A DNA stretch of 64,000 nt from Crambe crambe (lineage: Eukaryota; Porifera; Demospongiae; Poecilosclerida; Crambeidae). The stretch lies in assembly GCA_963924555.1 (NCBI GenBank), contig OZ004585.1, positions 3,361,488-3,425,487 of the forward strand, written 5' to 3'. Positions 1-64,000 of this stretch are shown in pieces (the stretch's first letter is position 1; each line of letters starts with the position of its first letter). A model generated the notes under the pieces. The model had not been told where the DNA came from and did no database searches. It saw nothing but the letters and a program-made list of their open reading frames with translations. A program made the position numbers and the translations under genes.

Positions 1-800
1 GCTTATCTAAGTGGATTGTAGGCACTAGACATATCTAAGTGCTTTGTGGTAAATACTTAGCTTTCTATGCATGCAACTGCCTGCCACTTAGCTACATAAC
101 ACAACAGCAAAGCACAAATGAACTATCAGCTCAACATTTCGACAGCCTTTTGGGCAGGAGGCACAAGAGGCTTATCTAAGCGGCTTGTAGGCACTAGGCT
201 GCTTTGAGGTAAGCATGTATGCAGCTGCCTACCACCACTTACATGACTCTAGCAATATCAAGCACTGAAGCCTATCAGTACTTTAATTGCTCACTATCAA
301 ATGCTGCACATTGCTACAGATACTCAACAGCAAATGAAAATCGTTGAAGAATACTTGCTTGCTCGCTCGCTGTCAACTGAATGTTGAACATTGCCCTAGT
401 TATTATGAACAACTGAACAAAAGTCAATTTTAGATGTTTTTTTCGAATGTTAGCGAATAAATTTTAATTTTTTGAACATTTTCTTCTTTGTAGATGTAAA
501 TTCACTGCAGACTTCTGAGAACCTGTAGAGTAAAGGCGAAGAGAAAGAAGAGTTTTTAGTTTATATAGTCCTATGGACTTTGCCCTACTGATAACGTTAG
601 CGACCAGATGACAAAGGAGCACTGAGTTTTGTTTTTCCATACTTAAATTCACGTAACCACACCCCTTCCGATCGGTCAATTATGCTAGGATCGACCTGGT
701 TCATGCAAGTTTGACTTTCCCCGCCCCCAAGAAAAAGGGTCTGGCTACGCGAGACTAAGTCTGGCTCGAGCGAGACTATTGAAATGAAGATATGATTTGG
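1..800. repeat. Dispersed-repeat modules, AT-rich
   Basis: No gene seen. 1-250 carries two direct copies of a module (gcttatctaag...gtaggcacta...tttg-ggtaa) that recurs at 4380-4500 (+) and, inverted, at 6530-6720. 700-775 holds a partial end of the MITE family found whole at 39679-40048 (ccgcccccaagaaaa...gcgagac). Confidence 0.6.
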
Positions 801-814
801 TATGTTCATGGAAC

Positions 815-1722
815 ATATTCAATCGGCGAGCGAAGCAGTTGGTGAAAGTCGTCTGTACTTTGACTAATTAGGCTATGATATTGCAGTGCTTGTGGCAACT
901 GCATACACAGGAGGCTGTATAATGATTACAACTAGCACTTAGAAAGCCAAGCGACTTAGCGCCTCTATAAAAAAATGCTGTAGCTCTTGTAAGTGCTATG
1001 GGCAGGTTTCATTTATGGGGTCAAAGGTCAAACGAACGTATGCGCATGCGTATTATTAGGAGAGTGAGCGACACACTTGTGATGCAGCGATTTTCAGGTT
1101 GGTTGAAACAAAATTTGCATACAGTGCAGAATAAAATTCGTGTTCGCTAAAATTAAGACTATTACATATGTATCAGTATACAGAGGTTTTCAGGTTGGTT
1201 GACCAGTAGAATTTGCGCATGTGCAAAATAAATTCAAGCGAGCAAAATATACTGTCATACAAATCAAATCATCTTAAATTTAATAAGCACGAATTTAATT
1301 CTGCACTGTAGGCAAATTTTGTGTCAACCAACCTGAAAACATCTGTATCTTGCTCGCTTGAATTCATCTCGCACATGCGCAAATTCTACTGATATTCAAT
1401 AGGGGAACGAAGCAATTGGTGAAAGTCAATTGTACTTCGACATTAGATAAGCATAACAGCCTATCAGGCTATACAAACAACTAATGCACTTTAATAAACT
1501 GCTGTAAAATTAAATTGAGCTTGCCAAATCTTAAGAAATGTCGGCCAAAAAGGTTACTAGGCTAGTCTGCGCAAGGGTAGAATATACCGGTAACCGTTGA
1601 ATGTGGGGATTTATTCAACGGCTAGTCTATGGGGAAAACGTACTAGTGGGCGAGGCTGAGAATAAATATATCGGGAATCTCAATTTGCATCACGAGTGGC
1701 TCGCTCGCTTCGCTCACTCGCC
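815..1722 (-). mobile_element. Family-A dispersed element (copy 1)
   Basis: Read on the minus strand it begins GGCGAGTGAGCGAAGCGAGC near 1722 and ends with the complement of gcttcgctcgccgattg near 815. The end modules match 8749-9101 and 48790-48945. Inside, 1090-1350 is an imperfect palindrome. Within that, 1180-1348 is bounded by CAGAGGTTTTCAGG-like ends flanked by TA, resembling a small Tc1-type MITE. No coding capacity. Confidence 0.6.
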
Positions 1723-4700
1723 TAATTATATCATAGATTGTATAGACTACGTAACCGAGATTGGAAAAGCCACATAGCAATAATACAAACAGGGCCGCCA
1801 TGCGGTGTGTGGAAAAGCTGAAAAAAGCTTTACATGGAGTAATCGATCTTTCAAAGTTCAGAAGTCCATAGCACCACATTAATCGTGAAAAAAAGCGAAT
1901 TTTTTGCTGCTAGAACACCCATACCAGCCAGTTTTGGCTTTGTGTACTTGTATCTTCTTACATGAAAGTTGACACTCTACTTCATGCCCTAATACTTAAA
2001 TTGTACTGAACTTTACATGTATTCAAGAGTACATTTGCTTGGCATATCTTTGCGTTCCTTTTTTTGAAAAGGTTAATTGGTTTCTAGTGACCCAAATTTA
2101 TATTCATAATTTCTTCATACCCTCCACTTAATATGTGCATTCCCTTGCCGAGAAAAAGTTCAATGATTATAGCATATTAATTTTTAATATTATAGGATGA
2201 TCAACAGAGAGCTAGGTTTCAAAATCTTAACAACGTGCGGTGCGGTGCGGTGGTGAAGAAAAAACTGAAAGAATTCACCAGGATCAATGACTTCACATTA
2301 TTGTCTTTTTCATGTATTAATTAATGCGGGCATGGGCGATAAGGACTGCATGACTAAATAAAACGTAAAAAATTGCTAGAACGTGAATAGACATGTTAAT
2401 ACAGTTTTATTTATTCTTACCTGGATAATGTTGAAATTACTAATGATGTAGCATACAGCTCAGTCCAGATCCTGAATTTGTCCGCGACAGAGATAGCTTC
2501 GCTTTTATCACCGTATGAGACTAAATATCTCATTTACCTTCCGCCTCATAACCTGTCTGGCTACACAGTACTTGTAACACATCTTATATAATACCCTTAC
2601 TCTACATGTTTTAAGAAGTCTACAGTTAAATATTACTATTCTACTAACCAGTAAGGTCTTCATTTAGATTGGTATTCCAGTAACTATTTGGTGAATATTT
2701 GGTTTTTCTGTAAAGTTTGATATTAAATAAAGAATATCAATTATTTACTCTGTATCTATAAACTTGAAAAAAAAAGATAATTTGTAAGTCAATAGCTACT
2801 CTCATTTGACAATATCTAGTGAAAGAACCTTTTGTTTCTAACTTGCTTAAGAGTTGTATCATTAAAGAATACTATTTCGTTCACTCTCAAATTGTGTTGT
2901 ACATTCCCCTAGTAAAGCTAATGAGCTCATAGAGCGAACTCCATGATTTAAAAAAAAATGAATCAATGAGGAATTCAAAGGTGGGATTACCAAACTAGTG
3001 ACTGCACACAGATACCACTTGATCTTTGCACTGCTAAAAATATTCTGATTTCTTTGTGTAAATATTTCTGCAAGATAACAAAACTGCTTATAATTATTTT
3101 TCTATTGGAAGAAATCAGTGCCTTTATCTTTATTATATGTTTTTAATATTAATTTTATATTACGTTTATGGAGTAGGAGACAAAGTAACTGTATCAGTCT
3201 ATTTCCTACTAAATAGCTCTAATGTTGCAATGCTGGATAACATCAAAGCCTTGTAAGACTAGCTGAGCTCATTGCATTGAGCCTTCACAAGGAACTGGCA
3301 TCTTGAGGTCATATAAGTTTAAGACTACAATTCTAAATTTATACGCTACCTTAGAGCTATAACTAACTTATATTAGAGCAGACTCTATTATTATACTCTG
3401 ACTTGTAGTTTTCAAAGTATATTTAGTATTTGCAGTGAGTTAAAGCAGCGTTGAGTCGCTAATCTGGTTATGACATTAAAATTGTAGTAGTATATTTTCC
3501 AGACTAGATGCTTAACATATTTTCAATTGTATACTACTGAGGCTTCTCGGCTTATAAAAAGAGTTTTTATTCGAGTATTACAGGTTCTCATAACAGCTTC
3601 CTACAGACTTATGTTTATATACTTATTATAAATACTCGTTATATTTGTGACATTGTTCTCTGCAATTGTTAATCGTGAATATCTCAATAACTCACGCTGA
3701 CTCGTCTAATGAGTCATATCGACTAGCGAGATTCAAAATTGTGATGCAAATTGAGATTTTCGATACATGTATATTTACACGGCTAATACGTAAGCTTATA
3801 CATTTGATATTGACGAAATTTTCGCTTAGCTTTTAATATTCTAGGTTTTTAAGTTATTGTATTAAGCATCCTGTGTATGCAGCTGCCATAAATATCTTAA
3901 GTTAAAGTACAAATGACTCACCAACTGTATCGCTCGCCGATTGATAATGTTGCACAAACATACCTATATAACATTCAATATATATCTTGTTACAATCTTT
4001 TAGCGCAAAGCTTGGTTATAGGGGCTAAACTATTTTTTGTATATATGATAAGTATTTAAAGTTGTACAGGTGTTATAGCCATGTCAATCTCTAGAACGTA
4101 AAAGCTACTATATTTGCTGACCCCCTTACTGTCCTAATGTTATAGGGAACTAAACTTACATGATTCTTAAAGCAATTTAGCATATTAGCTGCTCACTTAC
4201 ACACTGTTAGATGCAGAACATAGTTTTAATAATTATAGGTAAGCGATCCACAAACTTGTGATGGGAATATATATTTGTTACGTCATAAGCTAATGCACAA
4301 TAGCATTCTAAGTGCATTAATTGCAGCTTGTAAGCGCAGCTTGCGAGCTGACTCGCGTCGACTTATTGAAATAGCTATCTATGCATGCAGCTGCATGCCA
4401 CTTAGCTACATAACAAGTGGTTTGTAGGCACTAGGCTTAACTAAGTGATTTGAGGTAAGCATTAAATTTTTTAATGTATTCAGCTGCCTGCAAACTTATA
4501 TTCTAAGTAGTTGAAAGCAAAAATGAATAGCTATCAGCACAAGTCTATAAGAATATTTGCTCGCTCTCTGTGACTCAAATGTTGTACATTGTCCTAGAAT
4601 ACAGCTACCTGTATATATCTAATAATAGTACAGCTGACTTTCACAAACTGCTTCCCTCGCAGTTTAAATGCTACACGAACATATCTTAATATCTAGATAC

Positions 4701-7170
4701 TATAATCTGGATTGTAAATTAAATGAATCTATTTACAACTATACAAAATATGAGCGAAATCTCAATGTTGTACAATAAAGTGTGTAACAGTGATTAACTA
4801 TTCCTGAATTTTGATAAAAATTGTGTATAACCTAAAGGACGTAAATTATCCTACATACACGCATGCGCAGGTGCATGCGCCATGAGTCTGAATACCATGC
4901 TCCAATTAAGATAAAGAAGCAATTCCATCATATTGGTGGACTTGAACATACCTTTGATTTTACGCTATTTTAACTAAATTTTATAGCTTATTTGTGTCTA
5001 TGTCTGTGTCATGACAAATCTGTTTTGAGTCAACTTCATTTCACTGGACAAATTCATTGTGCAAGTAACTTTTTCATATTTAGAAGAGATAATTCTCTCC
5101 CTACTGTTTAGGCAATTGAATACACAGTCAAGCTAATTTGACTCAATTCCCATTTTCAACAAAAAAATTGCCACACTATGTTAAAAGAAGCAGAACATTA
5201 TAAATAAAACTGATTATTGAATAATATAATAAGATGTTATCTCTAGCTAAATAATTAGACATATCTGAGCCAACAGTTATTAACTCTTTCTAATGATTTT
5301 GCACCCTGTTATTAAAATTACAAAATCACCGTAAAAACAATCAACAAGCATTAGCAACGGAAGTTTTATTCGCTATTATAAATTGAGCAATAATTTAATA
5401 CGCTGGTGAAACTTTAGAATTCATAGTTAACTTACAAGATATAAATTCAGTAGAATATAAGGAGTGAGGGATAGAGATATATTCACTTAAAGAAATATAT
5501 GTACGAAACTTGTTTGGGTGAAAATATCCATAAAAAGCATGTAAATATTTGTGATCAGCTAAGATTATCCCTTGAGCAAAGTAAGATTTTGTGTATTCTT
5601 GTAATGGTGCATTTTGCTTAAAATAAATATTATTTTAATAACTAAATTGAAACTTTGATTAACATGACATATACCTTGATTAAATCATGACTATATTAGC
5701 TTTTTTACATGCATGTAGCTACTTAAGCTATATTGATAGAATATTTATATTAGCCCATTTGTGGGAAGAAGTTTCACTTGTGCTACAGAGCTATCAATGA
5801 CTCACCACCATAAAACATTTACACCACTTCTTTTCGTTTTCAATTAAATCATTCAAGTTGATGCCAGGACCTTATCTACATACGAGACAACTCATTTTTT
5901 CGTTTACGAGTATCATCTTCGATGCACCTCAAAATAGCTACAACTGTGGATTTAGTACAAGAACATTATAGCTGAAGATTAGAAATAGAGCATATCATTT
6001 CCTAACTATACAGGTTGCGTAAATTCTATCAATTGTGTGTTCCAGCTATATCGAAACAATTTTAAATCTTTATTAAATCATTTTAAGTACAATTAACTTA
6101 ACTTATTTTTTCAGCTCATCTATAGTATTCTTCTAAAACATACTAAACCGGAATTAGTCTACAGTTTTAAAAGTTATTGTCGTAGAGAAATTTTCTCGCA
6201 CAACTTCAAACAGACAATTCGCATTAATATATTTTCGACATAGACTTGCCATTGTTACATTCAACGGTTATATTTAAAGGTATGCAAAGCATGAGCAGAC
6301 TAGCCTAGTACCTTTCTTTATCTAAAGTGAGTATTACAGATTCTCCAAATAGCTTCCTACAGACGTACGTTTATATGATGGCTATAAACATTCATTAGAC
6401 TTGTTATTTTAGACATGTTGCGCATTATTGAAAAAGTTCGTGTAACAGCGAGCGAGCGAGAGTATTCGTGCTGATAGCTATTAATTCGTACATTCGACTC
6501 CTTAGAATATTTTGATGTGTTTGCAAACATATTTAAAGCACTTAAATAAGCCTAGTGCATACAAGCCTTTTGATAAGCCTTGTCCCTGCTGCCAAAAAAG
6601 GATAGGCTGATAGTTCATTTATGCTTTCCTGTTGCTATGTGGCATTTAGCTGCATGCTTAGAAAGCTAATATTTATACATAGCACTTAGCCTAGTGCCTA
6701 ATATCCACTTAGATAAGCTTAGCCCTGCTAGATGTAGAAATCAATAAAGCAATAACAATTGGATCATGCGCATAATATAACATGCGCATGGTGCAATTTG
6801 GAGTGTATAAATAAATATATATGAGATCGTACTTTTAATAAAGGGATCTAATCACTTGAAACATTAATAGCTGTTAAACGCTTGTAAAGTTTACAAGCTA
6901 CATATGAGATATAAAATTTAATGAAGTAAAATTTTAGAACGAAATTTGAATGTAGACCAATAACTCCATTTTGAATTTTTTCTCTATAAGACCCCTTTTC
7001 TCAAGTGCTATCACATATTGATTAATTTAAACGATTCATCACCTGAAAGTCCTTTGCGACCTGCACGTGCATTTATGCTCGTTCTAATTGCAATTGCTTG
7101 ATTGATTTCTATATATACATCGGTTTTTCATTTACATCTGGCTGCCACATACATAATAAATTTTCTAGTA
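1723..7170. repeat. AT-rich gene-free tract with repeated modules
   Basis: No ORF or splice pattern worth calling. Shared modules include an inverted pair 1545-1605 / 6250-6320 (cattcaacggtta...agactagcctagtacc), a direct pair 3570-3670 / 6325-6430 (agcttcctacagac...), and family-A end fragments near 3900-3970 and 4650-4690. The rest is simple AT-rich DNA in which I see nothing. Confidence 0.55.
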
Positions 7171-7172
7171 AG

Positions 7173-7445
7173 GTAGCGAGCGAAGCGAGCGAGCCACTCA
7201 CTTTTGATTAAAATTAAGGTTTGATATTATATTTATTATGTCAATAGCTAACGGGCATAATTAATAATATCCATGCTCATACTTTAGATTGACCTTTGAC
7301 CCAATAAATAAAACACAGAACAAACAGAGCTTACACATTTTGTCATAGAGGCGCAAAATGGATTTTAGGCTCTTGGATTTCTCAGAGATTGTGGTAAGCA
7401 TTATACAGCATCCTGTGTAAGTAAGCTATTGAATACTCATGCATT
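7173..7445 (+). mobile_element. Family-A element copy 2 (partial)
   Basis: It starts with gcgagcgaagcgagcgagcc and then follows copy 3 (8749-9101): gtcaatagctaacgggcataattaataat, cctttgaccc, cattttgtcatagaggcgc, gtggtaagcattatacagc. The usual 3' end module is missing. No coding capacity. Confidence 0.65.
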
Positions 7446-7859
7446 TGGATGAGCTAGCATGAGCGAGTAAAGCTTTCTGTTTTCTTTACTCTAAGAGTTG
7501 AAAAAGTAGAGCTCTAGTTGATACTTATAGCAATTAGTTTGGAGCCTGTTCAGTATTTATTATTGTGATCCTTTCCTTCTTGTTGCTTTAGAGCTCTCCC
7601 TTCCTTCTTGTGCTTTAGAGCTCTCCATGTTTATAGTTGATACTTTTAGTTTCCTAGCAATGAGTTTGAGGCTGTGCAGTATTATTTACTATTGAGGTCT
7701 TTTCCTACTTGTCGCTTTAGAGCTTTCCATTTTTGTTTTTTGTTGATACTTTTAGTTTCTTAGCTATGAGTTTAGAGCCTTCGCAGTATTACTAGCGAGC
7801 GAGCCACACATTTGTGATGCAAATAATTTTTACTGCGTTTTTTTCGAATATTTCAAAAA

Positions 7860-8350
7860 ATAAGTCAGCCGTCGTCAACCTTAAACAGACTACAACGCAT
7901 GCGCATAACTTAAAATTTTGAAATTGCACTTTGATTTTGAAAGAATTTTAGAGAAATAATTATGCTTTGAAGAGCTAGCTAGTTCTAACCTATTAACTTG
8001 CCCTTCATCTTCTTCGGTGAAATTTTCGAGGCTCAAAGTTTAGATTGCGCGAGAATGCATTTTACAAGATTCCATAGTACTCCGGTTTGCTGGAATCTTG
8101 CAAACGCCTGTAGTCAAGCGTCAAACGTAAACCGACTACTACGCATGCGTACTGTTTGAGTTTTTAAATTTCCCTCTAATTCGGAGAAGTAACCTCAAAT
8201 AAACCTTGAAGAGCTGGCTGGTGACTGCTCTAGTATAATTCTAACCTTTGGTATAATATTAACCTTCTCTAGTGAGTTTTTTCGATGCTTACCGACGAGC
8301 ATGCGCGAGAATGCACACTCAGCATTTTGCAACACTCCCGCAAACCGGAG
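7860..8350 (+). repeat. Two direct copies of a ~230-bp unit
   Basis: 7863-8075 and 8106-8330 share, in order, cgcatgcg, gaagagctngctg, ttctaacct, tagtgag/cggtgaaattttcgang and gcgcgagaatgca. Short segments at the junction and end (actccggtttgc at 8090, gcaaaccggagt at 8340) are mutually inverted. No coding signal. Confidence 0.6.
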
Positions 8351-8369
8351 TACAGGATTTTGCTAGCTA

Positions 8370-8602
8370 TTTGTAATACACATTTTACCTACGTCGCATG
8401 TATTAATTAGTTGCTATGCTACTTAGGCTCACTCCATGACCCATTCAGATATGGCATCCTGCGAGCTATACTACACAAAAGCTTACAGTGGTCTTAAACT
8501 GAATGCTGAGTTTTCAACAATTGGCCTTGGCAACCTAAAAAACTGCGCATGCTCAGATAGCACGTTAAAAATTCATCGTTGCAAAAAGCTCGCAAAATGG
8601 GC
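8370..8602 (+). mobile_element. Family-B dispersed repeat (copy 1)
   Basis: It is about 85% alike by eye to 22490-22745, sharing tagttgctatgctacttagg, ctgcgagctatactacac and gcgcatgctcaga. The ends in the second copy are gcaaaaagc-like inverted repeats, suggesting a short MITE. The ORF across it is incidental. Confidence 0.65.
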
Positions 8603-8748
8603 GTGTATAAACTTCGGACCGGAACGGACCCACGGACCGTGTACGATCTGCGTGCGCGGAGCGAGACGGACCACGATGCTGCACAATTGCAAACTACCTG
8701 TATCGATCAACAGCTATAGAATTACATAGGAACTGGCAGAGTAATTGG

Positions 8749-9994
8749 CGAGCGAAGCGAGCCACTCTCTGGTCATGTCAACGGGAGCTCGAGATATATA
8801 TTTATATATATACGTACGTCAATAGCTAGCGGGCATAATTAATAATACGCATGTGCACGTTCGTTTGACCTTTGACCCCACAAATGAAACATGCCCATAG
8901 CACTTAGAACAAACAGCTTGAGCTTATTGTTTTCTACAGCATTTTGTCATAGAGGCGCTAAGTGGATATAGGCGCTTGGCTTTCTAAGTGCTTGTGGTAA
9001 GCATTATACAGCCTGCTATGTATGCAGCTGCAATATCTTAGTAAGTCAAAGTACAAATGACTTTCACCAACTGCTTCGCTCGCCGATTGAATATGTTACA
9101 CCATAGATATTAGACACGGAACAGGATTGGAAACTGCCTACGTCATGTGACGTCACGCCCATTAAGCTAATACATTTCGCTCATGCTATCCGCGTTGTAA
9201 CCATAGAAAATTTAGCCCTATTGTCGCAATACATTTTCTGAGGAAGAGAGGTACAGACTTTGTGGGACTAGAGCTACGAGTGCAAGTACTTTTCTAGCAA
9301 TTTTATCCTATAGAAGTTTGGAAGGTAAAGTTTCTTACTGGAATAGACTGAAATAAAGAGTGTAGTAATTGTTCTTGGTGTAGGATATGTTGCTAAAGAT
9401 TTTATAGGCCTACCAATTTGTGGGACTAAAACAGGACTCACATAAATTTAGAAGTCAAGTGTTTGGTATCTTTTAGTAGTATAATAGTTTGTCTATCGGA
9501 TGATATATGTTATATTGATTCATAGCTGTTAGTTTTTTTGATTGCAGTGTTAAACTACGGGTTAAATAGTTATTATTATTACATTTCTATTATTTATTTG
9601 CATTATCATGTTTTATTATCCACTCCATAAAGCTCTCTGCACAAGAATGGGCATCTATAGATGGCTGGAGAGGAAGACTAAACTCTTCATCTTTCAAAAT
9701 CCTTGAGATACTGAATCTCTCATAGATTTGTACTGTCTAGCTAGATCTAGTATCATATTAAGTTTTATTATTTTTATAGAAACACAACATGGAAACACTC
9801 TAGCCCAGCTTATATTAAGCTACTAGACTAATATCTACTCTGATATCTTTTGCAGAACTCATCCTTAACTATGTGGTAACTATGCATTCATATCTCGCGC
9901 CAAAATTTCCCGGCAAACACGGATAGTACGCGCATGGTAGTATTAAGTTTCCAATCCTGTTCCGTGTCTACTATCTATGGTTACACGAACATAC
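8749..9994 (+). mobile_element. Family-A element copy 3, split by a TIR element
   Basis: GGCGAGCGAAGC at 8749 and its inverted copy GCTTCGCTCGCC ending near 9087 suggest short terminal inverted repeats. The 3' flank gaatatgttacacgaacata is cut after gttacac by the element at 9102-9979 and resumes at 9980. The same continuous sequence at 48920-48940 confirms the empty site. No coding capacity. Confidence 0.65.
9102..9979. mobile_element. Non-autonomous TIR element with 7-bp target duplication (copy 1)
   Basis: The ends are CATAGATATTAGACACGG and its inverted partner, sharing about 36 bp up to ggattggaaact. The flanks are GTTACAC on both sides (9095-9101 and 9980-9986). It shares end layout with 36453-37469. 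Internally it is AT-rich and non-coding. The superfamily is unassigned; CA-starting ends with 7-8-bp duplications occur in P-type elements, which is only a suggestion. Confidence 0.85.
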
Positions 9995-10249
9995 CCTAGT
10001 ACTATAGGAGTGTATTTAGTTACTTGAGCAAATGATAATAATTGAATAATTCATACCTCAGACCTATATAAACCCAGTTAGCTATAGCTATAATCATAGC
10101 CAGCTAGCTAAACTGTTATAGTCTGGAGCTAAATATTGTGTTATTTATATTGGTAGTCGTAGCTAAATATTGGTAGCTAGCTAGTCTGATAGTGTCAATT
10201 GCAATCTGGTTCACTATAAACTTTTCTATATGGGACCCCTGCGTAGATA

Positions 10250-10440
10250 TGTCTATGGAGGCCAAAGTAGCCAGCTCTGGCCAAGTAAGGTAAAGCGGGG
10301 CTATTTCGAACGGTGGGGCTATTCCGTAGGGTCAAATATTTTCAAAACTCCTCGAGCTTATGAGCTCTATTTTGAAAGGTATATTCTACTATTATGACCT
10401 GCAGAGTGTCCATGTAGTTGATAGTGATTTTAGAATGAGC
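10250..10440. repeat. Unassigned intergenic stretch
   Basis: Contains a short direct repeat (gcggggctatttcgaacggt / ggtggggctattccg) and no coding signal. Its affiliation is unknown. Confidence 0.3.
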
Positions 10441-10527
10441 ATATCCAGTTCAGCTGGATCTCTACAGAAGACATAGCAAAAGAGTGGGTATGCTGCTGGA
10501 GACCGGACAGGACAACACCTAGAGGAC

Positions 10528-12075
10528 TGTCACGCGAAATCCGGTCCCCCCCCAAAAGCGGTCCCCCCGGACCAAAAGTAGCTGCCAAAACCAGTCCCCC
10601 GGACCAAAATCGGCTGCCAAATACAGTCCCCCCAAGCAAATTATGGTCCCCCTCCGGACCAAAATTGGCAGCAAAAAATGGTCCCCCTCCATACTGAAGT
10701 AAGTCCCCCAACTCATAATCTCAACACAGCTAAGAGAAAAAAAAAATTATACAGTATAGGGCATGGCCTCACTATAATTATTATTAAAATTATTATAGCT
10801 ACATCTATTATACATCTACCACAGTTCCACTTCTTCCGATTGTCTATATATGTTCTGGGAATCTTGACACGACTTGTGTGGTACCATTCTTTACATTGGT
10901 AACACTCAACCATCTTGTGTCCATCATCCGGCAGTCTGCATGTGCAGTACACCTTGACCACCTCTGTTCTTGCTGGTACAAGCTTCTTCACACGCCTTTT
11001 AATTTTCCCAGGGAATGGCATTAACAGTTTGTTTGACAACCCATCTATCAAATGTTGCCGCATCATTGCCTGGTCAAATCTGATAGTCGAGGGGTCCTGG
11101 CCATTGTACACGCTGATGCAAGTGCAAAAAGTCCACAATCGTACCCACCTACAGGGTTCAAAATAACAATCTCAAATGTCTGGTCACCATGGCCTTGCAT
11201 GCACTGGCTAATTTGAGTGGTCATTTCTAATTTTGCATGGTTGTGCCGATACCTCTGGCAAGCGTCACATTTGTCAACCTATGCCATCACAAAAATGATA
11301 TAGCTAATATTATGACCATTGCTTGCATGCTGGTAGCACAGAATAAATTATATAGACAGAATTATAACTCACAAATTCATTAACATCTTTTATGATTCCA
11401 GGCCAAATGAATCTCTCATTAATACGTGCCACTGTTTTCTTCAACCTTAGGTGTCCAGAAGTTGGCTCTGAGTGGCAAGACTCCAAAATTCTCAATCTTT
11501 CTTCCCTCTCTGAGATATAATGCACCTGTAGCAAAATGCAACTTGAGATAGTAATTATATTTTAACATTTTTATTGCAGGTAGCTATGATAGCAGATTTA
11601 CAGTATAACTCACTTGCTCTCCACCTTTCTTCTTGAAAAATACTTCACCCTTTCTCACAATAATTCTCTCTGCCTTTCTATAAATGACCCTCTTTTCATT
11701 CTTAGTAGCTCCTACAAAGAACGTTAGCACGGGTGGTGATATAGGTATCTACAATCTCAAGCTGATTTACTACTGGCTGTACTGTATGGCTAGCAATAGA
11801 CTCTAGTTAGTAGTTGCATTACCTGGAGGGTAAATAGCATTCTGAAGGTATTGCACCGCATCCCTCACCAATACAGCTTCTCTATCTTCTTCAGTCTCAG
11901 AGCATGAATCCATGACACAGCCAGACACCAAAAATGACAGAGAACTAGCCGAGCACGCTGTATTATTACGCACGGTTGCGCAAGGGGACCAATTTTTGCA
12001 AGGGGGGACGGTTTTTGGCAGCTACTTTTGGTCCGGGGGGACCACTTTTGGTGGGGGACCGGATTTTGCGTGACA
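10528..12075 (-). mobile_element. Deleted Ginger-type DNA transposon
   Basis: Long inverted repeats begin TGTCACGCAAAATCCGGTCC and end in ACA, with GGAC on both sides (10524-10527, 12076-12079). TGT...ACA ends with a 4-bp duplication are the Ginger pattern. Minus-strand coding remains are, in order, an integrase-type zinc-binding segment with HSEPTSGHLRLKKT and CDACQ (about 11230-11534), a Ulp1-like VGGYDCGLFALA (about 11130-11175), and a PHD finger YCTCRLPDDGHKMVECYQC...CGRC (about 10810-10940). The DDE integrase core is absent, so the copy cannot be autonomous. The TIR interior carries a GGTCCCC...GGACCAAAA motif repeated about five times at the left end. Confidence 0.8.
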
Positions 12076-12084
12076 GGACATGCT

Positions 12085-12710
12085 GCAGTCAAATGGGAAC
12101 ATATTGTGGTGTAACCCCCCCAAAGGTGATGGTGACTTTGAGACACCTTGTGGCTAAAGTGCAAATCATAAAACTCTGCAACTACTGCTGAGGGCTTGCT
12201 GCAGAGTGCCTGTAGTGATGAAGATCAAGCTCGTCTTCTCAGTTTCGACTAAGGACTCTGGTGCTTGGTTGCATGCCTTACCAATCACTTGCATTGGGCC
12301 TGAAATTGCTGTTGGGATTGTACCTGGCCACTGCAATCTGTGGTCCACACCATTATGGATCCACTGTGGATGCTTTGGGAAGACATGCCCTCAGCTGTCT
12401 CAGCCCACATTCTTCCAGACTATAGTCAATGGGCAGAGGCAAGATGGAATATCACTGGCACGATGGGCCGATCTGCTTGTCTAACATACTGTGATATATT
12501 ATTTGCTCCTTCAGGGCTTAGGTGAAGCATTGGGAAAGGAGCAGAAGTACACTAGCCTTTCCCCAAATTATACCTTTACACCAGTGGCCATCAAGACATT
12601 GGTGCTTTTGGCCCCCACTCTTTGATAGATTATTTTGGGGAGCCATTTGAGAGCACAGTGATATAGACCTCAATCATGGGTGCTATGGGCCTGTAGAAAC
12701 ATAACTCTCA
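12085..12710 (+). mobile_element. Non-LTR retrotransposon (LINE) 3' fragment
   Basis: The plus-strand frames read SGAWLHALPITCIG, then NGQRQDGISLARWA, then a segment like KYxxL...FTPVAIKTLVLLAPT. These match, in order, the conserved region after the reverse transcriptase of several LINE clades (WLxALP, DGxTLxPW, FxPVAxETLG). Only this distal part is present and frames change between motifs. The Ginger-type element has inserted at its left side. Confidence 0.6.
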
Positions 12711-12712
12711 TT

Positions 12713-15700
12713 GGTTAGTTAGCTAGCTTCTTTATAATCAAAGTTCGTAATTTATTGTTATCATGATTGTCATATATACTCTTGGCTGCTCTCCTGTCAA
12801 TACTGAGCAATTTACTCAAAAGGAGAACCATTGCCTGCATAATTATGTACAGTAAGATTTGATGAATAATTATATGTAAGTTCATAAAATTGAGTTTACC
12901 TCTGGCCATAAAATATATTCTGCTATCTGGAGACCTGTGATCATTTTTGTGTTCTGTACATCACACTGGACTGCTTTCAGATATGTCTCTACTTCAAATC
13001 CCTCCAATGTATGCATAATCACATTTTAACATGCTAATTAGTACGGTCAAAAATGGCAATTCCGTGACCACTATTTGGCTAACATGTTTTGATGATTGAT
13101 TTCATTTCTTGGGGTCATTCATTGAAAATTTAGCTCCCAGGTCCCTCCCAAAAGTCCTGGCATTTTTTGCTATGGCGCGAAATTTAAAATTGCAATCTAA
13201 AATCGGGGTATGCTGTGTACAACAGTGCACTAAGACACTTCTTAGGGTAAATAAACCTCAAGGATTTCAATTCTGACATTAGTTTCATATGTTTATTAGA
13301 CCCAATAATCAATAATAATTGCAATTGGAAAAGCGAAAATAACAGTAATAATGGATGTTTGTGGTGAAAGACTACACAATACATATTTTGTTGATGTAAA
13401 AGCAGTACTCTAGCATTCTGCATCACTTATAGAGTCTATGGAGTCTGTATCACTAGATTCTGAAGAGTCATCACACCGCCGTGGTACACAATTGTCTTCC
13501 TCATCATCGTTATCGTCGTCGCTTTCAACTTCCTCACTGTGGTTCTATCAGAGATTTCTACCAGTAGTGTCCGGAGTTACCCCAAACCGCGATTTTATAC
13601 TAGCTATGAATTTTGCCCGATAACTTCACAAGATAAAGTACTAAAATAATAACGCTTGGGGCCTTGATAGATGAAGAGTTCAGCTTCTTTTTTGAACTTT
13701 ACTGCTCGATCATAGCTGCTTCCATTCCAAAGTTATCCTTCCCAATTGAAAGTTCGTCCGGAGTTACCCCCGCCTACCTTACGCTTTGTAGCAATGATAG
13801 TGGTTAGCTTGTCCATGATGTCATTCACAACTGACTTGCTTGGTGGCTGATTGTATGACATATGAAAGTAACCCTTGCTCTTCCCCTACTCTTGACTCAA
13901 ACCTGCGTGAAAACCATTGTAGGATGGGATAGTCTGCTCAGCTGCATCAGGACAATCACTGTCAGTATTCACACGAGCAATGATACTGCGCTTTCGCTGA
14001 GGCTCTGTATTTGCTGAAAACGTAGCTGGCTCAGGACGAATTGGTGGTTCGCCACGCTTAGTGGTCTTGTACGGTGTCACAGCCTGCATTTCAGACACCT
14101 TCTCACTCAATGCTGGAGACATTGTCTTCGCATCTTTGGTGCGAGAGTGCAGCTCCTGAACATTTGCCTCGTACTCTAGGCACTTTAGAAGCATCCAGTT
14201 GCAGCAATGTGAAGTCCCCCCCTCCTGTAAGAGTTTCACTAATTATTGATAATACTGATACTTGGCTGTCCATCAGCAATCACATCAGGACACACGGAAC
14301 AAAGTCATGCAGGGTCCATGCGTCCCGTAATACAAGGACATTTGAGTAGCTGATCCCTATGCCGAGCTTATGAAATGAATCAACAAGCAAGTCATCCCAT
14401 GAAGAGTGATGCTGGCATTGATGGAAGTTGTTGTAGGTTGCTTCATGATGTACTGCATAAGAAGAGAAGTGAATGTTAGAGTACACGGAGAAAGATCTAC
14501 CCCCTTCTTCCCCCGCAAAGCAGAAAGCAGCTCAAGTATAAGAGGAGAAAGTTCTTCTTCCTCTTCCAACTCTTCTACTCTTGGTGGCCACAGAACAAGT
14601 TTAATTTGCTTGATATCTTCTCTGAGCCGCTCAGCAACATTGTGTATTAGTTGCTCTGTGCTGATCCCAATAGAGGATAGTGCCGCTTCAACATAGGAAC
14701 CAACCCCAGACACATCATAGACAAGTTCACCATGGTTTTTTTCTGGACGGGAGTGGAAGCCTATTCTCCCATTACACTCTCTACAAAGAATCTCTTTGAT
14801 GAATGATGACCGGACACCAGCTGTTGGAAACCCAAACTGAGAAATGGTCGAGCAATAATCTTGGAGTAGGCTCTGCAGTGACCTTAGCTCAAAGATTACC
14901 TTTCAGGTGTGGTCAAAAAACATGGTCTGAACCTCACCATAAGTGATGTTCTGCATTTGTGAAAGCTTATCATCTTCACTCATTTTCTGGAATTTCCGAA
15001 CATACTTCAGCCAGCATTTGTGATAATACCTGATTTCAAGAGCATCAATCAGACAGTTGATTCTGTCACGCATTTTCTGATCTTCAAGGGCCACTGTGTG
15101 ACTCTTGAAAGCTGCCCATGCACGGTCATATGAAATCAGCAAAAGCTTTGACTCCGGAAGCTGGTTTACAACACCAAACAATTTTTTTTTTGTCATCAAT
15201 CAGCCCTAAACTTGATCACAGCCTCTTGGCAGCTGGAGCTTCGTCTTGGGAACTAACCTCAGCTATGGATGAAGACTGGCATTCAGCCACCTCACGTTTA
15301 TTTTGTCTCTTTTGAGCCCTACATGTTTATGGCCGAAGTGGGCTTAACTATAGAACAAAAATAACCATTTAGTCCACATACCTTTTCTCGATGCAGCTGC
15401 AAAAAAGAATGGTGATTCTTTGCCACTAAATTTGATCGATCAGAGGACTAGGAGTATAGCAGTTAGTACAGCAAATTCCTGTATTATATAATTATGGTGA
15501 CTTACTCAAGATGATTTAAACTGACTGAACTAGTGGCACAAAAGTCTCTGTACTTATACCAAATCCTGCATGATCATGCACATTGATTATTGGGTCTAAT
15601 AAAGGTCATATCATGAAACTAATGTCAGAATTGAAATCCTTGAGGTTTATTTACCTCTTAGTGCACTATTGTACACAGCATACCCCAATTTTAAATTTCA

Positions 15701-18700
15701 CGCCATAGCAAAAAATGCCAGGACTTTTGGGAGGGACCTGGGAGCTAAATTGACCCCAAGAAGTGAAATCAACCATCAAAACATGTTAGCCAAAGAGTGG
15801 TCACGGAATTGCCATTTTTGACCGTACTAAATTCAACTCTATGGGCCATTGTGTTATTATTTTCCTCTTCAGTTCCTTAGTTGGATTAACACTGTAAGGG
15901 TTCTGAATTTTTCCATTGACAATTTTCCTCCATAAGTCCTGCCATGGTGACTGTTATGATCAAGGTGTACAATTTATTATGAACTTACTTCATTTTCTTT
16001 CAGTACTCTCCTCACAAACTCTCTTTTGAATATACAGTCACTATAATCAAGGATATCAACAGTGGTAGCTAATGAAGTACCCAAGAAAAGGGCCTCTGGC
16101 TTATAGAACCAAGCTTTGTTGCAATTATTATGCCATAAGCCCCCTTCATGTAAGTAGCTACCTACTTTATTTACTGATCTGAAGTGCTCACGGAAGTATG
16201 TCTTAGCTACATCGAACCATACTTCCTCGACTGTCCTATGATCAAATATAAAGATATCATCTTCATCTTCAATGTTTTTTCTTTGATGGAATGAAGGAAA
16301 TATGAATTCTGAAGGAATATTAATCTGCTTCAATGGTATCAAGGGACTACCAGACTTTTCATCACTTAAATCTAAATCTAATAGACAATATAATTAGTAT
16401 GCAGGATTCAAGAATCAAAGTTTACCATCTTTGAACTTTATTGGCAACAGTTCTCCATGAATCAACTCCTCATGGATCACTCTTCTTAAATGTGGAATAT
16501 CAGTCTAAAAGATAAACGGCTAAACAATATCAACATTCTTGGCTAATGATACCAACCTGAGAAAATGAAGGAACCTCACCAATCGCCATAAAGTGAGCAG
16601 CCTGTAATATCAGTTATGTATTATAACTATTACTATTAGAGTTACCATGCATACGAAGATCCCACAATCTGATGTATTCTTTTGAAGTGGCATACTCTGC
16701 TTAATAATAATTAACATCATTTTTAGCTAATGGCATGATAGGTATTATTATTACATGTGAATTCCATCTCCTCTACTCTGTTTGATCCACGTCACATCCA
16801 GACTCTTTACTCAATTCACATATAGAGTACCTGCCAATTATTAATAATTTTGAACCCTTATTGGCTGGTTAGCTATTCTCTATTTTAGGATTAGATAGCT
16901 CCAAATATGAATCCATAAAAATAATAAGTTTTTCTTGTGGTTTCACAACCTATATACATATTGATCACAATAATTATTATTACAGATCAGCTAGATAGTA
17001 CATTTTAATTACCAGCAATATCCAATGAGAATTATTAAGATGCCATGGAATTAAAACTATATCTTTGTCAAAAAAAATTTTCTTGACAGTGATAAAAAAA
17101 ATTAATGATCATAATGAATTATTATGGAAAATATTTCTTTGCACCTCTATATCCATCCTTCATCAAAGAAATACCAAAGAATGTACTTGCTGCTGCGATT
17201 TGTAGCTATTCACAGCTAATAATTATTATACAACTCATAACAGCAAATGCGTTGGACTTACAGCATCTTTATGAACATTTTCATGGCTCAATAGTGCAAA
17301 ATACTTATTAATGATCTAAATGAAGTAACAAGTAATTATCATAAATTTAGGTTACAGTACAACTCACAATATCATCAAGCCATTGACCATCATTCAATCG
17401 CCACAAGCTAGGTTCCAGCAGTGGATCACTCAAAGTTTCAGTATGCAACTGCTAGTATTGTAATTTCAAGAACTAAAGTTATAGCCACTTGTCCTTACAT
17501 TCTTATCTGGTATGATTATGCTAAACTCCTACATGTATAGAAGAAGAATAAAAATTGGGAAATGTCCACTGGATTTTGGACTGCTAGCTAACCTTTAACT
17601 CTGATGAAAAATCATTGCCATCAATTTCCAAGATATGTACCTTTATTAAGAACACCAAAAGGAATGCAAAAATTGTAAGATTTTCTAATAATGCACTCAC
17701 TGAAGTTTCCAAGGTCGAGTATAGTAGGATTACCACATTTCTCTGCAGAATAAATTAAGCGTTTAGTAATCTGCTTAACTAACAGAACTAATAAGAGTAG
17801 TAAGTGTGATATACAGTTTATATGTACCATAATTATAGGAGTTAATTATGGGGAGTTTTATTTTCGCATACGTAGTTGGCAACATTCCTAGATCGATGTC
17901 AGCTGCCTGCTCACTTCCTCCTTCTTCAAGAACTTTCAAAGAGACGCTGGAAACGGAGCTAGCTAGCTATTATGTAGTCTTGCGTGCAGCTCATAGTTCC
18001 ACAATATACACTCAAGCCCAACCCCCAGCCCCTAGCCCTATAGAGCTAGCTATAGATATTGGTGGACATTATTATTGGTGGTTCCAAGACGGACCAAATT
18101 TAATACATCGCCAAATTTAACTTGTAGATTATAATTAACACATGTACATGAAAATATAATGGATATATTAGTGCTGGTCACATGACCTGTGACCAATCAG
18201 ATTCTATGAAAAGTGTGTTTTAAATTTAATGCACACTTGAGGTGAGCATTCTTACTGAACCCAATGTGTCTCAGAGCTTGCTAGGTAGTAGAGCTAGGGT
18301 GGAATTTGATTGGATCAAAGTCGTGTGATCAACACTAAATTGTTTAGATCTAGCTCCATGTGTTTTAATGCATGGTGCACTCGAATGATGCTTCGGCTCA
18401 TGCATTACATTCACCTTGAACATTATAGCATCATTCTAGTGCAGGTGCATTAAAACACTTGAGCGAACTAAATATGTATTACGTAGTATAATAGCATTCA
18501 TTGCTGAGTAGATAGCTACCTTGATACATGTAGAGTCAATAGTATTGCCTTCCACTTCTGAAATATGTGAATCATTAATGTGGACCAAAGAAGAACAGGT
18601 TTGTTGAGTCAGATAAGTATCATCTGTGGATATTGAAGACAAATTATGTAGTTATTCGATGTTAGTAATATTCAATCTTACAGTGACCACTTGTTACTGT

Positions 18701-21700
18701 AGTACCATGATGTACCTGCAGTATGATCACTATAATCTCTTTTCAATACTCATTAAGAAACTTACAATAAAGCCTTGTAATTGATACTCGATAGTCCTAC
18801 CATCAAGCTTTAGTTTTATGTTCCTGTACATACATGTAGTGTAATACGTAAGCATATGATTTATAATTAGCTATTAGTGTCAAACTATGATTAATCAAAC
18901 ACCTCTGAATAACGACTTGTCTATTAGATCGCTTGGATGGTCCTGATCGTACAGAGTCTTAAGCTTTGAAGATACATGAATTCCTCCCAAGTTCTGGCAG
19001 ATCGAACATTGTCTATACACCATGGATTGTACAAACAAGTTTGCATGTACTAAATTTCAAGTATAGCTGTTACCTATCACTTGGTCCTTTTGTGACTCTA
19101 TCAATGTTATGATCAAACATAATCAGATCTTCTACAGTGATTTATTTCCGGCTATTACCGAGTGAACAATAAAGGATTGGATTCTTTTCCAATACTCCAA
19201 TGAACTAAAGGATTAGCTTAAAATCATTTAGACTATAATTACTATTATACCTGACGAGTTCCTCCATTGTGGCAAAAGGTACAATAGGATCGAGTCAAAT
19301 AGGATGTAGTAAACAGTTTGTCACACTTGTATTCCTGTCATCATCATGCATAAAAGAATTGCATTTATAGCTATATACGTAGCTATTAGCTATGTATATT
19401 CTAAGTGAGTGAATTCCTATACAATAACTTACATCAATGCTCTCAACCAAATGGCCTGTTAATGATTGCAAACCCTCTGCAACATCCTGATGATGACAAT
19501 TAGCAAGACTCTGCTTGAGCATGGACTATAAATGATTATAATTACATACATCAATATGGTATTAATATCTTCCACACCTTCAAAAGTAGGATGTTGACAG
19601 ACTGATGACACTTCAATGCTTTGAAAATTCTGCAATACTCAGCCTGAACTTGATTCATATTTTTCATTCCTTATAATTAATAACATCACATTATTATCAC
19701 AAATGGCTCATTGACAAATACACTTACCATAAAGGAATTTGTTGTATTCAGCAGTTGAACAACTGATATCAACCAGCAGCTGTTCTCTTTATTGGGAATT
19801 CCACAAAACGTCTGAAGTATTAGCTATACACTATAAAGTCTACGACTGGCTGAGATATAACTATGGACCTTGTAATGGGGCTGCTTGTCAGATGGTTGAA
19901 GTGGTTGCTGATAGGGTGATGGAGAAGGCTGCATGTTCAAAGGTGAACTAAATTGGAAATACATGTTTACCTTGGAAAGGGGGTGCTTGTCAGGTGATTG
20001 AAGTGGTTGCTGATAGGGCAATGGGGGATCCAGAGGCTGCATGTTCAAAGGTATAAAAGCAGAACTAGCAAAATTAGAAGCGCATGTTTTCACCTTGGAA
20101 TGGGGCACCTTGTCAGATGGAGGAGGTTGCTGATAAGATAATGGAGGAGGCTGCATGCATGTTCAAAGGTAGCTATGAAGTTAGAACTAGCAAAATTAGA
20201 AGTGCATGTTTTCACCTTGGAATGAGGGTGCTTGTCAGGTGGTTGAAGTGGTTGCTGATAGGGCGATGGGGGATCCAGAGGCTGCATATTAAAAGGTATG
20301 AAGGTAGAACTAGCAAAATTGAAGTGGATGTTTTCACCTTGGAATGGGGCACCTTGTCAGATGGTTGAGGATAGGATGATGGAGGAGGCTGCATGCATGT
20401 TCAAAGGTATGAAGGTAGAACAAGCAAAATTGGAAGTGCATGTTTTCACATTGGAATGGGACACCTTGTCAGATGGAGGAGGTTGCTGATAGGGTGATGG
20501 AGGAGGCTGCATGGTGCAATTAAGAATTTGCTAAAGTTTTTTACCTTGGGATGAGGCTGCCTTTGAGAAGTTGCAGTTATCTAACTAGCTCTAATGGGTG
20601 CATTACCATAGAGTCATCTCTCTTCTTGTACACTTTTATCCTGCTGATATTCACTTTCTTCTTAAGAATCACACCTTTCTGGTTCATAACCTTGTATATA
20701 CCTTTCCCTAAACTTTTATGAATTGTATATGGCCCTAGAAATGCTTTGTCCAACTTTCCTCCCTTTCTTTCTTTTTGAGCAGTATTTTCAATCAGGATTT
20801 CGGTTCCAGGAGCCAATTCCTTGGGGAGATGCTTTCTGTCATAGGTCTCCTTTTGCTTTTGCTGGGATATTTTTATATTGCTCTCAACTTTTTGAAATAA
20901 TTCTTTCTTTTTCTGTAATAAAATCGCCATTGTCTTGTCCAAATCTCCTTCTTCAATATTTCCTTTAGGGATTATTTCGTTATCAATTGGAAGACGCATC
21001 TCTTTTTGAAATAACATGAAGTAAGGGGAGTGTTTGGTCGACGCTTGACTTGATGCCCGATACCCCATTAAAATGGTATTGATCTTCTCATCCCAGTCAT
21101 TATGATCTTGATTTCATACTTTAGCCAGGCATCTGGTAAGAGTCTGATTGAAATGCTCTGTGAGCCCATTGGTCTATAAACAATATAGTTATAGGTAAGA
21201 TAGCGAACTCAGATAATACATGTATATAAAACACCTGTGGATGGTAGGCAGTGGTGATTCTATGCTCAGTATTTGTCATAGAGTAGAGCTGTGCTGAGAG
21301 ATCATTCATGAATTCCTTTCCTTGGTCCGTGATTAAGACTTCTGGGCAACCATATCGACACATCACCTGTTCACATTTTAAACACAGTAATACAGAGGCA
21401 CATTCACTATTCAAGTTCAAGTCTGCAGCAAAATAGGCATGAAACTAATGGTTTAGCTAAGTATGTTCAAGCCTGCACCATAGCTTTGTCAGTGCATAAG
21501 CACGTTCAAGCCTGCACCAAAAAATAGCTTTATCAGTGCATAAGCACGTTCAAGCCTGCACCAAAAAATAGCTTTGTCAGTGCATAAGCATGTTCAAGCC
21601 TGCACCAAAAAATAGCTTTGTCAGTGCATAAGCACGTTCAAGCCTGCACCAAAAAAATAGCTTTGTCAGTGCATAGCTAAAAACACAAATGCTCTACACA

Positions 21701-22444
21701 GTGTAAATATTCATACAAGTTTTATGGTGAAAAACTCACACTGTACACAAATTTAGCAACATTTCCAGCAGTTTTATCTGTAAGAGGGGTAGCTTCAGCC
21801 CACTTGGAAAAGTAATCAGTAACTGTGATAATATATTTGTAGCCACGAGGAGTCTGAGGTAGTGGTCCGATGAGGTCCATTCCTATTTGGCTCCATAATT
21901 GAGATGTGACAGGAATAGGATGAAGTGTACCACTTTCTTTCCTTAATTTTTTATTACTTCTTTGGCACTGATTGCATGTCTTAACCTATATGAATGTGAC
22001 AGTTGTAGAATATTCTAACACTCTAGTGTTAACACTTACATATGCTGAAACTTCTTTGTACATCAAAGGGCAGTAATATTTTTTAGAAATGAGATCATAA
22101 GTCCTTTTTAATCCCAGATGGTTGGCATCATGAATTGCTGATATGATTCTATTTTGTTGATCAAAATTTTCAATCACCAGCCTTGGTGGAACTGTTCTCT
22201 TTCCTATAAATGAAATCAGACAAAGTAGCTAGCTACTAATTTAGACTCTTTTAATAGTAATAGTCTTACCCTCAACATAGTAGAGCTGAGCCTCCTCTAT
22301 AATAAAGTATTTCGCTCTTTTCCGTAAAGAGAGTTTATCTTGTTTTTCCAAACCCTCTGGATAGAATCCAGAGTTGATGTAATCAAAGATTTGTCTGTAA
22401 CTAAATTTTCCTCCAGTTTTTTCCATCACGACTGTTGCATGCAT
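12713..22444 (-). CDS. Many-exon transposon-like gene: integrase + proline-rich mini-exon array + Ulp1/SENP-like protease
   Basis: Short minus-strand exons bounded by GT-AG run from 22444 to a terminal exon ending RTLIIKKLAN at about 12715. The 5' part (22444-20607) is a Ginger/Gypsy-class integrase. The middle (20556-19870) is a mini-exon array. Exons from about 19660 to 17500 are unrecognised (one with QCSICQNLGG). 17451-16640 encode a C48 protease: WRLNDGQWLDD, INKYF, IPWHLNNSHW (His), FMDSY (Asp), LQKNTSDCGIFVC (Gln, Cys). 16500-15977 encode a further conserved-looking block (IHEELIHGELLPIKF; VEEVWFDVAKTYF). An exon at about 12910-13020 (GFEVETYLKAVQ) lies beyond a nested element. Integrase plus PHD/Ulp1 is the known Ginger DNA-transposon association. 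Whether this is one transcript, and whether it is an element or a captured host gene, is inferred. Most exons look open, with a few doubtful junctions. Confidence 0.6.
13039..15829 (-). mobile_element. 2.8-kb long-TIR element with an unrecognised protein gene
   Basis: Inverted repeats of about 280 bp begin TAGTACGGTCAAAAATGGC, flanked by AAT on both sides (13036-13038, 15830-15832). The minus-strand coding part (about 15200 to 13427) is split among three or more frames. It reads LLLISYDRAWAAFKSH, a long helical region (YHKCWLKYVRKFQKMSEDDK), AERLREDIKQIKLVLWPPRV, HKLGIGISYSNVLVLRDAW and an acidic end (DDDNDDEEDN). I know of similar uncharacterised proteins in sponges but no domain. No DDE signature was seen. 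It sits inside the minus-strand integrase/Ulp1 gene, between two of its exons. Confidence 0.75.
13567..13770. repeat. Direct repeat gtccggagttacccc flanking ~185 bp
   Basis: Identical 15-mers at about 13569 and 13752 bracket a non-coding stretch within the 2.8-kb element. Possibly a small insertion or a recombination scar. Confidence 0.4.
19860..20560 (-). repeat. Tandem array of proline-rich mini-exons (~120-bp unit, 6-7 copies)
   Basis: Units start near 19861, 19968, 20087, 20210, 20331 and 20443, with a partial unit at 20540. On the minus strand each holds an acceptor-like catgcag, a ~57-bp exon encoding variants of PPSPYQQPPPSDKVPHSK, a gtgaaaac donor and a ~60-bp intron. A 12-bp micro-exon (Pro-His-Pro-Lys) at 20545-20556 has the same tail. 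It lies between the integrase and protease exons, so copy number would set linker length. Confidence 0.75.
20607..22444 (-). CDS. Integrase part of the multi-exon gene (Ginger-type)
   Basis: Five exons: 22270-22444, 22040-22203, 21740-21985, 21235-21366 and about 20607-21173. In order: an N-terminal region (KRAKYFIIEEAQLYYVEG), an H2C2 zinc-binding domain (HDANHLGLKRTYDLISKKYY ... CNQCQ), then the DDE core with GMDLIGPL, ITDQGKEF and NGLTEHFNQTL, and a C-terminal GPY/F module (FLGPYTIHKSLGKGIYKV). It would bind ends and join strands during integration. Real introns between the domains argue against an ordinary LTR retrotransposon and for a Ginger-type DNA transposon or a gene derived from one. 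It is broken in about one place. Confidence 0.75.
21463..21676. repeat. 44-bp tandem repeat, about five copies
   Basis: The unit gcacgttcaagcctgcacc...tagctttgtcagtgcata recurs every 44 bp with few changes. It lies in an intron of the minus-strand integrase gene, between the exons at 21235-21366 and 21740-21985. Confidence 0.9.
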
Positions 22445-22745
22445 ATGCGCAATCTTAAGTCGACGTACGGATTTTCAATGTTTGCGAGCTTTTTGCAACA
22501 TCCATTTTACTTACGGCGCATGCGCATTAAAGGTTGCGATGTATTAATCAGTTGCTATGCTACTTAGGCTCACTCCATGACCCATCCGCGGCAGAATTAT
22601 GGCATCCCTGCGAGCTATACTACACAAAAGCTTACAGTGGTCTGGAACTGAATGCTGAGTCTTCAACAATTAGCCCTTGGCAACCTCAAAACCGCGCATG
22701 CTCAGACAGTACGTTAATATTTCAACATTGCAAAAAGCCAGTAGC
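22436..22745 (+). mobile_element. Family-B dispersed repeat (copy 2)
   Basis: Longer copy of the repeat at 8370. The outer parts (gagctttttgcaacat at 22480 and caacattgcaaaaagcc at 22722) are inverted, consistent with a short MITE of about 260 bp. It abuts the 5' end of the integrase gene. Confidence 0.6.
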
Positions 22746-23350
22746 AGTTTGAAATCGCAATTATTGGCTGTTGGGTATATTGATATCTGACTCAACTCCT
22801 TTGTATAAATATTAAAATTGCCACTACTGAATGCCCCAGTGGTGCCCGTGAGATCAAGGAGTCGGGACAGAGAGAAATCAGACATTGAGGGTGAGTTCAA
22901 ACTCGAACTCTGCATAGGAGGCTGAGGGTGGGGGCTAGAGGGGCTAAAGCCCCCCCCCCCCAAAAAAAAAATTCTGAAAGGGGGGGCTCAGCCCCCTCAA
23001 TTTTTTGCCTACATTACGTACATCTTTTTCATTGAACTTTTCATTGAACTGTTAGACTTGTTAGAATGTGCAATGCTCTATTAAAACAATCACATGATTA
23101 GCAATGAACTTACATATAGCTAGCTGATTATAGTTTGCAGCTGCTACAATCAAGTTAGTGGGTTACCACTGCATTGAGTGATATTGAGCTTGATGTTATT
23201 AGCTTAGCAGCAAAGCTTCTGCTTAGACTTCCTAGCTAGCTACTTTAAATGGCTTGGCCCATATCTGGTGCACTTTCTACATTACACCTCATCCTCAGCC
23301 CCCCCAAAACTCAAGTGCCTCAGCCGTCTATGCTCTGGATCATTGCATAT
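22746..23350. other. Gene-free tract with C13A9 homopolymers and GC-rich repeat ends
   Basis: Contains gggctaaagcc followed by C and A runs at 22950-22970, then gggggggctcagccccctc. Similar words (cctcagccccccc; ggggggctcaagcccattg) recur at 23295 and 24775, hinting at a degenerate repeat cut by the satellite. No gene. Confidence 0.4.
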
Positions 23351-23791
23351 TATATAGCTACAATACGTACTCAACTTTTGACATAGCTAGGGATGAGATA
23401 TCAAAATAGCATATAGATTTGGGATGGTGTCCCCTATCTACTAGCTTCCGGGGGTACCATTTATCTATCAAAATACACTTGGGATGGGGTAAAGAAAAAA
23501 GATATAAATCTACATATAGATATAGGTACCATTCTGCATCTGTCATGGAGACCGTCTCCATATCTACAGATGCAGTATGATACCTATATCTATGTAGATT
23601 TTATATCTTTTTTCATCAAAGTGATATGGAGAATGGTACCTATATCTATGTAGATTCATGGATGAGATATTCTTTGATCAACATACAATCCATATATTAT
23701 ACAGATTGAAAATGGTAGCTATGTAGATTCATCGATGAGGTGATCAACATGATGAGGTCCCCATATCTACACATGGAGAATGGTACCTATA

Positions 23792-24085
23792 CAGCGGTGG
23801 AGTTAGGGGTCAGGTTTTAAGGTTTCAACCTGACCACTTTTTCAGCCCTGCCACACCCCTGATTTTTTTAAACAGCAGCTTAGTAATGCATGCATGAAGC
23901 TATTGATTGGCCGTAGCCAGTATCAATAGTCAATTTGATCAGAAAGGATTTTGTATCTACTCTAATATCGAACAACTTTTCTTTAAAGCAGCATCTGGAG
24001 TGAATTTTCTATTGTGTGTGCTACATAGCTACTCACAAGTCCGAAGGTCAACCTGACCACTCAAAAATTCCTAACTCCACCCTTG
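23792..24085. mobile_element. Small MITE in the satellite, hAT-like ends
   Basis: CAGCGGTGGAGTTAGG at the left and the complementary CCTAACTCCACCCTTG at the right. The inner arms share aacctgaccac. Flanks gtacctat and ctacgtat agree at 6 of 8 positions, compatible with an aged 8-bp hAT duplication. Confidence 0.6.
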
Positions 24086-26686
24086 CTACGTATATATATC
24101 TATGTAGATTTGTGGATGAGATATCTTTGATCAACATACAATGGGATCTCCATAATTATGGAGAATGGTGTAGATTTGTGGATGAGATATCTTTTGATCA
24201 ACATACAATGGGATCTCCATAATTATGGAGAATGGTGTAGATTTGTGGATGAGATACGTTGATCAACATAAATTTAGGAGTGGGATCCCCATGGTGTAGA
24301 TTCGTGGATGAGATATTTCGATCATTAATGGGGTCCCAGAGAATGGTACCTATAGATATCCTTTGATCAATATACATCTGGGGATACCTAGCTAAATCTA
24401 TGAAGATTCGTGGATGGGATGAGATATCCTTTGATCAAAGTGCATTCGGGGATGGGATCCCCATATCTACAGATGGAGAATGGTACCTATATCTATGTAG
24501 ATTTGTGAATGAAATATCTTTTGATCAACATACAATGGGGTCTCCATATCTACAAAATTAATGGAGAATGGTATGTTGATCAACATATGATGGGGTCCCC
24601 ATATCTATTAATGAAGAATGGCCAGGATTTTAGAAAAGGGATGGCTCTGAAACAATTATTACTGTGTTACTCAGCTACGTATAAGATATTTTCAATGTGT
24701 ATGAAATAGCTATACCTAAGTGGTCATCAATTCAGGAAACTAATACAAGTGATGAAATCTCCATCAAGGGGGGGGGGGGAGGGGGGGGCTCAAGCCCATT
24801 GAGCCGCCTGCTGGCTACAGGCCTGGAGTATGATACCTAGTTGAAGATTCGTGGATGAGATATCCTTTGATCAAAGTACATTTGGGGATGGGTCCCTATA
24901 TCTACAGTGTAGATTCGTGAATGATCAACAAATTTTGGGGATGGGGTCCCCATATATACATCTATAATGGAGAATGGTACCTATATCTATGTATGAGATG
25001 GGGTCCCCATATCTACAGATTGAGAATAGTACGTACCTCTATCTATGTATCTACAATGGAGAATGAGATATCCTTTGATCAACATAGTATGATGGGGTCC
25101 CCATATCTACAAATAGAGAATAGTACCTCTATCTATGTATCTACAATGGAGTGTATGTAATATATATTTGGGGGATCCCCATATCTACAATGGAGAGTGG
25201 TACCTATATCTGTGTATGTAATATCCTTTGATCAAGCAATATACATTAATTTTGAGATGGGGCCTACAATGGAGAATGGTAACTATATATCTAGCTATGT
25301 AATATCTTTTGATCAACATACATACGATGGAGTCCCCATATCTACAAATGGAGAACGGTGTAGATTCATGGATAAGATATGTTGATCAACATACATACAA
25401 TGGGGTCCCCATATCTATGATGTAGTAGCTTTGGTACATACTGTGGATGAGATAATATCCTTTGATCAACACATACGTATGATGGAGTCCCCATATCTAC
25501 GATGGAGTATGATACCTAGTTGAAGATTCGTGGATGAGATATCCTTTGAGCAAAGTACATTTGGGGATGGGGTCCCCATATCTACAGTGTAGATTCATGA
25601 ATGATCAACAAATTTTGGGGATGGGGTCCCAATACATCTACAATGGAGTATATATATATGAGGTATCCTTTGATCAACATAGTATGATGGGGTCCCCATA
25701 TCTACAAATGGTATGTATCTAATGGTCTATGTATGAGATATCCTTTGATCAATATACATTTGGGGGATCCCCATATCTATAATGGAGAATGGTACCTATA
25801 TCTGTGTATGTAATATAGGCCTTTGATCAATACACATTAATTTTGGGGATGGGGTCCCGGAGAATGGTAACTATATATCTAGCTATGTATAGCTATGATG
25901 TATCCTTTGATGAACATACATATGATGGGGTCCCCATATCTGAATGGTGTAGATTCGTAATGAGATAATTAGGGATGGGGTCCCCAATAATAATAATAAT
26001 AAGGATAATAAATATAAATCAACACCCCGACTTACTACATCTACAATGGAGAATGGAGATATCTGATGGGGTCCCCATATCTACAGATTGAGAATACTAC
26101 CTCTATCTATGTATCTACAATGGAAAATGCATGGTATGTATGAGATATCCTTTGATCAATGTAGCTACATTTGGGGGATCCCCATATCTACAATGGAGAA
26201 TGGTACCTATATCTCTGTATGTAATATCCTTTGATCAATATACATTAATTTGGGGGATGGGGTCCCCATATCTACAATGGAGAATGGTAACTATATATCT
26301 AGCTAGCTATATGTATAGCTAGGGGATATCCTTTGATCAACATACATAGCTACATATGATGGGATCCCCATATCTACAAATGGAAAATGGTAGCTACCTA
26401 TAGCTATGTAGATTCGTGGATAAGATATCTTTTCGATGGGGTCCCCATATCTACAGATGGAGAATGATGTAGATTTATGGATGAGATATTTCGATCAACA
26501 TACGTATTATAATTTTGGGAGAATGGTACCTAGCTACATCTAGTGACTATGTAGATTCGTGGATGAGATTTTTTCTTAATCAACGTACATTTGGGGATGG
26601 GGTCCTCATATCTACAAATGGTACCTATATCTATGTATAATATCCTTTACATTAAGTTTTGGGATGGGGTCCCCATATCTACGATA

Positions 26687-27194
26687 CCTTAAGATGGGTA
26701 TTATTGGCGACTTGTTAATTTAGTGAATTTAGCGAGTAGGCCTTTATTCGCTAATATAAGCACGCGCTAATAATAAAATTTCGTATAATTAGAAGTAATA
26801 CTGAACAATACTGAATAACAGTGCTAGCCCTAGCTAGTTAGATCGCTGTTGTCTTCATCAGAGTCTGTTTCAGATACTCTGATTTCATGGACTCAAGAAT
26901 GGTAGCAGTAGGATGGAAAAGGCAGGAATGACATGTGTAATAGATTGAAGTATCACTATTCCCAGTGAAGATCCTTTTTGTTCAATCTACAAAAACTAAA
27001 CTCTCCAATGATAGTTACTGACACAATAATGCATGTATTATTTGTGCCTGATATTTTTGAAGCAACTTCATACGAAACTACATTTAAAAATAGCTATTAC
27101 ACAAAGCTCAAAATAGCTAAAATTAATACCTGCCAAATACGGTCTCCCCTTAAAACGCTAAAATTAGTAGCCGCCAATAATACCCACCTTAAGG
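26687..27194. mobile_element. 508-bp MITE in the satellite, TA duplication
   Basis: The ends CCTTAAGATGGGTATTATTG and its inverted copy are flanked by TA (26685-26686, 27195-27196). Similarity of the arms extends about 45 bp (ttaattttagcg). Non-coding. Confidence 0.8.
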
Positions 27195-27609
27195 TATCTA
27201 CAATGGAGTATGGTACCTAGCTATAATTATCTATGAAGATTCGTGGCATTTAGGGATGGGGTCCCAGATGAGGTAATTTAAATATTTGGAGATGAGAATC
27301 CATATCAGCATAGATTTGGGGATGGGTTTAGATTCACAGATGAGATATTCGGCAACCACTTTCTTCGCTATATACATGAGACTATCTGCATTAAGAGCTA
27401 CAATCTGCATCAGGATGGGATCCCATCCAAAAACTATGATATGTATCTCATCCAAAATTTAGCCCCTTTTGTAAATATGGGGACCCACTCCATTATTGAA
27501 TGTACAATAATAACCCTTTTTTTTTTGTGCTGTTATAGGTGTCAAATTTCTAGTAGAGCATCGTTGAATCTACAAATATTATTGGATGTCATTAAATCTA
27601 TGCTTTTTA

Positions 27610-27730
27610 TTTTGAAAGTATGCCTATTATTATTATTATTATTAGTAGTAGTAGTAGTAGTAGTAGTAGTAGCTAGTAGTAGTAGTAGTAGTAGTATTTA
27701 TTATTACTATTAGTATTATTATAAAATAAA
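27610..27730. repeat. (TTA/TAG)n microsatellite
   Basis: attattattatt then tagtagtagtag, then mixed tta/ata triplets. The ORF across it is low complexity. Confidence 0.9.
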
Positions 27731-27957
27731 ATATAATTATGAAAATAATAGTAGTATGCAAGCTAGGATAATATATTAAACTATTGGAGAGATGGACTAT
27801 GACTGAAACTGTGGTCCATATGACAGCCTCAAACTCTTGTATTATTCAACCTTAAAAGTTTACATGATAAAATAAGTACTAGCTATTATAGCTAGGCAGC
27901 TTGAACTGCTCTCCCTCACTTTTGTCCTAAATTTTGCTGTATAAAGCGCGCGAGGAT

Positions 27958-27988
27958 TGGGGGGGGGGGGGGGGGGGGGGCGGGGGGT
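27958..27988. repeat. Long G tract upstream of the HSD17B12-like gene
   Basis: About 22 Gs, one C, then six Gs. It can form G-quadruplexes and lies about 190 bp before the ATG. Confidence 0.85.
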
Positions 27989-28080
27989 CCCTATATCTAT
28001 GATGGGGTCCCCATATCTATGATAGTTTTAGGGACGGGGGAGGGGGGATCCCTAGAATTAATTACGGGGTCCCCAAAATT

Positions 28081-28174
28081 TTATGATGCCGGCGGCCGCG
28101 TTTTTGTTCCAAGCTTTTCGCGCGCAAACTACGGATAGATTATATGCGCGCGCGCGCCGCTCGTATATGGAACC
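28081..28174 (+). promoter_or_regulatory. CpG-rich proximal promoter / 5' UTR of the HSD17B12-like gene
   Basis: This 94-bp stretch contains GCCGGCGGCCGCG, TTTTCGCGCGC and a long alternating GC run ending just before the ATG. It is the most CpG-dense DNA in an otherwise AT-rich window. No TATA box at a clear distance is visible. Promoter function is inferred from composition and position. Confidence 0.5.
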
Positions 28175-28224
28175 ATGGCGGTTGGCCTTTTCTACTCAGT
28201 TGAGTACAGCCCTTCACTTTTTAG
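28175..28224 (+). CDS. HSD17B12: HSD17B12-like exon 1
   Basis: ATG in a good context (ACCATGG) opens 16 codons (MAVGLFYSVEY...). The exon ends TTTAG|gtgagt with two bases of an Arg codon, which exon 2 completes with its first base (AG|A). A CpG-rich stretch lies just upstream. No other upstream ATG with a matching donor was seen. Confidence 0.78.
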
Positions 28225-31200
28225 GTGAGTCACAGTAATAGTTTTTTTTCCTACTCACATTTCTGGCTCCCATACAGTGTTTGGATATGCACATGTTTGA
28301 ATAGGAGAGAGAAAATATTTTGTCATTCTGTTGGTGATGGCATATCTGTCATTAATAAGAACAACCTAATTCCTTAACACTGTTCTGCCTTTAACAACTT
28401 AAAAGACTAGGAATGCCTCAGCACATCTTCAGTGCAACCTAAATAATGTACACTGAACAACATGGCTTATTGTAAGGTTGATAACCCTGCCCCGTACGTG
28501 ATTCTTGGACCTCATTAGCTTTTTCTCTTGATGTTGGTCTCTTGATTCTCAGAGCATAAACCCTAGTGAAGAATCAAGCCTTGATGCAAGTATATCAGGT
28601 ACATGCATAACACCAGTACAGGCCTTAAAAAAAAAAAAAAAAAAAATTAGGTCAATGCAACCTTATAAACAAGCTCCATCAGCATTTTCCTTCCAGATCA
28701 GATTCATTTCGGCTAGCTAAGAATAATCTATACGTACCTATGCTACAGAGAAGTGACACCCTGCTGTTCTCACTGAACTATTTTGCAATGGTACATATAA
28801 TTTTGGCTCTTGTATGATATTTCTGGGGAAGGATGGTATTCTAAAACCCTGTCCTGTCAGATAAAGAATTGTGCTATCAAAGAATAATGCACTTCACAAG
28901 CTTGATTGGAAATGCAGGTGCTATAGATCTTTACAAACTGATTTTGAAAATAGCCAGGGGTCGAATCTGATACACCTGTGTAATTTTGGATTAAAAACAT
29001 TACATTATAGTGTATGTACCTTGGTTTGCTTGATGGTAAATTGATCTGAACCTGGTTAATAAAGTTATCATTACACAATAATTAGGGCCTGATACTTGGC
29101 TGAGAAATTGTGGCACAATTTTCTTCTCAATGGAACCATTTCGTGACAATCAATACATGTATCAAGCAATCCACAAACATCCATCTGGATCGTCAGGCTC
29201 GCCACCACAATGCCCTCCATTTTTCTGATATGGTTGTACCAGCTATGTTATCTATTTTAAGGCAGTTTCCATCACATCATATGGAGCTGTTACTGGACAG
29301 CCTGACAACATGCAAACAAAACATATGACATTAGCTATCCCAGAAGACAACCTTTTGGTGCTGATTTTCTCAGCAATTGAAGTCTCTAACCTGACCTTTC
29401 TCTCATTGGTTGTTGCCTTCTAAGTTTGATAGGCACTCAACCTTCTACTATCTAGCCTAACCTCCCTTGAAGATATTCTACTTCAATAGTTCCTTGCTCT
29501 TTCTAATTCGAGCTTTCTTTGTTCACTCATTTAAGCAGCCCTTGGTCTTTCCAATCTGACCTGTCTTTGTTCATTTGTTTGCTTCAGTCAATCCCAGTCT
29601 GCTTCAATATTATAGTCCCTTGCCCTTTTTAAAATCTAGCCTGACTTTGTTCAGTTATTTGAGCAGCATGCAATTTGAATCTGGCCTGTCCTGTATCCTT
29701 TGATCCCAGCTCTTCAACCATAACTCCTTTTGTTAATATATCATTAACTTGAGAATCTGTAATTTTTATACCAAATGTCTTGAAATTTTCTTGTGATTAT
29801 TGAATGTTCTTGTGATTATTTATATTTATAGAGATGTTGCAGCTGTTGTGGGAATTGGATACCTCTTGCATTCATCGTGGCACCATTTCTGCAAGCTAAC
29901 CAATGGATTCCATGCATACTTTTTGGCTCCACGAGGAATATTCAGCACAAACCTCAAGCAATATGGCTCATGGGCAGGTATTTATGTATCTTACATTTTA
30001 AGAATCTCATGCATTTATGTTGTTGGAAGAAAGCACAAAGAATGTTCATAATAATGTCTTCAAAACAGTTATTACAGGAGCTTCAGAAGGTATTGGCAGA
30101 GGTTATGCACTGGAGGTAATTGGAGTATATTTTTACTAATAATTATTATGATGCTCTTCTTTCTTACATAAGTTGGCAAGACGAGGTTTGAATGTGGTAC
30201 TGATGAGCAGATCAATGCAGAAACTTGAAGAAGTAGCTGAGGAAATCAGTAAGTTTCGTAAATTATTTATGTGTAATAGTATAGTACGGTGCTTAGGAAA
30301 TTGGCTGTGAATGGTCCAAGTCCAAGGGCACAAGCCAAATTTACATCATAATGTCCAACTATATATGTTCCAGTTGATTGTTTGACTAGAGATTTGACTT
30401 TAGATTTATTTGTACAACAATTCTATGTGACTGCTGCTATCCATCTTCTAGTGCACAAGATATAATATGACTTCTCAAGACCCACATTTAGTCTAGAGTT
30501 CAACATAATTATGTTACCGTGACAAGTTTAAACGAGAAGTTCTTGAAATAACACTGCTTTCAAGAGATGAGTGTAATACTTACATCATTTCGTTTTGCAA
30601 GTGAGTATACTAAACAGAACTGTTCTGGGAAAAGGAATGTAGAATCCAACCTCTAATACTAGAGAGGTTGGATTCACAGTTAAATTTTCCCATGCAATGC
30701 AGAAATAGAAGATTGGCATATGATTTTTGGCTCTTTTGTGAGTGTATGGTACTGAATAAAATCCTGGACTGCCTGTAAGAGCAGAAACATTCAAGAGCAG
30801 GAGTAGTTCAAGTTTAGGGTTACCTTGCACATGTGCTTGTAGAAAGCTTTTAACAATAACAATAGAGTGGTTGGGTAATATGGATATGCCTCTGAGAGGG
30901 TTACAGTAGTTGTTTTTTTGTTGTTGTTGTTTTTTTTTTGTTGTTTTTTTTAAATTGGAGTGTATGTGTGTGTCTCACACACCTGATCTCTGAGAGGATG
31001 GTAAAGGGTAAGGGTCTGGTAACTCTAACATAGACGAGTTTTGTCAATGCTTCCAGGATGGTGGCCCAAATAAGTGCATGCATGGTCTTCTGAGTTTAAT
31101 GGCTCCAGCCTCCTGTCTCCAGATACTACAGAACCACCATAACCAAGACTCTGACAAACATTAGAAGGAGTCATAGTTATCTCTCAGGCTATGTGGACTA

Positions 31201-34200
31201 GTGGTAGGCAATATGTAATAGTTAGAACACGGTAGTCTGGTGATTATGGCCAATAAACAACCGAATCCGAGGGCGCAGCCTGAGGATAAGGTTGTTTATT
31301 TGGCCATAATCACCAGGACTACCGTGTTCTAACTATTACATATCCCCAGGGCGCACGATTTCATTGGTCGGTCTGTAGCTACCCCTTAGTTACAAAACAA
31401 AACGAAAACTCCTGCCATGGCTAGCTTGTCCCTGTCCTGGGATGTGCCGTTGCTTAGACGCCAACTCTACAGAGCCTCGTGCTCTCGAGACTACGAACTA
31501 CGAGGCTCAACTCGAACTCCTCCCATGCCCACACCCAGCTATTAACGAGTTCCTCCACCCACGTTTTGTATTTGCTAGCGACAGCGAAGCTAGCGGAAGG
31601 TATGACGCCAAAAAATACCAAGTGGGCCTTAGAAATAATTTCTTCTTGTGGAAAATTGCAAGAAAAAAATAGCTATAAAGTTTCCTTGTGACCCAGCACC
31701 AGATGACTTCTTCATTTTCCAACAATCAGCTATAAACTACCCAGAGACAGAAATAGATTCTTTAGTAATAGTTAATGACAATGTTATCTGATCATTATCT
31801 TCATAATCATCTTCTTCCAACAGTCAGCTATAAACTACCAACATAATACAGAGATACTCTTTAGTAATAGCTAGTTAATGACAATGTTATCTGATCATTA
31901 TCTCTATCTTCATTATCATCTGCAACAGTCAGCTTCAGAAAACCTAAAAATGTTGTTATTCATAGCCTGGGGAACAGTGCGTTTATGAGTCATAACGCAT
32001 TTTACCCTAAGGGAGGGAATTTATGACAGTAAGAGCACTTTTCTCTATGGGAATAAATGTATTAGGTGGGATATATGTTCACATAAATATCTCTGCTGAT
32101 GTAATCTATGATGTAGTTACCAGATCCTTTCCCTCCCCCTGCCCCCAAGACAAGGAGGTAAAGAGTCAGCACAGCCAGACTACATAAGTAACCTTTAGGA
32201 GAAACTTTTGCACTCACTTGTATTAATATTACTGTGCTGGCTCACTTAGTGGAGCTAACACTGTTGTCTACAAAATTATATTTATGCATATCTTCCCTGA
32301 GTACTCTACTGCTTCGCTGCCATTGCCAATCTATAAAAGACCATCATCCTTTAATATTTTAACTTACTCTTTTTTTTTCTTTTTTTCTTTTTTTCTTTTT
32401 GACTGCACATCTGTATAAAAAATATACTACTGTCTTGCATGTTGACGATGCTTTACCTCTCCCTCATTGATTCCACTATAAAGCTAGTTAGTCAGCCATG
32501 AAAGCTTCGTGCACAAAAACAGAGAGTTTTATGGTAGTGAGGTAGGCTTTCCAGGTTATATGCTTGCTACCTTCGGTACTAGTCAGAAACCCCGCCCCCT
32601 TGCATGGTATGGTTTTTAAATGAAAGAAGGTATGTGCAGTAATGACTGAGCCAACCTTGACCTCATAGGCCAGCAAAGTATTATAAAGGCTCCTGCAAGG
32701 GAGCCAGCGTTAGGTGTATGGGATGTACTATTCACGCACTGTTGTGATTCCAATGCTAGGCAATACTCACCCAGCTTGCAGTGCAGGCCCAAATTTTTGC
32801 AGTGTTGCCACTGAAATGTATTGGTTAGTGAGCACTGTGGCCCTGGTCATGGGTTTGAATCCTGGAAGTGCTGCTTTTTTTTTTTTTTTTTTTTTTTTCA
32901 ATCTTGAATGAAAATTTTCTAAGTGCAAAGATCAAAGGTTGGCTCAGTCATTCCGATGGTTACTACTTGCCCATCGTCCATGGCAGCAGGTACTAAGTAG
33001 CTCAGGGCATGGTTGTTTCTCAAGTTAGACTAGAGTAAGATAGATGGCCATAGTAATTAGATACCTTGGATCTACAGCATTTAAGAGATCCTCAGGCCCA
33101 TAGTAATAACCTCACTGTGCTCAGTAACTACAGCCCAGGTCTCTTAAATGCATGGTATGTGGTTCCATTTGAATGAAAAAAGTGCTCTTTAGGGGGAAAG
33201 AGAACACGCGCTCTGATTCACTTTTCTGCTACATGATTGTCATAATTAATTAGCCTTGTACCTAGGCTCTTATAGTTCGACATCAAGACGGAGGGATCTA
33301 CAGCTACATGAAAGCAGCAGGCACTAAGTACGTGAAATAAGAGCCCTGTGACTGACCAATCAGATTTCTCCATTTGATTCAAGTAGTCAAAAATTATGCT
33401 GAGGTGGGAAATAGAGCCAGTATGTGCCAAAATTTTCATGTGAAATTCAAGCCTACTAGAGCTATGTGCAACATTAATTCTGACATCAAGCCAAGTAAAC
33501 TAATGGTAGCAAGCAGGTGGTTAGAGAAAAGTGGCACAGTTCCAAAACTGAAAGTAGCAAGCAGCTGGTTGAAAAGAAACACTGAGTGAAGTGAAAGAAA
33601 GAAATACTATATTAACCAAGAAACAGCTGGAAACCACTAAGAAGTGTAGATATATCTGACCAGTGTGAACAAGGAGGACTTCTAACAAGGAATTCAATAA
33701 TTGATAGCAGAGTAGAATTAGAAAGCAGCTGCATCCCCATATGTGTTACATATGTTGCTATGTAATGACACGTGCACTTGCTTCAAAATGGCAGAGAAAG
33801 TCACTAGTGTTCAGTGTGCTATTGATATCACGAAGTAGAACCTTGGTCAAAACTAATACCAAAAATCAACCTCTGTACTGCTCTAACAGATGGCCATAAC
33901 AGAATTATGACAACAATAGGCATTGAGTCAGTACGTCGATTTTATTATTTTTATACATTAATTTTTATGCAGAGACTACTTATGGCACCAAGGTCATACT
34001 TATTGCTGTTGACTTTAGTTGTGGTCAAGATATATATCCATCAATAGAGGAGCAATTGAGGGGTCTAGATATTGGAATCCTTGTGAATAATGTTGGCTTG
34101 AGCTACCTCCATCCAGATTACTTCTTGGATGTGCCCACAGAGGTATGTATCAACTTAAGGGTGCAGGCACATAGTAACCAAGGCATGGGCTAGTACTAGC

Positions 34201-37200
34201 ACTAATTAACCACAAACACTACCACGCTAAAATAACAGATAGTAAACACAATAGCAGCTGCTGCTTTGGCACATATAAAATCCATGCTAGCATGAATAAT
34301 GAACAAGTCATTGCAACTCAGGAACTATGCATGGGAATGAGCCAATATTTTGCATATGGCAACTACTTGATAAGGTCTAAAAAGTTACATTTTGCTTTAG
34401 TTTATAGCTAGTACAGAATGTGCAGGACACTAGATCCTATATGGATAAATTAAAAAGTAGAATGTGAATTGATAAAAACTAAATGTAATTTTTATGGCAA
34501 TAAGTATAAGAAGCTGTATATCAAAAATCAGCCATTGATTCCAAGTGGTCATTGAGATGTAACGCAGTTTACCTTGAGAATGGAATGTCATAACATCAGT
34601 CATTTTGATTGGTCCTCCTTTATTTTTTGTGTATGTGGTACTATTCTGATACTTAATAATGTGGTACAAGTTAGAAATTTCTATCATGAATAGTTTTTAA
34701 GTTAATTTTCCCTAGCAACCATGCGTGGGCGGAGTGTGCCTGCACCCTTAAGAACCTAGATGTATTCGGGACACTCACATGTTGTGAACTAGTTTACAAA
34801 TCTTAATTGGATTCACGGATTCAAATGTCCTATATATGTAACCAGACCTATCCTATCTTATTGTTATTATATTGGTCAATACTTAATGGAAAGAAAACTT
34901 GACTCCACTTGCCCTCTCTAGAACTGACAGTCTAGACTCTATAATCTAGAGCATGATTGTAAGCACGTCTACTCATGTAAACATTACAAGCTGAAATCTT
35001 GACTCTTTAGTCCTCGTACCTGCATAGAAATAAAGTTACTCATTTTATTATGCTAGGCAAGTATACTGTGTGAATGGGTACCAGCTGCTTTATTCATAGG
35101 AGCATGTAGCTGTTTCTGTTTGCACAAATTCATGGCTGGCTCTACGAACTGTACTATCTGTGAAATTTACTCTTCTATCTTCGTATATCTCCTGTTTGCT
35201 AAAAAAGAGTTTCTGTACTATCTACTTCTTTTATCTCTTTTCACATGGCCCTTGGTGATAGTTGTGCAAACATGTAGGGAGAGCCACTCACCTAATAAAG
35301 TGACCTCTGTCACAGGGAGTATCTGACCCAACATTCCCTGCTGTCTGGGGACTTGACCTTGCTTACCCACAATCCATGGGCCTACAACTAGACTGGGTGG
35401 CTACCCTGCCCACTGTGAGTAGGTGGATTGTGGACTCGTGAATTCACCACTGACCAAGAATAGGGGAGTGTGAGTTTGCTACTACATCATCCAGTGCTGC
35501 ATGCACCACAACGAGCGGGTAGATGGTGCACCCATAGTTAGTACAGTGATGTTACAATTCATCGGGGTGGACTACTCACAGTTAAGTGGCCACGGCTTCT
35601 GCATTGATGCGGCAACAATGGCAGCTTGAATCATCAAAATGTGGAAGCCATCAGCTTTTTTTGAACACCATGGTTGCAGCTGGCAGCAGTTTCACTCACT
35701 CTAGTGACATATATATAAGATTGATGAGTGTGGCGCATGTAGTAGCCAACTGACACTCCCCTAATCCTGGTCAGTGTCATGTTCACCAAGGTTGCACCAT
35801 TGAGAAAAATGAGGGCCTTGGTCTGGTGATTACTGGGCAGACTTTCCCTCCACTGGAGAACATCTCATAGCACTAAGGTATGATGAGTATGAAAGGGATG
35901 AAGTAAATAGAAATGCAACAAAACTACAAAGGGTGGATCCACATGCAGGTAGGGGTGTGAGGTTAAACTGAATAAATGATCTCACATAGGCTGTTATTAT
36001 TGCTGGGCCGACACCTCTTGTAACAAGAGTTTGAACCGTTTAATCCAAGCTTGTGATCCTCAATCTAGCCTAGTGACAATTAATACCTCGTCCTACCTGG
36101 CCCTCTCCCAATCAACAAAATATCAAACCTCTCAAGATTATTTGCTGGTATGATTACAGCTCTCTCACCATCCGCTAATGCGAATATCCCTTCTGTATTC
36201 AGAATCTTCCAGGGTATCTGCACAATCCACATGCCACGTGTTTTCGGTAGTGGTACATATATGACTAAATATGATAAACACACCTCTCCCTTGTTCAAGG
36301 AGACACATAATTGCAGTCAAGGTCTGTGTGTAGCTGTACCAGATGTGGTTGGAGATGGTTTGGCTGGCGGTTGGCCAGGCATAGCGGTCAGCCATGTGGT
36401 CCAGTTCTCTACAAATACAGGGCCTGTCCAACAAAGGTTTGCTGCCTGGATCCATAGATAGTATATTACCGCCCCGGGATTGGAAACGGTAGCATAGGCT
36501 AATTGAAAATTCCGCAGGCACTCCGTGTTATGGTTTACAACCAAGAAACTTACCTAGTTACGTGGGTAGCAACGGGCTGCAGTGGTCTACTAGGAGGCAT
36601 GTAACTGCTCTTCACAGGGAAACTGCAAGCTGCAGTTGGTATTTATAATTTGCATGCACAATTTTAATTATTCCTACTAGTATAATGGCTAAATTCCACA
36701 CTTTAGCGATCTAGAAAACTAGAAGAAAATTTGTTGAGGGAATGGTAGTCTTCATAACTTAGTTTTGTGCTTATTATCTAGTTTTTGTGAGTAGAATCAT
36801 TCTTCTTTTATAGAATGAGTGGCATTAGATGCATGTTACTGCATTAATGGTAAAAATATAAACCAACATTCATGGGGGGAAGGAAGCATCGGCTATGTAC
36901 ATGAAAGTAATGGTCATGTAACCTCCACTGCTGCACTCCATTCCAGATATCCTGGTCACTCTACGTATTAAATGATGTCAATAGTGTCAATATCGTTTAT
37001 AGACTGCAACATTGACCCTAAAAATTGTTCCGTCATTGCAGCTCTCCTGTGTCTCTCTAGTATCTGTGCCGGATTGATTCCAGCAAATTTGTGTTGGTAA
37101 TTCTGATGACTACATCTTGGCATTGAAGTTTATTGACACTTTTGATGGTATAATATTATATTATCAGCAACTCTGCATTAATTTTCGTGATCACTTACTT

Positions 37201-40200
37201 GTACTTGTGTACATGCAAATCTATCTGATCCGGAATATATTTATACTTGCTCATAATTATTATATTGTGTAGTATAATTATTGTGTAGTAGCCTCCTCAG
37301 CTGATGAATGAGGAGAGGAAGAAGAGTCCATCACATCACTAGTAGCATGCACTGTACATATCACTGTAATTAATTATTAGATTTTAAGAGCGCGCGTTGA
37401 CTTCATAACACGGATCGCCCGTGGAATTGGTTCCGTTTCCAATCCCGGGGCGGTAATATACTATCTATGCTGGATCCCAGATTGCAAAGTATTCCACCTC
37501 AAAGATTGGCTTGTTGACGGAATACCCAGTCGTAGTCAAGCCATCCAGTACCACTATGGTTCTTGATCATGAGTCGGGCATAAGTCCCATGTGTGCTGGT
37601 CTGTGCTACATAAACTAAAAATAGTCTTGCAGTTACCCACATATGTCTCACAGTCTTGCTCCTGGCATAGTTGACTGCTGAATGTCTCGGGAGACTGTCA
37701 ATGACTCCCCTGAATTGTCCTATTGAATCTTGCTGACCAACTTTTGGGGAATGGTTTCAATGCTGGACAGGCTGAACACCATTTGGGAAGGTTTACCTCA
37801 GGTGGCATCACAATTGATGTGATGGGTCCAGACTCCATACTCCATTTCAAGGGATTCTGGGATTGATAGGGTTGCAACCATGTCACTGATCAATTTTATT
37901 TGGGTTCTGATGTGTGACAACATCAACGCAGTGGAAGCCAATGGGTAGGTATTGGAAGGGCGGGCTGCCCAAGGGTTACGAGGTAAGTAGGTAGGTCATC
38001 CAAGAGCTGACTGGCACTAACTGACCAATATATAGGCCGTCTCATGCCCATATATTGTCAAACGAAGGGCTGCAGTGATTACTGTGCAAGCAAATTGTGC
38101 TTAGCAGATCAGCTGTATGCTGTCTAGCCTATGCCAAATTTAGGGGGTAGCCCTCCTTTGAATGTTAACCTAATATAATAATGGCCTTTTTTCTTCTTCT
38201 TCTAGCGCCATCGCCAGATAATCGAAATAAACTGCCAAAACATGGTTCAGGTAATGTACATAATTATATCATATTCTAGTGTTTGATTGAAATTCATTCC
38301 TGTAATGCAGATGACACATCTGATATTGCCCAAGATGCTTCAGCAGTAAGCTATCACATATATAACTAATACATAGTGGACACCTTTTAGCTGAAATTTA
38401 ACTGCTGTAGTAGAATGAAAATAAAGCCTTTTTAACATTATTTTAACAATTTGCTAATGACAGTAGATTTCTCACTGAAGAAGATAGGATGTTTGTGTAG
38501 TCACTAAGTTTTGTAAAATGGCTCATAAAAGAAATAGATTGGTGTGTAAGCAACTGAATGTTTTAGACCATTGATTGCATTTACGAGTATATTTTATCAG
38601 AGAGTACTCTCTAAGTAGGGATGGCACGGATGCTCCATTGGAGTAGTACTTAATTTTTCTTTCATAACTTACCTCAGCAACTCCTAACTTGAAGACAGAT
38701 GTGCTAGGACTCAAGTATGAGCAGTATCATTTTATAGCGACTTCTAAAATCGCCCTTTTCATCTGGTCGTTCATAACTTATTTCAGAAATGGTTCATTCA
38801 AATGCTATAATTCTTATGAGAGTAAAAACATTTCTTCTAAATGAAAGAGTGATGTAGGCTTAAGTACATGACTATAAAAAGTACGGAAACAAGGTGCTGG
38901 CTATGTACTACATTTGCTCTGCTAACTGTCACAGAATTGACAAACCCTACATCGCTGCATGGACTGCATTTGTCACTGTGCTCTGCTAACTGTCATAAAA
39001 TTACATCGCTATCATCCTTTTGGCTGCACCTTGCAGCAATGTATGACAGCAGAGCACAGTGACAAATGCAGTCCTTGCAGTAATGTAGGGTTTGTCAATT
39101 CTGTGACAGTTAACAGAGCAAATGCAATACATAGCCAGCACCTTGTTTCCATACTTTTTATAGCCATGTACTCAAGCCTACATCACTCTTTCATTTAGAA
39201 GACTCTCGCTTGCTTGCACTTTTTTCAAGGGGCGTGGCTAAGGATGTTAGAACAACCCTTTATCAAACAACCTTACTCTTGGTACCATCTTGAAGCCCTA
39301 CACCTCAGGTAAGGAATGGCCCAAATTGAAGTAAACTCAAATTCTCCTAGAATTTGCGATATTTGGTTTTCTAGATCGAACACTTTGTAGACAGCACACA
39401 CTTTGTAGGCGCTACGTAGACAACATTAGAATGCTAGAACACTTCGTAGACACAGTTTATACACTTGCGTGATCATAGATATAGGATGAAGCAGTCGGGA
39501 GTTATGGCTGTCAAGCATCCACGAAGGCACTTGGACTGCAATTGACAGTTAGGACTTGAGTTTTACTTCAATTTGAATGATACCATTCCTTAGATTAGGT
39601 GTAGAGCTTCAATATGGTACAAAGATCGTACATATAGAATGAAGCAGTTATGGCTGTCAAGAAGATTATATGCGAGTAGTCTCGCAGGCCAGACTCGATT
39701 CTTCCTTTTTCTTGGGGGCGGGGGAAAGAGTCTGGCCAAACTGCATTGGACGTTTCGTTTGTACTATGCCACAAAATCGTAGCAGACATGCACAGAAATA
39801 CCGTGGGAATTTTTTAACGTCACTATATGTCACAGTAGTGGTTCAATTAATAATGCGTGGTTAATTAATTTTTGGCCTTCATTCAATTTATTTTTTAGCG
39901 CAAAATAATTTTACGTCATAGCTAAATCACAATGCCCACACCATCCCTAAGATGCTGAGTGGCACAAACGAAACTTCCAATGCAGTTTGGCCAGACTCTT
40001 TCCCCCGCCCCCAAGAAAATGGAAAGAATCGAGTCTGGCCCGCGAGACTAATCAGCAGCAAGCCACACACTTGTGATGCAAATTGAGATTCGCTATATAT
40101 GTACGTATAGTGCTCCAAACTTAGAGAGTAGATTTTTTTTTAAATTTTTGGTCCTTTTTTGTGTTTCTGCTTATTTTTCTTGAACTACAGGTTCTGGAAG

Positions 40201-43200
40201 ACTGAAACTTGGTACAGATGTACAAACACCCTTCTACATCATATATATGGAATAAAATGAAAATGAATCTGTGCCTTTATTTTTCACAGTATTGTGTGCA
40301 TACTTTTAGGTCTGTAGTACAAAAAGTGTTTAGAACAGGATTTCCACATTTATTTTAGTTAAGGTCTATTATCCACTGAGAACCTTCCATTTGGACCAAA
40401 GTTTAAGATCAACCACTATCCAGAACCATGATACCAGGTATGTTCCCACAAACTGCCACAAAGGTAAGAATTTTGCCCTTTTTTCAGAAAAATCGAACTG
40501 TTTAGGCCATAACTCCCCTAAATATTTTAGTTAAGGTCTCTTATTGACATAATTATGCTATGCATCTACAACCCAGCTTACTTGGTACCAGGTTTGGACT
40601 CTTAATCATCATTAGTTTTTGAGATCGTCTAAGTTTTATAGCGGGCGGTACAGCCAAGACAGCGCTCGCGGTTAGATTTCTCTACGTCATCAGTTTGCAG
40701 CACACCCCTTGACCTTCAAACCAAGGCACACCTGGCACTCAAAACTTGGTTCGAATAACTGGTATGGAAGAAGAGAGGTTGTAAGGTCAGACTCTACCAA
40801 CATTTTTGATGCTACAATACGAGAAGCTGTACTGCCAAGGCTGGAGAAAATATCCAAGTGCGGGCAACTGGCGGTAAATCGTGCTCTTGTGATGTAACCA
40901 CTGTGCATATTTTTACCTGGTGACGTAGAGACATCTGACCGCATCGATTTTTTGGCTGTACCACCCGGTATAAAACTTAGAGACGATCTCAAGAACTAGT
41001 GATGATTAAGAGTCCAAACCTGGTACCAAGTAAGCTGGGTTGTAGATGCATAGCATATCTTAATAAGAGACCTTAACTAAAATATTTAGGGGAGTTATGG
41101 CCTAAACAGTTTGGTTTTTCTGAAAAAAGGGGAAAATTCTTACCTTTGTGGCAGTTTGTGGGAGCTTACCTGGTACCATGGTTCTGGATAGTGGTTGACC
41201 TTAAACTTTGGTCCAAATGGAAGGTTCTCAGTGGATAATAGACCTTAACTATAACAAATGTGGAAATCCTGTTCTAAACACTTTTTGTACTACGGATCTA
41301 AAAGTATGCACACAATACAGTGAAAAATAAAAGGACAGTTTCACTTTCAATGACATTTTATTCCATATATATGATGTAGAAGGGTGTCTGTACATCTGTA
41401 CCAAGTTTCAGTCTTCCAGAACCTATGGTTCAAGAAAAATAAGCAAAAACACAAAAAAGGACCAAAAATTGAAAAAATCTACTCTCTAAGTTTGGAGCAC
41501 TGTATATATGCAGAGGTTTTCTGGTTGCTTGTCTGTTCTCAACTGCGCATGTGCATAATTTCACTATCAACCTTTGAACTCAAAGGAACTTGGCAGGAAG
41601 CTGTAATAAATCCTAGACCACTGCCAGGTTCTTGTACGCTGTCCATTGCCAGTGTGACCGTGAACATGGCAGCAAGTGTTAGTCACTCCGCTCTATCCAA
41701 CAACCACATCATCAGTCTTGGCCCCTCCAAAGTCATGTGGTGGTTTCTTCCCATCCTTCCCATCAAGTGGTGATGAATTGTATGTCTCAAGGTAGTACTC
41801 AACTAGGAAGTTATAATGTTGACAAAATCATTCTAAAAGGATCCACGAAGAAAGATTCTAGAGCTTTTGTCCAAACTTCTTTGGTTTGTACATGTGATGA
41901 TTTGAAAGATCTAATCAGGAAGCAACTATATCATGAAATAATACCTGAAGATTTTTGTATTCATTACATGGAAGGATCTACTGTGGTTATGATTAGGAGC
42001 TGTGAAGATATTTCTGAATTTTGGGCTAGCTTAAGTAATACGAACAAAATCAAAGTTGATCTTGGAGATGACAAATACCAGTTACTAAGAAGAAGAAAAA
42101 GCGGGAGCTGTATCAAGAAGAAGAAGTGCAAGAGATTGTGGACAATCTAAAAAAAAGCATGCCACTGCAATTACTAGTGCATTCTCTCCAAAACCTGCCA
42201 GTAGTAGTAGCTCTCCAGGTGGGATAGGAAATAGCCCAGCAAAGGTAATCAAGGGGAGATCTAAGCTTTATAAGCAATTATCTGAGTTGCAGAATTTAAA
42301 AAGTATTGACAGAAGATGAACATATTACAAAAAGGATCTATTATGGACCTCCTCAAAATGTTAAAAGCTAACAGTAATTATTGACATTATTGTTTGCAAC
42401 CACACACAATTGATTAATCCATGTATCCACAATGTTGAATGAATTTTATAGTCATCCTGAGTTACCAAGCTGAATGCCATTGCCAAAGGAATTCTTGCAG
42501 TGACTTGAAACAATTGATCATTTTGCTTCGTGATACTCTTCACTTGACTAAAGGCTTCTTCGGCTGGATTGAGGTCAGGAGAATAGGGAGGGAGGAAGAC
42601 TAGACGTGCACCTGCTTGATTCTCAATCAAATCAACAACACCATCTGTGTGATGGATGGATGCATTGTCCATTATCACAACTGAGCACCAATTGAATGGC
42701 TGTAAAATTGGCAGAACAGTACTACTGATGAATTCCTCAAACCTCTCACCAGTCATTAGCCCCGTTTACACGGGGTTTTAACCCAGACCAACCCAATCCG
42801 GATTGAATCTCAACCCAGGTTGGGTGCGTGTGTAAATGCGGCTATTGTTCCCCGAATTATGTGTATATCTGTATTCCCTTCACAGACAGTACATATCGTA
42901 TTCCTCGAACAAGAAGGTGTTGGTCTCTAGGAGGCATGCCCCTCAAGCTGTATCCCCACTTCCGTGTACTGTGACGCTGATCACAACTAACCAGATGAGC
43001 ATGGATGAATCATACTTGCATATCTCAGCCATAAACTTGGCTCAGAGTTCTTCACTGCGCTGAACGGCAATGTGCTTAATAACCCGCCTAGAGCATCCCA
43101 TGAATTTTAATGTCTTACAGATGATGGAAGCACCTACAGTCACTCCAAACTTTGCTGATAGTTTAGCCTTTATTTCATGTAAGTAGATACCTGGATTTCT

Positions 43201-46200
43201 CATTGTTATTTTCAAAAGGACTAGCTGTTCAAATTGTCCAAGAAGCCTTTTTGGTCCATGACAATGAAGTGATGGTTGAACTTCACCTGATTGTTCAAAT
43301 TTTGTTATATATCTTCTTGCAGTCTTCTCACTGACACACACTAGTTGTGAGATTTCTGATATACTGAGGTGCTGAGCAGTGTATAGCCAAATAATTCTCC
43401 ACCGAAGATCAAGTGAATATTGGTTAGGCATACTCATGAATTCAAATTTGAATTTATTATGTTTTCTCAAGTGCATGCTTGTTAATAAACCAGAAATCCT
43501 CTGTATTTAGTACACTGATTTGCAGGTTTGTTGTCACAAAAAAAGTGGTCAATTTGCACACATGCGCATTCCTCTCAATTCAAAACGAATGGAATTCAAC
43601 ATGCATCGGTGAAATTGGTTTGACCTTTTTTGGACAACCGACCTGCAATTTGGTGTAAGTCAATATAGTGTGGTAGAAATACATTTGAACCCCCAAAAAA
43701 ATAGGTAGAGAAACAATTTTGGTATCAAAAGAAGCACATTTTTTCACACATTAACATATCCAAAATCCTCTGAAATCCTCTCACCGGAATTTAACTGATA
43801 ATATTGGCACAAATTTCCAAAAAAAATATTTAAAGATTTTTTTTTAATGATATCTTCATTTTCATCAGAGTCCAGATTTTCTTCTTGGTCCGTTATGATC
43901 TGTTCAGAATTATTGTAGGTTTCTCCTCGACAGTCTCCACATGCTGGTACACACTTGGGTCCATTCTTGTGACATGAACAAACATTAGTTCCACAAGGAT
44001 TTCTGGAGGAAACTTTACATTTGCATTGAATGAACTTAAGCATATTATCTGGAGCAGGATCTAAATCAGTCATGATGGGCATCAGTATCTTTCCATCAAG
44101 TTTCCAACCCCATTGCAAAGGATCCAGCTCTTTGTTTGAAAGTTCTCTCCATAAAATGACTTGATGATGAACCCGTAAACTGTGAAAGAATGCTGCTCTT
44201 TCAGTTGATCTCTCAGGCTCTAGTGTTTTTCCATATGATGCCATCTCCATAAATTTAGCATACCTCAAGCTGTCTGTTTGCTTATCACCATATAAATGAA
44301 CAAATAGTCGAATTCCTGCTGAGCCTATCTCTTCTTTCATTGCATTTGGGTCATTCATGATATCTGCCGAATTTTGTGACTCCTTTATTTTCTTCAATAA
44401 GGTTGTTTTTCCTTGGCCAAAAGTAGTATTCACAACCGCTCCATGCATGAATAAAGAGAATGTGTGATGATAATGCTTCACCAGTTTTGTAAAAAAACAT
44501 CTTTCAGCTTCCAAAGTTTCTTTTGTGACTTCATTTCCAATAAAAACCATCTCTTTTTGCCAGTGATATATCAGAAGAATGAGGATATCTGTGTCATCTG
44601 CAATTACAGTGACTTCGATTCCCTGAGTTGCATACTGTAGGGCACAAGCAACTATCATAGTCATACTGAAGGGCACAAGCAACTATCATAGTGTCAGCAT
44701 CTGATGAACTATTTGATTATCAGCTCTCAGGTGGTGACTCAACAATGCAATGAACTGACTCTTATTTCTTTTATTGGAAAGAAATGCCTCCTGATTCACT
44801 AGAGCCTCCTTTGATTCACTGAGCTGGATATCTGGAGATACTTTCCCAAGTCTCCTAAGATGCTCCTGATCTTTTGTTGATGGTCCGCTTTCATAGCCAT
44901 CAAAAACAATGCAAGTATGTTGTCCATACTTGGCATGCACATACTGCACATATTGCAGGAGTGTATATCTTTGTAAGCTGCCTTCTTAGCCCATTTCACT
45001 TTATGTAAAAGTGCCCAACCATCAATTACATAGCTTGTCCTCACATTGCACTCAGCTGGTTGCACATCACTTGTAACAAGTTTGGCTAACTGTGACTTCT
45101 GTGTTTTACGCATCACACCATCCTTGAATATAGATGTTGGGATTCCTGTAAGTTCATAACTGAAGTATGGAATCATATCTTCTTCTCTTTGAACAATGGC
45201 TATTAATCGTGAGAACAACTTCATGGGATCAATATGATATTTCTTCTTTTCAATTTGTATTGCTGGTTGTGGATGATTCAAGGAGTGAACTTGATGATTT
45301 CTTTTGAGTGATGCTTCTGTGACACGGATGTTGTTGACCTTTTCCTGAATATTCGCCCCAAATTCCTCTATACAGTCACAGTTTATTCCATCGCCATCTG
45401 CAGCAGTTAAACCTGAGGACAATGAGTTCATTCAAATTGAAGGGCTCATTTTGTTCAAACCATTCCTGGATTTTACTAAGGTCTTTGAATCTCGATTGCT
45501 CCTTGAAACACTCAAATCTATGTGTTGTTCACTGGTGGTGTGCTTGGTGTTTGTGAGTGCTGTCATAGCACTATGAATCCCAGCACACCTATACATAGTG
45601 TAGACCCATTGAAGACGAACAGTTTCATTAATTCCTCTTCCTCTTGTCAACCCTCCACGACTCTTGATGGATCGCATCAATACCTGTTCAATAATTAGGT
45701 CTGTCCATAATCCTGCCCAGTGTCGGCTGCTCCTGCAAACAGCATGAAAACCTTGCTCAGTAAAGCACTTTTATAGCCAAGGATGGTCATTTGGCAATTC
45801 AAGCATCATCTGTAAATAAAGTCGTGCACTTTTTGCATAATGAACATGACCAGTTGCTGCAAACACATTTAACATCCTTTCCACTGCTATCAAATGCAAA
45901 TTCCAATTGCCTGTTCTTTCGGCTCTAATAAATAACTTCAATGTCTCAATATATTCGATGTACTGCACCCAGAGTTTGGCTGTGCGAGATTTCTCACATA
46001 GAAATGTTTTGTACTGAAGTAGACACTGATTAAGCTTGTGTAGTGCTTCTGAATTACCAACAGATTCAAGTGATAGAAATTTATTTCGAATTCCCTCATA
46101 TAAATCACGAATTTTTTCGGCCTCAATGGGGTCAAGTTTGCTCACTTTCCATGTTTTCTTGTGTCGAAGGACGAATTGGCTCATCCTATAAATCATAAGC

Positions 46201-49200
46201 AGACTCTTGACTGCTATTCCCTTGCAATGATGTTGTGCTGCTGTGATGTGGCCAAACTTCAACTAATAGTTTGTTTGTTAATGCTGCTTCTATCAAGAAA
46301 TGACCACGCAAAGCCCTTGAAACAGCTTTTCCAGTAATCATATGGGTAACCACATTTGGACCATATACAGTACCCAATGCTTCTTCCAATCCAGAGCCCT
46401 TCATCATTGTGCCAATGCTACCCATGCAGCTCATCATTGTATGGAAACCACCTAATCGATAAATCATATTTATCGATTTTGCCATTATAATCTCCACTGC
46501 ATAGTGGCTGGTCAAATGTAATGCATAGACTGGGTATGTTCAATTTTCTGGCTTGAGTTTGAACATAATTTAGAGTTGAATAAATACAAGTTTCATCAGA
46601 TGGGTTGAGATCAATAATTGGAAGAAAAAGAACTTCAGATTTGGGGGGGGGGGGGGGGGGGGGGGCTATTGTGATCATTACAGGATATATGCAGCATAAA
46701 ATCTGACCAATTTGGTCTTACGGATTCTGCACTGCTAAACATCCATCCAGAGTGCCAAAGAAGGTCCAAATATATATCAGAAGGCAGAGTATATGGAAAT
46801 TTTAAGTGCACGACAGGCTTGAAGGAAATTAAAGCAAGACTCTTCAAGGAATTGAAGTAAGAAGTAATTGGTACTCCTTTATCTTTTACCAACTGATTCA
46901 CTTTAACATAATGCTGTCTTCTCACCACCTGCAACTTGGTGGCAGGTGAAGTTTCGGTGTTTGGGGTTGAGATTGCTATTATACCCGTACCATGGAAGGT
47001 ACCTTGCCCATCCAAGGTTACGATATTATGATCAACGTTATCAGCCCCCCCCCCCCCCCCCCCGCTGAATGAAATTCCCAGGTAGGTACTCTGTCAAAAG
47101 GTTGTTCTGATTTTCACTTTGAATAACAGATTGCTTATATCTTGTTACTTCATCATAACTAACAGAAAATCCTAGTTTAAATAATTCATTGCTAGGGTAT
47201 GATCCCATATCATATCTTTGCTCCCTTATACTAGCTTTTATCAATCTAGCTGCAGCTGTAACTATCCGCTCCACTTCATCATCAATATTTTCTTTTCTCT
47301 CTGAGTACTTGCCAAGTCTTTAAAGCAGACAACATTATGATGCCCCCCTACTTCAGCAAAGAATATGGAATCTCCATAATGCTCCTGCAGCTTCTGCTTA
47401 AATCTCTTTATGCTGTAAATTTCTGAGCCATCTGACAATTCTTCCATTTTTGCAAGAGTGTACATCTCAGCCCCAGGTTCGAATTCCAGCCAGTGATAGA
47501 GCCTTTGAAACCACTTCATTTTATCCTCATCACAGTGCCTTCCTGAAATTTTGGGTGTTTTGATGGTAAGCTCTTTATTGAGTAAGAATCTAGTTAGGCA
47601 GTTATCATGATAGATAGCTTCAGCAGCAACTAAGCTAGTCTACAGCCTTGGAGGCAATTCATGACTTCAGAGCCCCATGGATCATCCCTTTTCTCACAAC
47701 ATTCCATGAGTTTTGCACGCATAGGCAGTGTTGTAACAGAACGTACAATTGTCTCTGGGTAACGAGAATCAATTATTGCTGAGTGGCCACAAAGCATACA
47801 ATCCTCTTTCCAATTGAAAGGTTGCTGATTTGAACCAAGTTTTTTGGCACAAGGTGCTTCAGCATCTGTTACTCTGTTACTGAACCCTCTTTTTAAATCA
47901 GTACAGTCTCTTCGGCATTTTTTATGTGCCAGCACAGTTTTTCGGGGGGTCTTGTTAATAATTTCATTTAGATAGGTCAGAAGGTCCAGTTGATCACGTT
48001 TTTCGCTGAAGTTAATTAGAATAAGAATACCTTTAATGGATACACGAACTGCAACTTCATCTTCAAAACCAAGATTACATATGACACAGCAGTCTTCCTG
48101 AATATTAGAAGTAACTTCATAGTCTATCTCAGCCATTGTGGTAAGCTAAAGAAATCATTCTGGTAATGTAATAGCTAGTATAATTATGCTACAAAACTCA
48201 CCAGAGATAAAATAGGCAGCCTGAAGCAGTTTAATGCAACTCAGTAAACCTCACCACAGAAACACCAAGCATAAGCACCAAAACTTGCAAATAGGCACCA
48301 TCACAAATAGTTCAACTCACCACACCACAGCCAAACTTCAACACACAAGCAGCCAAACCAAAACAACTAGGCACAGTCAGAAGTATAAACTTACCACAGG
48401 TCAACTAGACAATCAGAAGCAGATAAAGAGAAACTAGACACAGTCAGAAGCATTCAATGAAAGCAGGAGCCAAACTAGGGTCATGTGACTATACCAAAGC
48501 AGGTGGCAAGCATGTGTATATTCTTGCAAGCAGGTGCATAGTCTTATAAGCAGATGCATGATCAAACAAAGCTCTAACATGCTCTAACCACAAAAAATTT
48601 TGCTGGCTATAACCTATATTTTTAAAAAGTGCTTTTTTTTTTCTTTTTTTTTCCAGTGAAAGGATAGTAGAGGATTTTGGATATGTTAGTCTATGAAAAA
48701 TTCTGCTTCTTTTGATACTAAAATTGTCTCTCTACTATTTTTTTCTGGGTATGACCCATATTTGAGCTATATCTACTACACTAATAACTAGCTAGCAGCA
48801 TGATCATACATTTGTTTGACCTTTGACCCCACAAATGAAACATGCCCATAGGCTATAGCTCTTGGAACAAACAGTTGGAGCTTATTGCTTTAATAACTTT
48901 CACCAACTGCTTTGCTCACTGATTGAATATGTTACACGAGCGTGGGTGTTTTGCGTGTCCAGCCTACATAGAGAGTGCTACCTCACTCTCTGATACCAAT
49001 CTGCTCAGAAATGACTGCGCTATAATCTTTTACCTTTAACTCGACATGTTCAATAATAGCATGTCATTTTCCAACTTGTTAGCTTTCCACCTACAAGGCA
49101 GACATTTTTATGCCCCACCCCATACACGACATTGTTGACCCAGTGCGCTATATAGAAACAACCCCGATTCTTTTAACCGTACCGACAGAGCGAATAGTGA

Positions 49201-52200
49201 TCGTTTCTTCTTGTCTGTCAATCTTCTTCAACACTTTAGATTTTCATTTCCTGTTGATTATATGTAGCAATGTGCAGCATTTGACAGTGAGCAAGTGAGC
49301 AATAAAAGTAGCTGGCTCCAGTGCTTGATATTGCTGTCACTATTGTTTAAATGAATTAGTAAGAAGAGAAAAGACCTGTTCAGATGCAGCTGATGATGGC
49401 TGTAGAAGGAGGACTGATTTACAGGCTTTCGACCAGTGAAGTAGCTCATGTGCATTTTTTTCCATCACTCTGTTACTGACACTGTGGGTAAAACATCCTC
49501 AGCCTTAGCCATGTAAGTAGGTAACTCTTCTGACCATACTGCATGCAGTATGGTATAGTATTATACAGTATACTGCATGTATGGCTCCAATAATATTGAC
49601 TCCACCTATTATCTCCATCCACTTCCTATCCTATTATTCTGGCATTATTCTACTATACAATGGTGTCTATCAGCTACTTTAATTGCTCACTGTCAAATGC
49701 TGCACATTGCTATAGTAGTAGTTGTATAGGTTCTAGGCTTATCTAAGTGCTCTGTTACATATAAACTCGACAACAAAATCTTCTAAAGAGTTGAAGCATA
49801 TTACAATAAACGCTCAAAGATGTCGAAGACATAGAGACCTGCATAATTTTCAGCTAGGGCACAACGCACATGTGACAATCAATTTTTGGGCCACACCCAC
49901 CCATTTCTTAGCCACAACTGACTAGCTCTAGCTCTTAATAAGCTCATCTATGCATAATTACGAGAGCGTAAAAATTTAATGCCTCAGTGCTGAAAATTGG
50001 TGTTTTCATCTGGTTGTTCATTTATTTCATTCAAATTTTTATACTACACTACTCGTAATTGACTGTGGTATCAGAGAGTGCGGTAGCACTCTCTATGTAG
50101 GGTTAGTACGGAATGGGCATGGCTTCTCTCATTAGAACAATACAAATGAAAAGCACTGAAGTGCTAACCCTCAGCGCACACTGAAAATGCTTAGTTATAG
50201 CAAGTATCGATAATGATTACAGATATTGAGCAGATAACTGATGAGCAGGAGGTATTTAAAAGTATCATTCATTTCCAATCATTTTATAAAGCAGTTGAGC
50301 TAGCTAGCATGTTTCTACCACAAACTCTGAGGTAGCTAATGGCTACATAAAGCTTGCCATGGCAACACCGTTGTAGACTTGTCACTGAAGACACTCCAGC
50401 TAATTGATGCTGTTGCTCTAACAGATGCAGATCAGCTCACCTTGTAGTCTTACACAGCCTGAAACATTTCAGATAGAGTAGGTAATGGTCGGCAGTTTGG
50501 TGTGTATTATATGGAGTATAGGCCATATAGTATTACTTTAATGCTCACTTTTTTCAAAGACAGCATGGAATTGAAGGATTTCACTTTTTTTATGTGTAAT
50601 TTTTCAGCTGCTGTGTGCTCGTAGCTGTTTGAACTGTGGTAAGTGCGCTAGCTCCTAGATCAAGGCCTGATGTGCATTATATGGAGTATAAGCCATATAG
50701 TATTACTATAATAGGTTTTTTTCAAAGACAGCACGGAATTGATGTGTAATTTTTCAGCTGCTGTCTGCTTGTAGCTGTTTGAGCTGTGGTAAGTGCGCTA
50801 GCTCCTAGATCCAGGCGTGACAGACAAAAACAGAAAAATGATTACTATAACCCTTGCACATGCATGCTGAGGGTTAGCTAGACTCTCTGTATCTCTTCTA
50901 TTCTTGCTATAATCTATTACCTTTAACTCGACATGATAAAAAATAGTTCGCATTTTCCAACCTGCCAGACATTTTATAGAATATGTCCTGCCCCATGCAT
51001 GTGATTCTTGCACCTTGACCTCGCGTCTGACTGCCCATTTCGGAGCGTATAAACCCACGGCACTGGTCTGGTTATGAATCAAGCCTTGATGCAACATCAC
51101 TATATCCTTAAGGTTACATAGATATGAGCTCCATCAACCAGATAGATTCATTTTGGTTCACATATATACTATTCAAGAAAATTAATCACAAGAAGTTCCA
51201 TTTTCCCACAGTGTGTCCATGCATGGCAAGAACATTAATTGTGGACTATTTCAATTGCAGGAAAAAGGGAATCATTGTGAATCTCTCATCCATAGCTGAT
51301 ATCCATCCTGTACCACTTTTGGCCACTTATGGTGCATCAAAGGTATGAGTCAAGGAATAGAGCATCCTCAAAACCACTAAATTTAGTACCTGCATACTTA
51401 ATAGTGCAAACCCTCCACGCTGCAGTACGACACATGCAGAGAACATGTACATGTCCTAGAAAGTCTAAACATGTTCTAATCAATTGCTGACGATCGTACT
51501 AAAAATTTAATTCAACCAGAGATGAAAGGGGCGTGGCACCACACATCACCCTATTCATGAAGGTGCAGGGCGACAATTGATACTATTGTGGGTGTGCATT
51601 ATTCAAAATATTGCAGTAGAGAATAGCTAAGATGCAGCTCAAATTTTTTAATAAACAGTTAGATTATCACTAATGTCTGTCTCAAGGGTGAGATCAAACA
51701 CTCTAATTTAAAAATAACTACTGTAATCCTATTGCATATGTGAATAATCAGAGAGGGTTGTAGCTCTCTCTATAAGTGAGATTCCAGTTCCAATTGGATG
51801 TTTACTAGAGCCTACTACAAAGTGCAGAACAAGTTTCAGGACCAGAGAGCTTAAATATGGCAAACAGGTAAGTCACTGGATTCTTTCTCTTATCCTTATC
51901 CAGCAAGTATTTCGGCTACAATCCTTGAAAGAGTCGACGTAAAAGGAGCACAGTAGTAGAATCCACACCTCTTTATCTGGATTTGAAAATAGTTATTAAC
52001 ATGTGAAATGGAGAGTTTTTTTTTTGTTGTTGTTTTTGTTTTGTTTGTTTGTTGTTTTTTATTTTTGTTTTTTTTGTTGTTGTTTTTTGTCTTTTGTTGT
52101 TGTTGTTTTTTTTAGAATGTTTGCACAGCCAGCACAGGCACATAATTATTACAGTCATAATTATTAGCAACTTACAACAATAGTCAGTAGATGGGCACAT

Positions 52201-55200
52201 AAGTTTCCATGTTCACTCCTAGCTGCTGTGTGTCAACTACTCAATGGCTAGACTCAGGGATTTTAGACTCACTAATCCATCTACCGGTATTTCAACTTCA
52301 TCTGTCTTGCTGATCATAATTATTCATTTGGCTACTAGTTATTGCTGTGCCATAGAGCTGGCATACATACTCAAGAACTTCTTTCATCTGTCCCTGCATG
52401 CACAATAGAATTCCTGCACTAATGTGTGTGTATGTGTGTGTGTGAGAGAGAGAGAGAGAGCTTTTTGACCAAAGGTCATCCTTACATTGCGCATACCGCC
52501 CATAGACTACTCCAGTTTTCAGATCAATCACTCTATCAACTCGGGGATTTGTCATCCCTACATCTTTTTCATTTGATGGAAAAAAATTTTCCCTTACTTA
52601 TTATCCTTTGTGATGAATACCGGTAGATAGAATTGTGCACACATGCATCTACTTGCTACCTACACTGTTACTTCCAGCAGCTTTGTGGAAACCTTTCAGT
52701 TAGCCTACAGTCAAGTTTGTGTTAATGTTACACTGTTACTGCTTCTGCAAGTATACATATTTTGCTCCTCTCTGCTCGAATCTAATACTGGGATGTTGGT
52801 ACAAACGATATAATACCATTTTATATACAATTACAATGCATGCTCCAAGTTTGACATAGAAAGAATACTGGAGACTAATTTTATCGACTTCAGGGGCAAG
52901 TCTAGAGCCATTGGCAATCTGAAATGAATGTAGTCCGGTGCCATATAGCATTGCATTTTGATTAGGGATCGTCACACACAAAAATCATGTGAAAACTTTT
53001 ATGGCATCTACAAGTAATAATTATATCCCAAGTGTGGGGAGTGTGTGCCCGAGGGCCAAGAGCTTTAAATCCGGATACTCCACTGAGCACGACTGATATA
53101 AGTATTTTTGTCTGCCCAGTCTGAAGATCAAAGAAGGCAGCGCAGCCGGCTGTAGACCAGCTAGAATGTTCTTTCTTTTATACTAGCTACTGTCAGAAAA
53201 GCTTATGGTTCGAAATGTGGAATTTATTGACCACGTTACACATTTATGATGATATTCATGACCACATTCCACGTTTCAAACCCAATATGCTTTTCAGAGA
53301 GTAGCCAGCATAAAAGGCAGAACTTCCAAGCTGTGCAGGCTGGCATTCTTCATGCCATAGTGTGCTCGCGGCCCACTATGTCTGTGGCACCGTACCCCTG
53401 CCCTGCATGGGTGAGTTAAAGCATGGTGTATGGGTGGGTTGTAGCCCACTCTGAACTTTATGCAGATTTAAAGTTTGGCATGACATAACACTATAAAAGA
53501 GTCTCTATATTTATCACTCTGATGGCAAAGAATTGCTCACTGTGAGGTTAAACTTATTACAAAACTTACACTATTATCCTTTTAATTTTTTTTTTCAGAT
53601 ATTTATAAGATACTTCACTGACAGTCTCAGGTATGAATATGGTCATAAAGGGATAATATTTCAGGTAAGTTTTAGAGACTTTATGTGTTAATTTAGCATT
53701 GAGCATTATAGCAGTGAGGATAATTATTTGTGAAGTTTCATTCTGCATGAGCATCATTTTCACTTTCTTTAACATGACTCCCATGCTCTATGGTTTTTGG
53801 GAAGCAAAGTAAGGATCATGGCGACAGGAATAGAAATATTTTCAATTTCACATAGTACTTGGATAACCTTTTTATTTAGAAGAAATTTGCTTCCCCCACC
53901 CCCACCTCCAATAATCATTATGCTAACCATACTGAATAAACACTAATGTATTTCAGTCAGGGTTTAGTGACATCTTGGTATGATTTTTCTTCAGAACATT
54001 ACTAAAGGTATTACTTCACTACTAAATTATAAATGAGCATATTATGCACAGATCCATGTGGAATGCCTGAAACTGATCTATATTTGATTGGGTTTTTAGG
54101 ATGCTACTTATTACCTAACCTTGTAGCCGGGCTCAGTAACTCTACTGAGACAGTTGATTTGCTTGTTTGGTAGGCCTTCTCTAGCTTAAACTCAATGCTT
54201 AATTGCCATTTTCATAAATTATCCCAGAATCTTTTTCCATCCATGTTTATGAACTATTTCATGTCCTGATCCTTGGCCCAGAACATAATATTATGGCAAA
54301 TAGTAAATTATAGAATTACCATTCCATGTACTATGACATTTTGCAGACTGTTGCTGCTGGAATGGTGACAACTACTATGAGCAATGCTCGTAAAGTGACA
54401 TTTTTCACCCCTGACCCCATAAAGTACTCCAGGGCTGCTGTGGCAACTATTGGTATTCAGGATTACACTCATGGATTTTGGCCACATGCTTTGCAAGTAA
54501 GTTTCTAGTGTATAGGTTTCCATCATTTTAATAGACCAGGAATGTTGATAATTATAATGTGCAACATTGTAATTTAGCTCTAGGACAGAGCTACGGTAGG
54601 CTGCAAAAAAAAGTTCCCGTTCCGTCCACGTAGGACTGGCGTTGAACGCCTTGACTGTTGTAGTTTCTACACAGTCACCCGTGCGTTTAATTTTCTACAC
54701 CGTTAACATCAAGCGTTGCACACCTGTGCCCACCGTTCAACGTTCACGAAGAAACGGTAAGAAGCATAGCTATGTACGTACGTAGGTGAAAAAACGTTAT
54801 TACAAAACGTAACCCTAAGCCTAAAAGCTTATAAAACTATACGTAGCTATCTCTCTAGGTTTACTAGCTATCTCTCTAAGCTGACTAGCTTATGTTGGCA
54901 CTAGAGCTAGCTAGTTCTGCACTTACAGCTAGCTATAATTATAGTATAACACCACCCATGATGTTCTATTGTCAGATTTGCAGTGTGATGAAACTTTACA
55001 GACACGATGAAGGCAGAAGAAATTGTACCACCACTAGCATGCACGAGTTGATATCTAGCTACGTAGAGCTCAAGGCCTTCCTCAGAGACTGCCTGCCGGT
55101 CATCTCGCTGTCGATCTGCTGCTGATGAACGTTTTTGCTGGAATTGCTGCGTGCTTTCATACCGTAAAAACGTTTAGTAATTTTGAACTCAACTACGTAC

Positions 55201-57088
55201 GTTTAATTTGGCCGTTCAACGCAAACGCCTGCTTTGCATTCATACAGCGTTTGCACACGGGTTTTTTACAACGCTTGAGCGTTCTACCGACGTTGTACGG
55301 CAACGCAACGGGAACTTTTTTATGATGAAGACCATATAAATAAAATGATAGGTCATTATAAAGATTTGGTCAGACATTCAGCATCCTGTAATACTTAAAA
55401 CTCTGATTCCAGGAAATTGTTGGGAAATAACCAGTGTCCAGCAGTTATTTTTATTCTGCTAGGACAACAGAACACATCTACTCTCAAGCTATGGCTTCCA
55501 GAATAGAATATATATATAGAGAGAGAAAGGCTTCTGGAACAGTATCATCCCTGGGGTAGTTTGGATAGTTCAACCTATAAGTGCAAGAAATGATTTACAT
55601 TTTGTTGCAAAATTTTTCAACTCATGAGATGTAGAATTGAAGCTAAAAAAATAAACATGGCAAGTCTGCTGTGGTCTCATGGTAAGCGCTTTCATTTACT
55701 AAACAAGCACCAAAAAGACCAGGCTTGATTGAGACTGTTAGTGTAAGAATTAGATAGTATGGTTGTAATATAAGAATTAGATACCCAATGTAAGTATAGT
55801 TAGTTACTTTTACTCACTTGGTTCTGGTATTCAGAACTTGCACACAAATCGATCGACTTTAACCATCCAAAGAGCCTACTTTCCATGATAATACAAGAAC
55901 CTAGGGTCCACTTCATAAATTAAAGTGGTGGGCTAAGTACTTCCAGGGGAACTTTGATTAGTTGTTTTATTGAATGAAATTAACAAGTGAGAGGAAAAAC
56001 ATTTCATGAAAGAGTGATGTAGGCTTGAGTACATGACTATAAAAAGTACGGGGTAGCTTGCTGGCTATGTACTGCATTTGCTCTGCTAACTGTCACAGAA
56101 TTGACAAACCCTACATTGCTGCATGGACTGCATTAATTTTATGCTCGGCTAACTGTCATAAGATTGACATAAATCCTACATCACTGCTGCCATATTATCC
56201 TTTTTGGCTTCACCTTTTAATGACGCTTGTGACGTCAGATTCGTTGCTGGATCTCCAGTCTAGCAACAAATGCAGCTGTAATGCAGAAACCGTTGGAGGA
56301 TGGAATTCAATTTTAGGAGTGATGTAAATTGGACACTAGCTGGACATGCTTTTCAAATAATAAATCTTAACTACCGTAGATTTTCTAATTAGCGCGTCAT
56401 TCTTAAATAAGCACCAAAACCGCACTTTAATTTTTATTTTTTTCGAATATAGCACCAAAATCAATATTGCAATATTTTTTTCTGGCGCTTCAATAATTAG
56501 AATGAAATTGCACGGCCCACCAGCAGCACGCACACAGAGCAACTGTGATCCAGCAAACTTGAATATGTCGAAGTCCTTGAAGTATTATTTCGCTAAGGCA
56601 TTGGGTGAGAATCTTCAGTGTCCTAATTCCATGCCTGTAATCGGTATGGAAACGTCCAGTTGTTGGTCAACCGCAGCTGCATCAAAATTTCGTTCTATCA
56701 ACAAGGTGCCACTCTAATAATGGTCCCAAAATATCATTCAGATTAATTTCACACTCCAATAGTGTGCCAATTGTAAATTGAAATTATTTTTTTCTGGCAC
56801 GTTAATTAGAAAATCTATGGTGCAATATTATTTTGAACAAATTATGATCTAAACATATCAGGAAGAAAAAACAGCTTCTACTGAATATTGTGGAAACTTA
56901 CCTTGTGCTAGGATGGCAAAGAGAACTGTAGAGGTGATACTAATGCTAGCGGAAGAAATGTTCAAGATTTTAGGCCTTTACTAATGTGAATCCCACACCC
57001 ATTTTAGGTACCTTCGCGTGCAGTTGTTTACAAACAATATGGTTTCATTTTCAACATTGATATTTGTACTGTAGTGAGTGATAGCTGA
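28175..57088 (+). CDS. HSD17B12: Very-long-chain 3-oxoacyl-CoA reductase / 17-beta-hydroxysteroid dehydrogenase 12-like (11 exons)
   Basis: Exons by splice sites and frame: 28175-28224, 29832-29977, 30069-30115, 30173-30248, 33973-34142, 38206-38250, 38311-38345, 51261-51342, 53599-53664, 54347-54496, 57008-57088. They sum to 948 nt, 315 residues plus TGA, against about 312 in human HSD17B12. Every intron is GT-AG and all phases match. The SDR hallmarks are present: TGASEGIG cofactor loop, NNVG, the tetrad Asn in IIEIN, Ser in NLSS, and YGASK. The family is a microsomal membrane NADPH enzyme that reduces 3-ketoacyl-CoA in fatty-acid elongation; vertebrate members also reduce estrone. The start ATG lies in ACCATGG. 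A hydrophobic stretch near residue 20 fits the N-terminal ER anchor. The C-terminus (VVSDS) lacks the dilysine ER-retrieval signal of the human protein. The last exon is the least certain. HSD17B3 is the alternative name within the same family. Confidence 0.9.
28225..29831 (+). other. Intron 1 content: repeat-D copy and degenerate tandem repeat
   Basis: 28490-28740 matches 50905-51175 (gtgattcttg...gaatcaagccttgatgcaa...gctccatca...agattcatttcgg). 28628-28646 is an A tract. 29375-29700 is a degenerate tandem repeat of 70-85 bp (ctttctaatctgacctgtct, ttgttcatttgtttgagcag). No exon seen. Confidence 0.55.
29832..30248 (+). CDS. HSD17B12: HSD17B12-like exons 2-4
   Basis: Exons 29832-29977, 30069-30115 and 30173-30248 are separated by introns of 91 and 57 bp. 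Exon 2 encodes the membrane anchor and lead-in. Exon 3 encodes the Rossmann glycine loop TGASEGIG. Exon 4 encodes LARRGLNVVLMSRS, the second beta strand, whose Arg-Ser pattern is typical of this NADP-dependent family, plus the following helix. Confidence 0.92.
30631..30680. other. Perfect 13-bp-stem hairpin in intron 4
   Basis: gaatccaacctct and agaggttggattc are separated by about 8 bases. No promoter or terminator context was seen; it may be a remnant of a larger inverted repeat. Confidence 0.6.
31212..31342. mobile_element. 131-bp palindromic (foldback) element in intron 4
   Basis: Arms of about 50 bp (tatgtaatagttagaacacg ... ggccaataaacaacc) are nearly perfect inverted copies around a ~30-bp loop (gaatccgagggcgcagcctg). 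Likely a MITE; no target duplication was resolved. Confidence 0.75.
31700..31935. repeat. Two-copy ~110-bp tandem repeat
   Basis: The units share cagctataaactacc, ctttagtaatag, ttaatgacaatgttatctga and tcattatctt. Intronic. Confidence 0.75.
32760..32900 (+). mobile_element. tRNA-like SINE candidate with T tract
   Basis: An A-box-like tggttagtgag (32822) and a B-box-like ggtttgaatcc (32852), 30 bp apart, are followed by ctgc and about 25 T. Neighbouring gactgagccaacctt words at 32645 and, inverted, at 32935 frame it. It is not a functional tRNA: no cloverleaf can be drawn. Confidence 0.4.
33973..34142 (+). CDS. HSD17B12: HSD17B12-like exon 5
   Basis: Acceptor tttttatgcag, donor gag|gtatgt. 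It encodes the strand with VDF, then GLDIGILVNNVGLSY and HPDYFLDVP, closely matching the NNVG region of HSD17B12. The phase-1 start completes a Lys codon begun in exon 4. Confidence 0.93.
35280..38050 (-). mobile_element. Fossil retroelement fragment with gag-like region, split by a TIR element
   Basis: Minus-strand reading recalls the gag-like proteins of DIRS/LTR-kin elements (words such as WLDYDWVFRQQA). It is more GC-rich than the flanking intron. It is heavily decayed, with many breaks, and looks old. The element 36453-37469 has inserted into it. No terminal repeats were recognised. The family is a tentative call. Confidence 0.4.
36453..37469. mobile_element. Non-autonomous TIR element with 7-bp target duplication (copy 2)
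   Basis: The ends CATAGATAGTATATTACCGC and its inverted copy match for about 40 bp to ggattggaaacgg. CTGGATC flanks both sides (36446-36452, 37470-37476). It shares CATAGATAGTA and GGATTGGAAAC with copy 1 at 9102-9979 but differs in between. Non-coding. Confidence 0.88.
38206..38345 (+). CDS. HSD17B12: HSD17B12-like exons 6-7
   Basis: Two micro-exons, 38206-38250 (45 bp) and 38311-38345 (35 bp), are separated by a 60-bp intron. They encode RHRQIIEINCQNMVQ and MTHLILPKMLQ, which correspond to the helix of human HSD17B12 that carries the tetrad Asn. A long pyrimidine tract (ttcttcttcttctag) precedes exon 6. Confidence 0.88.
38834..39201. mobile_element. 368-bp foldback element in intron 7 (copy 1)
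   Basis: The left arm (cttctaaatgaaagagtgat ... gcatggactgcatttgtcac) is repeated inverted on the right almost without mismatch, so the whole element is one hairpin with arms of about 170 bp. A partial relative lies at 56009-56215. Confidence 0.85.
39679..40048. mobile_element. 370-bp MITE with ~85-bp TIRs and TA duplication
   Basis: GTCTCGCAGGCCAGACTCG...cttgggggcgggggaaagag is inverted at the right end, flanked by TA. A solo end lies at 700-775. Non-coding. Confidence 0.85.
40108..41502. mobile_element. Foldback element with ~550-bp inverted repeats (Tc1/mariner-type ends)
   Basis: The left arm 40108-40657 starts TAGTGCTCCAAACTTAGAG. The right arm 40950-41502 is its inverted copy ending in CTCCAAACTTAGAGAG-complement...CACTG. 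TA flanks both. The 290-bp centre has no convincing ORF. The ends resemble Tc1 (TA|CAGTGCT). Overlapping ORFs in the arms mirror one another and are not genes. Confidence 0.85.
41620..42330 (+). pseudogene. Second gene remnant of the Tc1/IS630 element (unrecognised)
   Basis: One frame (41737-42085) reads DDLKDLIRKQLYHEIIPEDF, CIHYMEGSTVVMIRSCEDIS, FWASLSNTNKIKVDLGDDKY, a pattern like a PB1/ubiquitin-fold segment. The following frame (KKKRELYQEEEVQEIVDNLK) is shifted by one base after about 42085, and upstream text (SSVLAPPKSCGGFFPSFPSS) is in yet another frame. It faces the transposase convergently. Function unknown; the PB1 comparison is weak. Confidence 0.45.
42361..43476 (-). pseudogene. 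Tc1/IS630-family DDE transposase, broken
   Basis: 43476-43042 encodes the paired-type helix-turn-helix (YSLDLRWRIIWLYTAQHLSI, SEISQLVCVSEKTARRYITK) and the second HTH, ending AVQRSEEL. 42756-42361 encodes the end of the catalytic core: VVIMDNASIHHTDGVVDLI then LPPYSPDLNPAEEAF, with 35 residues between Asp and Glu by my count. The middle is decayed: frames shift twice between 43040 and 42845, the first-Asp region ends in a stop (IWLV...), and an 84-bp MITE lies before MTGERFEEF. A likely true start is MSMPNQYS at about 43437. Confidence 0.85.
42759..42842. mobile_element. 84-bp miniature element inside the transposase gene
   Basis: The ends gccccgtttacacg and cgtgtgtaaatgcggc are imperfect inverted repeats. 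TA flanks both sides. The interior has the palindrome aacccaggttgggt. The transposase frame resumes directly after it. Confidence 0.65.
43518..43655. mobile_element. Palindromic ~140-bp MITE
   Basis: Arms gatttgcaggtttgttgtca ... gaattc and the inverted gaattcaacatgcatcgg...acaaccgacctgcaattt. The words caggttngttg and cgcatgnnca link it to the inner palindromes of family A (1090-1350). Confidence 0.55.
46644..46667. repeat. G23 homopolymer
   Basis: Lies within the broken gene of the 5.1-kb element where coding sequence is expected (between CNDHNS and SEVLFLPI). Confidence 0.85.
47045..47063. repeat. C19-22 homopolymer
   Basis: Same gene, between LPGNFIQ and ADNVDHN. Second such run within 400 bp. 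Confidence 0.85.
48963..50101. mobile_element. 1.1-kb TIR element
   Basis: CCTACATAGAGAGTGCTACC(T/G)CACTCTCTGATACC at the left recurs inverted at 50066-50101. Each end can itself fold (agagagtg...cactctct). Solo ends lie at 38600-38650, 51745-51790 and 62440-62490. No gene inside; 49015-49110 matches part of repeat D. Confidence 0.7.
50505..50825. repeat. Two-copy ~170-bp tandem repeat
   Basis: The units share ttatatggagtata-gccatatagtatta, tttcaaagacagca-ggaattga and tttttcagctgctgt, then gtagctgtttga-ctgtggt and aagtgcgctagctcctagat. Confidence 0.85.
50905..51175 (+). repeat. Repeat-D copy before exon 8
   Basis: Parallels 28490-28740 and partly 49015-49110 (acctttaactcgacatg, gattcttg-acct, atgaatcaagccttgatgcaa, gctccatcaacc-gattcattt). 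Intronic, non-coding; family unknown. Confidence 0.6.
51261..51342 (+). CDS. HSD17B12: HSD17B12-like exon 8 (catalytic)
   Basis: Acceptor caattgcag, donor aag|gtatga. It encodes KKGIIVNLSSIADIHPVPLL followed by ATYGASK, with catalytic Ser and the Tyr-x3-Lys pair. The human counterpart reads NISS...PVPLLTIYSATK. It follows a 12.9-kb transposon-filled intron. Confidence 0.95.
52015..52110. repeat. T-rich (GTT/TTTG)n low-complexity tract
   Basis: Intron 8. A similar tract occurs at 30917-30950. Confidence 0.9.
52424..52463. repeat. (TG)n(AG)n microsatellite
   Basis: gtgtgtatgtgtgtgtgtg followed by about ten ag units; intronic. Confidence 0.9.
53599..53664 (+). CDS. HSD17B12: HSD17B12-like exon 9
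   Basis: Acceptor tttttttcag, donor cag|gtaagt. 22 codons (IFIRYFTDSLRYEYGHKGI...) cover the helix after the catalytic Tyr/Lys, matching the FFSQCLHEEYRSKGV region in human HSD17B12. Confidence 0.9.
54347..54496 (+). CDS. HSD17B12: HSD17B12-like exon 10
   Basis: Acceptor cattttgcag, donor caa|gtaagt. 50 codons begin TVAAGMVTTTMSNARK and end HGFWPHALQ. They match the substrate-loop region of the family (VATKLAKIRK ... GYLIHAL). Confidence 0.92.
54605..55321. mobile_element. ~717-bp MITE in the last HSD17B12-like intron
   Basis: AAAAAAGTTCCCGTTCCG at the left and CAACGGGAACTTTTTT at the right. The subterminal zones are rich in cgttgaacg/cgttcaacg words in both orientations. Non-coding. Confidence 0.7.
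55660..55740 (+). mobile_element. tRNA-like SINE candidate
   Basis: The A-box-like tggtctcatggtaagcgc resembles tRNA D-arm sequence. A B-box-like ggcttgattga lies 45 bp downstream. No anticodon stem could be drawn. Confidence 0.35.
56009..56215 (+). mobile_element. Half copy of the 38834-39201 foldback element
   Basis: gaaagagtgatgtaggcttg, agtacatgactataaaaagt, ctctgctaactgtcacagaa follow copy 1 closely up to the loop; the second arm is missing. Confidence 0.8.
56373..56821. mobile_element. 449-bp MITE in the last HSD17B12-like intron
   Basis: ACCGTAGATTTTCTAATTAG at the left and the inverted CTAATT-AGAAAATCTATGGT at the right. Subterminal tttttttctggc words are shared. Non-coding. Confidence 0.75.
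57008..57088 (+). CDS. HSD17B12: HSD17B12-like exon 11 (terminal)
   Basis: A branch-like tttactaat and the acceptor cccacacccattttag precede 26 codons and TGA. The sequence VPSRAVVYKQ resembles the human C-terminal LPSWIYLKIV. Phase 0 fits exon 10, and the resulting total length is normal for the family. A competing micro-exon near 55412 would give only five more residues. Confidence 0.62.
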   Translation, partial: VPSRAVVYKQYGFIFNIDICTVVSDS

Positions 57089-57779
57089 TTTATATTCTTA
57101 CTGAGTTTCAGATCTCTCTGACCTGTAGCTTAGAAAATACAAACTATGTTGTTTTTGTTATACACTTAATTAAGCAAGCTTTTTCCCTCCCATTTGTTGT
57201 CTATCAACAATCATTAATTAATTAAGGATAAACAGTTTTCATGTTCCTTACTTTTTTGAGTAATGGTCATCCCTACATCTTTTTTCATTCCGTATTACAG
57301 TGCCACAGGTATTTTTCATGTTTCTGTGTTTCGGAGTCATGCAGTAGCTGGATTACAGTTTAGGAATATTTAAAAACTGATGGACAATCATTTATAAGAG
57401 GGCTATGCTGGTCTCTTCATCCCAGTCTCCACTCACAAGGGACCAGTAAAACATGACATCATCACTCCCAGCAATCGTGGTTTTTACTTCATCTGTCAAC
57501 TCACTCTACACTCTCTCTTATTTTTTCTCTACTTCACTTTCAATTGCCAAAAGTTACATTATTGACCAAGGTCAAACCCCCACAATTCACAATGTGCACC
57601 CAGTCCTGTGTCTCATCATCTTCTTCATCCCCTTCGAGTAAATCACGGATACAGAGAAGAATGTCATCTTTTAGTGGATGAGTGGAGGTCTGGAATTTCT
57701 TTCTTAACATTTGCCCAGCAGCCGGAGGTCATTTGCCCAGTAGCCCATCCTGTTCAGTATTGGATAGAGGATGGCGAAG

Positions 57780-58035
57780 CCTTATTAGTCTTTTAAACAT
57801 GTCGGACCATACTGGTAGCTAGAATGCAGGTTGATAGGGTCCCTAATATCACTACCAACTGCAACCTGTTTAAGAAGTTTATGCCATTCACTTTTATACT
57901 TTTCAAATGTGTGCAGTTGGTGATAATTAGTCCACATTTTCTTCCTCTCATTCTTGACTATCCCCTTCCTCCTCAAGTATCCAGCAAGCCTACCATTTCC
58001 CCTTCAAATTCAGCAATAACTTGCTGGTGGCCTTG
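57780..58035 (-). pseudogene. Transposon-protein fragment
   Basis: The minus frame reads KKMWTNYHQLHTFEKYKSEW then HKLLKQVAVGSD, like the Trp-rich segment of uncharacterised transposon proteins common in cnidarians and sponges. The neighbouring frames are closed. 57089-57780 holds nothing else I recognise. Confidence 0.35.
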
Positions 58036-58262
58036 AATCCATACTAAAACTCTTTGAGCTATTGCAGCTTGCTTGCATTGCTTTTGTAACAGGTCTAGAA
58101 AAATAACAAAAGGTACATTATAATTACATGTTACCATTCTCTTCACCACCACTGTTAGTTAGAGAGCTAGCTATGCATGATGTGCGAAAGTTGACGTCAC
58201 AGATACCAATACTTCTGGGTTTACTTTCGACCAACACAGAGTGTCCGCACTTTACATTGAAA

Positions 58263-58306
58263 AATTTTGCCGTTTCTAATCCCAGGGCAGTATACTATCT
58301 ATAATA
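58263..58306 (-). mobile_element. Solo end related to the 7-bp-duplication TIR family
   Basis: Read on minus: TATAGATAGTATACTGCCCT then GGGATTAGAAACGG, matching the end of copy 2. The partner end was not found. Confidence 0.6.
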
Positions 58307-58780
58307 CAACCAAATCTGTAAATGGATCAACCCCTGAGTTAAGCCCAATGTTGCCAGTAGTACGTAGTTGTTTTAAAAAATGGCTATTGACACAATCATA
58401 GGAACTATTATCAATGATGTCCACATGTGTATTATCAAGGCTTCCAATAATTAGTTATTGCCCCTTTTTATATTGTCTAGTAGGCAGCTAGGATATGCAT
58501 TCATTGTAGCTTTTGTTGACTCTATGTGGAAGAACTAGAATTTCACTTTTCTGTTAATTGGAACTGCTTTTTTCCCCCTACTACTGCTCCCTCAGATATT
58601 CTTGCCTCACATATCCAATAACATAGACTTCATTGATATCTAATTAAATCTCCTGTCAGCTGAAAAATATTCAAGTTTAGTGAGATGTTTACCACTTATG
58701 ACAACACCAAGGTTCAGAGGCAAAAGATATCCCATAATTATTGCCCTTATAACTGTGATAGTAACATGCACAGGTAACTA

Positions 58781-60061
58781 CAGTCTGTTCTCTCTAATAG
58801 TCCACCACTGGGTATGGGTCATCAAAGTGGACTATTACAGGTATTGGACTATTAAAAGTGACCATTGAAAAACATAGTAAATATTCATATTATAATCAGA
58901 AAGCATGTTATCACTATCAATAGTCTCTGAGACAGGAGTGAAGAAGTCTCCTAATACAGTTTGCCTTGATCTTCTCCCCCTTCAGATCAAGGCACTTTCT
59001 ATACACTTGAGTAAGCATGTGAGAAGATTCATCTTCACCCAAGAGACCCATCATTCCATGTACTTTCTTCACCATGCACTACATCAAAGAGTCCATCATT
59101 TCATGTTTCTTTGCAGCTTTACCTATCATAGCCAGGGGTAATTTGTGAGTCCCAGTTGCATTAGTGCATGTGACCAGTGTCACGCAATCTTTTGCTTTCT
59201 GTGCTTTAGTTCCATGTGTGCGCTTCCATGCTTCATTTCTAGCTGTGTAAGTTGCACTTGGAATCAGCCTGAAATATAGGCCAGTTTCATCCCAATTATA
59301 TACATACTCTGGATCACATTCCTCTAATGCCTTTTGTATCTCCAATATCTTCTCCTTGATTTTATCACGGTCGACTTCACCGTGTAGACGCACACTCTTG
59401 TCAATGCCATTTCTTTTCCTCACCTTTTCCCACCAACCAGCTAGAAGAAGCTCAAAATTTTTTAGATATTGCCATTTGCTCAGCATACTCCCTGACAATA
59501 CTCAGTGATACAGGTAAAGGCTTAGATCTATTACGAAGTAGGCTCACAAAAGCTACAACTTTCTATTCAATGATACTATAATATTTTATTGTACATTTGT
59601 GTTTCAATTCACCGGCAGAGGTAAGTAGCTGCTCTGTGAGAGCTTCAGAGAATTCTATTTCTAGTTTTATTCATTACATTGTACACTTTTGCTAGGTGGG
59701 TTTGGTAACAAAACGTAAGTAGACTGTATGCTATTACGTTGAAATCCATGCTTCTTTGCCTCATTAATAATGTCACACTTTTGCTTTAAAGTTAGTTCCA
59801 CTCTTGGTTTCAATTGAGTAGGGACTCCACGAACACCAATTTCACCAACTTCAAGTCTTGCAGGAGTAGCCATTGTTGTACAGTTAAACTAGCTTGCAAA
59901 GATACTGCTGCACTTTAGTGATCACATGATCAAATCATGCAGTGAATAGATGTACAACATTTTACATGTGTACATGTAAATTTGTGCAACAGTGTGTGAA
60001 AATTGGGTCATGGTGATCAGAGTGGACTATTAGAGGGTTGACTATTAGAGAGAACAGACTG
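58781..60061 (-). mobile_element. Pogo/Tigger-type DNA transposon (deleted)
   Basis: The ends CAGTCTGTTCTCTCTAATAG and its inverted copy at 60040-60061 are flanked by TA (58779-58780, 60062-60063). The TIRs repeat ggactattaga internally. It encodes a partial CENP-B-like transposase on minus. At 1.28 kb it is shorter than a full element. Confidence 0.88.
59079..59873 (-). pseudogene. Pogo/Tigger transposase, truncated
   Basis: 59873-59667 gives the N-terminal CENP-B-type helix-turn-helix (ELTLKQKCDIINEAKKHGFQ); its frame closes near 59690. 59498-59079 gives WWEKVRKRNGI, then the start of the DDE core (YVYNWDETGLYFRLIPSATY, KDCVTLVTCTNATGTHKLPL). Only the first catalytic Asp (NWDETG) remains; the sequence passes into the left end without the second Asp and third acid. 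A frame break lies between the two parts. Confidence 0.85.
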
Positions 60062-60514
60062 TATTATTATTAATGTGTGAAACCCATCATGTGGTTATAA
60101 TTTTAGATGTACTTGTACAGTCGGATGACATGTGGCTTGTTTACAAGGTACAAGAACAGCTACATGCATAATTCTAGGCAAGTTTTGCTGAGGAGGAAAG
60201 CAGAAGGGACTTTAACCAGCCAGCTGAAAAGGAGAAGCAGTGTGCACCAGTAAATCACAAGTGTATCTATACACTTTGTCACAAGTTAGGATAACTGTTT
60301 CTTAGCTCTTTATAATAATTTTTTTAACACTTGTTTCCTATGGCCACATAAGTTATATCCTAGTGTCAAATAACAAATTCCAGTTGCATACAAATAATAT
60401 TTTGCTACAATAAATCCCAGTTTAGGAGGTGGTACATGACTATAACAGTGTGGTTGTCATGTTGTGGATCATAATTATGAAACTCCTAATTATATTAGGC
60501 ACACCAGCATTTTG

Positions 60515-60533
60515 AAAAGGGGGGGGGGGGGGG
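60515..60533. repeat. G homopolymer
   Basis: Run of about 17 Gs; 60070-60900 otherwise holds no recognised feature. Confidence 0.8.
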
Positions 60534-60949
60534 TCAGGGACCCAAGATTCTCTAAGAGTTTATATGTTCAATTTTGGAACACACAACCAATTCCTTACTC
60601 GAGTTATGTGAATTTTCATCACTTCCCTTTGTGTGGAGAAAGTACATCTCTGAGCATGCATAATTAACTCATGAATATTGTCACCCATTGGCTCCAAACT
60701 TGGATATTATGGCTATGGCTATGTACAGTGAATTGCAAGTTACATAATTGTCCAAATGTAAAATGCAAGTTTGACTAATCGAAACTTGCATCTATCATGC
60801 ACACATCATTCAGCCTCAAGTTTACACAGCTCTTTAGATTTTGCTTTTAAAATATTGGGTGCCCCTAAATGAATCTCTCAAGTTATCTCATAGATTAAGA
60901 ATTTAGAGACAATTGGAATATTTATTTCAGTTTACTGCTTTAAACAAGA

Positions 60950-62110
60950 GAGCTAATCATTAGAAATGAATCAAGTGTACACAATGATAGACAGTTAACC
61001 ACTCCTCTGGAGAACTTAATCAGCATGAAAGGGCTAAAGATTTTTTTTTAAAAATAAAAATAAAATTATGCTCCAACTCCAACCTGTCAGGAATATGAGA
61101 AAGGATTGAGTAAAATCAGAACATCTGACTAGAGCTAACAGTTGGATACTGCACTAGGCTAAACCACCTCCTAGTAAGGAGGAGCTGAAAGCAATAAAAA
61201 AATAAACTTAAGCAAAACTTAAGTTATTCTCCCTGTAAAGCAATGGTGAGAAGATCAAATGCTTTCTGATAGGACCTAGAAAGAAGATGAACTGAAGAAA
61301 TTCCTGAAGTTGTATTATGAACTAGAAGTTCACCTAAAAGACACCACTCCTGCATGTACAGGATTTCAAAAATGCATAACAGGTATCCCACTTAGGCCAA
61401 TTGTCTCCTTTCTACATACCAATTACTAGTTACCACCATTAGTATGGAATACCCTGTGAGGAACTCCACTGATTTCTCAAGTTTAATTTCTACACGACTC
61501 CAGGGAAATTGGTTTGATATGTGATTTCCTTGTTCACTATGATCTCAGTAGATTGATGGAATGAATGACTGCACATCATTTCTTCCAACAAACATTTGGT
61601 ATTTCAATGGGTTCTCCTGTCTCTGTCACATTTGTAGATTTGGTAATGGAAGATATAGAATATAGAGCTTTTTCAGATTATAAAACCACTCGTACATTTT
61701 GGAAGATGTACATGGATGATATATTAACCCTTTCTAGCCCTGTTACACCATAACAGTAGAAGAGGAGGAGCAGAGAAAAATATGATCATTCCTTTGACAA
61801 CTTCATACTTTGCAAAAAAAAACAACACAATATCAAAAAAAAAAAAAAGAGAAAAAAAGTGATGATCTTCTTGAAGCAATAGTTAATTTTAATCGTTGAG
61901 TTACCAGGTTAGATATGGAAACAAAAAATTGTTACCCTGCCATGAAACAAAGATGTCAAAAAAAATTATAGTAGCTGACTTTTGTGGTGCTATTGCATGG
62001 AAGTATAAAATTGGACCATTTATCTTAAGCATGTTTGTCTCTAATGCTGACTACTACTATGACAAACTAATACCATTAGTCGATAAATCCCAAGGTGCAA
62101 CATGACTCAA
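60950..62110 (+). mobile_element. Fossil Penelope-like reverse transcriptase
   Basis: The plus strand holds reverse-transcriptase signatures in order: a GRPIV-like word near 61400, FGISMGSPVSV near 61590 and a YMDD box near 61705 within FWKMYMDDILTL. The GSPxS block followed by an ME(x)nE helix is the Penelope style. Degenerate with several breaks; only the central polymerase part is recognisable. Confidence 0.6.
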
Positions 62111-62860
62111 AGTGCTCCCCAATGTGACTTTGTCCTTAGTGAAATTCTCACCACACTGACTTATTCAGCAGATATTCCGCAAGCCGAAGGTGAGTGACCA
62201 TATCTCAGATAAGCCACACCATGGAGAGTTCAACAGCTGGTCTGTGGGGAGTTGGCATGGCTTAGAATAGGTAATAGTTGACTAGATACTGTGGGAGCTG
62301 ATTTTTTAAAATTATTATTTCAAGAAGGACTTCTTAAATATACAGTAAAGGCTTTGGGGTTTATAGCATCAAAGGAAGGAAAGCTTGTCTAGTTTAGTTG
62401 CTAGTCTACATTTCTTCACACTGATAAAATCTAATGCTTTATCAGAGAGTACGATAGTACTCTAAGTAGGGATGGCACAGATAACCCCATTGGAGTACTT
62501 TCTTTCATAAATGATCATTGTAGATTCCTAGAGAAAGGGCATCATGAAATAGCTGGGAGTATATAATCTTTTTCTCTAATGAAAGCTATGTTGTTTTTAT
62601 CATAGCCTACTAAACATTTGCCATGATCTATAAATTCATATCGGGTTCTAAAAACATATCAAATTTGATATTTTGGAGCAGAATTCCATAATCTAACTGG
62701 TCTTTTCAGCGAATGGAGTAGTTTTATCAAGTGATTTGGAGTTTTTCAAAACTTCAGAACAATTTAAATATTATTTATAGAAGCAGAACTCTTATGATAG
62801 CTATTTAGTTCACCCAAAGAGTTATGTAACCATTGATCTACTTATGCAGACTGTACGATC

Positions 62861-63897
62861 ATGGCAGTTAAAATATCTGATGCTTCCTACATCAATGTCA
62901 AGCAACCAGTAGATATCAGTGATGAAAGTCGTCAAGTATCTGAAGAACAGGAATTTTCCTCCTACATGAACACTAAAGAGAGAGAGAGAAAATATCAAGC
63001 TGTGCAGAAAAACACTTTTGAACCCAGTGGTAATTACACTGATCTCAGTTGTAGAATCATACCTTCTGAACTGATTGGTATCACAGCTGAAGGTTGTATA
63101 CGTATGCCTCAGGCTTCTGTTAAAAGGATAAACTATACAGATATATTACCATCAAACAAATCAAACTGTTTGAATAAGTGTCCCAGTGATCTCAGAGAAG
63201 TGAATTGCAAACAAATGAGTGATGCTTCTGACAAAAATTCAAATAACTGCACTCAGAAGAAAGTCTCTAAAAGACCTCCACTTGTTAAGCCAAAACCTAA
63301 AAGGATACCCCTTACAGAAGCAAAGCAAGAAACAGTTACAAATCATCCAGCAATTAAGATGTTTAGCACATGGAGGTGCACCTATATTCTCTTATTGGGA
63401 CTGTTGCTGCTTATTTTGGTAGTTATTTCAGTTGCAGCAATAGCCATCACAATAACTAGACTTCACTGTGAGTATGATCGCAGCTCCTGCACAATTTATC
63501 CAATTATAGTTCAAGGGGATCCATACCCTTATCTGCTGAATAATACCTGTGAAACTTATGCAAAAAAGAAAACTATTCGGAGTAGTAAGGTTTGTTTCAG
63601 AGATTTTACTTGTACCCATCAAGGTTACTGCAATTGTTATTAATTTTTTACTGTGTAGCTATCTCAGTGTCTAGATTTATTTTTCTATCCTATTCTCAGG
63701 AGATAATACAAAGAACTTGTGAATATTCAAGTGGCTTTGATAATTTTGTCAGTGCACAACTTCGGCAGATAAATAGTGATCACTACTGTCAGTGCTACAT
63801 CATCCTCTGGCCCAGACCCAATGGACTATTGCAAGGACTTAGAGAGGAGGATCTGCAAGTAAATTGTACCATGACTGTTTCAAATTGTAACTATTGA
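62861..63897 (+). CDS. Type II single-pass membrane protein with tyrosine-motif cytoplasmic tail (two exons)
   Basis: Family not recognised. Exon 1 is 62861-63589. A 110-bp intron (gtttgt...ttctcag) leads in phase 0 to exon 2, 63700-63897, giving 308 residues. There is no signal peptide. About 165 hydrophilic residues precede one strongly hydrophobic segment (YILLLGLLLLILVVISVAAI), placing the N-terminus in the cytosol and a Cys-rich domain of about 110 residues outside. The tail holds SYINV, SYMNT, KYQAV, NYTDL and INYTDI. YMNT and YQAV are six residues apart, close to ITAM spacing; INYTDI fits the ITIM pattern and YMNT a Grb2-type site. The linker before the membrane is Lys/Pro-rich. If the intron is retained, an alternative end (CTHQGYCNCY) stops at 63643. 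A splice-acceptor-like ttatgcag lies just before the ATG, so a 5' non-coding exon may exist. Signalling function is inferred from motifs only. Confidence 0.72.
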
Positions 63898-63922
63898 TCT
63901 GTGTGTGTGTGTGTGTGTGTGT
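63898..63922. repeat. (TG)n microsatellite
   Basis: Immediately after the stop codon of the type II membrane-protein gene. Confidence 0.9.
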
Positions 63923-64000
63923 TTGAGGGGGTTGTTTAAGTAGTAGAAACAAAAAATGAAAATAATATAAGTTTGGCTTGTCCACTGCGCTGCTGATTGG

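Follow-up and report, generated by a model that had tools for sequence, protein, structure and literature searches.

A decayed Ginger1-type transposon in Crambe crambe with a predicted integrase-USP-Ulp1 transposase

Structure of the locus

The window analysed here is a stretch of 64,000 nucleotides from the sponge Crambe crambe (contig OZ004585.1, forward-strand positions 3,361,488 to 3,425,487). Its minus strand carries, as the original prediction had stated, a series of GT-AG exons, which run from an ATG at 22444 to a stop at 12715 and encode an integrase, an in-phase array of repeated proline-rich mini-exons, a USP-type protease, a Ulp1/SENP-like (C48) protease and a C-terminal region (Table 1). 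It is well supported that these exons are a decayed copy of a Ginger1-type DNA transposon of ~12.3 kb, here termed family A. The integrase-USP-C48 order is common to the window copy and to four other copies in the genome (C1, C14, C6 and C3).

Table 1. Coordinates of the family-A copy and associated features in the window (TIR, terminal inverted repeat)
Feature	Position	Strand	Remarks
Whole copy, extent of homology to other copies	10228..28090	-	blastn against C1, C14, C6, C3; TIR-like 5' sequence at 28090
Diverged 5' TIR (GGCATCATAAAATTTTGGGGACCCC)	28060..28090	-	starts inside CCGG; comparison of copy ends
Integrase exons I1-I5	20607..22444	-	I1 22444-22270, I2 22203-22040, I3 21985-21740, I4 21366-21235, I5 21173-20607; in-frame TGA in I5
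Six proline-rich mini-exons	19869..20506	-	20506-20465, 20388-20353, 20281-20216, 20150-20109, 20036-19971, 19928-19869; all phase 0, lengths multiples of 3
USP (UCH, peptidase C19) exons U1-U10	18520..19811	-	frame broken in U1, U7
Exons P1-P12: lead-in (P1-P3), then Ulp1/SENP (C48) domain	16426..17742	-	
C-terminal exons D1-D3	15831..16377	-	-14 nt in D1; D3 donor lost
Last exons D4, D5	12715..13001	-	D4 13001-12900, D5 12834-12715 with natural stop
TIR transposon inserted between D3 and D4	13038..15830	.	TA either side; absent from C1, C14, C6, C3
Small TIR element within 3' part	10528..12076	.	site uninterrupted in C1, C14

The window copy is a dead one, as is evident from two in-frame stops (in I5 and, as TAG, in P9), length changes that break the frame (-10 nt in U1, -49 nt in U7, -14 nt in D1), the loss of splice donors in P6, P8 and D3, and the insertion of another TIR element, which does not belong to the gene. 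A first splice model of its USP and C48 exons, in which sites had been forced, was discarded when comparison with C1 revealed deletions in the window copy. In that exon comparison mini-exon A3 has no splice sites and A3 and A4 appear shifted; the make-up of the array varies from copy to copy, and non-corresponding units were aligned with each other. The small element at 10528 indeed has TIRs, as predicted; it is a Ginger-type remnant with pieces of H2C2, C48-like (by eye) and PHD sequence. Its classification as Ginger2-like was dropped, since the C48 and PHD pieces better fit a Ginger element of the Ulp1-PHD kind, although its short length does not allow a classification. In the window, Rfam gave no match at gathering scores.

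By contrast with the window copy, C1 has a frame that is open over 37 exons (1232 amino acids, no internal stop), with 35 GT-AG introns and one GC-AG intron. It is the only one of the five family-A copies with a fully open frame; those of C14, C6 and C3 suffer deletions or shifts. Splice sites are conserved between copies for the exons compared, save that C3 lacks several by deletion.

Integrase and protease domains

When the window exons were joined, with X at the breaks, Pfam recognised Integrase_H2C2 (E=2e-17), rve (7.4e-10) and Peptidase_C48 (5.8e-19), and the corresponding matches in C1 are those to H2C2 (PF17921, 3.3e-18), C48 (2.3e-23) and the DDE core (rve, PF00665, 1.1e-9). The predicted H2C2, DDE and GPY/F motifs are all present: the catalytic triad consists of D169, D208 and E244, with 35 residues separating the second aspartate from the glutamate (D35E), and GPY/F is seen by eye as FLGPYTIHK in I5 of C1 and as RLGPYKIS in the divergent family B described below. 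YPYY, as defined by Bao, Kapitonov and Jurka (2010, PMC2836005), is likewise read by eye in I1 of C1 (FYP...KYF...LYY).

The integrase also matches those of Ty3 and PFV, and many other integrase matches in this genome lie in long open frames, one of them Gypsy-type by Pfam. Could the locus then be a degenerate Gypsy retrotransposon integrase adjoining an unrelated protease gene? We reject this as next to impossible, given the TIRs and CCGG duplication set out below, the recurrence of the protease order at many loci, and a tree of local sequences that separates the integrases of families A and B and their relatives from 19 Gypsy-type rows with a support of 100. No reverse transcriptase was matched by Pfam in the 1232-residue C1 protein or in two 3' ORFs.

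The original prediction had coupled the integrase to Ulp1 through the mini-exon array; both the array and the Ulp1 domain stand, but the array leads first into a USP domain, spliced from ten exons, that lies between it and C48. USP (PF00443) is matched with E=5.7e-11 by the window exons and with 1.6e-19 by C1, over the full profile (1-254/254) including the Cys and His boxes; in family B the match is 4.5e-21 over 1-249/254. The C48 profile (PF02902) covers 1-205/217 in C1, and the anticipated His, Asp, Gln and Cys are all in place. Its closest PDB matches are SENP1/5/2, with E values from 1e-23 to 1e-21, and the domain was aligned to SENP1. The motifs NSCW/SGHY in the USP domain and SHW/MDS/PLQ/SDCG in the C48 domain are presumably the catalytic motifs of USP and SENP proteases, respectively. 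A genome scan with PF02902 gave eight matches, none within the window element, for which its short exons are taken as the reason. In the C-terminal region of C1, Pfam recognised nothing even with the cut-off relaxed to E 0.5.

Termini, target site and copies

The original prediction had found no TIRs around the gene. Ends do exist, in C1 and C14, and the diverged 5' TIR of the window copy, from ~28090, lies beyond the range then considered; a 3' TIR was not found in the window copy, whose homology to the other copies stops at 10228. C1 and C14 (12422 and 12241 in length, TIRs ~12.3 kb apart) have the termini TGTCA...TGACA with CCGG on both sides. The inverted match of their ends inside CCGG extends over ~75 and ~86 columns, respectively, with mismatches and gaps, within the ~40-270 bp expected of Ginger1. 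Also as in Ginger1, the 4-bp target duplication (CCGG/CCGT) is CCGG in C1 and C14, the two of five copies with both ends found, and the 5' end conforms to TGTNR, being TGTCA in C1, C14 and C6, and CATCA in the diverged window copy.

An empty site at C21:1186050-1186141 equals the joined flanks of C1 with 100% identity over 92 bases across the junction, and the C14 flanks, once joined, find repeat copies that span the junction and include 8-22 bases to its left; the empty sites contain one CCGG. A genome search with the TIR as query gave 40 matches. It is conceivable that the copies arose by segmental duplication rather than transposition, the more so as C1 and C3 are nearly identical (2/3020 exon and 5/2530 intron positions differ where both are present). 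However, homology between copies ends at the TIRs with CCGG and the flanks differ, which together with the empty site makes this explanation extremely improbable, and it was rejected. From what is known of the family, the integrase module very probably cleaves DNA at the TIRs and uses CCGG as its insertion target.

Selection on the three enzyme modules

Window copy and C1 differ, gaps left out, at 133/3587 exon positions (3.7%) and at 217/2966 intron positions (7.3%). Since exons diverge less than introns and the domain order recurs at four other genomic places, a genome-wide check that the original prediction had suggested, the arrangement is not due to chance. Values of dN/dS between the two copies are 0.33 for the integrase, 0.32 for USP and 0.37 for C48 (Fisher p 0.001, 0.009 and 0.018, respectively), which suggests that each of these modules has been under purifying selection. 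With a dN/dS of 0.65 for the proline array and a p of 0.054 for the C-terminal region, selection there is weaker or unproven.

Low dN/dS on all three modules and an intron-rich structure resembling that of host genes would also be expected of a Ginger-derived gene that the host has domesticated and retained for a function of its own, one of the two options left by the original prediction. Yet five copies share one order, those with both ends present share termini and CCGG, an empty site exists, the TIR has 40 matches and the window copy is itself broken, while selection preceding its death is just what an active transposon needs. Domestication is therefore unsupported, and we reject it as very improbable; the other option, an intron-rich Ginger relative, agrees with the Ginger1 termini, CCGG duplication, GPY/F integrase and Ulp1 tail. 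As an outcome that would speak against it, the prediction had named many TIR-bearing copies lacking conserved exons: several copies with TIRs were found, but their exons are conserved.

One gene or two, and the origin of the tail

Eleven loci of a divergent family B combine integrase and USP, and the family has the same domain order and a proline-rich linker as well. Two of them, L082 and L083, each hold 26/27 tail exons in family-A order, with donors exactly in place for 21/26 and 20/26 and acceptors for 16/26 and 15/26, respectively; many tail introns of A and B thus fall at identical codons. Within the family-B stretches covered (C8:3278500-3288400 and C18:4280000-4289500), neither L082 nor L083 showed CCGG-TGT ends, and matches in inverted orientation between the L082 ends were all weak. 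The L082 integrase reads a stop. Among 19 USP clusters, an A- or B-type integrase lies at most 1.2 kb upstream in 16 (none was found nearby in three), a C48 match lies downstream in 15, and 14 have both.

Do integrase and proteases belong to one gene? In the window copy and C1 alike, unspliced reading past I5 runs for nine codons before it meets a stop, which would allow a product consisting of the integrase alone, and the tails of A and B (L082) are more alike (369/618 residues, best ungapped segments of 26 exons) than their integrases (80/186, same measure). Both observations would fit two transcription units within one transposon, an integrase-only transposase ending after I5 and a separate USP-C48 passenger gene. 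This is unlikely, however, because C1 keeps frame and phase at each junction between I5, the successive array units and U1, the array units have lengths divisible by 3 in the four copies that have them, and in the published set the Ginger1 tail belongs to the transposase in all but one member, which is tailless (PMC2836005). Continuity over 37 exons makes it quite likely that one mRNA encodes integrase, USP and C48, as originally proposed.

As a whole, the locus is probably best explained as a Ginger1-type transposon of the cut-and-paste kind, represented here by a dead copy, with a single gene of ~37 exons. Its product would be a transposase of ~1230 residues that opens with the YPYY-H2C2-DDE-GPY/F integrase. 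A proline-rich linker, encoded by in-phase mini-exons that have been amplified, would join this to the USP-type protease, after which come the SENP-type Ulp1 protease and an unassigned C-terminus. The element class is known; the protease pair appears new as far as the literature shows. A literature search, in the texts accessible to it, found no paper describing a USP domain for Ginger elements or integrase transposons, although a Repbase entry with such a tail could exist; 23 Ginger1 entries were drawn from Repbase in 2022 (PMC10045372).

What might the two proteases do? With some reserve, we suggest that they could take ubiquitin and SUMO off the transposase, or off silencing and chromatin factors present at the donor or target DNA, and thereby help the element to escape degradation or SUMO-dependent silencing. 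Two further Ginger relatives in this genome, L013 and L014, have integrases 48-59% identical to that of family A; in the L013 tail, PHD (E=1.2e-9) comes after a motif that by eye resembles C48, and there is no USP match within 1.5 kb. The integrase tree places family A beside the PHD-tailed family and apart from B, with a modest support of 85, although it is with B that A has in common a USP-C48 tail with many introns at identical codons. More speculatively still, and with this discrepancy in its favour, the USP-SENP tail may be an exchangeable cassette, able to strip both ubiquitin and SUMO, that Ginger1 lineages put in place of Ulp1-PHD tails as a counter-defence against protein-level silencing. 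With ubiquitin- and SUMO-type proteases in one predicted frame, both constrained, and with two divergent lineages that have them within a single genome, the question of why transposases carry such proteases becomes testable, and tail exchange between Ginger lineages becomes traceable.

Comparison with known systems

Family A shares with Ulp1-tailed Ginger1 elements the YPYY, H2C2, DDE and GPY/F integrase, the TIRs, the 5' TGTNR, the 4-bp CCGG and the C-terminal Ulp1 domain. Published members measure 2.6-7 kb, contain 0-4 introns and have either an OTU or an Ulp1 domain but not both (Bao, Kapitonov and Jurka 2010, PMC2836005), whereas family A measures 12.2-12.4 kb, places USP before Ulp1, has a proline linker of mini-exons and, with 36 introns between 37 exons, far exceeds the published intron range. 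Ginger2/TDD elements likewise have an integrase-type transposase and TIRs but, in the same source, lack GPY/F and YPYY and use AT-rich targets, unlike the GPY motif and CCGG target seen here. Imagin, a host gene from Ginger1, is also a multi-exon gene of Ginger1 descent, but its DDE motifs are described as defunct and its inverted repeats as absent (PMC12863088), whereas family A keeps both. Nearer by, L013 and L014 have a related integrase, and L013 also a protease-type tail, but there PHD follows the C48-like motif, whereas family A has USP in front of C48. Finally, SENP1/2/5 and USP proteases, which are host enzymes and were matched in PDB, resemble the two tail domains in sequence and motifs; what sets family A apart is that both appear to stand on one transposase frame.

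A second protease domain in the window gene

The original prediction, that minus-strand exons between 22444 and 12713 comprise an integrase, proline-rich mini-exons and a Ulp1/SENP-type (C48) protease, is borne out when the strand is read and the exons are joined at GT-AG borders; what it did not list is another protease domain lying between. Ten exons at 19811-18520, in the interval from the mini-exons to C48, give a joined translation that Pfam assigns to UCH (the USP family, peptidase C19; 5.7e-11), and the joined exons of the window, with X placed at breaks, score for Integrase_H2C2 (2e-17), rve (7.4e-10) and Peptidase_C48 (5.8e-19). In full, the gene runs from an integrase through a proline linker and USP to C48 and a C-terminal region.

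Protein-level searches of the genome to which the window belongs (143 Mb, 119 contigs) revealed integrase, USP and C48 matches in the same order at four further places, named here after their contigs, whose integrase matches share 81-93% protein identity with that of the window; together with the window copy they form family A. In C1, 37 exons can be joined into a single frame 1232 codons long, not counting the stop; of the introns between them, 35 are GT-AG and one is GC-AG. At the position of this GC donor the divergent second family, B, has a GT. The C1 protein matches H2C2 (3.3e-18), rve (1.1e-9), UCH (1.6e-19, covering the whole profile) and Peptidase_C48 (2.3e-23). Deletions or shifts affect C14, C6 and C3, and the window copy too is broken, which leaves one of the five copies fully open.

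Family-A copies outside the window and insertions within it
Feature	Location	Strand	Remarks
Copy C1	C1:5059254-5066310		protein search; limits from exon model
Copy C14	C14:2663438-2669244	minus	protein search
Copy C6	C6:2556878-2562799		protein search
Copy C3	C3:3854848-3859231		protein search
2.8-kb TIR transposon	13038-15830		inside the gene, between C-terminal exons D3 and D4
Small element	10528-12076		further down than the 2.8-kb insertion

Decay and past constraint

The window copy is dead. Relative to C1 it has in-frame stops in integrase exon I5 and C48-region exon P9, as well as length changes in USP exons U1 (-10) and U7 (-49) and in D1 (-14); P6, P8 and D3 no longer have their donors. 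The 2.8-kb transposon that interrupts it has imperfect terminal inverted repeats (TIRs) of about 220-250 bp (GTACGGTCAAAAATGG...) with TA at either side, and its two ORFs (98 and 181 aa) gave no Pfam family above the cut-off. The small element has TIRs TGTCACGC...GCGTGACA and, judged by eye, probably a 4-bp duplication (GGAC); it contains H2C2 (1.2e-13), PHD (5.4e-7) and, again by eye, a C48-like motif; this content would fit a deleted Ulp1-PHD Ginger, too short to class.

When the window copy is compared with C1, gaps left out, the exons show 133 differences over 3587 positions and the introns 217 over 2966. With gapped codons and three stop-containing codons (one of them the natural stop) set aside, dN/dS is 0.33 for the integrase, 0.32 for USP, 0.37 for C48 (P1-P12), 0.44 for the C-terminal region, 0.65 for the array and 0.38 overall. 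One-sided Fisher tests for synonymous excess, run on these sets apart from the array, returned 0.0013 (integrase), 0.0093 (USP), 0.018 (C48), 0.054 (C-terminal) and 4e-7 (all). Both proteases therefore appear to have been under past constraint like that on the integrase.

Every mini-exon of the array is preceded by AG and followed by GT, is in phase 0 at both borders and has a length divisible by three. There are six units in the window (20036-19971 among them), five in C1 and six each in C14 and C6, with differences of 3 or 9 bases between corresponding units; C3 has lost its array through deletion. Judging by these borders, any unit could be skipped with the frame unchanged.

Ends and empty sites

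The sequence shared by the copies runs from TGTCATAAAGTTTTGGGGACCCC to GGGGTCCCCAAAAC(A/T)TTATGACA, with CCGG adjoining each end. Both ends are present in C1 (12422 bp) and C14 (12241 bp); C6 yielded its 5' end alone and C3 its 3' end alone, the latter resembling the inverted 5' TIR. In the window copy a diverged 5' end lies at 28090; a search for its 3' TIR found none, and its homology to the other copies ends at 10228. The C1 flanks, joined over one CCGG, match C21:1186050-1186141 at 100% over 92 bases spanning the junction and C9:8262916-8263007 at 99%; the two intervals are empty sites. The joined C14 flanks are matched across the junction by many repeat copies, and the case is weaker than that of C1 because the left side matches just 8-22 bases.

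A 90-base 5' TIR query has at least 40 genome matches at 88-100%, a lower bound since 40 of 104 candidates were scored; among those 40, four belong to copies C1, C14, C6 and C3; the remaining 36 are known from the TIR match alone. Minisatellites of TIR-like GGGGTCCCC-type pieces, at 23350-26000 in the window and in the 5' 3.4 kb of C1, are subterminal repeats within the element. An inverted-repeat piece (GTGTTTTAATGCAC...) at 18340-18462, in the U10-P1 intron and present also in C1, may be a small insertion of some age that the element has brought with it. An ORF on the opposite strand (...VDALGRHAL...; window 12158-12484, plus strand; C1 index 13412-14200) could be a piece of a different mobile element within the 3' part; its C1 version has no Pfam match.

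A second family and the history of the tail

At three loci of family B (L082 and L068 on contig C8, L083 on C18), a divergent integrase is likewise followed by USP and C48. With the best ungapped segment taken per exon (P3 being weak in both loci), 26 of 27 tail exons occur in order in both L082 and L083; acceptors coincide exactly with those of family A, in codon and in phase, in 16/26 and 15/26 cases, respectively, and donors in 21/26 and 20/26. L082 also has a proline-rich stretch between integrase and USP, its joined USP scores as UCH (4.5e-21), and its integrase contains a stop.

Fifty USP matches in the genome were grouped by hand into 19 clusters. Against a hand-picked integrase list that leaves out lower-scoring matches, 16 of the 19 are preceded on their own strand, at a distance of no more than 1.2 kb, by an A- or B-type integrase (5 A, 11 B); 15 have a downstream C48 match and 14 have both. 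No integrase of that list lies within 1.2 kb upstream of the clusters at C9:5391340, C3:3020482 and C19:2702549, the first of which is followed by a C48 match.

An integrase tree built on a query-anchored alignment of 27 rows, without the window copy and without L068 (left out for its length), separates 19 rows labelled Gypsy-type from A, B and their relatives with support of 100. Pfam recognized a reverse transcriptase in one of the 19 (L020), and two more were identified by eye. Family A groups not with B but with the L015-L017 and PHD (L013, L014) families (support 85); the tail of L013 has a C48-like motif plus PHD, of which Pfam scored PHD only. Between A and L082, identical residues by the ungapped measure number 369/618 in the tail and 80/186 in the integrase. 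This fits an exchange of tails, but the same picture would arise if the tail were the more constrained part.

L015, L016 and L017 constitute a third Ginger-like integrase family, about 66% identical to family A. Two of the three matches face opposite ways on contig C1, separated by 11 kb, and no USP or C48 match occurs within 1.5 kb of any of the three. In the Gypsy-type L020 (1-3957), one frame encodes SCAN, zinc knuckles and an integrase that precedes the reverse transcriptase, as is known from Gmr1-like elements.

Proposed function and relation to Ginger1

The C48 domain is nearest to SENP1, SENP5 and SENP2 (1e-23 to 1e-21), which are SUMO proteases, and the full-length USP domain is weakly similar to solved USPs (best, a USP30 entry, 3.5e-4). 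From what is known of the family, the integrase part would act on the TIRs and insert at CCGG; the tail, we infer, might strip ubiquitin and SUMO off the transposase or off DNA-bound silencing proteins.

In the literature searched, judged mostly from listings, we found no paper on a USP domain in a Ginger-type element. According to the available portion of the 2010 description, Ginger1 elements of Hydra, Aplysia, Branchiostoma and aphid are 2.6-7 kb long with 0-4 introns, TIRs of 40-270 bp with TGTNR ends, target duplications of CCGG (75%) or CCGT/ACGG (24%), and a transposase with YPYY, H2C2, DDE and GPY/F motifs and an OTU or Ulp1 tail (PMC2836005). Family A shows every defining feature of that description that was tested, YPYY and GPY/F by eye, and goes beyond what it reports in having a USP domain, a two-protease tail, 36 introns and a length of 12.3 kb.
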